A stretch of DNA of 64,000 nt from Sipunculus nudus (taxonomy: Eukaryota > Annelida > Sipuncula > Golfingiida > Sipunculidae). The notes under the pieces are model-generated. The model was not told where the DNA came from. It ran no database searches and saw nothing but the letters and a program-made list of their open reading frames with translations. Below are positions 1 through 64,000 of this stretch, piece after piece. Position 1 is the stretch's first letter; every line of letters starts with the position of its first letter. Made by a program: the position numbers and the translations under genes. The stretch is from positions 65,910,159-65,974,158 of the forward strand of contig CM049313.1 in assembly GCA_026874595.1 (NCBI GenBank). Direction: 5' to 3'.

Positions 1-94
1 GATCAACCCAAAAGACAGCATCAAGTGTTTCACTTCTCCCTGAGACATTATGAATATTTATGGTGCTGAAAATTAATAAATTGTCTGTATAACC

Positions 95-256
95 AATACA
101 TTTGGGTATTTGTAATTGTATTTCTATTTGATATTCTGTATTTGTATTTGTATTTATCTTCACTCACTCAAATTTGCATTTGTATTTGGACGGGATCCGT
201 TTTCGTATTTTAGTTTGTATTTGTATTTGACACACTCTATTTGACCCCAACCCTGG
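95..256. repeat. degenerate TATTTG hexamer tract, probable transposon end
   Basis: Repeated blocks of TATTTG and variants run from about 95 to 242 and finish in the short sequence ACCCCAACCCTG. Read on the minus strand this starts CAGGGTTGGGGTCAAATA, the look of a transposon terminus followed by subterminal hexamer repeats. The other end is not in the window, so this is an inferred right end only. Confidence 0.45.
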
Positions 257-2160
257 TAATGACAGACTGTGAACACTTCTTCATTTTATATTTGCCATAT
301 CAGAAGCATGATTTGATTACATGTCTATTTATATGGATCTATGTACGTATAATTGAACGTTAAAGTTAAAAAGTATATGATAATCTTAAAATTCCATTTT
401 GACATCTTTTGTTCAATAAAAAATATTTTTATAGGAAACGGACTCGGTCTCTGACTCTGCCAGTGTTTCAGGCGTTTTGAATCGACGTTTGTCGACTGGG
501 ACTATAGACACTTGGACTGAACTTGTTCTGGTCTCAAGCTTGCACCAGGGCTTTATTGGTACAGATCAGCCTAAAATAGCCTGACTATAACCCTAATCTG
601 ACAAAAAGAATTTATAAACTGAACAAAAATGTCTTTAAAATAAGGACAGTGGCTTTCTTTGTAGTTCGGGCTCTTACAGTTTTAACCCTCACTATGGGGA
701 AAGTCACTCCCTCAATAAATAATAATGGTCAATATATAATAATGGAACCATATTTTCATTACCCGATCAATTTACACCGTAGCTTTTACTAATAGATACT
801 TAGCGTCTATAATCAGAGAAAAAGTATCATCACCGTGCTAGAGCCTGCATGATACAAACTACCGAGACAGACCAGAGACGGAGGGATGTGAACCATATGG
901 ACCACCTGGTCGCCGCCTGTAAGTTTTAAAAATCCCATGACGGGCTGCAATACATAGGAAGTCTGTACATCATTTTTTTGGGGTTAGTGAACTCGCCGCT
1001 CGAAATTGACAATCCTTACTTTCTTCAGAATAAGGTTTCCTGTGTTATGAACACGTGAATGAAAGGGGGCATGGGCTGTAGCTTCGCCTGTAGACTAATA
1101 TTGGATTGTCTGTTTTCTGATTTTTGTATTACAAAGAATTCAGAGAAGGCACTACCGGGAGTGGGGGAAAAATGGCAAGTTATATTAACTGCTGCAAGGT
1201 CTGCTGTCAAAAACCATTGAACTGTAATACATTAGTCGTGTTGGGGCGCTGTGGGTCGTTGTAAGTCAGTAATATCAATCTCTTGGTACCTGTGTTAAAG
1301 TTTGATTATGAATAATGTCTAGGGGATGATAAATTGCTGTGTACCGGTGCAAGGCTGGTAATAAATTGAATTTTCAGTGATTTTTACCATGTTCGATATT
1401 TGGGGCGTAATGAGCTGTAACAAGTCGCTTTGTTACTAATACACATTATCATGAATCATTCATAGCTGTGCCGTGCCGTGACCTGCAACAATCACTTCAT
1501 CATAACGTCATCAGTGTGATAAATGTGGTGATATAAAATCATTAATTACTAAGCCGCTTTAGTATTTTTTTTTGTCCTCCTCTGCTTTAATACGACCTGG
1601 CACCGGTTTCGTTCTAGATAATGAAGATTGGTAAAATACACGACATCAAGAGTTCTTTTAAGTTTGGTGAGTGACAGCAAACAACAGTGATAGTTCCTAG
1701 ACGCCAGCTGTTTGCACTCCGAGCTTAAAGTGCCATTTGTCAACCGGTGTATTTATTTATTAAAGGGATCAATGGTATGATGGATCCCGGTCATGCCCCA
1801 GACATGATGGTCACAGCTCCAACTGTAGAAAACAAGGGATTCCTTTGCGTAAGATCTAAATAGTAGATACCGGGTTCGTATTCCACCACTTATGAATGGC
1901 TCCACTACAGTGACACAGCCGGGATCTGCGGGTACCGATTTTTGGATTGGGGAAATGCTGGGCTGAATGGTACATTATCTCAAGTTTCTAAGTTTTTATT
2001 TATTATTTTTGTAAATTGTCTTTTAAGTAACCGCCTTTACTTTTTAAATGCTAGCTTAACTAAGTATAAGTACATCTGCATAATGCCATTCCGGTGTCGG
2101 ATTACGTGGCAGGGCAGTATCACACAATTCCTAAATGTTTTATCCTGTTTTTACAAGACA
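257..2160. other. no gene seen
   Basis: AT-rich sequence with only short, unconvincing open frames. At about 1745-1945 there is a block with a B-box-like sequence (GGGTTCGTATTCC near 1870) and a final CTGCGGGTACCG that weakly resembles the tail of the SINE-like repeat beginning at 2165; it may be an old relative but is too degraded to call. Confidence 0.5.
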
Positions 2161-2164
2161 CAGT

Positions 2165-2556
2165 GACTATTGCACCTGCGGGTCCTGGGTATGTAATCAC
2201 CCCCATAGCTCGGTTAAATCGGGAACACCCGAAGGGCGCGTGTGTGAGTGAAATGCAGTAGCTGGGCACGGCTTTCCCATTAAGGGATCATTATTATCTA
2301 AAACCCCTGTGAAAACGAATGAAAAATTAACAAATATGTATATCATAAGAAAGATCAAAGTACCAGGTTTAGAATACTTCATGGCATCTTTTCTTAATTG
2401 AAAGCACTTTTGTACTGAAATTAGGTATCGGGATTTCACGCAATAATGATACTTTAAACCTGCAGATCGCTCACCCTGTGTGGAGGCCGACGTGAAAAAC
2501 CCACCGCCGAGGCTGAGATTAGAACTCATGATCTACCCCTAGCCACAGAAGTCGGT
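2165..2556 (-). repeat. tRNA-headed SINE-like repeat, copy 1
   Basis: On the minus strand the head reads GTGGCTAGGGGTAGATCATG, then GAGTTCTAATCTCAGCCTCG: an A-box-like segment followed by a degenerate B-box. The tail (plus-strand 2171-2202) contains the complement of GTGATTACATACCCAGGACC. Both blocks recur in the same order at 14367-14605, which shows this is a dispersed family. This copy is about 150 bp longer than the other between head and tail, so it has an insertion or the other has a deletion. The A-to-B spacing is shorter than in a tRNA, so it is not a functional tRNA gene. Confidence 0.55.
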
Positions 2557-4618
2557 GCCCAAGACAAATTAAGAAATAAGGATCCCAGGATTGATCTTTT
2601 TCTATGTATAAATTGTTGTAACTTGAATACACAACTCGGTAGGTTTATAAATTGGACTTGGAAGACTGCCCTGACCCTGATCGTAGACTCTAATGTTAAA
2701 GGTTCGAATGGCAATGAAATTGTTGCAGGTGAAAGTGTACAGAAGTGAAAGTTAATGTGAATTGGACTGATAATTTCCCGTTACAGTTTTACTTGCAGAT
2801 ATATGTAGTGTATGGAAAGAGTATCCTCAATATTACGTGCAAGGGCAGACTGGCGGGGGGGGGGGGGGAGGACAAGGATAGGCCCCGTGGGGGAAACCAG
2901 CCCCTCCCCACCCCCACCCGTACCACCACCACCCTGCATCGGCACTGCGCTATCGAACTTACAAATATCTGAGACATTCGCCCTAATGATTAAACAATAG
3001 GCTATTTATTGTTGGTATACAAGAAAAACAAGAAGACAACATGTCGTTCTTAGCATATTGTCATCTTCGTCGTCATTCAACAGACACCGCCACCTACAGG
3101 CGATGAACCTAAATATTGCAGCTTTCTGTTTATCTGTAGTAAATCAATAAGCAAAAAAAAATAATAAGTTGGTTAATGGTGTTAAATTTAATTTAATATT
3201 ACGCGAGTGGTTAGGGTTTACTGAGTGGAGGGGGCACCCTTGTGGTAAAGACTTATGTCACGGGTCTTCGCACGAAAGGCAGATGCGAGTCCACAGACTT
3301 GCGGTCACAAGCCATGCCTTCTAAACATATTGCTACCTTGCCTTCATGCTAGAAAGTTATACTGAGTGAGTAAATATAAATGTTTTGCCAACATTTAAAA
3401 GACGGTCATCTTGCGGCAATTTATTTAACTTATTAAATATTCTAGGTCAAACCTGCTTATTAAAGGTTCCGTTTGTTTAGTAAAAGATTCATGAAATTAT
3501 CACGCAGAAAGCTGACGACCTCCTAGAGTTCAATAACTTACTTCAGCTAAATTTTGCCCCATTATCTTGATTTAATTCTCGGAGACAGAGCCCGAAATAA
3601 GGGTCATTTCACGATGAAAATGGAAATAATTGTGTAGTCAAGAGACGTTTTGTTAATAATCGCAGGTCATCGGGCACTGCCGTCCCTTGTTATTAAATCG
3701 ACCATTGGGGGTGTTATCAATCCTATCAGCAAACATAAAAAGAAATGTTTCTATTATGAAGAAAAGAAGTTTCCAGCTGTCTAAAAAGCCGAGCCAGTGA
3801 ACTTAGCCGATCAATTCGGTGAACCATCGGCAAAACTATTAGATTAAGAAAGGGGCTGATATAATCCACTTATCTCATATGAGATTTACTCTGGCTCAAG
3901 TAAACATCTCATTTACCAGACTGAATTGGATTATCTCCTGTTTGCGCAGGTCCACGCTGTGGCCTCACCAGCCTTACAGACAATATAACAGGGACGGGCA
4001 GGGATGCCAAAACAATGACTTGGCTCCGATCCATCTGTAAAGCAGCTAGGTTCAGTTATTTTTCTCTCAGGGTTGTAGGCCTACTTGGACATGAATATAT
4101 TCTTTGTCTTAGTCTAATAATGGAATTTTTGTCTTATAAGGCGCAGCTATCTTTTGAATTAAGCTTAATGTTTTACCAGGGACAATATCAAATCCGTTCT
4201 TGGCCATTCTATGGAATTCATTGTCTCTGGCAAGGTCTGCGTATAAACAAAATAACAGTCATTTCGAGATATGTTGTAAATTTTAAAAGTAAAATGTTAA
4301 GTATGTCTAGAAAAAAAACTGATTTCATAATATCAGTCCATTGATTTATTTCATGGTATAAGCATTGTATATTAGAAGAAAGGGAACAAGTTCAATCTGA
4401 TCAATACTTTATTCAATGCCATATGTACATTTGTAATTGTTAGTATGGTTACCACAGTCAATCCAGGAAAACACATAAACCCGTCACCGTACATCTCCTT
4501 ATCCATCCGCTTTATATAAGATTTGATACATCATTATTTGATTGATGGATGATGTTATGCTTGCTTGCTTCACTCTTCAGTTCTTCATGTAATCCGGTAC
4601 TTTGAATCCTGCCGTTTG

Positions 4619-4620
<2 letters not shown>
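2557..4620. other. no gene seen; one G14 tract
   Basis: A run of 14 G lies at 2855-2868, inside overlapping short open frames that are low-complexity artefacts. The rest is AT-rich with no splice-flanked coding block or repeat that could be recognised. Confidence 0.5.

Positions 4621-4701
<81 letters not shown>
4621..4701. repeat. (TA)n microsatellite
   Basis: About 50 bp of TA, a short GTAAA interruption, then more AT repeats. The open frame across it is a Tyr-Ile repeat and not a gene. Confidence 0.95.
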
Positions 4702-5399
4702 CTTCTTCTTAATTATGGTTATCTTTTATATTAAAATCGATTGCGTGTATTAGGCAAACTATCAAAGAAAAAAATAATTTTATTCTGTACTTATAATAAC
4801 GGTATTTCTCATTATCCAATTTCTTGCTTTTCTTCCAACAAACTACTTAGAATATTTTATATGACCAAAAGGAAACAGTGGCGCTCATGTTATGTTGAAT
4901 AGTTGCTATTTTTTGTGATTTGCACAAAACACTTACCTTAGACCAATAAAACACAGAGAATTAAATCCATGGAACTGCTGAAGATCTGTATACAAACCCT
5001 ATATATAACGTACATAACAGAAACGAGGTTATACATCAAAATTTTGAACGAAGTCCTAAATATTTCTGTGCAAATCTGCTGATGTTCTATATGTGATACG
5101 TAATAATTTATCTCAATTGGAAATTATTTGCAGCACATTCAAAATTGGAATACCTCAAGCCTGCTCAAGCAGTGAACAACTAAAATCCAGGGTTTGTACC
5201 ACTATCATTCTGAGCACACTCGAAGAACCAAAAAAAAACTAAAAATATGCATCTAAATGGATACATGCCTCCGGCATGGGAACACAAGTTTTTCAAGTGG
5301 CCCATGGGCCATGACGCTCAGCTTATTTTGACTTGTAGCTCTATGTCATTTTATTAATGTTATATATTTTGCCTGTGAGAATAGCCTAGGGCTAATGTT
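4702..5399. other. no gene seen
   Basis: AT-rich sequence without a recognisable gene or repeat, apart from what may be the diverged edge of the tandem element that follows. Confidence 0.45.
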
Positions 5400-6205
5400 A
5401 TTGTGTTGAAAAAAGGACAGAAAATAGAAATTTTAGGATTCTTTGGCGACCTGCCTAGGAACCCCCTGGATTTCACAATAGAGGGTTCAAAAGAAAATGG
5501 AAACAGTTTGTACCCTGTCTGTCTGTCTGTCTGGGTGCTCAAAATCATGTTTCTGGTCCATAGCCAGCAGAATATAGGTCATCATGACCCAATTTCAGGT
5601 TTCCAAGGAGAATTGCCAAGGACTTGCCTGAATGTCATGTTAGAAGAGTCTAGAGCTAATGGACACAATTTGTGCCATCTCTGACTGCTTCTGGCCAGCA
5701 GCTTGCAGAATATACGTCACCATGACCTAATTTCAGGTTGGTTTACAAGGAGATTTGCTTTGAAAGTCCCAGGATATTGTGTTTGAAGATTCTAGACCTC
5801 ACAGGACGATTTGTTCTCATCTGACATTCAGGGTGCTCCTATGACATCTTTTCCCTATAAGTCGCAGAATATAGGTCACAGTGACATAGTTTCAGGTTTC
5901 CAAGGACATGTGTCTAGGATCTCCCTCAAAGTTTTGTTAGAGGATTCTAGGCCCTATGGATACCATATGTGCGCCGTATGACTGAGTGCTCAAAATTATG
6001 TTTTCGGCCCGTAGGTCACAAGATATAGGTCAACATGACCTAATTTCGGGTTTCCAAGAGATCTGCTCAGGACCTCCCTGGATGTACAGTAAGAAGTTTC
6101 TTGGTCTAACGGTTACGATTTGTGCCCTGTTAACGGACGGACGGCCGGCCGGGGGGGGGGGGGGGGTTATCGCTATAGCTCAGCTGACTGTAAGTCATCT
6201 GAGCT
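5400..6205 (-). mobile_element. pearl-like tandem-repeat element with hairpin terminus
   Basis: Four to five diverged units of about 150 bp are marked by the recurring phrase (AT)ATAGGTCA-x-CATGACC-TAATTTC near 5573, 5709, 5870 and 6022. Each is followed by TTTCCAAGGA and a CCTCCCTGGATGT-like block, and GTCTGTCTGTCT at 5518-5531 belongs to one unit. The right end carries GGACGGACGG, 16 G (6151-6166) and a hairpin at 6177-6205 (AGCTCAGCTGACT, 3-nt loop, AGTCATCTGAGCT). The same hairpin followed by CCGT repeats begins the unrelated tandem array at 57903, so the element reads right to left. Central tandem repeats, a terminal hairpin and a tetranucleotide microsatellite are the architecture of bivalve pearl elements and Helentron-associated non-autonomous elements. 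The assignment is an inference from architecture only. Confidence 0.6.
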
Positions 6206-6813
6206 AAAAAACACTTTGCGAGTACAGTGGAAACTGCCACTCGCAGGTACTGGTGGCTCGACCGTGACCTGAACAGGCAGCATGATCACACTGAAGAGGC
6301 TGGACCTTCTGTGCATTCATATCTTTTTTTTTGCCCATATTCCCGGGTTCATTCGTGCCTAAGTGACCGCACATTTGTGAATATTCCTTGATGACGATCC
6401 TCAATCAAGAGAAGATGCTGGCAGAACATCAACATCTAATCGATTCGTCCTTGGCCTATTCTCTAAATACCCTGATTCCTTTAATGACTGCGTGAGTTAT
6501 GTTGTAAACAAACACACACACAAACACAAACACACATCCACGAATGAGAACGATCGCATACCTTCCTGGCGGATGATAGCTCAGAATCAATAATAAATAA
6601 CGATATACATGCCAGTCAAGGTAATATGTACTCATTATCCCTCAATATCGTCTTATCCTCAAGGAGTCTCCCAAAATAAAACCTACATAACATCTCGTAT
6701 GGCTCAATCCTCTTGACGTGGACCTATATTCGCATAAATAATTGAACCTTCATTTTACTGTGGCCTTTACTGTGGTCCATTCAAAGAGTTTAGGGTAAAA
6801 CAACGTTATACAA

Positions 6814-6815
<2 letters not shown>
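6206..6815. other. no gene; old dispersed-repeat fragment
   Basis: Around 6450-6535 a block ending in (CA)-rich sequence (AACAAACACACACACAAAC) resembles the ends of the dispersed repeat at 9316-9550 and 40081-40370. Nothing else is recognisable. Confidence 0.4.
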
Positions 6816-6817
<2 letters not shown>

Positions 6818-6880
<63 letters not shown>

Positions 6881-6914
6881 CATATATATATATTTATGTA
6901 TATATATATATATA
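6818..6914. repeat. (AT)n microsatellite
   Basis: Almost pure AT dinucleotides of about 60 bp, then a second interrupted stretch. Confidence 0.95.
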
Positions 6915-9315
6915 AATGACACATGAGACTTAATAATGGAATAAATTATACTTATAAAAACTATAAATATTGTATATTGATATCGAATATCATATAAATA
7001 TATAAAATAAGACACCTTACATTCTCTGGTCCTATTTACAATTACAAAGTACGAGTGCGATACAAAACATTGCACTTTTAATGCATATTGAGAATGGAAA
7101 AGACTAACCATCGCTTTAGGACCGCCTATAGCTGTCCCTGGGGAGGATGGCATCGGTCAAGCACGAGAACATTCTAAAAGTCGGATAGTCATTACAAATA
7201 TCGTCACCTCCGTTTCAAAGTCACTGCCTCGTACCAAACGGCCCATTTACGTAATTTTAAGTTATAAGGTCTGAAAAGTGAGGCCCCACTGGTGGCCGAG
7301 AACTATCCCTGAGGGGGAAACACTGAAGAAAATTCTTTTCGTTCCTTCTTAGTCAAGTCGCATTATTTCCGGTTCCTGTCCACTAGGGTATAATAAATTT
7401 CAATCACTGTCACCGTGTCTTGTCACCAATACGTCTACACGTGGAGATTATTGAATCTCAAGAAAAAGTGTCCGCCAGCTTGGACGGTAAATGCTTTTCA
7501 AAGAAATAACATCCAAGGTAATACGGCCTTGCTTGGTGTTTACCCCGTGCCACACGTTTGCGGGAAAGACCAGTTTGAAAAAAAAAAAAATCAGTGAAAT
7601 TAATGGGAATGATTTTGCACTGATAATGAGGTATGTGGAAAACAAAGCATTTAATAATTAAAAAAAAAGGTTTGTTTTGGCCGTTTAAATGGACAGTGCT
7701 TGTGCGCCGCTTTAAGCATTAAATGGTTTTACGGCTATAGGGCGGTAAAACTTATTTGAGCTACCGTGTACAAAAGGTTATGGCGTATGTGTGTAAATAA
7801 AGGAGCTACAAAAACACTTTATTATGACTGATTTTATCAGATGTTTCAGTTGAAATAAATAAAGCTAATGAATAAAGACATTGGGGGGGGGGGGTATGTA
7901 AGTAGCAATTTGACTATTGCTGAATAAATTTTTTAAAGTTTTTGAAAGAGTATTTTATTGATCAAGTTCGTCTTGAAAGAACTATTAAAAAGATGACATT
8001 GTATATAAATTTTAACAGTCGGTTCACAAACAAACATTATCAAATTCAGTTTGTGAAGAACAGCTCGGTAAATGCAGCCAGCAACCTTGGCAATGGTTAT
8101 GATTATAGAGGAAGTCAGAAGGAACAATCAGTGTAATAGTGATTTAAATATTTTTTTTTATGTTTTGCCAGGGACAAATATAATTTAAACTATTGAATCA
8201 TGAGAAGAGCAAGGAACAAATAGATCATTTTATTTGGTAACCACCGCCAGTTATCCAGAATTTATATTCAGTTGTTATGAACTTTCGATATATTCAAAGC
8301 CATCATAGTGTCAAAGGTCAATTAAAATTATCAACCACTAAAATTTTTAAAGTCTTTTTGCTGCAACACGGAATGTTTCAATCAATGCTGAAAACAGAAA
8401 TACAAATACATTTAATTTAAACCTTATATAAAGGACTATGGCTTAAGGTACTTTTATAAATTATTTTGAAGAACTCTCTTAAACTAACCGTTGACATAAG
8501 GTTAATTACCTAATATTATCTTAATTTTACTTTTCAAAGATCAAAATTACTATGACTTAATAAGTCCGCTCCTCTGCCTACATTTAAATAGATAACATTC
8601 AATAAATGCTGACAGAAGAGAGAAAGTTTCTCATTTAGGGGATTCTTCTTTTCCCGTTTTCCATTACTGGTGTACTGACTTCCACCTGTAACAGTGGCAA
8701 AGTAGCCTGTACAAGATACGGCACCCGATTTGTTCAGTCTCCATCGTCAGGCATAGGGTGACTTTGTGACATATAACACGTGTTTCGCTCACTCTTTCCA
8801 GGGTCTTATCTTGCCAATGTGACACATGGCACGCTTTTTTCATACTCCCCTCCGTGTGGCTTAAGTTCATTCGTATCCTTCACTTACGATATTTCCGGGT
8901 TCTAGGCAGAGACCTTATTTGATCTGTCTCCTCGTTAACGTAGCGAAAAATCTGGTCGGGTGACAGTGGATCGCCGTGATTGCACAGGTAGGCTATTAGC
9001 GTAGCTCGAAAGGAATCTGAATTTAACCTGGATTTCTGCGGTTTCCGCGTCTAAGGATGTCATGTAATTAGTACAGAGGCGCCTCGTGACCAGATTTCAC
9101 ACTGTCTGCCACGAAGTTTGTAATTAGGACGAAGAGACGACGAAAGCGACTGAGATATGTCTACAATGATTCATCGCATAGTAAAAGTAACTTTAATGCT
9201 TTGTCTTTAGAACGGTGTACTCCATGTTCCGTATATACCTCTATTCTCCTTCTTCGGATGTTTTCTTAAAGGAACCATAATTTCTCCAAAGCAACTTTGT
9301 GTGTTTGTAATTTAG
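6915..9315. other. no gene seen
   Basis: AT-rich sequence with a G12 tract at 7883-7894. Short ORFs on both strands lack splice context and protein-like composition. Confidence 0.5.
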
Positions 9316-9550
9316 AAAAGCATTCAGAGAGTGCATACCTCCGCCAGGCCAGCTCATTATCCCATATGGCATTGTCAGAAATGCAGCGCTTTTCCTCAAA
9401 AAAGTTCCTGGGTCCAGATGGTGATCCGAATCACCCCCACAATTTAAACAGTTGTTTCTTGTATCATTGCCGAGCTATCCTGCACGTTTCACCAAATCCT
9501 TTAATAACTGTTCGAGTAAATAGACAAACAGACAAACAAGTTTACAGAGA
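9316..9550 (+). repeat. dispersed repeat family, copy 1
   Basis: Shares ordered blocks with the reverse complement of 40081-40370: TTCAGAGAGTGCATACCTCC, then CCATATGGCATTGTCAGAAA, then ATTGCCGAGCTATCCTG, then a run rich in ACAAACAGACAAAC. The two copies face opposite ways and are strongly diverged. It ends in a CAAACAGA-type tail and has no coding capacity. It could be a non-autonomous transposon or a LINE tail; the class is unknown. Confidence 0.6.
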
Positions 9551-10104
9551 CATGAAATAGACATAAGAAATACCGGTTGGAAGCGTGAAAAGTCTTGATC
9601 TCTGAAGCTGCGCAGTGTGACCATAGATGGCGTCAGCGCAATGTTTATGGATATTGCTTCATCGCGCCCTGTGTAAGTTTTTTTTTCATTTTTGGGCAAG
9701 AAAGCAAACGGATTTGGAACTAAATATTGGCGGATACAGTTGTTGTTATTTTAGAAAAAAAAACATATTTCATGTTTATTTACCATGGAAAGAGGATAGG
9801 TCCCTTTAACTTCAAGGCTAAATCCTGCCCATTTCATAGAATATCTGAATATGATTAATATATTACAAAATTTTACCCTGTTGATAAGTATTATTGTAAA
9901 CCCACATGTATAAATGTACACCAACGGACTAATATTAAAACTTAAATGAATCATGTACTACGATGCAAGGCGGACATTGACAGCGTTGTTTTACCGCCTC
10001 TTCCCAATTGCACTTTCTGCATACTTTTGGCGCCTTACCACCATACCGGTTTAAATCTCCTAAGATTCGCTGTAGCAAATCATGTATTCAATTGTCATTA
10101 ATTT

Positions 10105-10107
<3 letters not shown>
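9551..10107. other. no gene seen
   Basis: Anonymous AT-rich sequence. Confidence 0.45.
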
Positions 10108-10150
<43 letters not shown>

Positions 10151-10196
10151 ATCTGTCTCTCACTCGTCTGTCTGTCTGTCTGTCTCTCGCTCTTAT
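10108..10196. repeat. (CT)n then (GTCT)n compound microsatellite
   Basis: Roughly 38 bp of CT dinucleotides, a short interruption, then five GTCT units and CTCTCGCTC. Overlapping Ser-Leu repeat frames are artefacts. Confidence 0.95.
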
Positions 10197-12680
10197 CAGC
10201 TGACCATTCCAGGTCATTCCTTTCTGCAGCTTATGTCAGTCTGCTTCCATGTATTGATTCGTCCCATCAATTAATAACCAATATGGTAACAGAAAGGCGA
10301 TTTAAGCATGAGTTTCTCTTATTGTTTAATTAAAGTTACAAAAACTAGAGTAGACCTAAACATTACCTGACACGATAGAGTTTGCACCATGTCATATATG
10401 GCAATAAATAAAGTGACCTCTATATAATCCTTCAGGTTTTTAATTTGCACCAAGTATACAATGTTATAACGGGTTACGGGGAGCGGACATCGGTTAAATA
10501 TCAGATGGTTACTGACCTTTATAATTGGAGAGCTTCATAATTCCAGTAGGAGGGGGGACCCGTGTCGTAACTAGAATTCTGCTGCTGCAATGTGAATCTG
10601 ACATGCAATGTGATCCCGTTGGCATTTTTTAAATGTCACCACAACCAGCCAGTAAAATATTCAATAGCTCTAAGAGATGCTTCTAAATCTCTCCGCAAAG
10701 CTAATTTCTAAAAGAACACAATCTCAAATATAAGTGGCTAAGATAGAAATGTCATGTTTTCTTGAGTCTTAAAACAAGATAAGAGGAGAAGCGCAGGATA
10801 ACACATTAGTTTTACTGATACTTCATGGCAATGTATGAGAATACGATATATAAACAGCTTATTAAGTTGAACATGTACATCATTTGTCCTGTTTCCGCCA
10901 TATTCCGTATTGTTGAATAATTTTGTAAGATTACAAAGAACTGCGCTAACGTTGAACACCCATTTAGTATAACATTTTATTGTCTGGAACTACCTTGACA
11001 GTGATTAATAATATATTTTAATTTTAATTTGAAATCTATCATCTCACATGCAAAGCACAGTCAGAAAAGAAAGGAACGTCAAGTGATAGAGAGGCATTTG
11101 CTTTTACATCAAGGTCACAGTTGAAATGAGCAGGGAGCCTGTAGTTGATGTCACGGCAAAAACGATTTAAGCATAAACCTTCGGCCAACAGCCAATCTGG
11201 ATTGCTAGAGTTGTGCAAAGCGTTTTTGAAAGGATATTGGATAGGGAGAAAATGAATGACTTTAACCCTACCGAGATACTTTTAAACTGTATTTGACTCG
11301 TTCAATGGACCCCCAAGCCGAATCGGAGGCTATATAAAATTTTACCGGAAGCAAGAATCTGCTTTCATTTGCATTAAATCAAAAAGTTCCATCGCAGTTA
11401 GAGATTGCGTCACAACTTGACACCAGACGTATGCCATATTTGATTTGCCCCATATGTTGCATGAGATGTCGTAATATAACCTAGCTAAAGGAACTTTGGA
11501 ATGTTTAGTGTTCGCCACTGGCATTAGTTAGCAACGAAGATCGCTGCGTTGGTGTTTTGGGGTTTCTTTCTTCTGCTACAATACGGGACTCTCTGAGTTA
11601 AATTGTCATTGTATATCAAAGTGTTTCTTTTGGCCCACCAGGCTTGGGTGACAGGTTTATTTTCATACATGGGAACTCTTCCGACCTTTATGGTTTTGGC
11701 TTTGATCTGACAGGTGTGATTTTGTGTTTACTGGGGTCCATGTACTAGTGTATCCATGAATATAACATGTAGTTTCTTGTCACGCTCCATCTAAAACTAT
11801 AAAGGTAAAATATAACTATAATATAACTATAAAAAACGACCCTAATACACCTGTAACATCATGTCGGACGATGTCATGAACCTGCATACCATTGAAGTAT
11901 GGTCCAGACATTTCCTTGTTCAAGCTAAAGATATCGTTATGCACACATTAAGTTTTAAACGAACATCCCTGGACCACAAACTCGCTCCAACCCTAAATAA
12001 CTGCGACGACTTTGTGGCTGTTTCTAGTGTTGCGATAAACCAGCATTTTACGATATATTCCAACTACTGTGGGTTAAACTTATTGATCATCGATACATGA
12101 TAAATGTAGAAGGGTAAAGGATATTATTATAATATGATATCACCTACAAAACTAGCTCCATTGTTTTACCGGTCTTCATATATGGTTACATATAAACCTT
12201 GCTCAAATACCACGCTTAGTGCTTTTTTGTTTGCGCTCTTTCGCCGTATGATCTGTGTGGCTGACGGTAAAAAATCCGCTCCAAATTTGTTATTTTTAAT
12301 CAGTTAATGTCAGAAGCTGAAAAGCTACTCCTTGTTATATACAGAGACCTCCTTATTTGTTTGGGCTAAATGGTTTTTTTTTAGTATTGTGAGTTTAGAT
12401 AATGGACGGGCATGTACTGTTTCTCGGTTAAATTATGAAACGGACGAGTTGCAACGTACCCATAGTGACCGCCTGCTGCCTGGATGCATGAATATCTATG
12501 TGGCAGGCAGCAGTGAAACCAGAGCTTACTGCTGCTCATGAAATTTTATCATAGGTGGAACTAGATAACCCGTTGCACCAGCTGTCAGGCAGAGCGCTCC
12601 ATGCTAGATGTTTCAAATAAATTAATATTGTTGTGTTAGGGAAACATTAATCCCTCACTAGACTTGGTCTTCAATTAGAT
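10197..12680. other. no gene seen
   Basis: No coding block, repeat or RNA gene could be supported. The 79-codon open frame at 11861-12100 has no recognisable family or clear exon boundaries. Confidence 0.5.
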
Positions 12681-13568
12681 AGGAATTGTAACTATCAGCA
12701 TACAAAACTTACGTGTTTATGTATGGAGAACATATCATTACGCCTACAGGGGCGGATTTAGAAGGGGCAGGGTTGGACGCCATCTCCTTTTCGATCTAAC
12801 TTTTTTTTATAGGAAAATATACGATTAATTTAAAATATCACCGCCAGATTTTGCATTCAGCACCTTTTTTCTCGTTTTAAACCTGCATGCGAGAGTTATG
12901 TATAAGTTTACAAGTACTGTCGGAGAACTTGTTTTCCGCCCCCCCCCCCCACCCCCCTTCTAAGATCCTGTTTGCGCCCTTTTCGTTTATAAGAGGTTGT
13001 CCTCTTGCCATCTTTTATGTTCCAAGATTCTAGTTTGGCTTGCATATGTTCGACAGATACATTTTTAAAGAAATGATACATAAAAAACAGCATTCTTATA
13101 AATGTATATGTATCGCACGGTTTTCGGCAGAAAAAAATTGATTCTCAGGCATCGGTGGATAGAGCCGGAAGCGTCATGTATACGAATCCCGCAGGATGTA
13201 TGTCTCCATTGTATTATCGTCTGTTTGAGTCGGAATACTCAGATGAAGATTAATGGAATAAATATATATACACTTGTGCAGGAATCTGCAGTCCTTGTGG
13301 TTCACTTACACTAACCTGACCCTTTCCCTTTGGAAAGGACATATATATTTGAGCACGGATACAAGGACTGCGTGAATTATTAAACCGAGACTGGTAAAAC
13401 TATGTATCATTTTATGTGACATATCAGACCACTGACTGAGATAAAAAAAATATTCCAGTGTCTTTGTGTAGATGGGATTGCATTTTAAGTCCGCCTTTAG
13501 TCGAGACGGATAAAAAAGAATGTCGTTTTATCTGGCAGAAAGCTACTGCGTCTTAAACAGAGAAATGC
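12681..13568 (+). repeat. 888-bp direct duplication, copy A
   Basis: Matches 16752-17638 base for base from AGGAATTGTAACTATC to CAGAGAAATGC. The only differences seen are one substitution (T versus A near 12835 and 16907) and one C in the poly(C) tract. At 12747 it contains CAGGGGCGGATTTAGA, the start of a CAGGGGCG-type transposon terminus, and about 230 bp later a C tract followed by TCTAAGATCCTG, so a small degenerate MITE is embedded in it. No target-site duplication or inverted ends flank the whole unit. Confidence 0.9.
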
Positions 13569-14366
13569 TACCAGAGGCAGCTTGGTAGGGGGCACAGGGT
13601 AGTCTTTTTTTACAATTAAGTCATAGGAGAAGAATAATATACCTTAATACCGAAAAGCAGCACCGGATTTTTTGTCTCACGTCTTTTGTTCCCTATACTA
13701 CTGTATGCGACAGATGTGTCTACTTATCACTCCCGGCACACCTGTTTACCTTTGCCAGCTGCACCTTTATGAGCTGCACCCCCCCCCCCCCCCACCCTTC
13801 CACTTAGATTCTGGATCCGTCCCTGGATCCCTCATGAGGACACGAGGAGGATGAACCGTAATGTTGCTCTCGTAATCCGTAGATAAGGTATGGAATATTT
13901 CAGATCTCAAAAACAAAAGTTATGTGTTATTTATTGACATGGCAGTTCCACATATGTTTAGTTAGTCCACCAAAGAGAGAGAAGAAAGATTTTCTCGCTT
14001 CTGTGGAATGTTTTTATATACTTCATTCGAAAGAACAGCAAAAAAATCATACTCGATAACGGTCAGGAATGAACGCCGACACAAGAAGCCTGTGCTTACT
14101 GATTTATTTTAACTCCATCAACGAAGTAATAGCCTCGGTTTTATGTTTGCAACTTAACTTGAAAAAGTAATAAATACATTTTGATTACTTTTTTGTGGAT
14201 GGTAAGGATATACAAAAACTACGTTTTTAAGTTAATCTTGATCACCATTCAGATAAAGAATTTTTAAAGGACTTTCTACACTTTGCGAGAAAGGGGACTG
14301 TATATGCCCTGGTCCAAGGCAAGGCTATCGTCATTCATTTGGCAAAGAGCCAAGAATCAGACCGGC
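13569..14366. other. no gene; poly(C) with transposon terminus
   Basis: At 13779-13825 a poly(C) tract is followed by TCTGGATCCGTCCCTG. Read on the minus strand this is CAGGGACGGATCCAGA, the terminal sequence seen repeatedly beside poly(G) in this window. The matching second end was not found. Confidence 0.5.
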
Positions 14367-14605
14367 TTTTGTGGATCAGGGGTAGAGCACACGAGTCACG
14401 AGTTAAAATCTAAGCCGAGGCGGTGAGATTTTCATGGTCATCCCGCCCAGGCTGAGCGCTCTGCAGGCTGTTCCCTACAGCCGTGTATCGCTTATAAACG
14501 AATGAGCCTTTGGTGGGTTCCTGGATGTTATGACCCAGCAGCAATTGGGATGATTACACACCCAGAACCCGCAGTTGCGGTAGACAATGGGCCTTGGTGA
14601 CACAA
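14367..14605 (+). repeat. tRNA-headed SINE-like repeat, copy 2
   Basis: Begins with TTGTGGATCAGGGGTAGAGC, then CGAGTTAAAATCTAAGCCGA, and ends with GATTACACACCCAGAACCCG. All three blocks match the minus strand of 2165-2556. The B-box position is eroded (GAGTTAAAATC), so polymerase III activity is unlikely. Confidence 0.6.
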
Positions 14606-16751
14606 GGATACAACAGTAATATTATAGGAAGGGAGTGCTACTTCCATGTCAAGCAGTCATCAAACCGAAATGGAACTCTGCAGATGTATATACTTGGATT
14701 AATAATTAGATAAAGAGCATAAAGGGAAGCAGTTACCATCACCCAAAAAAAAAATTAAAACAACAAAATAAAGGACCAACGAGAGCGGGTGTTGTATGTT
14801 TAAAATCTGGAGCAAAATGCACAATTCGATACCACGCTGTCACTGGTCTAATTACAATTCTTTGCCCCGTGTCCATCCTGGTGGTCCATCCTACTGCCCA
14901 GAGAACCTTAACAGCCCTTTAAAACAGCAGTTAAAACAAAAAGGAGACCTTCGACGACTGAAGTATATACCCGCTTCATGGTAGCGCAACCGCAATCTCG
15001 TAAATTACAATTACTGGCAATATGGAGAAACGGACCTGCTTTGACGTAGGCCTGCGCTCGCCGAGAGGTTTGTTTCTAGTTGCCAATGTTATCAGTAAAC
15101 TAAGGCGTGCCTGAATTAGTGACACTTCGCTTGGCTAATTTATTCCTATAGTGTTTTTTTGAAGGGCCAGTTTAGTCCATTTTATAGAGCTGTAGAACCG
15201 ACGAAAACCTTAGACTTTTTATATAGTAATTATTTGTTGAAACTTTCAATACATACGCATCAGAATTTAATTTAATAAACTGGGAAGAAATAAACTTGGA
15301 GTAGCCATAAAGAAATCCGCCACAACAAATTTGTAAGCAGCAAAATATTTCTGTGACCTTTATAGTTTATCAAGAGATGCCAGCAGGGGGAGCCAACCTG
15401 AACTATAATCCCCTTGAAAATAACATGAGACGTTCGTTGATGGATCTGTTGAGCTGCACGGTAAAACGGTTCTGCGGATGTATTGCGTGACCAGAACTGT
15501 GCTACTCGGGTACGCCTTTTATTGAATGATCCCTAGTATTGTAATGCATTGGCCGCGGTGAAGTATGGTGACCCCCCGTGGCAGACTGGTCCAAGTTTTG
15601 CAAATGTTACCTGTGACTTTGCTGTAACAACACGCCATCCGTCATTTATAGAGCAGCTATTACTGAAATTATTCATCTCCTGCTGGAATGAAAGTCAGGT
15701 AGATGGGCTGTTTCAGCTTGACTGCTGTTTTTCCATAATTTCGTTTATATTTGTGATGGATTGGACACAAAAAACAGACTTGACTTGCATCCATTTCGGC
15801 CACGTTCTACTTGTTGGATTAAACAGAGTATACATAATTATGTCGAGGTAAATCGATTTGTATTATTTATATACCTGTTATTTGAGACTACCTCTGACCT
15901 ATTTCGAATAAAAGGTATCCTTTTGCAGTAAAACGATTGTCTCTCTCTTTAGGTAATGTAGTAGATACAATTAAATGTTCGCTACTTAAGCAAAAATAAC
16001 TTTAAGATAAAGCCTTAACAAAAATTATTCCGTTTTTGTGAGTTTACCTTAAAGTTTATCAAGATATTATACCGAAATTAAGTGCAGTTACAATGTTCCG
16101 CAGAATGTGAGGTCGTTTATTGTCATGAATCAAAATGTAATATGTTCTTCAAAATAGTTTATTTAAGATTATTGTATTAAGATTATTTAAGCGATCGAAG
16201 GGGTCTGCCGCCAAGGTTGATAAGTCCACTCCCCAAAGGGTCAACAGTTTTACTATTTGGTGAATGGTCACTTATCTTGTCATGTTCTTTTCATGATAAT
16301 CTGTCACAAGAATGTTTATTATCAGTATTTATCAACAGTTTTTATGTACTCAAGTCGCGTACTGGGTGTGTGAAAAATTTGATTTCTTAGTCTGGGTAAT
16401 GTGTCTCAGTTACCTCTTTTTGTGTCACTACACTATGCGGTTCAGGATATTACACTAATCCTTTTTTTCAAGGTGTAAATTATTTTCCTTCAAAACAATC
16501 TTTTGGTCTCGCCATACATTATAAAGATAAGACTGGTGATAAAAATGAAGTATGTTAACAATGATCATATGAGTGGACATGTTGACCCAAACTAAATTTA
16601 TTTCCAAATATTTATATTTATATATTATATATTTTTTATAACTCTTGGATATTTTTATCCTTTTCCTAGCAGGGACTTTTACTATTAAATCAAAGCATTT
16701 TCCTTTCATCTATGATGTTTTACTAGCAAGTATAGATGAAAGAAATCCTGC
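14606..16751. other. no gene seen
   Basis: Anonymous sequence. The 100-codon plus-strand frame at 15549-15851 has mixed composition, no signal peptide and no recognised domain. Confidence 0.5.
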
Positions 16752-17638
16752 AGGAATTGTAACTATCAGCATACAAAACTTACGTGTTTATGTATGGAGA
16801 ACATATCATTACGCCTACAGGGGCGGATTTAGAAGGGGCAGGGTTGGACGCCATCTCCTTTTCGATCTAACTTTTTTTTATAGGAAAATATACGATTAAT
16901 TTAAAAAATCACCGCCAGATTTTGCATTCAGCACCTTTTTTCTCGTTTTAAACCTGCATGCGAGAGTTATGTATAAGTTTACAAGTACTGTCGGAGAACT
17001 TGTTTTCCGCCCCCCCCCCCACCCCCCTTCTAAGATCCTGTTTGCGCCCTTTTCGTTTATAAGAGGTTGTCCTCTTGCCATCTTTTATGTTCCAAGATTC
17101 TAGTTTGGCTTGCATATGTTCGACAGATACATTTTTAAAGAAATGATACATAAAAAACAGCATTCTTATAAATGTATATGTATCGCACGGTTTTCGGCAG
17201 AAAAAAATTGATTCTCAGGCATCGGTGGATAGAGCCGGAAGCGTCATGTATACGAATCCCGCAGGATGTATGTCTCCATTGTATTATCGTCTGTTTGAGT
17301 CGGAATACTCAGATGAAGATTAATGGAATAAATATATATACACTTGTGCAGGAATCTGCAGTCCTTGTGGTTCACTTACACTAACCTGACCCTTTCCCTT
17401 TGGAAAGGACATATATATTTGAGCACGGATACAAGGACTGCGTGAATTATTAAACCGAGACTGGTAAAACTATGTATCATTTTATGTGACATATCAGACC
17501 ACTGACTGAGATAAAAAAAATATTCCAGTGTCTTTGTGTAGATGGGATTGCATTTTAAGTCCGCCTTTAGTCGAGACGGATAAAAAAGAATGTCGTTTTA
17601 TCTGGCAGAAAGCTACTGCGTCTTAAACAGAGAAATGC
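16752..17638 (+). repeat. 888-bp direct duplication, copy B
   Basis: Second copy of 12681-13568, same orientation, about 4,070 bp downstream, with about 99.8 percent identity by eye. The 12 bases on either side differ from those of copy A, so the boundaries are sharp. The small ORFs inside both copies are identical because the copies are, which is not evidence of coding function. Confidence 0.9.
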
Positions 17639-20600
17639 CGCGTGGATTATTAATGTAGACGCGTCAGATTAAATCACAACAAGCTCACGAAATTGGAAAA
17701 AAATAAGGTCTCCTACAAACGACTCTAGCGGGCACTCACCTTCCCTAAAGTAATCTCGCAAACACGGTTCTATGTCACCTGTCTTGTGCAATGCACGCGC
17801 ACCGAATTGCACTTTTTTTTTGTTCTTGCCGTTTATATACCTCACCTCATAATGCGACACCTCCAAGGATTTATAAATCTTTCTTCTTATACCTATTGTG
17901 CTTTTGTATTATTGGCTAAAAGGTATTTGGCGGTTTTCCAATTTATTACAGGTTCGAATCATTACCATGAACAAATCTGTCGTGAAGACTCTTGATGCTA
18001 AATGTCGGGAAAAATTTACCTTTTACATAAATGTTCTAATTGTTGCTTTTTGGTTTACCAAGAACACTATAATATATGTTTTACATAATATAATTGATCA
18101 GCTGAGCGGTTGCAACCATCCCTTCTTATTGAATGCAATATTTTTCTTTTAGTTTCCCCTGACTGTGTGAAGATTGGTGATTTGGCGATCAGCTAAACTT
18201 TCTTAAACTTTTGAAGCAATGACACATTCAGCGCTCTTTTGAATAAAGGAAAAATGTCCCAGGGAATGTGAGAAAACATCAAGCAAGTTCTTTCCACTCT
18301 TATATAATATATGATTGAAAACGTGCTTTCCCATGATTCATGTTCGTGAATTTTGACGAATTGCAAAAGTCACTCTTGAACTTTAAGGGATATGTTATCT
18401 ATGGAATCTGACAGAACCCTGGATAATATGTCAAGGAAACATTTCTAAAGTATGTATAACAGCGCTTACCTATCTATCTTCTTTGAAGTGTCTGCAACTT
18501 AGAAGCCAACCAGCGGATTCCTTTCCGCTTCAAGTCAGTGGAGAATTCACAACGAGGCTCGGAGGGAGCTCTGAAGAATTGTCTGATTTAAACAATCATC
18601 GCTAGCCGTCATAGGTAAGAATTAACATCGCTTTGTCATTCGCCTGGTCGGTCTGAGGGCCGCCGATGAACTGAGCCGCAAGGGAAAGAGACAAAATCAA
18701 TGGTTATCGATTTTTATCGAACCTTTCGTAAGTGATATACGAAGTCATTAGGCTATTGGACGACATTAGATTTGCCACGCCCAATTCCAGTATAGGCTAT
18801 CATCTGACATAAAGTAGATAAATGGACCCCGTAAGGGGAGGCCTGCCTGGAATTCACGCGTGGCTGCGTTTTCCACAACCAATGCCCTTTAGATCTGCTG
18901 TTATTTACGGGAGTATTTTGTCTGCTAGCGTTCAGTCTATGTCGATAACTCCTACTTTAAATACGCTCCATTAAAACGACGATGTCATTTTAACACAGCT
19001 GATTTGGTATGCCCGCTGCACTTAGCTTCAGTTCGCCGTGTTAATAGAGAGGAGTTAAAGATTTTGGACGCAAGAGTGAACTTAATGAAAGTTCCATAAG
19101 TTTACACATTACAACTATGTATGTTGCATTCACTCGTATGATGACCTGTGGAAATGCTGAATTTAAATACTAAAATGTAGAATTTTGTAAAACATCAAAT
19201 ATTAGAGGTTAAAAACAGGCCAGGTATAACTTTTCGTGTATTTTTTTATTATTTTTAAAATATGCTTTTTAAAGGTACTAAATAAGGAAAAATTTTAAAC
19301 AACTTAATTAATTTTTGGGTAATTGAACAAACTTGTAATAGGAACAAAATGTGTAAAAAATTAAATCATAAAAACATGTCATTTATGACACTTAAGGGTT
19401 ACATTAATATCGATTGACTGATAGATATCACTCATTCATTATAACATCCTGATGTGTTGACGTTATAGGTTATGCTTCCATATTACACAGTCAATATCAG
19501 TCAATATTTTCAGTATATATATGAAACTGACCAGATGAGAATCTTAATCGCAGTTTTAACATCGATGACTCAGGGTGCACATTTTACATTTGCAAGCTCC
19601 TTATCGGCCTCGCTAGTTTAATACCTTCCTGTCAGCAAAAGTGTCCAAGGTGAAATCTCGGACACTCATCCCAATATTCTGGCACGCCGACACGCTATTT
19701 GTTAAGAATGCATCACAGTGCAGTACCTCCGGGAGGTCACAGAGTTGTTCGTGCAGCAACGACCATGAAAGACTTCGTGGTCAACATCACTCTTTAGCAA
19801 CCACTCGCGCCCTGTCGCATAAAATTGGTCTAGCGGTCACAAGATGGGCCACGCCACGTTATGAGCGGTCCACATGGAAGTCGTTGCAGATGTTAGGAAT
19901 TGTCTTCGGGCAGTACATATTACTTGCGTGTACGTTGGACTAGGTCAAACAGCACGTATGACTACATAATTGAAAGCTTGACCTGGAGTCTTATGGACAT
20001 TTGCTGGAGTCACGTGACCATGACACATCGCACTATGCACTATCGGTTCTTAATGTCAGACAGAATCGGTCGTTACAATTTTTAAGCTCTCGGAAATCGG
20101 CCCTAGCTTGCGTTAAAACGAATTGTGCGAAGGTTGAATACTGGGCGAGAACCGCTTTGGACTTGGGCGGAGAGGAACAGACCAGTAAGAACTGCCTTAA
20201 ACAAATGACGACTTCTGACGAGTCATGGGGACCTCTCACGCGACATTTCACCGACCTTCGACCATTTTTAGGCCATAATTGCATGGTCGTGACCTGCCGC
20301 AAACCAGTTCTATTTTGCTATTGAAAATTTGCATGTACTTAATATTTTTTGGGGGGCACTAACGGGCCACTGTAGGCATGGGACAAGGCCTGCCACCGTT
20401 AATTGAAGTGGAACTTTGTTAAAATCTGAACGTCTTGGACTGGGAAACATTCTGTGAAAGGGAGACCTCTTGTACAGTTTATACCAATATCAGCTGGTTA
20501 TTTGAAACACAGTACACACAATTTGCGGTCTATCTTTAACATTTTGCTCTATACTGGGTAACTACAGAAAACAGAAATTTATCATGACGATATTGTTCCG

Positions 20601-20649
20601 TAGCTTTAAAGGCTATTTGAAAGTGCTTGTATGACCTGGGGAATTTAAC
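17639..20649. other. no gene recognised; GC-richer stretch at 19.6-20.3 kb
   Basis: Between 19620 and 20330 base composition is clearly richer in G+C than the surroundings, and overlapping open frames of 89-107 codons occur on both strands (19641-19943, 20001-20324, 20033-20302 minus). None has a recognisable domain, hydrophobic segment or clear exon ends. It may be an old exon-bearing or mobile segment. The rest holds nothing recognisable. Confidence 0.4.
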
Positions 20650-21748
20650 AGTTTGACCTGATTTTCTTTGACAGTTTTGAACCAGGATATTTGGACAGTA
20701 ATGGACCTGGATATTTGAACAATGTCGGAGCTTCTTATTTCGATAGTGATGGACCTGAATATTTTGACAGTGTTGGACCTGAACATTAGGACAGTGTTGG
20801 ACCTGAATATTTCAACAGTGTTGGACATGAATATAAGAACAGTGTTGGCCCTAGATATTTGGACAGTGTTGGACCTGAATATTTCGACGGTGTTTGACCT
20901 GGATATTTCGAAAGTGTTGGACCTGAATATTTTGAGAGCGTTAGACCAGGATATTTCGACAGTGTTGAACCTGGATATTTGGACTGTCTTGGACCCCAAT
21001 ATTTCGATAGTGTTGGACCCGAATATTAGGACAGGGTTGAACCCTGATATTTCGACAGTATTGGACCAGAACATTATTAGGACAGTGTTTGACCTGTATG
21101 TTTGGACAGCGTTTAACCTGAATATTTCGACGGTGTTTAACCTGAATATTTCGACGGTGTTTGACCTAAATATTTCGACTGTGTTGGACCTGAATATTTG
21201 GAGAGCGTTAGACCAGGATATTTCGACTGTGTTGGACGTAGATATTTGGACAGTGTTTAACCTAGATATTTGGACTGTGTTGGACCCTAATTTTTTCGAT
21301 AATGTTGGACCTGAATATTAGGAAAGGGTTGAACCTGGACATTTCGATATTGTTAGACCTGAATATTAGGACAGTGTTTGGCCTGAATATTTGGACAGCG
21401 TTGGACCTGAATATTTCGACGGTGTTTGACCTGGATCTTTGACTGTGTTTGACCTGAATATTTGGAGAGCGTAAGACCAGAATATTTGGACTGTTTTGGA
21501 CCTGAATATTTCGATAGTGTTGGATATAGATATTAGGACAGCGTTGGACCTGAATATATGGACAGTGTTGGATTTGAATATTAGGACCGAGTTGGACCTG
21601 GGTATTTCGACAGTGTTGGACATGAATATTTAGGGAGTGTTGGACCTGATTATTAGAACAGTGCTTGACCAGGATATTTCGACAGTGTTTCGACCTGAAT
21701 ATTTTGACTGCTAGTGTTCGATCTGAATATTTGGCCTGTGTTGGACCT
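20650..21748. repeat. 24-bp minisatellite, about 45 units
   Basis: The unit is close to GGACCTGAATATTTCG plus ACAGTGTT, with point differences and a few indels. Because 24 is a multiple of three, long frames stay open on both strands: 199 codons plus at 20722-21321, and 153 and 85 codons minus at 20613-21074 and 21366-21623. They translate as octapeptide repeats. The array abuts the stop codon of the minus-strand signal-peptide ORF at 21750. The open frames are most simply a by-product of the period. Confidence 0.95.
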
Positions 21749-21749
21749 T

Positions 21750-22001
21750 TTATTTCTGATCTGTTGATCCGGTCTCCTCCACCACCGCCAGTGGCCTAAA
21801 TACCAGGAACCTTGCGACATCTGGAATCTTTATCGCAATATTATCAAGACTCTTACAGCCACCATTTTTATCAGAGGTGTTGATCCACTTAGCCGCTCTG
21901 GCGTCTATTTCATGAAGAGTGGACAAGCTTAAAGTGTTTGAGCCGCAAGTCAGAAATGCCAGTAAAATCCAAATGTAAACAATCCATTTTTCACACGCCA
22001 T
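21750..22001 (-). CDS. hypothetical short secreted protein or first exon
   Basis: This is an 83-residue open frame of unknown function. It has a convincing N-terminal signal peptide: Met-Ala-Cys-Glu-Lys, then a hydrophobic core at residues 6-18 (W-I-V-Y-I-W-I-L-L-A-F-L), with probable cleavage around residues 21-27. The mature part is hydrophilic, with one N-glycosylation sequon (N41-T-S) and one cysteine (C49). The start codon has a strong eukaryotic context (G at -3 and G at +4), which favours this ATG. No domain was recognised. It may be a complete small secreted protein, or a first exon spliced from a weak donor such as the GTATTT near 21798. The stop lies at the edge of the 24-bp minisatellite. 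No promoter or poly(A) signal was identified, so the call rests on the signal peptide and start context. Confidence 0.35.
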   Translation of the reverse strand: MACEKWIVYIWILLAFLTCGSNTLSLSTLHEIDARAAKWINTSDKNGGCKSLDNIAIKIPDVARFLVFRPLAVVEETGSTDQK

Positions 22002-23939
22002 CTCAACAATAACACATTACCAGAAACGGGTTTTATGAATTTGTCATTATCTCGATGCACGGACTTCAATGATAAACCTTTGGTTCCAAAATAGCCCCTG
22101 ATGCTGAACCACTTGAATAATATATTAGTTATTTTTTATGAGTTTATTTCTGTATCAATAGTCAAAAGATTGTTGGTAGACTTGCTTACCACCCCATCCC
22201 CCGGATTCCAAATGCAATACCATCGTTTAATTTTCCCTCTTCTTTTCTTCCTCCTGCCCGTGTTTGCATTGTATCTCTAATATGATCGATCTTGTAGCAC
22301 AAAATCAGTCATAGGTGACAGATTTGCACCTGATATATATTTTTGACCTTGCCCTAATTTCCAAGGCCGTACACTTATTGTCGGTTTCTCCATTATCGCC
22401 CATATTTACTTTTGGTTTTGCTGGATCTCAAATATGGCTTCTTTTCAAACACTTCCCTATATGGTCCTAGTGATATAATCACAGCCATAGCCGGTTCCCC
22501 ACTATATCGCTCGATCCCTGTTTACGTTCACTGATCTTTGGCCGAATTATTATAATAGACACGACTAAAAAATTTGCACCATATATTTATTTTGGACCAT
22601 AACTCAATCTTCAAGTTACCTAGGCTGTCCGAGCTATCCTTTTCCAAGTTCTTGTCTGCTTTTAATATGTGATTTCATAAATATATCCATATTAGAAATT
22701 TATTTCTTTCATAAATAACCCGTGGTTGATTGGCCTGAGGTATCTCAAAAACTGATCTATATACAATGGACGCATTATCCATTCTCTGTTATTGGTTGTG
22801 ACAACAGTCCGTTCCACCCCTGTCCACCTGATTTACTCGATTATTTCCACCTAAGACAAACTCATATATACTTGGTTCATGACGTGTTTATCCTTCTTGG
22901 ATATGGATACGAAGTAATGCGACGTAATAGTGAATCGCGTGCAAGAGGAAAATCAAAGTCTTACTGTAAACTGGGGTCAGTAGCTCTCAATCATAACGGT
23001 CCCGTGAAAATAGGGTGACAGGATTGATGGAACAGTTTTACTTCTAACCCGTCTCAAAATTGATGAAATCGGAGATGACCTAATGTTTAATGGCAGTCAT
23101 GTAATGTAACATTGGCATAATGTATGTATTTATCAGAAAATGTTATACCTGATCCATCAAGCAACTGGGTAATCATTTCTTCCAGAGTGTTAGTTCATAC
23201 ATCTTCCCTTAATACACACAATTTTTAACAAATATCGAAATCATAGCAGATGTATTAAGTTCCCAGTCAATCTAGGCTATTTAGACACTACTATTCGAAA
23301 GCTGTAATATTATACTTTCTGTTTCAACAGTTGCCTCGTAATAGTCTAATTGTTCTGATGAATTAACTGTACCACGAGCTTATTTTCATTAAATATACAT
23401 GTTTTTACTTTAACGATACATCTAGTGCTGATACATGGTAAAGATACACTATTTACCACTGTGATAAACACTGAGATTGCCCTCTTATAGTTAAATGCAT
23501 TTTACTGAATAAGAGGTAAACCGTACCTAGTTTTCATATGAAATGATACCATTTTTTTTTTAGTTTGAAAAAATTTAAATGGTACATGATCTTAACTAAC
23601 CACTGGCAGGAAAACTAATGTCAGACTAATGACAATATATAAACACTTTTTTTTTGGGGGGGGGGGGTTCCTCGAACACCAAACCAGATTTTAAAATGAC
23701 ATCTACCTCGAGGATGTAAAATTATGTTTAAATGACTTTTTGGTTGATTTTTATTGAAGGGGAGTTTGACCAGGGAAACTACCTTAATAGGCTACTACCG
23801 TTATAAGGTATCTCGTACAAGACAAGGCCCTTGTATGTTGTGTCATTTATTAAGCATTAAATTATTACATTTATACATATTCCCACGTTTAATTACATTA
23901 TTACGCGATGTAACTCTGACCAGAAGATTAGCGCTTTAA

Positions 23940-23940
<1 letters not shown>
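22002..23940. other. no gene; diverged repeat units at 22.29-22.7 kb
   Basis: From about 22290 to 22700 two loosely similar units of roughly 200 bp share ATTTGCACC, a TATTTATTTTGGACC-like block, a TCCAAGG/TTCAAGTTACC block, and GCCGGTTCCCCACTATATCG. Related wording (ATAGCCGATTCCCCCATTAT) occurs at 52971-52990. A G14 tract lies at 23656-23669. Nothing coding was recognised. Confidence 0.45.

Positions 23941-23998
<58 letters not shown>
23941..23998. repeat. (AT)n microsatellite
   Basis: An uninterrupted run of AT dinucleotides just before the Gypsy-like fragment. Confidence 0.95.
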
Positions 23999-24001
<3 letters not shown>

Positions 24002-24056
24002 ACAGGTGTGTTTTCAGACAAGCACACTTCATTTCCGCTTCACAGTGTACATTTAA

Positions 24057-24806
24057 ATTTCTGGGAATATTACTGTGGGCGTAAGAACTACTTTACCCTT
24101 TGAGGGAATTCAGTTGCTAATAGGCCATGATGTTGCATGGGACAAAGTACAGCCTGTACCAATAGTGACAGAAAAGCCGTCACTTGATCAGGACACTGAT
24201 CCTGAAATTCAGGAAATTCCTAGTTTGTATCCTTCATGTGCTGTAACTAGATATATGGCCAAGAAAAACACACATGAGGATAATGGTCAAGATAATAACA
24301 CTCTGGGAGTCACTTGTGACTCGTCTAACGACTCGCCAGTACAGAATGCAGCATTTTCAAGGTCAGAACTTATCGCGGAACAGCATAAGGACCCTGATAT
24401 TTCAAGTTTGTTTCCCAGGCGGTTTCTAAAGATGAACTGTCACAGAACCCAGTTTGTATCCTAGGTAAAATTGGAGTGCTTATGCGTAAATGGTGACCAC
24501 CTGATGTATGCGCTGATGATGAGTGGGCCATCAAACATCAAATCGTAGTGCCCAAAAGTTATCGGAATAAAATTCTAAGCATGGCACATGAGGCTCCTTT
24601 ATCTGGCCATTTAGGTATAAATAAAACTAATCAGAAAGTTAGTATACACTTCTATTGGCCTAACCTCAAGACAGATTTGGTACAATAGTGTAAGTCATGC
24701 CATACATGCCAGATGGTAAGCAAGCCCAATAAAATTCCTCCTTAAGCCCCACTTAGGCCTATTCCTGCTTTCGAGAAACCATTTAGTAGGATTATTGCTG
24801 ATTGTT
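24057..24806 (+). pseudogene. Ty3/Gypsy-like pol fragment (protease tail and integrase zinc-binding domain)
   Basis: The reading frame opens in the region following an aspartic protease: T-L-P-F-E-G-I-Q-L-L-I-G-H-D-V, then P-S-C-A-V-T-R, a landmark of one group of vertebrate and invertebrate Gypsy elements. A one-base shift near 24415 moves to a frame reading G-V-L-M-R-K-W, I-V-V-P-K-S-Y-R and A-H-E-A-P-L-S-G-H-L-G-I. Then come F-Y-W-P-N-L-K, a stop, and C-K-S-C-H-T-C-Q. This His-His/Cys-Cys pattern is the integrase zinc-binding domain. It breaks off at the start of the integrase core (S-R-I-I-A-D-C) and meets LTR sequence. No reverse transcriptase lies between the protease tail and integrase, which suggests a Gmr1-like order (integrase before reverse transcriptase) or an internal deletion. 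The frameshift and several stops make it a dead copy. Confidence 0.8.
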
Positions 24807-24869
24807 GAGGTTGAGTTTGTTTTTACAGGATTACAATCTTGAAATAAGACACATTGAATTGTTCATCTG

Positions 24870-25227
24870 GATTATATGTTTAAAGGACTTGTAGAGCTGT
24901 GACAGTGCTGTGACAGTATCATGAATCAAAGCCTAGGATCCGGACAATCTAGTACTGTACACTTCATTTATTATACTGTGTTATTATTGTATTGATTTAC
25001 TGTCATACTGTTGATTTACTGTGTAACTGTATTGATTTAGTGTATTGTAATGTTAGGGTTGTTTTAAGAATATATTATTACTATTGGTTTTCAAAAAAAC
25101 AATGAATTCTTTATTCATTCCCCTAGACATTCACGCTGCCTAGTGTTACAGAATCTAATTTTTTTCATCTCTGTAACAAAATGTATGTTCGTCACGACTA
25201 CGCGATATGTTGTTATTAGGTTCCGTA
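24870..25227 (+). mobile_element. Gypsy-family LTR remnant (3' part)
   Basis: Matches the right half of the solo LTR at 45314-46046. Shared blocks include CAAAGCCTAGGATCCGGACA, TTCTTTATTCATTCCCCTAG, ACGCTGCCTAGTGTT and GTTATTAGGTTCCGT, where similarity ends. It lies directly after the broken pol fragment, so it is the 3' LTR of that copy, with its upstream (U3) part deleted. Confidence 0.8.
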
Positions 25228-25860
25228 ACTACATGATAAACTGACGAACTTATCCTATAAGATAATATCTTTTTTTACGAAAAGTTATTACAATATTTAC
25301 CTTATACGTGATTACCAGTGATGGAGTAGAGTCTACACCATCCGAGTCGGAGTGCAAGTCCGAGTCCAGGCCACTCGCGTCTAAGTCCGAGTCCTCGAGG
25401 TTCGAGTCCAAGTCGACCTTTTCGAGTCTGAGTCAATTGGAAAGCAATTCAAAATGGAAATTTCTAATGATCATGTTCATGATTTATAAATTTAAGTTAG
25501 TTCACACATCCTTTTACTACAATGATTAATACATTTATTGCTCCCGATGCTGTGTATAGCGAGGTATATATAGTGTTGTTATTTTGTTATTGTCTTGTAT
25601 TATATGTAGTTCGCACATGTACATACGTCTTTATACAAAGTGACAGATATTTTTTCTACTGGACTCGAGACAGACTCTGCCTGATTTCTCGAGTTCTTAC
25701 CTCCGAGTCCGAGTACAAGTCCGAGTCCAGGACCCTCGAGTCCGAGTCCAAGTCCAAGTCAAGGACCCTCGAGTCCAAGTCAAAGTCCGAGTCCAGGACT
25801 CTTAAGTGCAAGTGCGAGTCTGAGTCGCTAAAATAGCGGACTCGGGTCCTGTAAAACTGC
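25228..25860 (+). repeat. two GAGTCC hexamer arrays around an AT-rich spacer
   Basis: At 25338-25432 and 25700-25832 the sequence is built from GAGTCC, GAGTCG and AAGTCC hexamers in the same orientation, separated by about 270 bp of AT-rich DNA. It opens with CAGTGATGGAGTAGAGTC at 25317, resembling a hAT-type terminus. A plausible reading is a hAT-like MITE with subterminal hexamer repeats; the right terminus is not clear. Weaker hexamers of the same family in the opposite sense occur at 32097-32175. Confidence 0.6.
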
Positions 25861-26676
25861 TGAACACTTCGAGGTTATATATCGACAATATTTTAAAATT
25901 TGAGCTTCTCTTCCAATATAGCTATATTTCTTTATGATAATTTCTTATAGCATATTCACACCTGTATATAATGTTTAACTATATGTTATAGTGACATTTT
26001 TATATGACAAGCTATTATGTGATACATCACATATATATTTAGCGAGGTTCTTATATGACAAGTCATTACGTTATAGATCATATTGCCTGCTGGTGTGTTA
26101 TTTGTAGTCTAGGTCGCCTTATGTCTTCCAGAAGGGACCTTTTTGCGAAGCAGCCAGGGTACGGCCAGACATATAGATTATCATTCTGACGAGGATTGAT
26201 CAGACTCCAGATGATACGGAGACTGCACTAATGGACTTAACACATGCCCAAAGCGGCCTTGCCATTTACTGGAAAGGCTAATGGTTTAAGCTAAGGCAAG
26301 ATGGCCATCTCGCATGTAATATACTAAGCGAGGTTAACTGAATATCCCAGCTGTATAAGACTCTGATTGAAAATCCTTTATAAGGTTATGTGTAGGAAAA
26401 TAAGTCTGTATTATGTCGGGGACCTGCCTGCATTTGGCTTTTATCGAAGCTAATGAAAATCATAGCATAGCTGCACACGGGTATTATGTTTTAACGAGGT
26501 AATGTTTATAAATTGCAATCAGAGTCGGGATATTGGCAACCGTAAAATCTAAAACAAGGCTTCCTTTATCCTGCACTATGTTTTGTAAAAGCCCCACAAT
26601 CAGGCCGTTGTAAATGACATAATGTCATTAAACGGAACTATAATACGTCATTTTATATTATTGTATAATTAATTTA
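25861..26676. other. no gene seen
   Basis: AT-rich anonymous sequence. Confidence 0.5.
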
Positions 26677-26839
26677 CAGTGGAACCATCCAACAATTGTT
26701 ACCACCCCGACAATAACGACCACTTGTCTTGGTTCCGAATATATGATCCAGGTATCTTGGATTTTCACATATACGTCCACCCCAAAATTACGACCATTTT
26801 GGTGAGTCCTAAGGTGGTCGTAATTTAGGGGGATTCTAC

Positions 26840-26840
<1 letters not shown>
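26677..26840. mobile_element. 164-bp MITE with TA target duplication
   Basis: Starts CAGTGGAACCATCC and ends GGGGGATTCTACG. The ends form imperfect inverted repeats of about 30 bp that include ACCACC near the left and GGTGGTCGTAATTTAG near the right. TA lies immediately outside both ends, as expected for Tc1/mariner-type insertion. A split relative is seen around the solo LTR (45270-46170). The (TA)n microsatellite begins exactly at the right-hand TA. Confidence 0.7.

Positions 26841-26884
<44 letters not shown>
26841..26884. repeat. (TA)n microsatellite
   Basis: Pure TA dinucleotides that start at the MITE target duplication, then interrupted TATTTATA sequence. Confidence 0.95.
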
Positions 26885-26891
<7 letters not shown>

Positions 26892-28904
26892 TTATATTTA
26901 TATTTATCATCCACCATATGCATATGACTTCTGAAGTATCTGTTTGAAATCTTTTAAATCCAAACTGAAAACTCAATTTACAGACAATTGTATGGTTCTT
27001 GTGATCTATGAATTTGTTGTATGTAATATGGATTCTAATATGAATCCAATATTGTTTAAGATTTATATTTTAATTGTAAATTTAATTAATATAATTTCAT
27101 TTATAACCTTTTATTTATGTACGATTTTTAAGGGCACCGTTTCTGATGGATTTTCAAAATTAAAATTTTAATAAATAATTACTGTATAATACCAACAAGA
27201 TAAATAAGCACCCCCAATATGGCATAACCTGAATAATTTCTGATATTGATCGTTAAAAAAAGAAACAAATAGGTGTATTCCAGCAAGAAATAAAAATACC
27301 GCTTATGCCGCGACGAGGTATTGGATAATTTTGGTTATCGTAAGACCTCTTCAAACAATCGACGAAGTTCACAAGTAAAGGTATCGGAAGCGTGTTCACT
27401 GCCTTGTAAAAGCTCCGCAAGATCGTCAGAAATTTCAATGTTTGCATTGAAATTTGGTCGCGAGGTTTTGTGGCAAGAAAAGAAGGCGAAATATTAGCGA
27501 ACCTCGTGAAAACTTCGGAAATTAATCCACAGCCGTCCGGCGAAGCATCACAGACAGTTTATGTCCCAAAGCATCTAGGTTGTGTCCGCGATAAGACGCC
27601 TAAATATCTGTAAAGTTTTGAAGAACCACGGATGATGATATGTTTTCGGTGGTAAGTAGCCGAATATCAGAAGAAGATCTCTGATCAGAAGATCACATCG
27701 GTGCCCTTTCGGCAATCAGAAGAATTTGCATTTGTGCTTTCGCCAATTGGTGGAATACCCATTGCATTTTCTTCCATTTTTCTGCTTTTGGTGGCGATGT
27801 GAAATCTGCAACTGCCAAAGAGAGAATGAGGCTGGGTTATGGAAATGTTCATATTTATACCCCACCCATAAGACATCCCTGATACATCTGTAATTGTTCG
27901 GCAAAGTTCGGCTTTGCGTCTGCAACAGTTCTGGGATGCTCATCCGATGCTATGCCTGTCCTGACAAGCCTTCTGCGAACATTCGAAAAACATCACCGAT
28001 GCATAAGAAAACAATGGCCGAACTATCACCTAGCTTCGCCGAACATCACCAACTATTTGCAGAATATTAGCCTGAACTTCGCATAATAATCACAAGTCAG
28101 CTTTATAATGGGACTGCTCAGTTCTTTTTAACATTTTGCACGCAAGCAGTCTCGAGTCTCGATTGTTTTCAAGGAAGCAATGAAATAGGAATGTTTTGTT
28201 TAACAAATACCCCTGGTACAGAAATAAATAATGCCGATATCTCCGGTAATATGACTGGCAGTGATAAATGACTTGAAAGAGATAGAGACTTAAGCATGGC
28301 GCTGAATCAGTAAACGTACAGTTTATTCATGATCAAACGCTCTGCCAAAAAATACAGGGTTTTCTTTTTGTCCAAGTCTATTACTAAGAGCGCTCCTACG
28401 CAATTAATGACCCACATTCAATCCTGGCTGGCAGCTCCTTGAATCTACCATAAAAGAAATCAGCAGCCCATGTGACTGGGTTGTTTTCTGATGGGATTTG
28501 CTGACGACCTCGCGGCCTGCTGATCTAACCAACTCTAAAGACACAGTCTGACAAATTGAATCGGGGATATGAGATCGCCAAACTGATGAACTGAATGAAA
28601 TACATGATTTCAATCAGCCGTACTTTTGCCTCAGTATGGATTTTTTTTATGTAATACTATACATATATCGATATACATTGCTTCAGCGGTAATAGCAATC
28701 AAAAATGGGCAGTCATTTTTTTTGTCACGTTGGTATAGAGCGTCACTTTGAAGAATGAAATATCAGCTATATTTGCTATATAAGTATGGTGATCTACGGC
28801 GGAAAGATGACAGTATATCTTATGTTATCTACGGCACCCGTTTTTAACACTTTACCGCCTTGAATGATCGTCTGCCGTGGTCGAGTAAGTGTGCTTTATG
28901 CCGG
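26885..28904. other. no gene; hairpin and CGAAC-rich stretch
   Basis: A perfect 11-bp stem with a 4-nt loop lies at 27430-27455 (AAATTTCAATG, TTTG, CATTGAAATTT). From about 27460 to 28090 words such as GCGAACCTCG, GCGAACATTC and GCCGAACATCACC recur irregularly, suggesting an ancient decayed tandem repeat. No coding sequence was recognised. Confidence 0.45.
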
Positions 28905-29033
28905 CAGTGGCGTATCTTGGGTCATTTCATTGGGGGGTGGGGGGGGGGGGGGGAAGGGGAAGGGGGCACCGGAAAAGTGTGTATGTGTCTCTGCGTGTGT
29001 ACGTATGTGTGTGTGTACGCTTGCGTGTGATAC

Positions 29034-29112
<79 letters not shown>
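28905..29112. repeat. transposon-end-like G tract followed by (TG)n-(TA)n
   Basis: CAGTGGCGTATCTTGGG at 28905 resembles the CAG(T/G)GGCG terminal family. A long interrupted G tract (28933-28953), TG-rich sequence (28978-29030) and about 75 bp of AT dinucleotides follow. Confidence 0.8.
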
Positions 29113-29115
<3 letters not shown>

Positions 29116-30703
29116 ATTGGTGGTGTTACTGATGACAGTGTTGAAAAACTCTATCCCGAACATTAATCAGTTAATAATATCAATTCAACCAGTCATATAT
29201 TCATCATTCATATAAGTTTAAATGTGTGTGTTTGCTCACAACGGTCGGAGGTAATGGGAAATTATATGCAGTAACCAAGCTAGATTACATGGCTGCTTTT
29301 CTTGAATGATTCTCATGTAATAAGTTTTCGAATACAACCGGTAATTTTTCATTCACGTGTTTATGATTGCGGGATTTACACCATATATTTGTGTGTGAAA
29401 AAAATCACGACGTCGTCGACGTTACAATGAAAACGTGAGTTATTTCAGTTCATGTATCACTTTATATCACAAGGCCATTCTGCTTGCAGCAAATTTGATT
29501 TCAGGCGCCTCGTCAGTCGATGAGTGATAAGTCGCAAACTCTTGCCAGAATTGTTTTGTTTTTATTTTATTGAATGTTCTATCTCGGCAAATTATGTTGG
29601 GGTATATTTATATCCCGAGTCTATAATGTTTCTTCCTGTCGGTAAATGTAACTAACTGTAGTCTGACTTACATTAGTTTATAGATACTTCAAAAGTTGAT
29701 TTGTGTAAATATAGATATAAAAGTATAATTCTTTCATCTTGATTTTCTCAGTACCTTGCCCTCTCCCACACATTCTCTCTTGCTGTATAAACATTATTTG
29801 ATAAATGGTATGTGATTATAAGGATGTCTCCTATTATATAATTATAATGACCAATTTGAAACCTGAGGCCAGCGATTCCCTTATTTTATGCCAAACACAA
29901 GATTCATTTTGGGAAACCACAATCTGCAATTTAACTTGATCCAAACTTGATCCAAAACCCCCTTTTCAACAGCCATTCTGTAAGGCAGCTGCAACTTAGC
30001 CCATGCTACGAGAGGACTCTCATAGATTATAAGAATAGAATTCTCTGCCATTACCCAAGGATATAAACTCTCTATTTGAAATCAAGACGCACTTAACTTA
30101 GGGGAACCCTTAATTGTGCCGATTGATATGGGAGATTTATAATGCCTCCCAGACAGGCCATACAGTTAAATTGTCAATTTGAGTCTCGGATGGGACAAGT
30201 GACCTAAGTGTCTTGTTCAATATCAATCCGCCTGTGTCAGCGCCTCCAGGCGCATGCGCATCCGAATCTCTTCTATCACAGATAATTCCTGAGTGAATTC
30301 AGTTACAGGCAATCACATCCAGAGGTCTAATGAACTTTATGGTAACGGCACAATTCAATTTCCTATTCCGTTGTTAAATGTTCTTACATCACTAAGGATT
30401 ATGAAGTTCTCTATGTTCAAACTTAAATGATTTTAGACGTCAGTAATTATTTTAATGACACATTCGCTAACTACTTGCGGTAAGTTTCTATTCCTTTGTT
30501 GTGTATATTTCATTACTTTGATCTAGTTATTCTAGTAAACTATATGAAGTCCGCTGAAGCAAAAACGTTAAGTTGGGTAAATGTATGGTTATGTACCGTA
30601 GGTATATTAAGCCAATTGGTGGATGGTTACCAAGGTTATATAAAAATATTGAGGCAGGAAATCAGTTGTGCGTTTTAGTGATTATTCTCCCTCAAGTTAA
30701 AAC
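29113..30703. other. no gene seen
   Basis: Anonymous sequence. The last eight bases (GTTAAAAC, 30696-30703) are the left target duplication of the next element. Confidence 0.5.
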
Positions 30704-31601
30704 TAGTGGTGGGCCGATCATCGAGTTTTATCGAAAGTCAGTCGGTTTGCTGCCACTTTCAAGCGCTCGATTTCGAAAGGCAGCTATCGATTACATCATA
30801 ATAAAGATTGTTTTCTTTCCAGAATGCCTTTATGTTTTGGGCAAAAATTATTCTTCCATTTTTTACCACATTCCATGCTTCATAAAATGAGTCTGCGTTC
30901 CCAAATAACTTCCGTATGTAACCGAGTATGACACGGTAGATGCGAGAACGGAGGACTTATTATATGTAAACTATCAGGGAGCTGAAGAATTAGCGGAGAG
31001 TTTACTAACGAGATGTACATTGCAAATTTGGGCGGGATGGCGTTAAAACACTCCATAAATTCTCCAGGTCTATGCCAATTTTGCGAGATTCTCTTAAAAA
31101 AAAAATATTCAACCGATGCCAGGTGCCGCTGTTTAGGCCGTCCTTAAAAAATTCTTTGTTGGGGCTAAATCGGCTGGTCGAGTATTTGGATTTTGGCTGG
31201 ATTTTTTTTTGACTAGTCTGCAATTTTTTTTTTCGTTATGGTCTGCCCCAAGCCCACCTGGGCCCATAAAATCTGCCTTCATGTACAGGAAAACAGCCCC
31301 TCTATAGGCCTTACATTCTTAGATGCTCTTAATTCCCATATAGAAAGATATTACCCGACGTTGCCGATCGTTTAATATGATCCTTAAAATTAGTCTGATT
31401 GTATCTTTATACGTGGAAGGATTGTTACACTCATGCGCGACAGGAGAATACCTGCCGGCGAAACGCCGGTAGAGTTTCACAGATAATTACATATTTCTTT
31501 GATAATTGCATATATTTGTCTGAACCGATTAATAATCGATCATCAGTCGGTTTGCTCAAACCGATGATCGATTATGAAAAAGGAACCGACTCCCACCACT
31601 A
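30704..31601. mobile_element. 898-bp non-autonomous hAT-like transposon with perfect TSD
   Basis: The ends are TAGTGGTGGG (30704-30713) and CCCACCACTA (31592-31601), perfect 10-bp inverted repeats. They are flanked by the identical octamer GTTAAAAC at 30696-30703 and 31602-31609. An 8-bp duplication with this type of terminus is diagnostic of hAT transposons. No transposase-like frame lies inside, so it depends on a partner elsewhere. A subterminal palindrome at about 31532-31575 (AATCGATCATC ... GATGATCGATT) could bind transposase. The clean TSD suggests fairly recent insertion. Confidence 0.9.
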
Positions 31602-31609
31602 GTTAAAAC

Positions 31610-34600
31610 CCAAGATATTTCGTTTGAGGTTAGTCCATTAGCTATATGCTTCGTTCCGTCAGTTACAACATATACTTTTAGAATGATCTGGAGATTGATT
31701 TAGAAATATAAGTTTCTATAGGCCTACATATATTGGACAGACAGTAACACCCCAGCAGCCAGTTTCTAGCGCAAGACGATTCTTTTAGCACGAGGTAATA
31801 TGGTGCCATGGAAAGGGACCACTGACTTGCTTGCTTGACGGTGTATTATAGAGATATAATAGAGATATTAAAAACTCTGTCACCTGAGGCCTGAAATTCA
31901 ATTTAGAAAACCCACCATAAAGACTTGCATACCCGAACTAATGACAGAATATTAAACAACAAAAAATTATCAAATCATGTACCAAACTAAGTCTCAGCGT
32001 TAGATGTGAAATGTTTTCAATATTTAAATAAACACCTAAAATACTTACAAAAATACACATGATAATCTTAAATTCGAATTTAAATAAAAGCATTCTAGAC
32101 TCGGACTTGGGACTCCTGTTCCAAAAGACTTAGGTGGACTTGGACTCGAATCTTAAGAACTAGGACTTGGACTTAAGTAGGTGACGATCCGGCTTATTTA
32201 GTAAAATCATCGTTTTATATGTTTATTTTTCACTACATGTCAACATTAAACCTCTACCAAACCTGTTTAAAGCTATCTTTTCACATGCCTTATTTGTAGA
32301 CTTTATGTGATGTCTGGCATCTAATCCATTTACTGTAGGTAATTCCTGCTAAGAAAGGTTCTTGTTTACCCCTCTAATGGATGTATTTGGTTGTGTATCT
32401 ACAAGTCTTTAGCTAGTAAACATGGTATATAAGTGTAGATAAATAAATAAAAACTTTTGACAGAAGGTAGTTGTTGCAAATGTGTAAAAAGGTGAAAGGT
32501 CGCTCTGACTGCAATAGACCATTTGCAAAACGCTGGTTCTTCTCATTTGCCACCAGATGTCCTTGTTGATGATGTTTGGTTTACGACCGACGGCCATTTT
32601 GATGGGCCCACAGGGGCGTGTTTAGAGGGGGGCGCAACAGGCGCGCGCCCCCTAAAATTTGTTAAACATTTTTAAGCAGGCACCCAATTTCGTGAATTGT
32701 CCGGGCCTGCCGAAACCTTTCGCAAAATAAGCTCACAAAGTCGTATTTGTAATGCCCAGAACCTAGTTAAAACTAGTTTAACTTTAGGGATGACACCCTT
32801 TATTGGACCAAACAAAATCCTCATTGGAAGCTGCTGCTCATGCATAGGACATATCGTGTTATGCATGGAGCACGGCAGTCCTGGCGGTTATAGCCAAAAG
32901 ATACCGGTTCCCACTTCTGTGATTGCTTAAGGAAACGTCAGTGTGTGGTGTTCAATCCCCGTCGTGGTTTGTCTGACTTAAAACAGGCCCTAAAAAAGGT
33001 GGGGTCAGCAGGCACAAGGTACCGGAACCGAACGGGAACAAGGGGGCCCAGATCAACTAGGAATTACCGAGTAGAAAAAGTTTGGAAATGTTCATGTCTC
33101 ATATAGTTTTATTTTAGCTTTTATGAATTTAAGTTAAGAGACCCCGCGAGGGTCCGGGTCGTTAGGGGTGCAAAAAAGCAAAAGGAATGCACATCATGTT
33201 TGCCATTTGAGAATGTTGCATGTGTACGGAGTTTTAATCGATACTGAGGGGCCCATATTAACGGAACCGTTCCGGCCAGGAATTTCCTATAAGACCCAAT
33301 GATATGTCTAACTTAGTTTTATTTAAGCCTGGGAATTTACGTGATTTACGAAACGTAAATATAGAGTTTCTAATAGTGAGTGATTCAAAGGGGCGCGGGC
33401 CCGTCAGGTGTTTTCTTTGTGAAGAACACCTGAAAATACTTGAAAATGAGAAAATCTCTTTTGGCTTTTAAGTTAACTTGCATTTATTTAGCTGTCATCA
33501 TGACAACTCAAACAGGCCCGGCTCGGTCTTTGTCTATTATAGGGCCCAGTTAAATTTAATTGTTAATGCGGAACTTTGTGTTTTCTCATTGGTTTTAGCT
33601 TAGAGTTTTAATTGGAAGTGATCCCGCCTATATGAGACTCGGGGCCTAGGAGTTCCCAAGGGCAAAAGAACAGACATGACGATAAAGTCTCAAATTTAAG
33701 TCTCTCATTAGTCTTAAATAGAATTAGCAAGTTTTAACCCGTTAGGTCCAAAGGGCCTTGATGGGCCAGGAGTTCTTAAGGCCCATTTGAATGCATGGAA
33801 ATCGTAATTTTTCGTTCCTGAAGAACATGCCGGTTTTTCCAATTTATTTATGTACTCTGTTTTAAGTTTAGATCAGGTATAAATGTAGGTTAGAGGCCTT
33901 TGTTGAGTGCTCATGAATATAAATATTCAAGGCACCAAATTTAATTATTGATTCACGCTAAATATAAAACGATTTAGTGGAGAGGCCCCTTTCATTTTAT
34001 TTTTTTTAAATTTATATTTGTGCTTTTCTTTGTGTGTGCGTGAGTGGTTGGGGTCGCTTTCATTTTTTTATAAATCCCGTGCTCCGTTTATTGTTTACAG
34101 ATCCCGTGCTATATATATTTTCAGTTATCAACTTATCGCGAACCCATATAGCTTTCTATTATGGTGACAAACCAAGTATTGATGCGTTTGAGATGCAAAT
34201 ATTAATTATTTAAATTCGTACCAGGAAATGCAGGTCTGGTCTTATTTATTACTAGCCGTTTCTATAATACATGGCGAATGTCCCCAGAAAGTAAACATCC
34301 TTCAGTCTATTTGGTGGAATATGATGAAAGCTGCAATATTAACACTGTGTGATATTGTATATAAAAAAAGAAAAAAGTAATCACTGAATCACAGTAGTCA
34401 CCGATACAGCTTCCACTGCTGATCTGACCCCTGTCGAAGTATGTAACAGTCTGACGCATCTGCACTCGCCTTAGCTGCGGCGGCACTATTTTAACCTCTT
34501 CTTATATTCCTGTAAATATTTTTTGTTCTTCCAATTTTCAATTCGTTTGTCGTTATTATGATCTCGTTGTTGATAGTACACATAGCATGAGAGACACAGA

Positions 34601-34704
34601 TTGTTGTGTGGGTAACCTTTTGTAGGTTGCTTGCTTTGGGTTATAGGGATGCCTGTTTAGACCTGCATATATGACTTTTTTTTCAGTGTTGCATAGTGGA
34701 TAGA

Positions 34705-34706
<2 letters not shown>
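31610..34706. other. no gene; hexamer remnant and transposon end
   Basis: At 32097-32175 GGACTTGG and GGACTCG hexamers form a decayed array related to 25.3-25.8 kb. At 32611 CAGGGGCGTGTTTAGAGG starts a CAGGGGCG-type terminus followed by a GC hairpin (GGGGGGCGC ... GCGCGCCCCC, to 32653); its other end was not found. Between 33040 and 33800 phrases such as GGGCCC and CCAGGAATT or AGGAGTT recur at irregular 150-250 bp spacing, hinting at an old tandem repeat. Confidence 0.45.

Positions 34707-34756
<50 letters not shown>
34707..34756. repeat. (TA)n microsatellite
   Basis: Uninterrupted TA dinucleotides. Confidence 0.95.
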
Positions 34757-34760
<4 letters not shown>

Positions 34761-34859
34761 AAATACGTGTATTTATATGCAGAAAAATTATGCATCCCTC
34801 AATTACATTCCATTCTTTAGTATAGCGCATCAATAAGTAGATAGCCCTAGATTTAATGT

Positions 34860-35019
34860 ATGGTGGACCAGAATCCGGAGGGGGGGGGGGGGGGACTATA
34901 TAGATAATAGTGCGACTGTCTCGGCCGATGGGGGGGGGGGGGGGGGGAGAGTTGTTTAATGTCAGAAAATTTTCGGTCATGAGCCCCCCCCCCATGCTAA
35001 AATCCTGCGCACGCCCTTG
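34860..35019 (-). mobile_element. G-rich MITE fragment
   Basis: Two G tracts (34880-34894, 34931-34947) and a C tract (34983-34993) lie in about 160 bp, which ends AAATCCTGCGCACGCCCTTG. On the minus strand this begins CAAGGGCGTGCGCAGGATTT, the same class of terminus as at 55294 and 51367. The left terminus is not clear. Confidence 0.5.
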
Positions 35020-37990
35020 GCCCCAAAAGTTATAAACAAGTGGATCTATCAAAACGAACCGTCTGTGTACCGTGAGGTCAGCTTGTTACTTATTTTATAA
35101 ATAAGGGTTAAGGGATTTTCTTTATAAAGAAGATAGACGTCAGATTTCAGCACAGACCGCTCTAAACTTGCCTCTAAGTCACATAATTCAACGTCTTTTT
35201 ATAAGGCGAAAGCAAGTAAAGAAAATTTAACTTTGACATGGGAAACACATGCAGACACTCTAAAAGGAAAGAAATATACATACGTGTCAGAGAAGTTTAG
35301 TGCCCACTCTTGGAAAGCACAACACTATACCACATCTAGGTTTTGCTTTATGCCAGGCAAGGTTCTCCATCCCCGCTCTGTCGGCTACAGGGTTTAATAT
35401 ATATAACGCAGAAATAATCACGTCACAAGTCAAGCTTGTTCTTTAAGAACAGATTTATTCTGAAATTTAAAATTTTCTATGCCATCTCATTCCGTTCTGC
35501 AATCGTCTTAAGTGAACCGAATGACAGCGGCATTTCTTGGGATTGTCGAATAGGTTATGGTTTAAATATCAACAAAACAAAACCCGGCATCCTTTCGACT
35601 ACAGGTTATTTGATTTGTGACATTTTCATGATACACGTAAATGTTTCCAGTATCCAATTCTTCCATATATGTAATTTTTCATTTTTGTTTCACTGTTTTA
35701 CATTGTTACTATATATATAATCCTATTGAAGGATAAAATACGTATTTTAAAAACATTTCTTATTAAATAACAAGAATTCTCATCCCTTGCCTCGCTAAAG
35801 TCGCATGCAATGTATAGTCAAAACTGAAATATATTACATGCCAACTGAATTTAAAACCAGCTATTCAACAACCCTTTTCATTAGAACTTATGATTTGGGG
35901 CAAACTTTTCATGCATATTGAAACACACTAGTTAATTTCTATGAGGAAAACCTCTTATAATGCCTCTGTGGTGGATGGATGTAGTCCTTTATACTTTTGT
36001 CAGCTTTTGCTAAAATATCTGTGAGTGGGTTTCATTTTATCGTCATTATCGGGTCCGCTTACGAAGGGGTAACCAAAGGGGTGCTAGGTATAAGGCACGC
36101 AAAATAAAAGTATTGTTCTACGGACTCAGGGAACAGAAAATAATGTGCGAGCAGGCATTTTTTCACTGGTCTAGACACAAACCGTGGAATTTTGCCAGTT
36201 GTCTAGAAAATATAAATGTTCCAGTTCTTGAAATGGTGTACATGATAAACATAAAACTGAGTCAATTTCCCATACCTTTGAGAATTACTTTCAGGAATAT
36301 GTGCCATAAAAGAAATAAACAACAATACCAAGAATCCAACAAAAAAAAACTATAAAGCCATAAATAGGTGGAGAGCAGCAGCTGGACGCAGTATGTATTT
36401 GGCATTCAATAATGGTATTTATCAGCAGCGAATAATCAATACTAGAGCCAGAAAAGATATACAGCATGATTGGAAAAGGGTATGACTGAGTTATCGCGAG
36501 AGATAACACATGTATATAATAGAATAGCATTATTACAGATCCGCTGGGAGGTACAATGACAACACACACTCAAATTATAAACGGCTAAGCTAAGGCTTAA
36601 GACGGGAAGGACGGTACCCGAGCTGAACTGTTGACGCGGACGGAACCGGACCCAGCCAGCTCCCTCAACGAAGGCACCCTGCCCCAGCATGCAGAAAGTT
36701 CGGCCCCAGTCTCGAACCCTTACGACGAATGATGGTGCAGCGATCTTTGTTTCCATCATTGGCCAAAATTATAAACGGAAATTTAAGAAATTATATATTG
36801 TGTATGAGTGTGTGTTGGGAGGGGGGGGGGGGTAACACACTGAGAAAACGTTTGTGGAGTTAATCTTAATCAGTATTATTTGTTTCTGTTCAAATTCTTA
36901 CTTTGCCATTCTGATGTAAGTTGATCCCGATACTCCGAGGACGAGAGGAATTCACTATTAGGCTTACTTTGTTCTGGCCCGCAGAGCTTACCTTTGATGC
37001 TGCTATAGAATCGGTGGACCCTGGGCTTGTATTGCAGCACACACATGGCGGAGGACTGCTTGAGGTCTCTGATTACAATATAGCTAATTCTAGAAAAAAA
37101 ATATATTTTGAATTAAATGTTGGAATGCTATTGTATCCAGAATGAACACGATACTGAATTGTCAGCTGGAAATTTGCATAAACAGACCCATGAAATCAGG
37201 AAGGGGGTACCCTGTTGACCCTAATAGCACTGTATTTTTACTAGAAATGAGCACAGAAGACCATAGCCTTGTCCATCAGGCCAGTCACGTTGGTCTGGTG
37301 TTCTTTTTTTTCTGTTTAAGCGAAAAATATTCGAGTACATTCCTGCAGCTGATTTCCAAAGTTTGGTCTACATAAAACACTGTTAAGTCGGAGCCTGCGA
37401 TCGCAAAACATGGCTTTATGTTTATGTAGAGTCAACATCTGACCTCTCAGAGCATTTGTGAGTCCTCTTCCAACTGGTTCTATTCCTTAAAGGGTCCTAT
37501 TCGCATATCAGATATGTAAAATATACACGATGTACAGTCTTTTTCTCCTTTGGGTTTCTACCAATATTTCGTTGTGAAACCGTGTATCCCATTGGAAATA
37601 AAGTTGCACCGGGCACAATCAGTTTCATAAAGCATACACATAGCATCCAACCACCTGGTAGCCGAATTGCGAAGCTCCACAATTTGATGTGTGTTGTTTC
37701 ACCTTGTTTGGGAGTTTTCGTGCATGCTCAAGATCTAAAATTCACGCGCGTGCACTGCGTGAACTCACACACAAAAACACACCAGCGTATAAAACTGGTG
37801 ACTTGGAGGTGGTTAGTCCATGTGCCTGAAAGGTAAAGCTGGGGAAACTTTTTTTAATGAACTAATAATATGATAACATACACAGTATTGTAAATAATAT
37901 ACGTATCATAAGCAACGGGTGAATGAAATGCTGTGATGCATAGATTGTTTTCTCTTATCTGAAATTAAGTGGATTTCTTATACAAGTTTG
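35020..37990. other. no gene seen; G13 tract
   Basis: A G tract lies at 36820-36832 beside TGTGTGTTGG. At 36590-36740 a short GC-richer block contains a partial B-box-like sequence on the minus strand (GGGTTCGAGACTG) but no A-box. No exon could be supported. Confidence 0.45.
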
Positions 37991-37995
37991 AACAT

Positions 37996-38380
37996 TGTTA
38001 CGAAGACAAATAAATGAGGGGAAAATCCTGGGCCGATCCGGGAGTCGAACCCAGGTCGGTGGCGCACAAGTCCGGCGTACAACAACCGCTTCGCTAGCAA
38101 AGCATGCTTCTCTAGCGAGACAGTTCGGTCCGCTTTTATTTCACCCCGTAACACACCCCCTCTTAAAAGCGCTATCACAACAGGACTCATAATCCCAGGA
38201 GTCACACTTTGGTGAGCTTATTCCCTGGGCTACAAAGTTAACCGGTACGTTAGACGAGCCCCAATTTTGTTACGAAGACAAATTTTTGAGGGGAAAAAAC
38301 CTGGGCTGATCCCGGAGTCGAACCCAAAGCAAGTTTCGCTAGCGAGACAGTTTGGTCCGCTTTTATGTCACCCCGTAACA
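37996..38380 (-). mobile_element. complete TRIM retrotransposon with tRNA-like module in its LTR
   Basis: The element is 385 bp, begins TGTTACG and ends CGTAACA (TG...CA), and is flanked by ACAT on both sides (37992-37995, 38381-38384). Two direct repeats form LTRs: 37996-38153 (158 bp) and 38268-38380 (113 bp). They are alike at both ends, but the second lacks about 45 bp in the middle. Polarity is minus. After the 5' LTR comes a primer-binding-like site (minus TTGGGGCTCGTC, 38253-38264), 11 of 12 matches to the complement of a tRNA-Pro 3' end. Before the 3' LTR is a polypurine tract (minus AAGAGGGGG, 38156-38164). The internal region is only 114 bp and noncoding, so it must use another element's enzymes. 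Inside the 158-bp LTR a tRNA-like block carries an A-box (TAGCGAAGCGG, minus of 38086-38096) and a perfect B-box (GGTTCGACTCC, minus of 38041-38051), 45 nt apart as in a real tRNA. Confidence 0.85.
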
Positions 38381-38384
38381 ACAT

Positions 38385-40080
38385 AAAGAGCCAGGTGATA
38401 CTTTTTAATTATTATAATACACTTGATGGTAGCTGTTTTATTCCACTGCTGAGACTTATTAATATTGTCGATATTAGCTTTGGAGCTTCTGTTTATAGTA
38501 ACAAAATAGCAAACCCGATTGGACAGGATTTCGTGAAACGGTGTGTATATATCAAACAATTTCCTATTCTACATAAAACATCCGAATACAGCTTCAGCCA
38601 ACGTATTTACAGTCAGTATTCCGTGCGCATCTGCCTGTAAACTTTACAATGACGGCTTCGTTTTGATCTGAATGTTTATGGGACAGAATCAAACAACAGA
38701 AGATCCCAGATAGCCCGGCATCAAAGATTTAATATTGAGTTACGAGACGTAAGCTAATAAATGGCGTCACTATGACGTGTGGGGTCTGATCTTAGTGGGC
38801 GGTCACCGGTCTCAAGTCTATATTTCTTTAAACGTCGTTTTGTAGCATAGTGCTTCTTTGAACGCAGCAATCAAACATGTTGACTAAAGGCATTACCCTA
38901 CTGCTAATCATGGAAGAAGTCATGTGTACATCTGAATCCTTTAACACGTTTAAGAATCATCTGTCCTCAAACAGGACTTAGTGATCAGCCAGCATAATTT
39001 TGGAACCACATCATCAAAAATATTTTGTATGTTTTGAATGTTCTTATGAACATCTCAATACCAATTTATTTGGCTGAGCTTTTTATTTTGTGATAACTAA
39101 TCCGGTAATAGTATTTTTTAACCTTTCTGATTACCGAGTTGTGATTTGAAGTATGAAACTTCTCAACGCAGTCGACATGGTTAAAGTAACTGGAGGTCCT
39201 AGGATAATAAAACTTGGGAGGCCAAATTTTAATTTTATTGCTGATTAGTTTATTAAAGGATTAATAAAAAAACATTATTTATACTATCTAACTCTACTAG
39301 GCTCAGAAGGTCCTCAGGACCTGTTATATATTGGTTGCGGATATATTAACTGTTTAATGGTTACTGTTTGTTTAACTAGGCTTAGATCCTAAGATCAAAG
39401 GCGAATTGTTCAGAGCTCCTGCCAATGTGTTCCTGGATCAACAGTTTCCACCGAAGATTTAAAAAGTCCTAATGATGAGAGACCAGAGATTTCTATATCA
39501 AAACCAGGGCGGGCTGGCCCACGGCGGCATCTCAGGTTTTAGACCTTCGAAGGATGCTAAGGAATATCTGGAATACATGAACAGGACGTAGCCTATATTG
39601 TACCATAAACCTACCTACAGTGGCCTTTTACCCTTTTCTTCAGAGCAAGGTCTCGGGCACAGTTTAGTAGAGACCTTGCTTCCGCGAGCCCCAGTGGTGC
39701 TACTTCATGGGTTATTAATGACACGATTGGGCAAATCAGGTTGTTCACGTACACTTGCTTCAGTGGGCCCCAGCGCATGCTCATTAACATGACTCATGAC
39801 ATGAGTTATTAATATAAGACACTTAAGTCAATCAGACCGCTGGCCTTTCACAAAGGGGAAAACAAATCGGTTGCTCTTTTTAGATTTACCGTCTGGCGAA
39901 GGGAGAAGTTATTGAGAATCTGTCCAATCAAATAACGGCTTGTACAGCTTATGAGTTTTCGGTGTGTGTTCCTGTTGATAATCTCGTTAACCGTTAAATA
40001 TAGAATTAATTTATTTTACATGGACTGTACAACTAGTAATAATAACTATATGAACAGTTTAGATTGATGTGTATATTCAA
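38385..40080. other. no gene seen
   Basis: Anonymous AT-rich sequence after the right ACAT target duplication. Confidence 0.5.
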
Positions 40081-40370
40081 AGGAGGTTATGTTTTTGCCT
40101 GCATTGGATTGTTTGTCTCTTTGTTCGTCTGTCTGTCTGTTCGTCTTCAGTTTGTTTGTCTCTCTTTTCGTTTGTTTGTTGGTTGTTAGCAACATTACTC
40201 AAAAAATTATTAACGGATCTTGTAGAATTTTTTTAGGAGAGCTCGGCAATGATTCCAAAACTAATTGATATTTTAAAAAGGAATAAATGCTACATTTCTG
40301 ACAATGCCATATGAGGGTAAAAAGCTGCTTTGGCGGAGGTCTGCGCTCTCTGAATGCAAATTTCAAGTAT
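40081..40370 (-). repeat. dispersed repeat family, copy 2
   Basis: Minus-strand order of blocks: GCATTCAGAGAGCGCAGACC, TACCCTCATATGGCATTGTC, TTGCCGAGCTCTCC, then a GT-rich tail on the plus strand (GTTCGTCTGTCTGTCTGTTC). These match 9316-9550 in order. Noncoding; class unknown. Confidence 0.6.
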
Positions 40371-42349
40371 ACAAATGGGTTTAAATGGCCGTTATGATTC
40401 CTGTCATCAAATACGCGCGTCTGTTCAAAATGCATGATATAGCAGGCCGGGAAACCCGCTGGTTCTCAAGAAGAACCTCGAATTGGATGGTACCCGGTTC
40501 GAACCCCGCTGATGGCTCAGATACGGAATGGTATAAATCTCGATAAAACCACAGCGGTACGGTTTGATGTCTTAAACACAGGTTTTGAGCTCTGGAACAT
40601 TCTTAGCCCTTGCATATAAAGAAATGAACCCCAGAATGCTTAAGACAGATCATTCCTGTCGTGTAGTTTCCTACATCCCCTTGTACCCCTTACATGTTAT
40701 ATTGTGACGTTGTTTGAAGTTTGTTTTCAAAGTCGGGGGCCATTTGTTGAAATTCTGTGGTAGAAAACTTCGATCCCGATGAACAGACCAAGATTTGAGG
40801 TAATTTGGATCACCAACATATGTTTTTATTCACCTTTTTTCCTAGCCGAAGACGTGGGTCGTACTCAGGTAAAAAGGATGCCGTTCTTCTGGTCCGTATA
40901 TTCATTAAAACATGACTCACAGGCCTTTTTTAAATGAATGGACTGTGCCTGCCTGTAATTTAATATCGAATGTAATATAAACGTCCAGGTGGCAGGCTGC
41001 CGCTAACTGACCGAAAGAGCTGACCTTTCATGCAACCATGGAGGCTTGTACTTGCATGTTTTCTATGCTTGTGAATTACACAACGGGAGGAATTATTTGT
41101 GTAGTCTATCACTTCTTTCTAGTTATATTATAAGTAATCTTAATTGTAATAATGCAGTAGCAGCAACATTAGTAGTTGCACTATTTGTAGTAGAGGTAGT
41201 AGAAGTAATACTAGTAGTAGTAGTAGTAGTTAGTTGTGATTGTATATTGCATGCTCTATAGGAATATAGTGGGGAATAACAGATTGTCAGATTGACAGTG
41301 AAAATTATGTTAAAGCCAACCACGTTACAATGTTTATATTCTGTTTATATTCAGTCCTAAGCCGTGGCTACACTTTTACCCATGCATTAAGCCCTGCTTA
41401 TTAACTGAGAAAATATATCTTTTCTGTTTACATTTATTTTAGATTTCCGACCAATTATCACAGTCTTTACAGTCTTAGAGACAATATGCTATTTAAGCTT
41501 TTTGTGTCTTTACCAACATTTTAACATATTTAATTGAGAGTTTTTGCTTAAGGTTATTGGAGATATTTGAAAAATAAAAATAAATATGCAGCACATTTGA
41601 CCTGAAAGAATCAAGCCGTATGTGGGAGTTCTAGATGTCAATTTCAAATTCGCTTTAGTGAGCATGTGAACATAAAGGGCAGAGAGTGGTCCCCAATCTT
41701 CCTTTATTCACTGCAAGCAGAGTACTATGATATTGCCCGATAGTTGGATCCCTTTTCCTAAATCCAATACTTATGTGAGGAGTCTGAAACGGCAGGAAGT
41801 ACACCATAAAAACAGTTTCGATTAAGCAATTTGTAGTGTTAAATGTCGTTCAATATTTGTACCATCTTCTTAAAACAAAATCATTGGCGTTATACGATAC
41901 ATGGCAGCGCGTGTAAAAGAATAATAACAAATTATTTAATACTTCAATTTAATGGTGACATAAAGAAATGAAAGGTCAAAGGTTTAAATATATTCCACAT
42001 GACTATGACCCTTGCCGGGTAATATTGACATTAAACCTCATACACTCGGAGATTACAATGTTTATATACCCATCAACAGGTTAAGCAATATAATACTGAC
42101 CAAAATCAAATTGATCAATACCTCTTGTGTTTTAGAGTACCAACAAACTGACTGCCTATATGGATGCCTTTGGATGATGACTGTGCTGTCTCAGATCATA
42201 ACCCCAACACATCCTGTTCTTGTTCATTCTCAACAGCAAAACTTCAATGATTTATTTGAACTAATTCCAAATAATTTACTAAATCAATACCATTTCATTA
42301 TAATATCATAAAATCAGTGGGTACACTACTTTGCTCTTTATCAGCATTA
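40371..42349. other. no gene; B-box-like site and (TAG)n
   Basis: CGGTTCGAACCCCGC at 40495-40509 nearly matches a polymerase III B-box, but no A-box lies about 44 bp upstream, so at most it is an eroded SINE. An imperfect TAG/GTA trinucleotide tract lies at 41155-41233. Nothing else was recognised. Confidence 0.45.
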
Positions 42350-43400
42350 TATAGTCAGTGCATCTTTTCTTTACTCTTACACAGAATCATTAATAATGCG
42401 TTTCCCTTCTTAACTGTTTCATAACACTATAAAGACAGGGACGACAAATTAGTGCGTTCCTTTTTTTTTTTGCTTTTTTATTGTCAAAAAGTCAGTGCGT
42501 CTGTTCTTTACTCTTATTCTCTCAAAATGATAAAGTCTGTGCGTCTCTCCTTTACTCCTTCTTTTCAGCATCATTTGGCCAATGTGTTCCTTCTTCTCCT
42601 TTTAGCAACGTCATTAACTGAGTGCATCCCTTCTTCAGACGTGTCCATCAATATGAAGTCAGTGCATCCCCTTTTCATTCTTAATAAACATCAGAAAGTC
42701 AATGCGTCCCTTCTTTTTCTTTATTGTTTCAGGATCATAAATTGATCCCTTTTTTTCTTCTTACGAAACATCATAAAATCCAGGCACGTCCCTTCTTTCC
42801 CTTTTTTTCATCATCAATGAGTCAGTGCGTCTATTCTTTACTGGTACCCTCTCAACTGATAAAACCACTGCGCCCCTCCTTTCCTCTTTATCAACATCAT
42901 TAACTGAGTGGTCCCTTCTTTATCCGTATACATCATTTGGAGTCAGTGAGTCCCTTGATTTATTCTTAAGAAACGTAACAACGTCAATGCGACCCTTTTT
43001 TCACTTGTTCAGGATCAGGAATTGAATGCTTCCCTTTTTTATTCTAACTCAACATCATAAAGTCAATGCGTCCTTTTTTCCCTTTTTAGCATCATTGTTT
43101 TAAGTGCGTCCCCTTTTTAGTTTTACCCTGTCTTTTTTTAAGTATGATCAAGTCAGTGCCTCCGTTCTTTTCTATTAATTTTAATCATAATGTCGATGTG
43201 TCCTATCTTAACCCTTTGTCACCGACACTACGTCATCGGGTCCTTTGATTACTTCATAGCATTATATAACATAGTAATGCGTCCCTGCTCATCCATAGAA
43301 GCATAGCGTCACTGCATTCTTCCTTTACGCTTTCTCAGTATTTTAGTGTCAATATTTTTTTTACGGTTTTTTAAAATCATCGCGTTATTGCGTCCTGTCT
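42350..43400. repeat. decayed minisatellite, about 42-bp period
   Basis: The phrase GTCAGTGCGTCCCTTCTTT and variants recur about every 38-50 bp (for example near 42354, 42448, 42490, 42535, 42620, 42658, 42698, 42822, 43063), each followed by pyrimidine-rich sequence and ATCAT(T/A)AA. About 24 units are recognisable, heavily mutated. The plus strand is pyrimidine-rich throughout. Confidence 0.75.
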
Positions 43401-44889
43401 CTGGGTTTTTTTTTACCGAACGCGTTTTGGCCAAGCCATTTCCCTGGACTCTGTACTGTTAAAAGGCCGAAACCTTTTGGTCTGTTCACCTCTTTGCCTG
43501 TGACAAGAATGCTGAAAGAGAAATTATCAGCGTTGAAACTCAAACGGAAACTTACAAAATCCTGAATTAATTCAAATCAGTACATTTGATTTGAAAATCG
43601 ATATTGGGCAAAAGAATATTGCAAATAATAAATCAAGTTAATTGATAAGAACGATTTTGCACTGCCTGCTGGTTTATTTGTCTCCAGTCCCCTCAGGCCG
43701 GCTTCCCAAGTTCATGTTTCCAAATAACTATATCAGACAAGGGCTGTCGGCGGATCCCCACGGGGATGCGTGAGTCTCCACTATAATGCGAACCCTTACG
43801 GGTTTGTTTCGTCCAGCACCCAGTTTAAATGATGTGTTATTGCTTCGCAATCTTAATCCCATTCCTTATATTGTGCCTATACCTTTGTTTCCAGTTTGAT
43901 GTAACCGTTTGGCAATGTGCCAATATACGTCAGTGCTTATATGGCCTGAACCACTTGTACACCTCAATGCGCAGAACCGGACTTTTACAATCGTTCGACT
44001 CTTCTGCTTAGGGATTGCAGGCATAAAAATCCTATGCCCACAATGCAGTTTACGTTATAATATACAGCAGCGGCGTTAGTATAAATGCAGTGTAGATTTG
44101 TGATGCCTTCGTTAAAATCTGTTGAGTCAGAATTGTTTCAACGCAAATTAAATGAAATGTGTGTTTTATGTGGTATAAAATTCACGGTATATAAGCGATA
44201 ATTTGTAAAAAATGAGCATGTAAAATGAAAGGAGAAAGTGTTTCCCTGAAATGTAAGATATCTTTAAATTTAAAGTTTGACGATTGAGACAAGTATAGCC
44301 CCGGCCATACCCACGATTCCAAAATGGAAAAGGTTCGTTTTTAGTAGAAACGGCCTCTGGTGGAAGGGTACATGTACATGTTAAGATAAAATAGCACTAT
44401 CAAGTTTATAACCCATGTGCGGGTATATATATGCATATGCGTGAAAAACCGTTTATATGTGTTTGTAACTGTGTTAACTCGCGGAGAAAATACAACCTTA
44501 TCATTTATATTTTCAGAACCTCAAGATCACATTGTTTAAATTAGTAGTTGTCCATCCATTATTATATTAAAGGTCATGTATTTTTTAAAGCACCATCCCA
44601 AAATAGAACGTTGCTTTTTTCTCTATCTCCCAGGTTCTGGTGAAAGACGAAAACGAAACCTCAATTTAAAGTGAATCGTATAGACTAAAACACATTTATT
44701 TAAACTATTTCATAAAATGCCAATCAACTCTGTATTATGTATACATCTATAACTTCAATTATTTGTTTTTGTTGTGTTGTAAATTTTCATAAACGTTATA
44801 CCATTATTATAAAAACGTCTTTTATATTTACTTAAGTAGCATCCCTGGTAAAAACGCCGTTCATGAAAACCATCCAATGCCTTTTTTTG
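43401..44889. other. no gene seen
   Basis: Anonymous sequence. Confidence 0.45.
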
Positions 44890-45250
44890 TGGCGCGAGCT
44901 AGACCGGTCCAAATAAATATGGAGCGGGCTACATTTTATCTTGCATTCACACTGTGCGGACCAGGTGACCATTTAGAACGCGCTACCCTGTCAAGAAAGG
45001 CCGCATAGCACTTAGCCCGACTTACAAGCTGCATTGCGTTTACACGCATAGCGCGCTCCACTTCTGTTTACACACGTACGAAGCACAAATAGAGGCCGCT
45101 TTAAACGCTGTCTGACACGCGCTAGAAAGTAGAACCGACTCAAACCGCTGGTCATTTTGTAACGCGCTCTAGATGGAAAACCCAAAAACTGGAGCATTAA
45201 GACTTGGAGCGCGCTAAACGATGTAGAGCCGTCAAGAAATAAAAAACGTG
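44890..45250. repeat. CpG-rich cluster of GCGCGCT palindromes
   Basis: In about 360 bp the words GAACGCGCTA, ATAGCGCGCTCC, ACACGCGCTAG, AACGCGCTCTAG and GAGCGCGCTAAA recur on both strands, with AGACCGGTCC near the left and TAGAGCCGTCAAGAAA near the right. CpG density far exceeds the neighbourhood. It could be a palindromic MITE or an unmethylated control region; no defined ends were found. Confidence 0.45.
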
Positions 45251-45313
45251 TGTAAATGGGGCTAATACATAGTTAAACCTTTATCGTAAGACTAGACAAA
45301 AGATGGTCTTAAT

Positions 45314-46046
45314 TGTTACAGGTGTCTGCGCAGGAGTGTTACATATGTCTGTTGACATTCTAATTCGTGTAGCCCAGGCATAGTTCCTTGTTATGGGAAC
45401 CTCGCTTGTTGGGCGCTTGCTCGCGGGGTCTAAAGCGTAGAGACACAGCGTTCTTTTTTGTTCTAGATGTTTCGGGTCTGTTCATATGCGTGTGTATTGT
45501 TCTTTGAAATTTTCCTTTTCTAGAATTTTCGAGTGAGAAGCTATAAATAGGGCTGTGTTTAGAGCCGGCAGAAAGGAAAATACCGGCGAGCACTTATAAT
45601 AGAGTGTTACTTTCTCGTCAGTTTTGGGACCTTTTCCGATAAATGCAGTGGTGTTAGATATTCATCGGACTTAATACAGATGTAATACGGACTGTCTCCA
45701 GTTTGCCTTTGAATAATTACTATTTACGTTGATTATTGGTATTAAAGGGCTCTAGTTGAGCCGTGACAGTGGTGGTATCCAGAAATCAAAGCCTAGGATC
45801 CGGACACTCTGGTACTGTACATTTTATTGTTATACTCTGTAATTGTATTGATTTAGTGTTTTGTAATGTTAGGATTGCTTAAGAATAAATTATAATTATT
45901 GGTTAACAAAAAAAGCACTGACTTCTTTATTCATTCCCCTAGACATTTTACGCTGCCTAGTGTTCAGAATCTGATTTTTTTTATCTTCGCAACAAAATTT
46001 TTGCTGATCACGATTACGTGATCTGTTGTTATTAGGTTCCGTTACA
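45314..46046 (+). mobile_element. solo LTR of a Gypsy-like retrotransposon
   Basis: A 733-bp segment starts TGTTACAGG and ends TTCCGTTACA (TG...CA), flanked by TTAAT (45309-45313) and TCAAT (46047-46051), a 5-bp target duplication with one mismatch. It holds a TATA box (TATAAATAG, 45542-45550) and a poly(A) signal (AATAAA, 45884-45889), giving promoter, R and U5 in plus orientation. Its right half matches the LTR next to the Gypsy pol fragment at 24.06-25.23 kb, which identifies the family. No internal region or second LTR is adjacent, so it arose by LTR-LTR recombination. The GC-richer upstream half (45400-45600) may contain enhancer sequence. Confidence 0.85.
45542..45550 (+). promoter_or_regulatory. 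TATA box of solo LTR
   Basis: TATAAATAG lies 228 bp into the LTR and about 340 bp before its AATAAA, as expected for an LTR promoter. It may still be usable since the LTR looks intact. Confidence 0.6.
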
Positions 46047-46170
46047 TCAATTCACAGGTGGTCTTATTAGACTGGTCAGTTTTAACTTATGTGAATGGTT
46101 TCCGTTCACTCAAAGGTGGTCCTAACAGGCAGGTGGTCTTGTTACATAGGTGGTCGTTTAGAGAGATTCT

Positions 46171-49100
46171 AATGCTTTCTTTATTCAGTGTTCGTTTTGA
46201 TTAATAATGTGTGAATGAATTTTGTATTCATTTCCTAATTAAATTTGTATAATTCTTTTCTATCATCTTGACACCAGTAAGAGAAAGCACATAAATTTGT
46301 GGGTTTTTTTATTAATCTACGTGACAATATTACAAAGAAACTTTTTTTATCATCTTGCTTTCCAGTTTAAATGAAATTTTGAAATTTAGTTTGAAATTAA
46401 TTTCAAGTCTAACAGAAATACAGTTAAAAAAACTATTAGCTCACTAACGATAGACATAATTTTATTTTAATTCATTTTTAATTTATTTTTATTTAAATGT
46501 TTTATTTCATTTTTATTTAAATAAGTGTCTATTTAACATTCCTGTATGATACGAAAATGAATGAATATATCATCATTAAGTGTACTATCAGATAGAGTCC
46601 CGTGTTTAAATTGCTTTATGATTTATGGCTTACATAGATTTAAACCACTTTACGACTTATTGAACTTGAAGGACTTTTACCAGGGATGCTTCGTCTGCCA
46701 TACGACTGCGATCACCGCCGCAGAAGTGGCGCAGACGTAGCGTTTTGTTTGCACGATATTAATTATTACACTGAGCCCACTTTCGTGAACACACGCGAGG
46801 ATTCTCACCAATCTGTCGGCTTCACCATTAGAAAGCTTAGAACTTGTTTGAACTGTTACCCTAACTGCATGTTATAATGCGGCGTATGTATCTATTCCAT
46901 GGATACCCGCCGCATATGAAGCTTCAAGTAAAACGGAGAACGTAAAACCTGTACTGGGCAAAGATTCCTATATATTGTGTTTGTAACAGGGAAGCTTACG
47001 TCCTCGGGGGCCAAACATTTTAATCTATTCGTCTGAACAAGAAATTTTGTTGTAATCCCTGCTTTAATGCCTAAACAGTACTCGATTTAAAAGTTTACCT
47101 TCCCTGGACCTGACAGTTGTTCCTAAAGTTGGGACAATCGCCAGGTGGCGTGTGTGATGCATCATTCTCCGTACAGAAATTTATCATGAATGCTAAGGAT
47201 TAACACAACATATCTTGACTCTGCGCTGGAGGTTGAAAATGGGTATGACGTTTTATGTTGGGGAACATCAAGGAAATCCCCTCCAGACATGCTTGTTTTT
47301 ACCGCTTGAGATCTAGACCTACCTGATTCAACTGTTTAATGGACATGACGATTTTAAAGTGGTATGTTGTGTTACCATATGATACAAATATGTTTGTATT
47401 CTTATATATGACACATTTTAAGCTGGAAGATTATTGTTTTATTGTCCGGTGGCATGTCTCCAGTTTTCATACACCTCGTACTAGGGCTCTCTCAGCGGAG
47501 GGAACCAAAGCGCAAGGAGAGTGCACGAAAGCTATGAGCTACTGTTACTCCTGCGTCACAAATCATGAAAACCCAGTGTAATATCGTGTACACGAACGCA
47601 TCCTGTTTAGCCTGTTTCAATAATCCTATAGTTATTATTGGTTATTAATTCCAATTAGGATAGTGTGTCATTAAATGTTAGCAATTGACTCGAGATCAAT
47701 TGAATGCATTTACCTCTATAGCTTAGTCCTGATTGGGCTTCAGTCTTTGTTTGTTACTAATACGCGTAGAATAAAACGTGATTCTATGTACGTTAGTCTG
47801 TGCTAGCTCTTATCATTTTTAACCGGCAGCTGTAATTTAGTTATATAATTTACCGCGTGATGGTAGTACCTGGTTCAAGCTTTGCGAAACAACAAAAGCA
47901 AGTTTGATGGCTCTATTAGTGGGCGAATTATGTTTTAACAATTTCATCCACTCTTTAGCTCCGTTATATGATAATATAAGAATATCGCCGTAGGGTCACG
48001 CGTAAAAGTGACACAGTATATTAATTAAAGGAGCCCATCTCACGGGCTTCAGGTTTCATCTGTTTCAGATTATCCCCCTCAAAACAGGTGTGTCTATGTT
48101 TATTTACTTTTACTTAGTAATAATTTACACATAATTTTTTTTTTTATATCTTATGTTTGTATTTCATGTGTCATATTCCTTGGCGACATGTGTAAGTCAA
48201 TATCAATATAACTAACATTACAATTACTTTTTTTATTTTCAAATATTAATTCAAATCAATATATCACGAGTAATATCATTTAACTAAATCAGCTTTAAGG
48301 CGTGGTGTCTGAATAGTGAGGGTTGGCCTTAAGTCAGGTTCAAGCTACCCTGGGAGTTAATCGGAAATGGGGATAGTCGTAAATTTCTATAACAGTTTTT
48401 TTATAACTTGGTCCAGAATAGATCTATGGATGATCGCTCATTCAGGAAAAGATTTTCTTATCACCGGGCCTTTTTGTCAGATTTATTATAATGAAAAAGG
48501 GGCCTATCTGCGGCATCTTATATTTATTTCATATTTAATTTAATAATATAAAAGCAATAATCATATTTTATCTTAATGTAGGCATGTACCTTTTATCATT
48601 TTATCATATCTGCTAGCCTAGAGATTTGTAAAGTCTTATATTTTCGTATGATATCCAATTGTTGGTCTCTAACATTTATCCATGCATGTGTTATGTGTTG
48701 TCAATCAATTTATCACTGAAATAAATGTATATATAGAGTACAATTTATATCCCGGCGCAAAATAAGGTCATCCCGAGCAAAACCAGCCTGAAGAGCAGAA
48801 AAAGCTAATATATTTGGGTTTTACCACAAACGATCATACATGTGGAAAACGGCCATTGTTGCTGCACATTTACTGTTTGCAGGGCGGCAGTCAGCTGGTT
48901 GCCGAGCAGTAATGGCAGTTGCAAACAATCTGTTATGGTCGAGATCTAATGTTATTCCCTCTATTAGTGCTCGTTAAAATTTATCACCGTATTATTTGGA
49001 CGTTAAACAAAATGGTTTCTACAGGAATAACAAATGAGGCGCAAACTGACGTTTATGGCTGATTTAAGCTCTTCATAACCTTATTCCAGGACATAATAAA

Positions 49101-50890
49101 AGCGATATGTGACGATTAATTCCCTGAATAATCCAACTATTTAATACCAGCAAGGACATTCTGTATTCGATTGCGGGAGTAACTTTCTATAACAAGATTT
49201 ACTGACTTCCGTTGGCTTGCCCCGAAGAGTCGGCCATATTTGGAAATCACCGATCATTTTCAAATATTTTTTTTATTGTAAGCCACTAGACTGAGAAAAA
49301 GTATAGTAAATCCTATCAAGGTCTTTCCTTGGATAAATGGATAAATACGAAATTATTATTTGAGATATTTTGACAGACTCCATACATGGCAATTTATATA
49401 ACATCATTTTTATAAGCCTATGTTTCCATATTTATATCTGGGTCAAGATTTTAACTCAGTCATGTCTAGTGATAGCGATGGGCCTCTGTCCTTTCTTTCA
49501 TTGTGTCGTTCGGCCGTCTGTCCATTAGTAGAGCACAGGTAGGTTAGACTTGCTCAACAGCCATGCAGGCAGATATCGGTGAAAATTCTTGGCAAACCCG
49601 GAATAAGGTCACCGACACAAAACCTCCCAAACCTACTCACAAATATACCTGATTTTAGCACTCTTCTGGATCTTGAACAAAATATCACACACATGTACCT
49701 GCCAGCATGCAACATTTGAAATTATTTTGCCTATCAACTCATTTAAAATATCACAGATATGATATTTCACAGGAATGAGCCCATGTTGAGACAACATGGA
49801 TATAAAATATCCAATTTCACTTTATTGCCCGGAGATTTACTGCCATTATTTATCCTGGGATGCTTCAACTGTATTCTGAGACCAGTGGTGCCATCTATAT
49901 TTATAGTCTTATACGGGACTTCAAGATGGTTTTGAGACGGACAATTGACTTTTATGTGACTGTTTTAACTCTGTTTAGGAATCTGACTCAGGATATTAGA
50001 GCTGATTTAAGTTGCATCCGTCAGACCAATTTCCTGAAGAACATGGAAATTTTGAACAAAATTAGGCCAAGTGTTTTATTAAAAGATCACGAACAAATGT
50101 GAAATGTCATCGTAATCAGTCAATTTTAAGTAAACTTTCATATTAAGCTTCAGTTTCTCAATTCCTTTAGCATGGATGGCCTTGGAATTTTACTGTCATT
50201 ATTCATCTTGGTAAGCTCCCTATATTGTATGAGGCGACTGGTTCCACCGTAATTTTGATCATTTAATACGGATATTCAAGATGGATTTAAGATTAACGGT
50301 TGACATTCATGTAACAATTAAACTCTCCATTTATATATTTGACTAGGGATGATAAAAGTGATATAAAGGATCTGTCATACCGATTTCCCATACATTATCC
50401 AAAATTGGAACAAAAATGCATTAATGCAAAACATTAATTGTATTCTCCAGCGTTTAATTGTCTCTCATTTTGACTGTATTTTCCAAACACTTTTTTCCTT
50501 TATTTAAACTTCCAGAACCGTGTTGCATTTCTTCAACTGTCGACCTTTCTCGGCTCTCTCACTACAAAAAGTTTTCTTTTGTTCTGCTCATTCCTTTCAT
50601 GCCCGTCAATATTTTTTTATATCCAGTAATGTTACCTTCTTTTCTTTTAATATCTGGTAAGGTATATATTTTTTTCTTTTGTCACATGAGTTGGATTGTT
50701 TGTAACGCACAACGTTATGAACAATGATGAAATTATGAGAAGGGTGAGGGTTAATTATAAAAAAGGAACAATCCAGTAAATGTTGGAGGTAGTCTGAATG
50801 ACGATTGAATGTTTTCCAATCCATAGATTCTATAGACCATTTGCACCTTCGGATATTTTGTTATCTCGGGCCGAGAGTCATGACAATAAG
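46171..50890. other. no gene seen
   Basis: A long AT-rich stretch with no recognised repeat, RNA gene or exon. Open frames of 60-89 codons have no features of real proteins. Confidence 0.5.
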
Positions 50891-50985
50891 GGGGCCACAG
50901 AGGGCCATGCCCCCCCCCCCCCCCACCCCGGTCCAAACCATGCAGTACTCCCCGTTCTCCCGGAATATCACTTTTAATAAAAAAA
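50891..50985 (-). repeat. G-rich repeat related to 56283-56375
   Basis: On the minus strand the order is ATATTCCGGGAGAACGGGGA, GTACTGCATG, a G tract, then CATGGCCCTCTGTGGCCCCC. The same order occurs on the plus strand at 56290-56360 (AATTCCGAAAGGGCGGAGAG, GTACTGCATG, G tract, CCATGGCCCCCTGCGGCCCC). It is the end of one transposon family in two places. Confidence 0.65.
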
Positions 50986-51149
50986 TGTATCTCATAAACA
51001 ATGTTTTTGTTTTTCCTCTAAAATTGTTTCATTGATATCTAAAATAAAATTTGAATTCTTTTATTGTATCAAAATTCAAAAATTCAAATTTAAGTTAGAA
51101 AAAAGTGATAAGGAAAAAAATGGTTTTTAGATAGTGTTATGATTCTTTA

Positions 51150-51367
51150 CAGAAGCGGATTCGGGGGTTGGGGGTCCAGGGGGTCCTGACCCCCCCCCCC
51201 CCCTTTTTTTCATCAGAAACAACATTTTTATGGACTTCAGACAAAATTTTACTGCCTTGACCCCCCCCCCTTTTCCAGACCTGGGGACTTATTTTGGGGG
51301 TTTTCATAAGTCCTCCTGGGGTGGACCCCCCCCCCCCCCCATTTCCTAAATCCTGGATCCGCCCCTG
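51150..51367. mobile_element. 218-bp C-rich MITE
   Basis: Starts CAGAAGCGGATTCGGG and ends CCTGGATCCGCCCCTG, imperfect inverted repeats of the CAGGGGCGGATCC type. Three poly(C) tracts (51190-51203, 51262-51271, 51328-51341) are preceded by TGA or GGA, as if a smaller unit had been triplicated. No clear 8-bp target duplication is visible. Confidence 0.6.
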
Positions 51368-51690
51368 TTTTATATTATTCCATAAAAATGTGGTTTGCTG
51401 TTACTGTTTGCTTAGAATTGTGCACCATTTGAAATTTTAAACTTTTCGGAAAAGTCAGAATTACATTTGAAAATGAATATGAACTTCTTAAATACATATA
51501 CCATAATAAAGAGTTCTGTACCAGGTCTCAAATGATATATACTTTATAAAGTCTGATATGCATATGATAAAGCCTTTGGATTGATTTTAGATTTAGGAGT
51601 TTTTACCCTAAATTGCACAAATCGCACTAGTAGAAACTACGACTTAACAAGAAATGATTTTATTTTACAATCCAGTCCGATTAGATCGGA
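51368..51690. other. no gene seen
   Basis: AT-rich anonymous spacer. Confidence 0.5.
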
Positions 51691-52760
51691 TGTTGATTTA
51701 CGCTATATATAGACTTCCTGGTTGTTCTACAGGATTGCTCCTCCTATTAATGCTCCGACAGTAGGAGGGGAGGCTTATAGGGGTTCCGATCTTGATTTAC
51801 GCTATGTAGACTTCCTGGTTGTTCTCCAGGATTGCTCCTCCTATTAATGCTCCGACAGTAGGAGGGGAGGCTTATAGGGGTTCCGATGTTGATTTACGCT
51901 ATATAGACTTCCTCTTTGTTCTCCAGGATTGCTCCTCCTATTACGTCTCCGACAGTAGGAGGGGAGGATTATAGGGGTTCCGATGTTGATTTACGCTATA
52001 TAGAAATCCTGGTTGTTCTCCAGGATTGCTCCTCCTATTAAGGTTCCGACAGTAGGAGGGGAGGCTTACAGGGGTTCCGATCTTGATTTACGCTATATAG
52101 ACTTCCTGGTTGTTCTACAGGATTGCTCCTCCTATTAATGCTCCGACAGTAGGAAGGGAGGCTTATAGGGGTTCCGATGTTGATTTATGCTATATAGACT
52201 TCCTGGTTGTTCTACAGGATTGCTCCTCCTATTACGTCTCTGCCGGTAGGAGGGTAGGCCAATAGGGGTTCCGATGTTGATTAACGCTATATAGACTTCC
52301 TGTTTGTTCTCCAGGATTGCTTCTCCTATTACGTCTCTGCCGGTAGGAGGGGAGGCTTATAGGGGTTCCGATGTTGATTTACGCTATATAGACTTCCTGG
52401 TTGTTCTACAGGATTGCAATTCCTATTACGTCTCTGCCGGTAGGAGGGGAGGCTTATTGGGGTTCCGATGTTGATTTACGCTATATACACTTCATGGTTG
52501 TTCTACAGGATTACTCCTCCTATTAAGGCTCCGACAGTAGGAGGGGAGGCTTAAAAGGGTTCCGATGTTGATTTGCGCTATATAGACTTCCTGGTTGATC
52601 TATAGGAATACTCCTCCTATTAAGTCTCTGCCGGTAGGAGGGGAGGCCTATAGGGGTTCCGATGTTGATTTACGCTATATAGACTTCCTGGTAATTCTCC
52701 AGGATTGCTCCTCCTATTACGTCTCTGCCAGTAGGACGTGATGGTTTATAGGGGTTGATG
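51691..52760. repeat. 97-bp tandem repeat with internal hairpin, about 11 units
   Basis: Units start GTTGATTTACGCTATATAGA at 51692, 51791, 51888, 51985 and 52082, giving a 97-bp period, and continue to about 52760. Each unit holds CTCCTCCTATTA followed 13-20 bp later by TAGGAGGGGAGG, a stem of about 9 bp. The loop is the variable part (AATGCTCCGACAG versus ACGTCTCTGCCGG). Units are about 90-97 percent alike, so the array is fairly young, and some units share both loop types in alternation. Confidence 0.95.
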
Positions 52761-55293
52761 AGTAAATTGCTATATCATTCTTTTGGTAAAATATGTTTGT
52801 GTGTAGACACAGCTAGGTGTTCTGAGATATATTCTTTTTCTTTCTTTAGCCATTTTCTCTTTGCGCTAGATCTCCACTCCGGTTGATTTTTAAAAGCTGA
52901 AATTCTGACACAATATTAGTCCTAGGTCACATAGGTTTACCTACCTAATATTTATTTATTTTTTTTCATGCTATAGCCGATTCCCCCATTATCGCTCAGT
53001 TTCGTGGGCCGGTGGTAGGGGGGGGGGGGATGGAAGGGTCTTCTAGTGTTGGCTTGACGATTGCATGCATCTAGTTTTTGACGAATATTTTTGTTTTATG
53101 AATGAGTGCCTCAGAACAAACGTGGCTAATTGCTAGCTGTTCTGGCCTCAATCCCTTCAACAATGTTTTTGTGATAAGTTGTCATTTACTTAAGTTGTGT
53201 TCATGAGTACCATTTCAAGAGCTGTCTCCCATTGTTGTATATTCTATGTTAGTAACACAAACGTTCACGATTCGGAAAATTATATTAACACGACGCAAAC
53301 AATAATTCGCCCGCCCCTTCCCGAAATGGTATTCGAAATCTCATCACTACTAAGTCGATGAGACAATGTAAAATTTAATTTAGGGACACGTACTTTGCGG
53401 TTTTGTAACATTGAAATCATGCCTTGTAATATGTCTTTTCTTGTTATGTTTTACTTTGGTTATTTGGTTTGTCTGTCTGCGGCATAACTCAGAAATGTAC
53501 GGAGAGATTTCAAATGTAATTTGTTAAATTGAGGGTTAGAATAACATCAAGCAACAAATCGATACATTTTATGAATCAAATCAAAAGATGCAATACCATT
53601 GTGAAATAGAGTAATTTCTTTTTTCAGAGCAAGGATCGGCTCAGTCATTGGTATCTTGGGCCTTGTTTTCTTCTGCGATCCACCTGTGAATCGTGAAAGC
53701 TAGTGCCAAAACAAAGACATTTTTTATTAGGATTTAGGCAGAGGTATCCATGTGGGCTCAGAGTACTACTCTAGTTTTTTTTCTATGGGTACCGTTCTGT
53801 CGTCTCTATTTTAAGTGTTATCAGACCTAATTGTTAAAAGCACCTTTTCCGATATCTAACGCCTATAAACTCATAATAATGCCTTGAAAGCTGTTCATTT
53901 TGTTTATATGGATGTGTTTATAACAGGTGGGGGTCCCGCCAAAATAATCCAACAAATTCATCAAGAACATCTATCAGTCAGTATTTTCACAAGGGGCATT
54001 TTGCAACAAGTGAACTATAAACTTCTCCACTTATAAAATCGACCACCTTAGGTTACATATTGTTCAGTTTGTCAACAATTCTATGTTTACTAACAACTTG
54101 TAGATAAACAAGCTCATACAGCCGTCACAGTGGTGGTAAAAAGACCTGTCTTTACCATAATTTCGTGAGATTCATTAATAAGTATGGATAGTAAGCAAGA
54201 TATCACATAACTCCTTCGAAAAAGTAGTTGCATGAACAGGTGGCTTTAACAATTCCAGAACCATCCAATTACTTTTGGAGAAGTTAATATTCTGTATTTA
54301 AACAGATTTTTTTCACAGAAAGAGGACACACTATTTACTAGCCACATTAAACAGCAACAGAAAATCGTTAAAATAATTTCACCCTCTACGCGTAGGAAAT
54401 TCTAGGGATAATATGTTGTACTTTGAAAGGAAGAAATGCACTTCAGATACGTCTTGAGTTATCTGATTTTGGATAGACTATCAGGACAGCTAGACAGTTT
54501 AGATCACATGGGGAGATTGTAACACTGCTATTACTTTCAGCGTCGCGTAACAGCAGGATACTGTCTGAGCTATGTAAGATTCCGCATGAGGGCTGCTCCA
54601 CCCTTGCCGGTCATCTCTCACAATCAGTCCTACTCCAGACCAAAGCTAACAGCTTTGGGTTTATGGTCTCATTCATATGTTACCAATGATGTCCGGTCGA
54701 CGCAATGGACATCTTTACAATTTGTACCCTGACCGTTCAAGCCACATATTTTTTGTTAGTTTCCTGAGCTCCCTGACGAACTTACAACCCATGCACATAA
54801 ACCAATCGTTATCAACAGACAGTCTAAGGCCAAAAAAAAATATTGTTCTACGGATTCGCCGCTCACTTTTTTTAGTTTAACCTTATTTATTTTTTAATGA
54901 AGAAAAGGTCCTTGGTAATGTTATAAATTTTCGTCATGTTAATAATTCCCTATCAGACTTTTAAAAGGTCTGGAAAATAGACAAAACAAAGTATTGATCA
55001 TCTACAGTTATACAGCATTTCAAGAACTCACGCATTGTATTTTCTATGCAAGCTGGAAAAATCCCACGTATTGTGTCTACACCAGTAAACAAAGTTCTAC
55101 CGCTCGCACCATATTTGTTTCTGTTTCTAGAGGAGGTAGAACAATATTTTTTGTGTGGCCTATAACTGTTTGGGGTCTCTCATCTTCCATGATTCTGTCA
55201 CCCGTGACCCGTGAATATTCTCTTTTTGGCATACTCCTGGGAACCACCGGAGCCTAGTTCACATCTGTTTACAGTGTCTGAGTGCTGTGGTGG
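52761..55293. other. no gene; repeat fragment at 52.9-53.03 kb
   Basis: Wording at about 52905-53030 (ATTAGTCCTAGGTCACATAG, TAGCCGATTCCCCCATTATC, then a G tract at 53020-53030) echoes the units at 22.29-22.7 kb. Around 53465-53580 GTTTGTCTGTCTGCGGCATA may be another dispersed-repeat fragment. No coding block was recognised. Confidence 0.45.
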
Positions 55294-56219
55294 CAGGGGC
55301 GTAGCCAGGATTGAAGGAGGGGAGGGGGCCGGCGAAACCTGAAATTCGAAAAACGGGGGGGGGGGGGGGGGGGGGTAGGGGCGCTTACTATGAAAACTTT
55401 TATATACATACGTGTATATGTATGTATATATATATATATTTTAATATTATTAATATTATTAATATACGTATTATTTTAGTGTATGAAAATATATGTATGT
55501 TTATTTTCAAATATGAACCATTAAGGTTAGTAACAGGTACTGGTGAGGGTATGAGGGTATGGGAGGGGGTATCCCCCTCCCATATTGGAAAAATTTTTTA
55601 ATTATGCAATGAAAAGAGGATATTTTGAGGCAATTTTCAACATATAATGCCTGAAAACCTGTTCTTTTATGTCCTTGCGTTATGTAGTCAAACTGCAGAG
55701 AGGTTCAATATTTAATATTTATATTTCTTCTAAATCATTTTCAAACAAGTCAGTTGCGCAAAAGCGCATTTACGTTTCTTACTTGCAAAATGTTATCTTT
55801 TAAATGTAATGCTCCGAGTGAAATAACTGATAGGTTTAAGTCTTATGTTAAACTTTTCATTTTACCGGGTTCCGTGGTCTCGATAGCACACAAGACTGCT
55901 AAGACCACAGATCAGTACCGGTATCACCAGAGGAACCGTGAGATTGTTCAAGGTCGACCCCATCCAGGGCCTGGTGACCTGCAGGTGTTCTGCAGCTGTT
56001 CATAAATATCCTTATACTCAACTAATAAATTTGAAAGAAGTAAACTGCAGATAACTTTAATCAAATCTAATAGCTATTTAATAAAAAGAAAAAAGAAAAA
56101 GGAAAATAAATTACAAAAATTTGAAAATTGGATAAAATGAGAGATATTGCAGCTCAACGGGTGGCCGCGCGCCGAAGGCGCCCCCGCTGGACACGCCACT
56201 TATAGTTTAGGTAACCTAA

Positions 56220-56275
<56 letters not shown>

Positions 56276-56375
56276 TATTAGACTAGGTGAAATTCCGAAA
56301 GGGCGGAGAGTACTGCATGTGACGGGGGGGGGGGGGGCCCATGGCCCCCTGCGGCCCCCCCTGGCTACGCCCCTG
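55294..56375. mobile_element. candidate DNA transposon with perfect 16-bp TIRs
   Basis: CAGGGGCGTAGCCAGG at 55294-55309 and its exact reverse complement CCTGGCTACGCCCCTG at 56360-56375 bound about 1.08 kb. Inside are a 21-G tract (55355-55375), a 14-G tract (56324-56337), an (AT)n microsatellite, and, near 56160-56200, another terminus-like block (CTGGACACGCCACT). The flanking octamers TGTGGTGG and GGTGGGGT agree at only 5 of 8 positions. The pair may therefore be one old element, or the left and right ends of two different insertions. No transposase frame is visible. Confidence 0.6.
56227..56272. repeat. (AT)n microsatellite
   Basis: A pure AT run preceded by GTGTGTG, inside the TIR element. 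Confidence 0.95.
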
Positions 56376-57269
56376 GGTGGGGTTAGGGGGGGGGGATGAA
56401 ATTATAGCTGCATAAAATGTTAGTTGCATGGTTATGCTAATGTCCCATATCATCAAATATATTCCAAAGACCTTCTCATCCACAGACTGTTCGCTCTACG
56501 AACGGGCGAAGTGTAATATTAATAACGGTTGACAGTTGCTGTTGAAGCTATAGTCCATTTCACCACCTGCTGTCCACCTGTTTTTTGTAGATGATATACT
56601 TAAAAGTTTATATTTTTCAATATTTTCAAAGTAAACAATATATGGAAGTGACAACCTAATATGGCAGTTAAGAATTTTACAATAAATACCCCGTTAATGT
56701 TTCACAACATTTTAGTCTCTTTATCATGATCTGGCAGATATGGTGTGTCCCTACATAAGTAGCCATCTTCGTTTTAGCTGGTTATATTTTTTAGAGTGTT
56801 TACATGAGATCATCCAATCAGCAGCTGTCAGTTGAGGCTGTTTTTGCATGTGACCAATGACCTTGACCTCCATAAATGGGTCTGATATGTTGTAAAATGT
56901 AGACTGATTTCTCATATTTTCAGAAAATTCTGTTACTCGAATATGGCATAAGGTAGGAATTTAGTTACCTAGTTGAAAATTAGGTTCTGTAATCCTCTCC
57001 TCTACACTATAATTGTTTCCCTTGAAATGTACCTAATACAAATTTTCATAGCAAAAATCAGGTGGACATGAGGGGATGAAAAGGACTATAGTTATCAGCT
57101 CTTTATACCGTGACACTGACAATAACAGTGACCGTGATATTCACAGCAATAGAACGCAAGGTATCACTAATTGAACCATCAGAGTTAGTAATTACTTTCT
57201 TTGACATCTTTAATTTTTAAAAATTTAAATTGCGTAAACAATTGAACATTTGTTCTTTGTTTCTTTCAG

Positions 57270-57511
57270 AGACAGACAAAAAGAACAGAAATCGTTCATC
57301 AATCAGCGAACAGAGGGCAGCACATTCCATTCTTATGTGTTTACACTTCTCTGCTGGCACTACTTTTTTGTATTCTGGTGGATTTACTCGTAGGCCACAA
57401 CTACGTGTAAAGATGCATCCTGAGAAGGCCTTGTGGGGTAGATTATATGTGCAGTGTCTAGATGATCCCCGAAGAGTTTTTCTTGAACGGGCTTGGTCTG
57501 TTAGAATTTGA
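57270..57511 (+). CDS. possible terminal exon, unknown protein
   Basis: A pyrimidine-rich tract ending in CAG (57251-57269, TGTTCTTTGTTTCTTTCAG) makes a good splice acceptor. From 57270 an open frame of about 80 residues runs to TGA at 57509-57511, followed only 8 bp later by AATAAA (57520-57525). The translated segment has a balanced, protein-like composition, including F-S-A-G-T-T-F-L-Y-S-G-G-F, M-H-P-E-K-A-L-W-G-R-L-Y-V and C-L-D-D-P-R-R-V-F-L-E. No family was recognised. Coding begins in the second position of a codon, so an upstream exon would be needed and none was found. The frame is also open on the other strand, which weakens the case. It might instead belong to an old transposon gene. 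Confidence 0.3.
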
Positions 57512-57902
57512 TCTGTATCAATAAATATTACAAACATACATCCATATAACCCGCCCAGTAAGGTTGCACATGATGAGTGGTGGATGGCGACGAGGGGTGC
57601 CGCAGGTGGCAATGCCCCATCTGACTTTGCATGTAATATTGAATAAAAAAACTAAATATCTGCTGAGAAACATATAATATGAAAGACATTTTGAAAACAC
57701 GAAAATATCAGTCATGTTCACGTCAAGTTTCATTAGAATACATCAGTTAAGGTGACTTATAAAGTTACATCTGTTATTCCTTGAGAGCAAAATGTAATTA
57801 TGCACCATTTAACTTCTAATACATAGAGTTCAATTGAAAGGAATTAAAAGTTACAATGAATAACTTCAGTTGGACAAATACAATTTCATGAATTCATTTT
57901 TT

Positions 57903-59250
57903 AGCTCAGCTGACTATAAGTCATCTGAGCTATAGTCGTGGTCCATTGTCCGTCGTCCGTCCGTCTGTCCGTCCGTCCGTCCGTAGATGTGGCACGTTTT
58001 GAAACCGTAAGACCTAGGAATCCAAAATTTGGCATAATGTTAGATATCCCCAAGATCTCCTAACAAGCCGAAAACTGGGTCTTTGCGACTTCGTTCCTTT
58101 GAGAAATTAAGGAAAAACCTCAATTTTTTTTATTAAAAACCTATTTTCACATTTCAGGACTGCCAAATATCAAAACTACTCATCTGTTTTTCCTCATATT
58201 TACCATAAATATTCCACTATATAGTTCCTATGTACATGCCAGAAATTATGTCTGTATTATATAATTTAAAAAAGTTATGGGATCAAAAATAATGCATTTT
58301 GTAAAAAATCAGGAAAGATATTTGATCACTTTACACAAAACTTGTTAAAGCTATGGATTTTTTTTTCCAGTAATACAACTTTAAGTAATCAAAATTAAAT
58401 TGTATACCCAAAATTAGATCAAAATCTTTTAAATTTTTTGAAATATTAACAAAAATAAAAAATTAGTACCTTAAATTTTGCCCAAATTTGACCATGGCAC
58501 GTTTTTTTCCTGTAGGTAGTGTGATTTTAATTTTCACAGCATGTTTTTGTTAGCTTTTTGTCTGTTAACACCAAAAATTTGAAACCAGTTGATCAAAAAC
58601 TGTAGATTTTATTCAAGTTTTCAAGCACCATGTAACATATTGTTTACATCAAGCTAGAGTTATGCAGTTTGCAACAGCTCAGCTCCCCAGCTTCAGCTCT
58701 CTGTTCCTAAAATTTGGCATACAGTTAGATGTCTCCAAAATCCCCTACCATGCCAAGAATTTTGTCACTAGGACTTAATACCTTCGAGATATTAATGAAA
58801 AACTTTATTTTTCCATTAAAAACCCATTGTTACACTTCAAGACTGCCTAATATCAAAACCACTGATCTGACTATAATCATATATAATATACATATTTTTC
58901 TATACATTCTCTATGCACATGCCAGAAATGATGTCAGTATAGCGTAATTGTTTTAAGTTTTGGGCCAAAGCATAATGCATTTTGTAAAAAAAATCAAGAA
59001 ATATATTACTCCCTAAACAAGAGGATTGCTAGAGATTTTTTGTCAGGGATTAAACATTATTTTATCAAGATTCAATTGAATACCCAAAATTAGTTCTGAA
59101 TTTTTCAAATTTTATTTAGTTATTAGTATAAATATAAAATTAGTACCTTATATTTTGCCAGACTTTGACCATGGCACGTTTGTTTCCTGTGAGCACAGTT
59201 GATATAATTTTCATATCATGCACACATAAGGATTACAGCTTTTTAGTTTA
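57903..59250 (+). mobile_element. hairpin-headed element with two 680-bp tandem units
   Basis: It starts with a hairpin (57903-57931, AGCTCAGCTGACT, 3-nt loop, AGTCATCTGAGCT), then CCGTCCGTCTGTCCGTCCGT repeats (57955-57983). Two diverged units of about 680 bp follow. Unit 1 runs from AAAATTTGGCATAATGTTAG (58023) and unit 2 from AAAATTTGGCATACAGTTAG (58708). Both carry ATGCCAGAAAT(T/G)ATGTC, AATAATGCATTTTGTAAAAA-like and TTGACCATGGCACGTTT blocks in order. The hairpin and CCGT head are shared with 6205-6120 on the minus strand, but the tandem bodies differ. Noncoding; likely a pearl/Helentron-type non-autonomous element. Confidence 0.65.
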
Positions 59251-59265
59251 GAAAGCTGAAAGAAA

Positions 59266-59757
59266 TTGGCCAAAAATTGTTGCTTTTATTTATGTTTTTA
59301 TGAGACCATGTCAGACCGTAGCTCTCCCCAGCACCTCTTGAGTCACCTGTATGTTGACCTTGTTGACCTTTCATCAAATTATGCACGCTTGACCCGAGGC
59401 ATACAATGGGCCAAGCCGAAAGAAGTATACGCTCATCGAGCAGCTACAGGTTGCTGCGGTCAAGACCTCAGCCCTGTGCGCTCCTTAAGCATGTTTTCTG
59501 AGCCAACAGTCGCAGTGCCACGCCAAGCCAAGCAGGGAGCCGTAGAGGGCGCCATCTTCTCTCCTGGGTTGTTGTACTTGTTAGAAAGCTACAGCATCCA
59601 CAGCCACAAAGCCAGAAGCAACCTGCATTCCCTCCACCGATCCCAGCAGCGGAGACCAAACCATGCCATTCGAGAGCCGAACTCGATCCTTGTGAACGAC
59701 CTTACTTCGAGACCCAAAGCCCTTTTACTTGCGATTTTGGTCATTTGGACCGTTTAA
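59266..59757 (+). other. GC-richer island with a 163-codon open frame
   Basis: Between the hairpin-headed repeat and the LINE tail, 59380-59740 is much richer in G+C than its surroundings and contains the longest open frame outside repeats and the LINE. The first 20 codons lie in the preceding repeat, so the true start, if any, would be internal. No domain, signal peptide or splice context was recognised, and a minus-strand frame (59468-59659) is Gly/Cys-rich. It may be an exon fragment or an unknown mobile segment. Confidence 0.2.
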
Positions 59758-59974
59758 CCAGTTTCCCGGTTATGCAAGTTTACAAGTTTTTTCGTCATTG
59801 GCAACCTTGCTGCTAGTGTGTTGTTGTGTTTTTAATTTTACTATTACTTAATTTAATATATAAAAGACTGCAAAGGTGTATGCTTGAATTTATGGTGGAG
59901 TGAGGCTTCTATTAATAAATATTTTCGCTAAATATGTTTTGTTGTATTATTGGTGCCTGGTGCAAGGTGATTTT

Positions 59975-60905
59975 GCGTTTTGTTCAGGTCACTTTGTGTT
60001 TGGTTCATTTATTTTATATTTTAGGGAAGGTGTTTATTTTTAAGTATTTTTATTTTACTGGGGGGGGGGGGATTTTAAATGGGGGGAGGGTTGTATGTGG
60101 GGTTTTTATTTTATTTCGGTTTGGTGTATTTTGATTTATTGGGTGATGGTTATCCACGACCCAGCCGGGCCAGCAGAAAACTCATCCTATATTCTTTTAT
60201 GCTCTATTTGTTTTAATTTTGAACCTTGGACAATAGATAGTGTCCAAAACAGGACACTTTGTCTTTGGTTCATTGTTTTATATTTTAGGGGAGGTGTTAT
60301 TTATAAATATTTTTTTATTTTACTGGGGGGGGGGGGGGGTTTGAGTGGGGGGGGGGGGTTGTTTTGGTTTTTTTTTTGTTTTATTTCGGAATGGTGTATT
60401 TTGATTTATTAGGTGATGGTTATCCACGACCCATCCGGGCCAGCAGATAACTCATCCTATATTTTGTTTTGACTAATTTATCTTAATTTTAAACCTTGGA
60501 CAATAGATAGTTTCCAAATCAGGGCACTTTGTCCTTGGTTCTTTTATTTCAAATTGCGATGGTTGTTAATTTTTAAGTATTTGGGGGGGGGGGGGTTATA
60601 GTATGTGGGGGGGGGGGGTTAACATTTGGGGAGGGGGATTATTTTAAGTTATTTTAGTTATTTTACTTGGATATAGTACATGATGGTTAATCGCGACCCA
60701 GCTGGGCCTGCAAATAACTCATCCTACATCCGTTTTGGTTATTTTATTTAAATTTTGAACTTTTGGACAATAGATAGTGTCCAGATCAGGCACTTTGTCC
60801 TTAGTTCTTTTATTTTAAATTGTGAGAGGGTAGTAATGTTTAGGTATTTGGGGGGTGGGGGTTATAGCATGTGGGGGGGGTTTAACATGGCGGGGGGCGG
60901 GGGTT
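59975..60905 (-). repeat. 266-bp tandem repeats at the LINE 3' end
   Basis: About 3.5 units with periods of 266, 271 and 263 bp, anchored on ACTTTGT(G/C)(T/C)TT(G/A)GTTC at 59991, 60257, 60528 and 60791. Each unit has one or two long G tracts (C on the LINE's sense strand). It also has a conserved block, TGATGGTTATCCACGACCCA followed by GGGCCAGCAGATAACTCATC. The array directly follows the stop of the LINE's ORF2 (60909) on the minus strand, so it is either the LINE's 3' untranslated region or a repeat it inserted beside. No poly(A) tail was seen at the left boundary. Confidence 0.75.
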
Positions 60906-60908
60906 ATT

Positions 60909-63666
60909 TTAATTTGTGTTTTCCTGTAGTATGTTAAGTGGGGTTATGTGTTTGTTTTTAGGTTTAGTTCTTCTATGTGTAGTGATTATTTCAGCAATTT
61001 TGGGATTGTTATTAATTCTTTTGTAGGCGTTTGTTGATTGTTCTGTTATGTAGTCTAGTATTTTTAGTGTATTTGTTTGTTCTCTTAAGATGTTGGTATT
61101 GGTTCTTCTCCTTGCTCTTAGGATGGCTCGGAGTGCATTGTCTTGTTGTACCTCTAATTTTTTTAGGTAAGTTTTGGGGGCACCTAGGAAGGCTATGGAT
61201 CCATATGTGCCTATTGGGCGGATCCATTGTTTGTATAGGTAGGTGGCGGTCTCGATGGAGGGCCCTTCTCTCAGTCTGCACACTTTTTTAAGGGCATTTG
61301 TGCGTTGCCACATTCTGTGTGTTATGTCTTCTATGTGTGTTTTCCAATTGGCTCTTTCATCAAAAGTAAGGCCTAGGAATTTTGCAGTTTTGGATTCTTT
61401 GAGGTCTTTCTCTTGTAATTCGAAGGTTTCAAACCATTTGTTTTTTATGGCCTTGGTGAATAAAACTGTTTGGGTTTTGTCTGGGTTAAGTTTTATTCTC
61501 CATCTGTTGCACCAGTTACTGATGCGGTCTAATTGGGCTTGTACCATGGTGCCAGCAAGTTCGGATTTCTTGCTGGTTGTTCATATGGCTATGTCGTCAG
61601 CAAATTGTGACACTTGGGCCTGCTGGCTGGTTTTTGGTAGGTCATTTACATATATTATAAACAGTACTGGACTCAGGACTGAGCCTTGGGGAGTTCCAGC
61701 CTGTAGTGTTATTTCTCTGGAGTGGGTGCTATTTATGTTTACTTTGAGAGTTCTATCTTGTAGAAATGATGATAAAATTCTAATAAATTTGTTTGGGAGT
61801 TTGGTTCTCATGAGTTTAAGTCTCAGTCCTTCAATCCAGACTGCATCGAAAGCCTTTTCCACATCGAGGAATGTGGCTAGTGTGGCTTCGGATTTTTGGA
61901 ATCCATTGTGGATTGATTGACTTAGTCTGAATAGTTGATCTATAGTGGACCTACCTGCATGTTTTAAAACCTGCCTGGTTTTCATTAAAGAAGGGACCGC
62001 CTAATTCTTGGGCTCTGTTGTTGAGGAAATTTGTAATTTTGTTTTTTATTATTTTTTTAAATAGTTTTCCTAGGCATGGGAGAAGGCTAATTGGCCTGTG
62101 GTTTTTAGGTAATTCTGTGTCTTTGTTTGGTTTAGGAATCATGGTGACTAGAGCAGTTTTCCATACTGCTGGGAAGTAGCCCCATGTCAGGCATAGGTTA
62201 TAAAGGCTTGCAATTTTGTAAAATCCTATGTCTGGTACCTTTTTAAGTATTTTGTAGTTTATTTTATCTATTCCTGGGGCTGATTTTCCTTTGCATGTGT
62301 TTAGTGCTCTTTTTATTTCTATTATTGAGATGGGCCGAGCAGTGTCGGAGTCATCTCCTGGTTCTGTGGTGGGTTGGTTTAGTGGAGTGAATAAAGTTTT
62401 GATAATATCTAAGACTTCATTGACTTGTTGTTTGAATTTGTCATCATAGTGTTCATTTTCTGGTGTTTTATGTATATTTTCTAGTGTTTCAGCGAATAAA
62501 TCTGCCCTCTCATTTGCTGTAGTAGCTGTTGAGCCATCTGGGCGTGTCAGAGTTTTGATTTTGCCGGTGTTTGGGTTTAATTGGGAATCCAGAAATCCCC
62601 TAAGTTTGTAGTGTGGTCTAAGCCTGTAATGTATTCATTCCACTGTTTTCTTTTTTGTGCTAGGATTGAGTCTTTTACTTGTTTACTGAGGTAGTTATAC
62701 TGTGTTTTGTCATCTGGGTGGCTAGTGGTCTTATATTTTGTCCTGGCTTTTCTTCTAAGTTTTACCAGGTGTTTTATGTCTGGGGTAAATTTCCACGAGT
62801 TTCTGTTTGTTACTTCTTGTTCTGGTGCTACTGTGTCTATTGCTTTTTTTATGATGTTTGTGATGCTATCAACTACTATGTCAATTTGTGTGTGTGATAT
62901 TATGAGGGAGTTATTGGGGTCTATCATGTTTTCTGTTATTATTTTATTAAATTTTTTTGGAGGTTTCTATATAATTTTGGTGGGTTGATTATTGGTTGCC
63001 AGTCTAATTTTGTATGTATGGGGTGGTGGTCTGAGTCTAGGTCCTCCCCAACACTGAAGTCTGCGACTATAGCGACATCTGGTGAGGATATTGCTAAGTC
63101 GAGTATATTCCATTGGCCTGTTGTGTTTTGTGTAAAAGTGGGTTCTGTGTTATTTATTAGCACTAGACTGCCGTCAGACGTTTCGTCCATTAGTATTTTC
63201 CCTGATGTGTTTGTGTACCTGGCACCATATTGTGTATGTGGGGAGTTTAGGTCTCCCATTATGATGAAGTGTGGGCTTTTGCTTTTAATTTTCCTGAAAA
63301 TTTCTTTATTTATTTTTTCTTGTGTGGGTTATAGTAGGCAATTATGTCTAGGAATGGCATATTGCCTTCTATACCATTTATTCTGATTGATAGGATTTCA
63401 TCCTCTGTGTTGTTAAACCAGTTATTGATGGAGTAGTCAAGTTTGCTGTTAATAGCATTGGCTACTCCGCCTCCTTTATCCTCCCTGTCTTTTCGACATA
63501 GGGTGTAGTTTCCCAGTGAGAAATGGGAGCTTGGTGATAGCTTTGTTTCTGTAAATAAGGCTATGTCTGTTTTGTGATCTGTTAGGTAGTTTAATATTTC
63601 ATTTTGTTTATTCTCTATAGAATTTGCATTTAGATGCATTATTTTTATTGCGCTTTGTTTATTCAT
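60909..63666 (-). pseudogene. Jockey-like LINE ORF2 (endonuclease and reverse transcriptase), broken
   Basis: An intact frame from ATG 63666 to TAA 60909 would encode about 919 residues, normal for this family. The N-terminal AP-like endonuclease nicks target DNA: M-H-L-N-A-N-S-I, then F-T-E-T-K-L, later G-D-L-N-S-P-H, D-L-A-I-S-S-P and S-D-H-H-P-I. The central reverse transcriptase copies the RNA at the nick: N-H-R-P-I-S-L-L, F-L-D-V-E-K-A-F-D-A-V-W, A-G-T-P-Q-G-S-V-L-S-P and the catalytic F-A-D-D. The C-terminal part shows L-N-P-D-K-T and K-F-L-G-L-T-F-D and no RNase H, fitting the Jockey group. It is broken by frameshifts near 63320, 62950, 62600 and 61970, mostly at A/T runs, and by an in-frame TGA at 61581-61583 where Trp is expected after A-D-D-I-A-I. 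It therefore cannot make a working enzyme as read. Confidence 0.93.
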
Positions 63667-64000
63667 GTTGTTTTGTGTTGGTTGTGGGTTGAAAGTTAAT
63701 TTTGATGCGTCGTGTTTTTGGTGGGTATAGTGTTATTTTCATTTGTGTGTTTTGTGTTGTTTGTTGGTTGCACCCTGGTTGGTCTCTCCATTTTTCCAGG
63801 TTTTTTTATTTTTCTATATCCTCATTAGAGTTGCACCAGAAGGTGACAACTCCTTTGTAGGCGTTGTAATAGGTATTCTTAATGGTGTGTTTTGGATATA
63901 CTTCTCTGATTATGTTTGCCATGTTTATTTCGTTTTGTGCCGTGACGGGGTCAATTCCTGCCACTGACACTGGTTTCAGGGTTTTTTTCTCTGTTTTGTT
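63659..64000 (-). pseudogene. LINE ORF1 (gag-like), 3' part, cut by window edge
   Basis: One minus-strand frame runs in from the window edge (V-S-V-A-G-I-D-P-V-T-A-Q-N then I-I-R-E-V-Y-P and G-V-V-T-F-W-C), reaches TAA at 63806-63808, and stays open beyond it. It ends at TAA 63659-63661, which overlaps the ORF2 start in the octamer ATGAATAA. The natural end is therefore inferred to be 63659, with the earlier TAA a nonsense mutation. ORF1 of such elements encodes the RNA-binding protein of the retrotransposition particle. The visible part looks like an alpha/beta RNA-binding fold (RRM or PRE_C2HC type), though this is unconfirmed. Zinc knuckles are not visible in the portion present. Confidence 0.7.

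Follow-up and report, generated by a model that had tools for sequence, protein, structure and literature searches.

A Helenus-type TRIM with tRNA-like A and B boxes in its LTR, abundant in the genome of the sipunculan Sipunculus nudus

TRIM retrotransposons that harbour tRNA-derived sequence in their LTRs, along with a primer-binding site, a polypurine tract and 4-bp target-site duplications, have been described from animals under the name Helenus (Kojima 2024, PMC10886601). According to the available part of this article, Helenus elements range in length from 311 to 1263 bp, the molluscan families occur in five orders of Pteriomorphia, and the bivalve families employ tRNA-Lys, His, Ile, Pro, Glu or Ser as primers. 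The animal elements are assigned to Gypsy, Gypsy-13_CGi being the tRNA-Pro user among those of bivalves, and tandem arrays are reported for zebrafish LTR-11_DR (PMC10886601). Few Helenus elements are able to encode a tRNA, and in the available text of that description, too, their transcription by polymerase III (pol III) is unproven. In a literature search on Helenus and TRIMp3, Kojima 2024 (PMC10886601) was the sole relevant description found.

Here we analyse a TRIM from Sipunculus nudus, which lies in a stretch of 64,000 nucleotides (assembly GCA_026874595.1, contig CM049313.1, positions 65,910,159 to 65,974,158 of the forward strand), termed "the window" in the following. The element occupies window positions 37996-38380, and with high confidence we consider it one old copy of a high-copy, non-autonomous TRIM family, which is of the Helenus kind by architecture and contains an A/B-box module in its LTR. 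Like Helenus, the element is a short TRIM devoid of coding capacity; its LTR harbours A and B boxes, and a primer site and a purine tract are present. The 4-bp duplications, the tRNA-Pro primer known from bivalve families, the solo LTRs and the tandem arrays are likewise shared (PMC10886601, available part). This likeness is one of architecture, and the A box of the window copy reads TAGCG, whereas most Helenus elements have TRGCY in the available text of PMC10886601.

Other TRIMs resemble the window element in part. Cassandra of plants also carries a pol III-type promoter sequence in its LTR and forms tandem arrays, yet its LTR harbours 5S rRNA sequence (PMC7215508, available part), whereas in the window neither 5S nor any other Rfam family attains its gathering score; a Cassandra-like 5S module is rejected on this ground. 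Ajax of nemerteans is similar in having the promoter of a small-RNA gene in its LTR, but according to the accessible text it is 5S-derived and generates 5-bp duplications (PMC10886601). Finally, the bivalve biv-TRIM elements share the tandem arrays and solo repeats; as far as the available text goes, their repeats measure 202-218 bp and their inner domain 77-80 bp, and TGATCCCAAAGGAC is present in all species but one (Satovic 2019, PMC6934838). Identity with biv-TRIM is rejected, since the LTR of the present family measures about 156 bp and the interior about 117 bp, and TGATCCCAAAGGAC is absent from the window.

What is new about the window TRIM is therefore the copy and perhaps the family to which it belongs, whereas the kind has already been published as Helenus. 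An earlier note on this DNA, which knew of no named family, is superseded in this respect, since the name was already in use for such elements (Kojima 2024, PMC10886601, available part). No new class is opened. Rather, raw sequence confirms the abundance, in an animal genome, of TRIMs whose LTRs carry a tRNA-like promoter, a well-sampled family becomes available for testing the use of pol III by an LTR element, and caution is advised, as A/B-box matches in such genomes can be LTRs.

The 385-bp element is composed of an LTR, an interior and a second LTR on the minus strand. The 5' LTR (113 bp, 38268-38380) is followed by a non-coding interior of 114 bp (38154-38267), which recurs in the host genome, and by the 3' LTR (158 bp, 37996-38153), of which genome copies likewise exist. 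Both LTRs start with TGTTACG and end with CGTAACA, and the element is flanked by the target-site duplication ACAT at 37992-37995 and 38381-38384. The primer-binding site TTGGGGCTCGTC (38253-38264, minus strand) starts 3 nt inside from the end of the 5' LTR and agrees at 11 of 12 positions with the 12-mer of the tRNA-Pro primer site. It is the only one among 127,976 places on both window strands that matches at 11 or more positions. The polypurine tract AAGAGGGGG (38156-38164, minus strand) is located directly ahead of the 3' LTR. Every polar feature is oriented along the minus strand, which identifies the repeat of 113 bp as the 5' LTR.

The whole tRNA-like module is retained in the 3' LTR, where the A box TAGCGAAGCGG (38086-38096) and the B box GGTTCGACTCC (38041-38051), both on the minus strand, lie 45 nt apart. 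This is the sole A/B pair with a spacing of 25-90 nt in the window, while 60 simulated windows with the same neighbour frequencies contained a mean of 0.017 and a maximum of 1 such pair. A second B box GGTTCGACTCC is found in the 5' LTR (38314-38324, minus strand). A search against the window aligned the LTRs of this copy with each other in two blocks (E 4.6e-17 and 1.9e-15). The TRIM structure in the window is real and beyond chance. The earlier note had recognized these repeats, the duplication, the purine tract, the interior and their common polarity at exact coordinates, and its primer site and its pair of boxes in the longer LTR are borne out as well.

The same note had called the element complete, which is too strong. 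The 5' LTR lacks 46 bp, the counterpart of 38052-38097 in the 3' LTR (minus strand), and with this segment the A box is gone, while the B box is kept. The outer portions of both LTRs align on either side of the 46-bp difference, and by eye a TG is present both ahead of the lost block and at its end; therefore, a deletion from the 5' LTR is simpler than an insertion into the 3' LTR. At 11 of the 112 aligned sites the two LTRs differ (K2P 0.105 in the pairwise comparison, 0.126 in the multi-locus alignment), and thus the window copy is old and decayed. Moreover, a T6 run lies downstream of the B box in its 5' LTR. Without an A box and with this T6 run, the window copy is probably dead, and a pol III start from its 5' LTR is probably not possible.

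The host assembly (1,426,538,692 bases, 153 contigs) was searched with the whole element, the 3' LTR and the interior, which returned at least 2744, 2265 and 808 first-look candidates, respectively, unconfirmed as copies; 40 candidates were scored per query. Of the 90 loci obtained, 12 overlapped others, which left 78 distinct loci including the window copy; two of these (L035 and L037) are apparently copies of one 9-kb segment and hence not independent. The 78 loci comprise 44 copies of LTR-interior-LTR structure, 18 arrays with at least three LTRs, 11 solo LTRs and 5 partial copies, and the typical dimensions of LTR and interior given above refer to these sampled loci.

An exact 4-bp duplication flanks 37 of the 65 loci that have both outer ends, compared with an average of 6.8 and never more than 14 when flanks were paired at random (1000 trials). 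The duplications are A/T-rich, ATAT accounting for 11 of the 37, and they are distributed over two-LTR loci (26/38), arrays (8/16) and solo LTRs (3/11). Loci found with the LTR query are the poorest in duplications (5/19; two-LTR 1/7, solo 3/11). In 84 interiors, the primer site, taken as the best of 10 offsets, matches at 12 of 12 positions in 55 cases, at 11 in 23 and at fewer in 6, and a purine run of at least 9 is present near the interior's end in 78. A primer site of at least 11/12 in 78 of the 84 interiors thus joins the LTRs, the boxes and the duplications as a feature by which Helenus is recognized. Genome-wide, 1002 exact places combine an AACA end with a tRNA-Pro primer site that starts no more than 5 nt further on; some of these places may belong outside this TRIM family, and the reversed control gave none. 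Exact LTR patterns gave no matches in collections of viral contigs and of genome contigs.

The distance between the LTRs of one element ranges from 0.026 to 0.171 in 38 two-LTR loci (median 0.100), and the median distance between elements is 0.118. The TRIM family is old and abundant in the host genome. Its copies lend good support to the proposal of the earlier note that the element corresponds, among animals, to Cassandra and has an LTR derived from tRNA, and the target duplications that this note had suggested looking for in a genome search are present at more than half of the end-complete loci.

Among the sampled copies, three on one contig (L035, L036 and L037, C17 near 38.07-38.09 Mb) are near-identical and spaced by about 9 kb, a recurrence which suggests that these TRIMs were probably carried along in a segmental tandem duplication. 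At a further locus (L082), a stretch of about 0.8 kb that is not part of the TRIM splits the 3' LTR near its start; by eye, this stretch starts with TGTTACG, ends with AACA and has ACAT on either side. The interruption looks like the nested insertion of an element that has similar termini and duplicated 4 bp of its target.

Of the 145 sampled LTRs that have both ends, 120 contain the A box, 105 the B box and 83 both boxes. In 76 of these 83 LTRs the spacing of the boxes is 43 nt. Recurrence across the sampled LTRs implies that the tRNA-like module belongs to the family; the earlier note had proposed checking whether it is present in most LTRs. The contrary outcome, an A/B block unique to one copy, did not occur. 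Ranked by column conservation among 146 sliding windows, the A box takes place 29 and the B box place 76, and no clear excess of conservation sets the boxes apart from the other LTR columns. Decay of the copies after insertion would give such ranks regardless of the role of the boxes, and hence selection on the boxes is not inferable.

ARAGORN found no tRNA in the window at its normal threshold, and together with the Rfam result at gathering scores this led us to reject a functional tRNA gene. With a lowered threshold, ARAGORN called a 95-nt tRNA-like sequence at 38018-38112 that spans both boxes, but three other calls in the same 600 bases leave this one with little weight. The T-arm region produced Rfam scores below gathering for mascRNA (E 0.39) and tmRNA (E 0.0065) in 501 bases searched. 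The earlier note had proposed a tRNA/SINE predictor for the consensus. Among the copies, ARAGORN, run on 60 of the 78 loci, found no tRNA in any of them, and Rfam, run on 20 loci, matched no tRNA family with an E-value of 1 or below. The T-stem around TTCGACT noted previously forms when the segment is folded alone (38038-38054, minus strand), as a T-arm-like hairpin with 5 pairs, one of them G-U, and a 7-nt loop; it is absent from the fold of the predicted transcript. Compared with shuffled sequences, the whole LTR folds only modestly better (z -2.46, 4/200 as good), with z -0.85 for the 5' LTR of the window copy and -1.52 for the other strand, and the predicted pol III transcript folds no better than single-letter shuffles (z +0.32). 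A structured RNA is therefore not claimed.

How the family is transcribed bears on an alternative that we rate as possible, yet rather less than an even chance. The same TRIM family could be transcribed by polymerase II (pol II) from the TATA-like ATAAAAG at LTR position 15, the tRNA-like module being an inherited passenger or a regulator. Each LTR of the window copy indeed has ATAAA at position 15, and this account fits with box columns whose conservation does not clearly exceed that of the remaining LTR. It is also favoured by the T-runs, which would hamper full-length pol III transcripts: downstream of the B box, 79 of the 89 full-length B-box LTRs have a run of T4-T6, which is T4 in 66 of them. 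For pol III, the run in the 5' LTR precedes the interior, so that a full-length RNA requires read-through. Judged from the sequence, these runs should end most pol III transcripts inside the 5' LTR, and many short LTR RNAs alongside rare full-length RNA would be expected. On the other hand, the A/B spacing of 43 nt in 76 of the 83 LTRs argues against a mere passenger; other Helenus families are alike in this respect, with conservation around their boxes being reported (PMC10886601, available part), and the use of both polymerases is conceivable.

A further alternative concerns the origin of the family. A Helenus-type architecture might have arisen here independently of the named families, via a SINE inserted into a local TRIM, a scenario that we regard as doubtful though well within reach. 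Kojima argues for several separate origins of Helenus in the available text (PMC10886601), and LTR and interior were set beside Helenus by architecture rather than against consensus sequences. Yet, Helenus is defined by architecture, and a family of independent origin would still be filed there.

The element could also be regarded as two tandem tRNA-derived SINEs rather than an LTR element, in keeping with A/B boxes, repeated units and the arrays at 18 of the 78 loci. This reading is highly improbable in view of the TG...CA ends, the exact 4-bp duplications, the well-placed primer site and purine tract and the solo LTRs, and no A-rich or T-rich tail flanks the window copy. Genome copies with LTR, primer-site and purine-tract anatomy refute it; single repeats lacking these parts and the interior, the pattern that the earlier note would have read as a tandem SINE, did not emerge. 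Equally improbable is a copy of one autonomous Gypsy element that lost internal sequence and by chance received a tRNA-like insertion in one of its LTRs. Such an origin would explain that only one window LTR has an A box, but it is refuted by the genome copies, since the sampled loci have in common the A/B module and an interior close to 117 bp. In addition, the window LTRs can be aligned to the left and to the right of the 46-bp difference.

For the Helenus-type TRIM family favoured here, a replication route can be proposed. A source copy would be transcribed from the tRNA-like module of its 5' LTR, probably by pol III, and reverse transcription would be primed by a host tRNA-Pro. The enzymes would come from an autonomous Gypsy element, whose proteins would also integrate the DNA and thereby duplicate 4 bp of the target. 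The integrase zinc-binding domain PF17921 served as an indicator of Gypsy-like elements; 150 of 6033 candidates in the host genome were scored, while the control genomes were without a match, and 29 of the 150 scored matches lie in open frames of more than 1000 codons. Of 25 integrase matches that could be compared with primer sites (C1 and part of C2, covering 100 of the 1002 sites), one lay within 12 kb of a tRNA-Pro primer site, though in the wrong orientation, and none had a site in the right one; on these stretches no autonomous partner was found. Of other protein families sought in the host genome, C1q gave 141 matches, whereas mollusc haemocyanin and abalone lysin gave none; as the control genomes (14 for the latter two) were again without a match, these negative results do not establish absence.

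The A box is situated in the 3' arm of a 42-nt imperfect palindrome (38084-38125, minus strand), with a predicted hairpin of -19.2 kcal/mol. In 27 of the 145 LTRs we counted 29 deletions of at least 8 bp, whose coverage peaks at LTR columns 31-56, inside the palindrome; the map is affected by the gap placement of the aligner and the choice of query. It is a tentative and rather unlikely suggestion that the A-box palindrome is a deletion hot spot, in which case the element may tend to lose its own promoter, with a turnover of promoter-bearing and promoter-less LTRs. At two-LTR loci, 11 deletions were found in 9 of 41 first LTRs and 4 in 4 of 41 second LTRs, an asymmetry that is biased because the query itself carried such a deletion; in loci found with the interior query alone, the numbers by eye are 3 and 2. 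In two arrays (L087 and L089), the outer LTRs are both deleted over the A-box palindrome, in L087 over the same span. Such arrays suggest that deleted LTRs might be duplicated, or spread by conversion, from one array position to another.

Several other repeats share the window with the TRIM. An 888-bp direct repeat is present at 12681-13568 and 16752-17638, the copies being 99.8% identical and 4071 bp apart. Neither copy has a TG start, and no open reading frame of at least 110 aa is listed between them; the repeat may represent a recent duplication, a non-autonomous element or an assembly effect. The region 20651-21748 is a tandem array of about 45 copies of a 24-bp unit with long open frames on both strands, as is possible when the repeat period is divisible by three. 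A satellite-like array with 11 copies of a 97-bp unit (89% matches) extends from 51689 to 52756. Finally, the minus strand at 60909-63732 contains a LINE-like non-LTR retrotransposon, in which endonuclease and reverse-transcriptase domains are spread across several frames (Pfam Exo_endo_phos_2, E 1e-16; RVT_1, E 9.5e-23).
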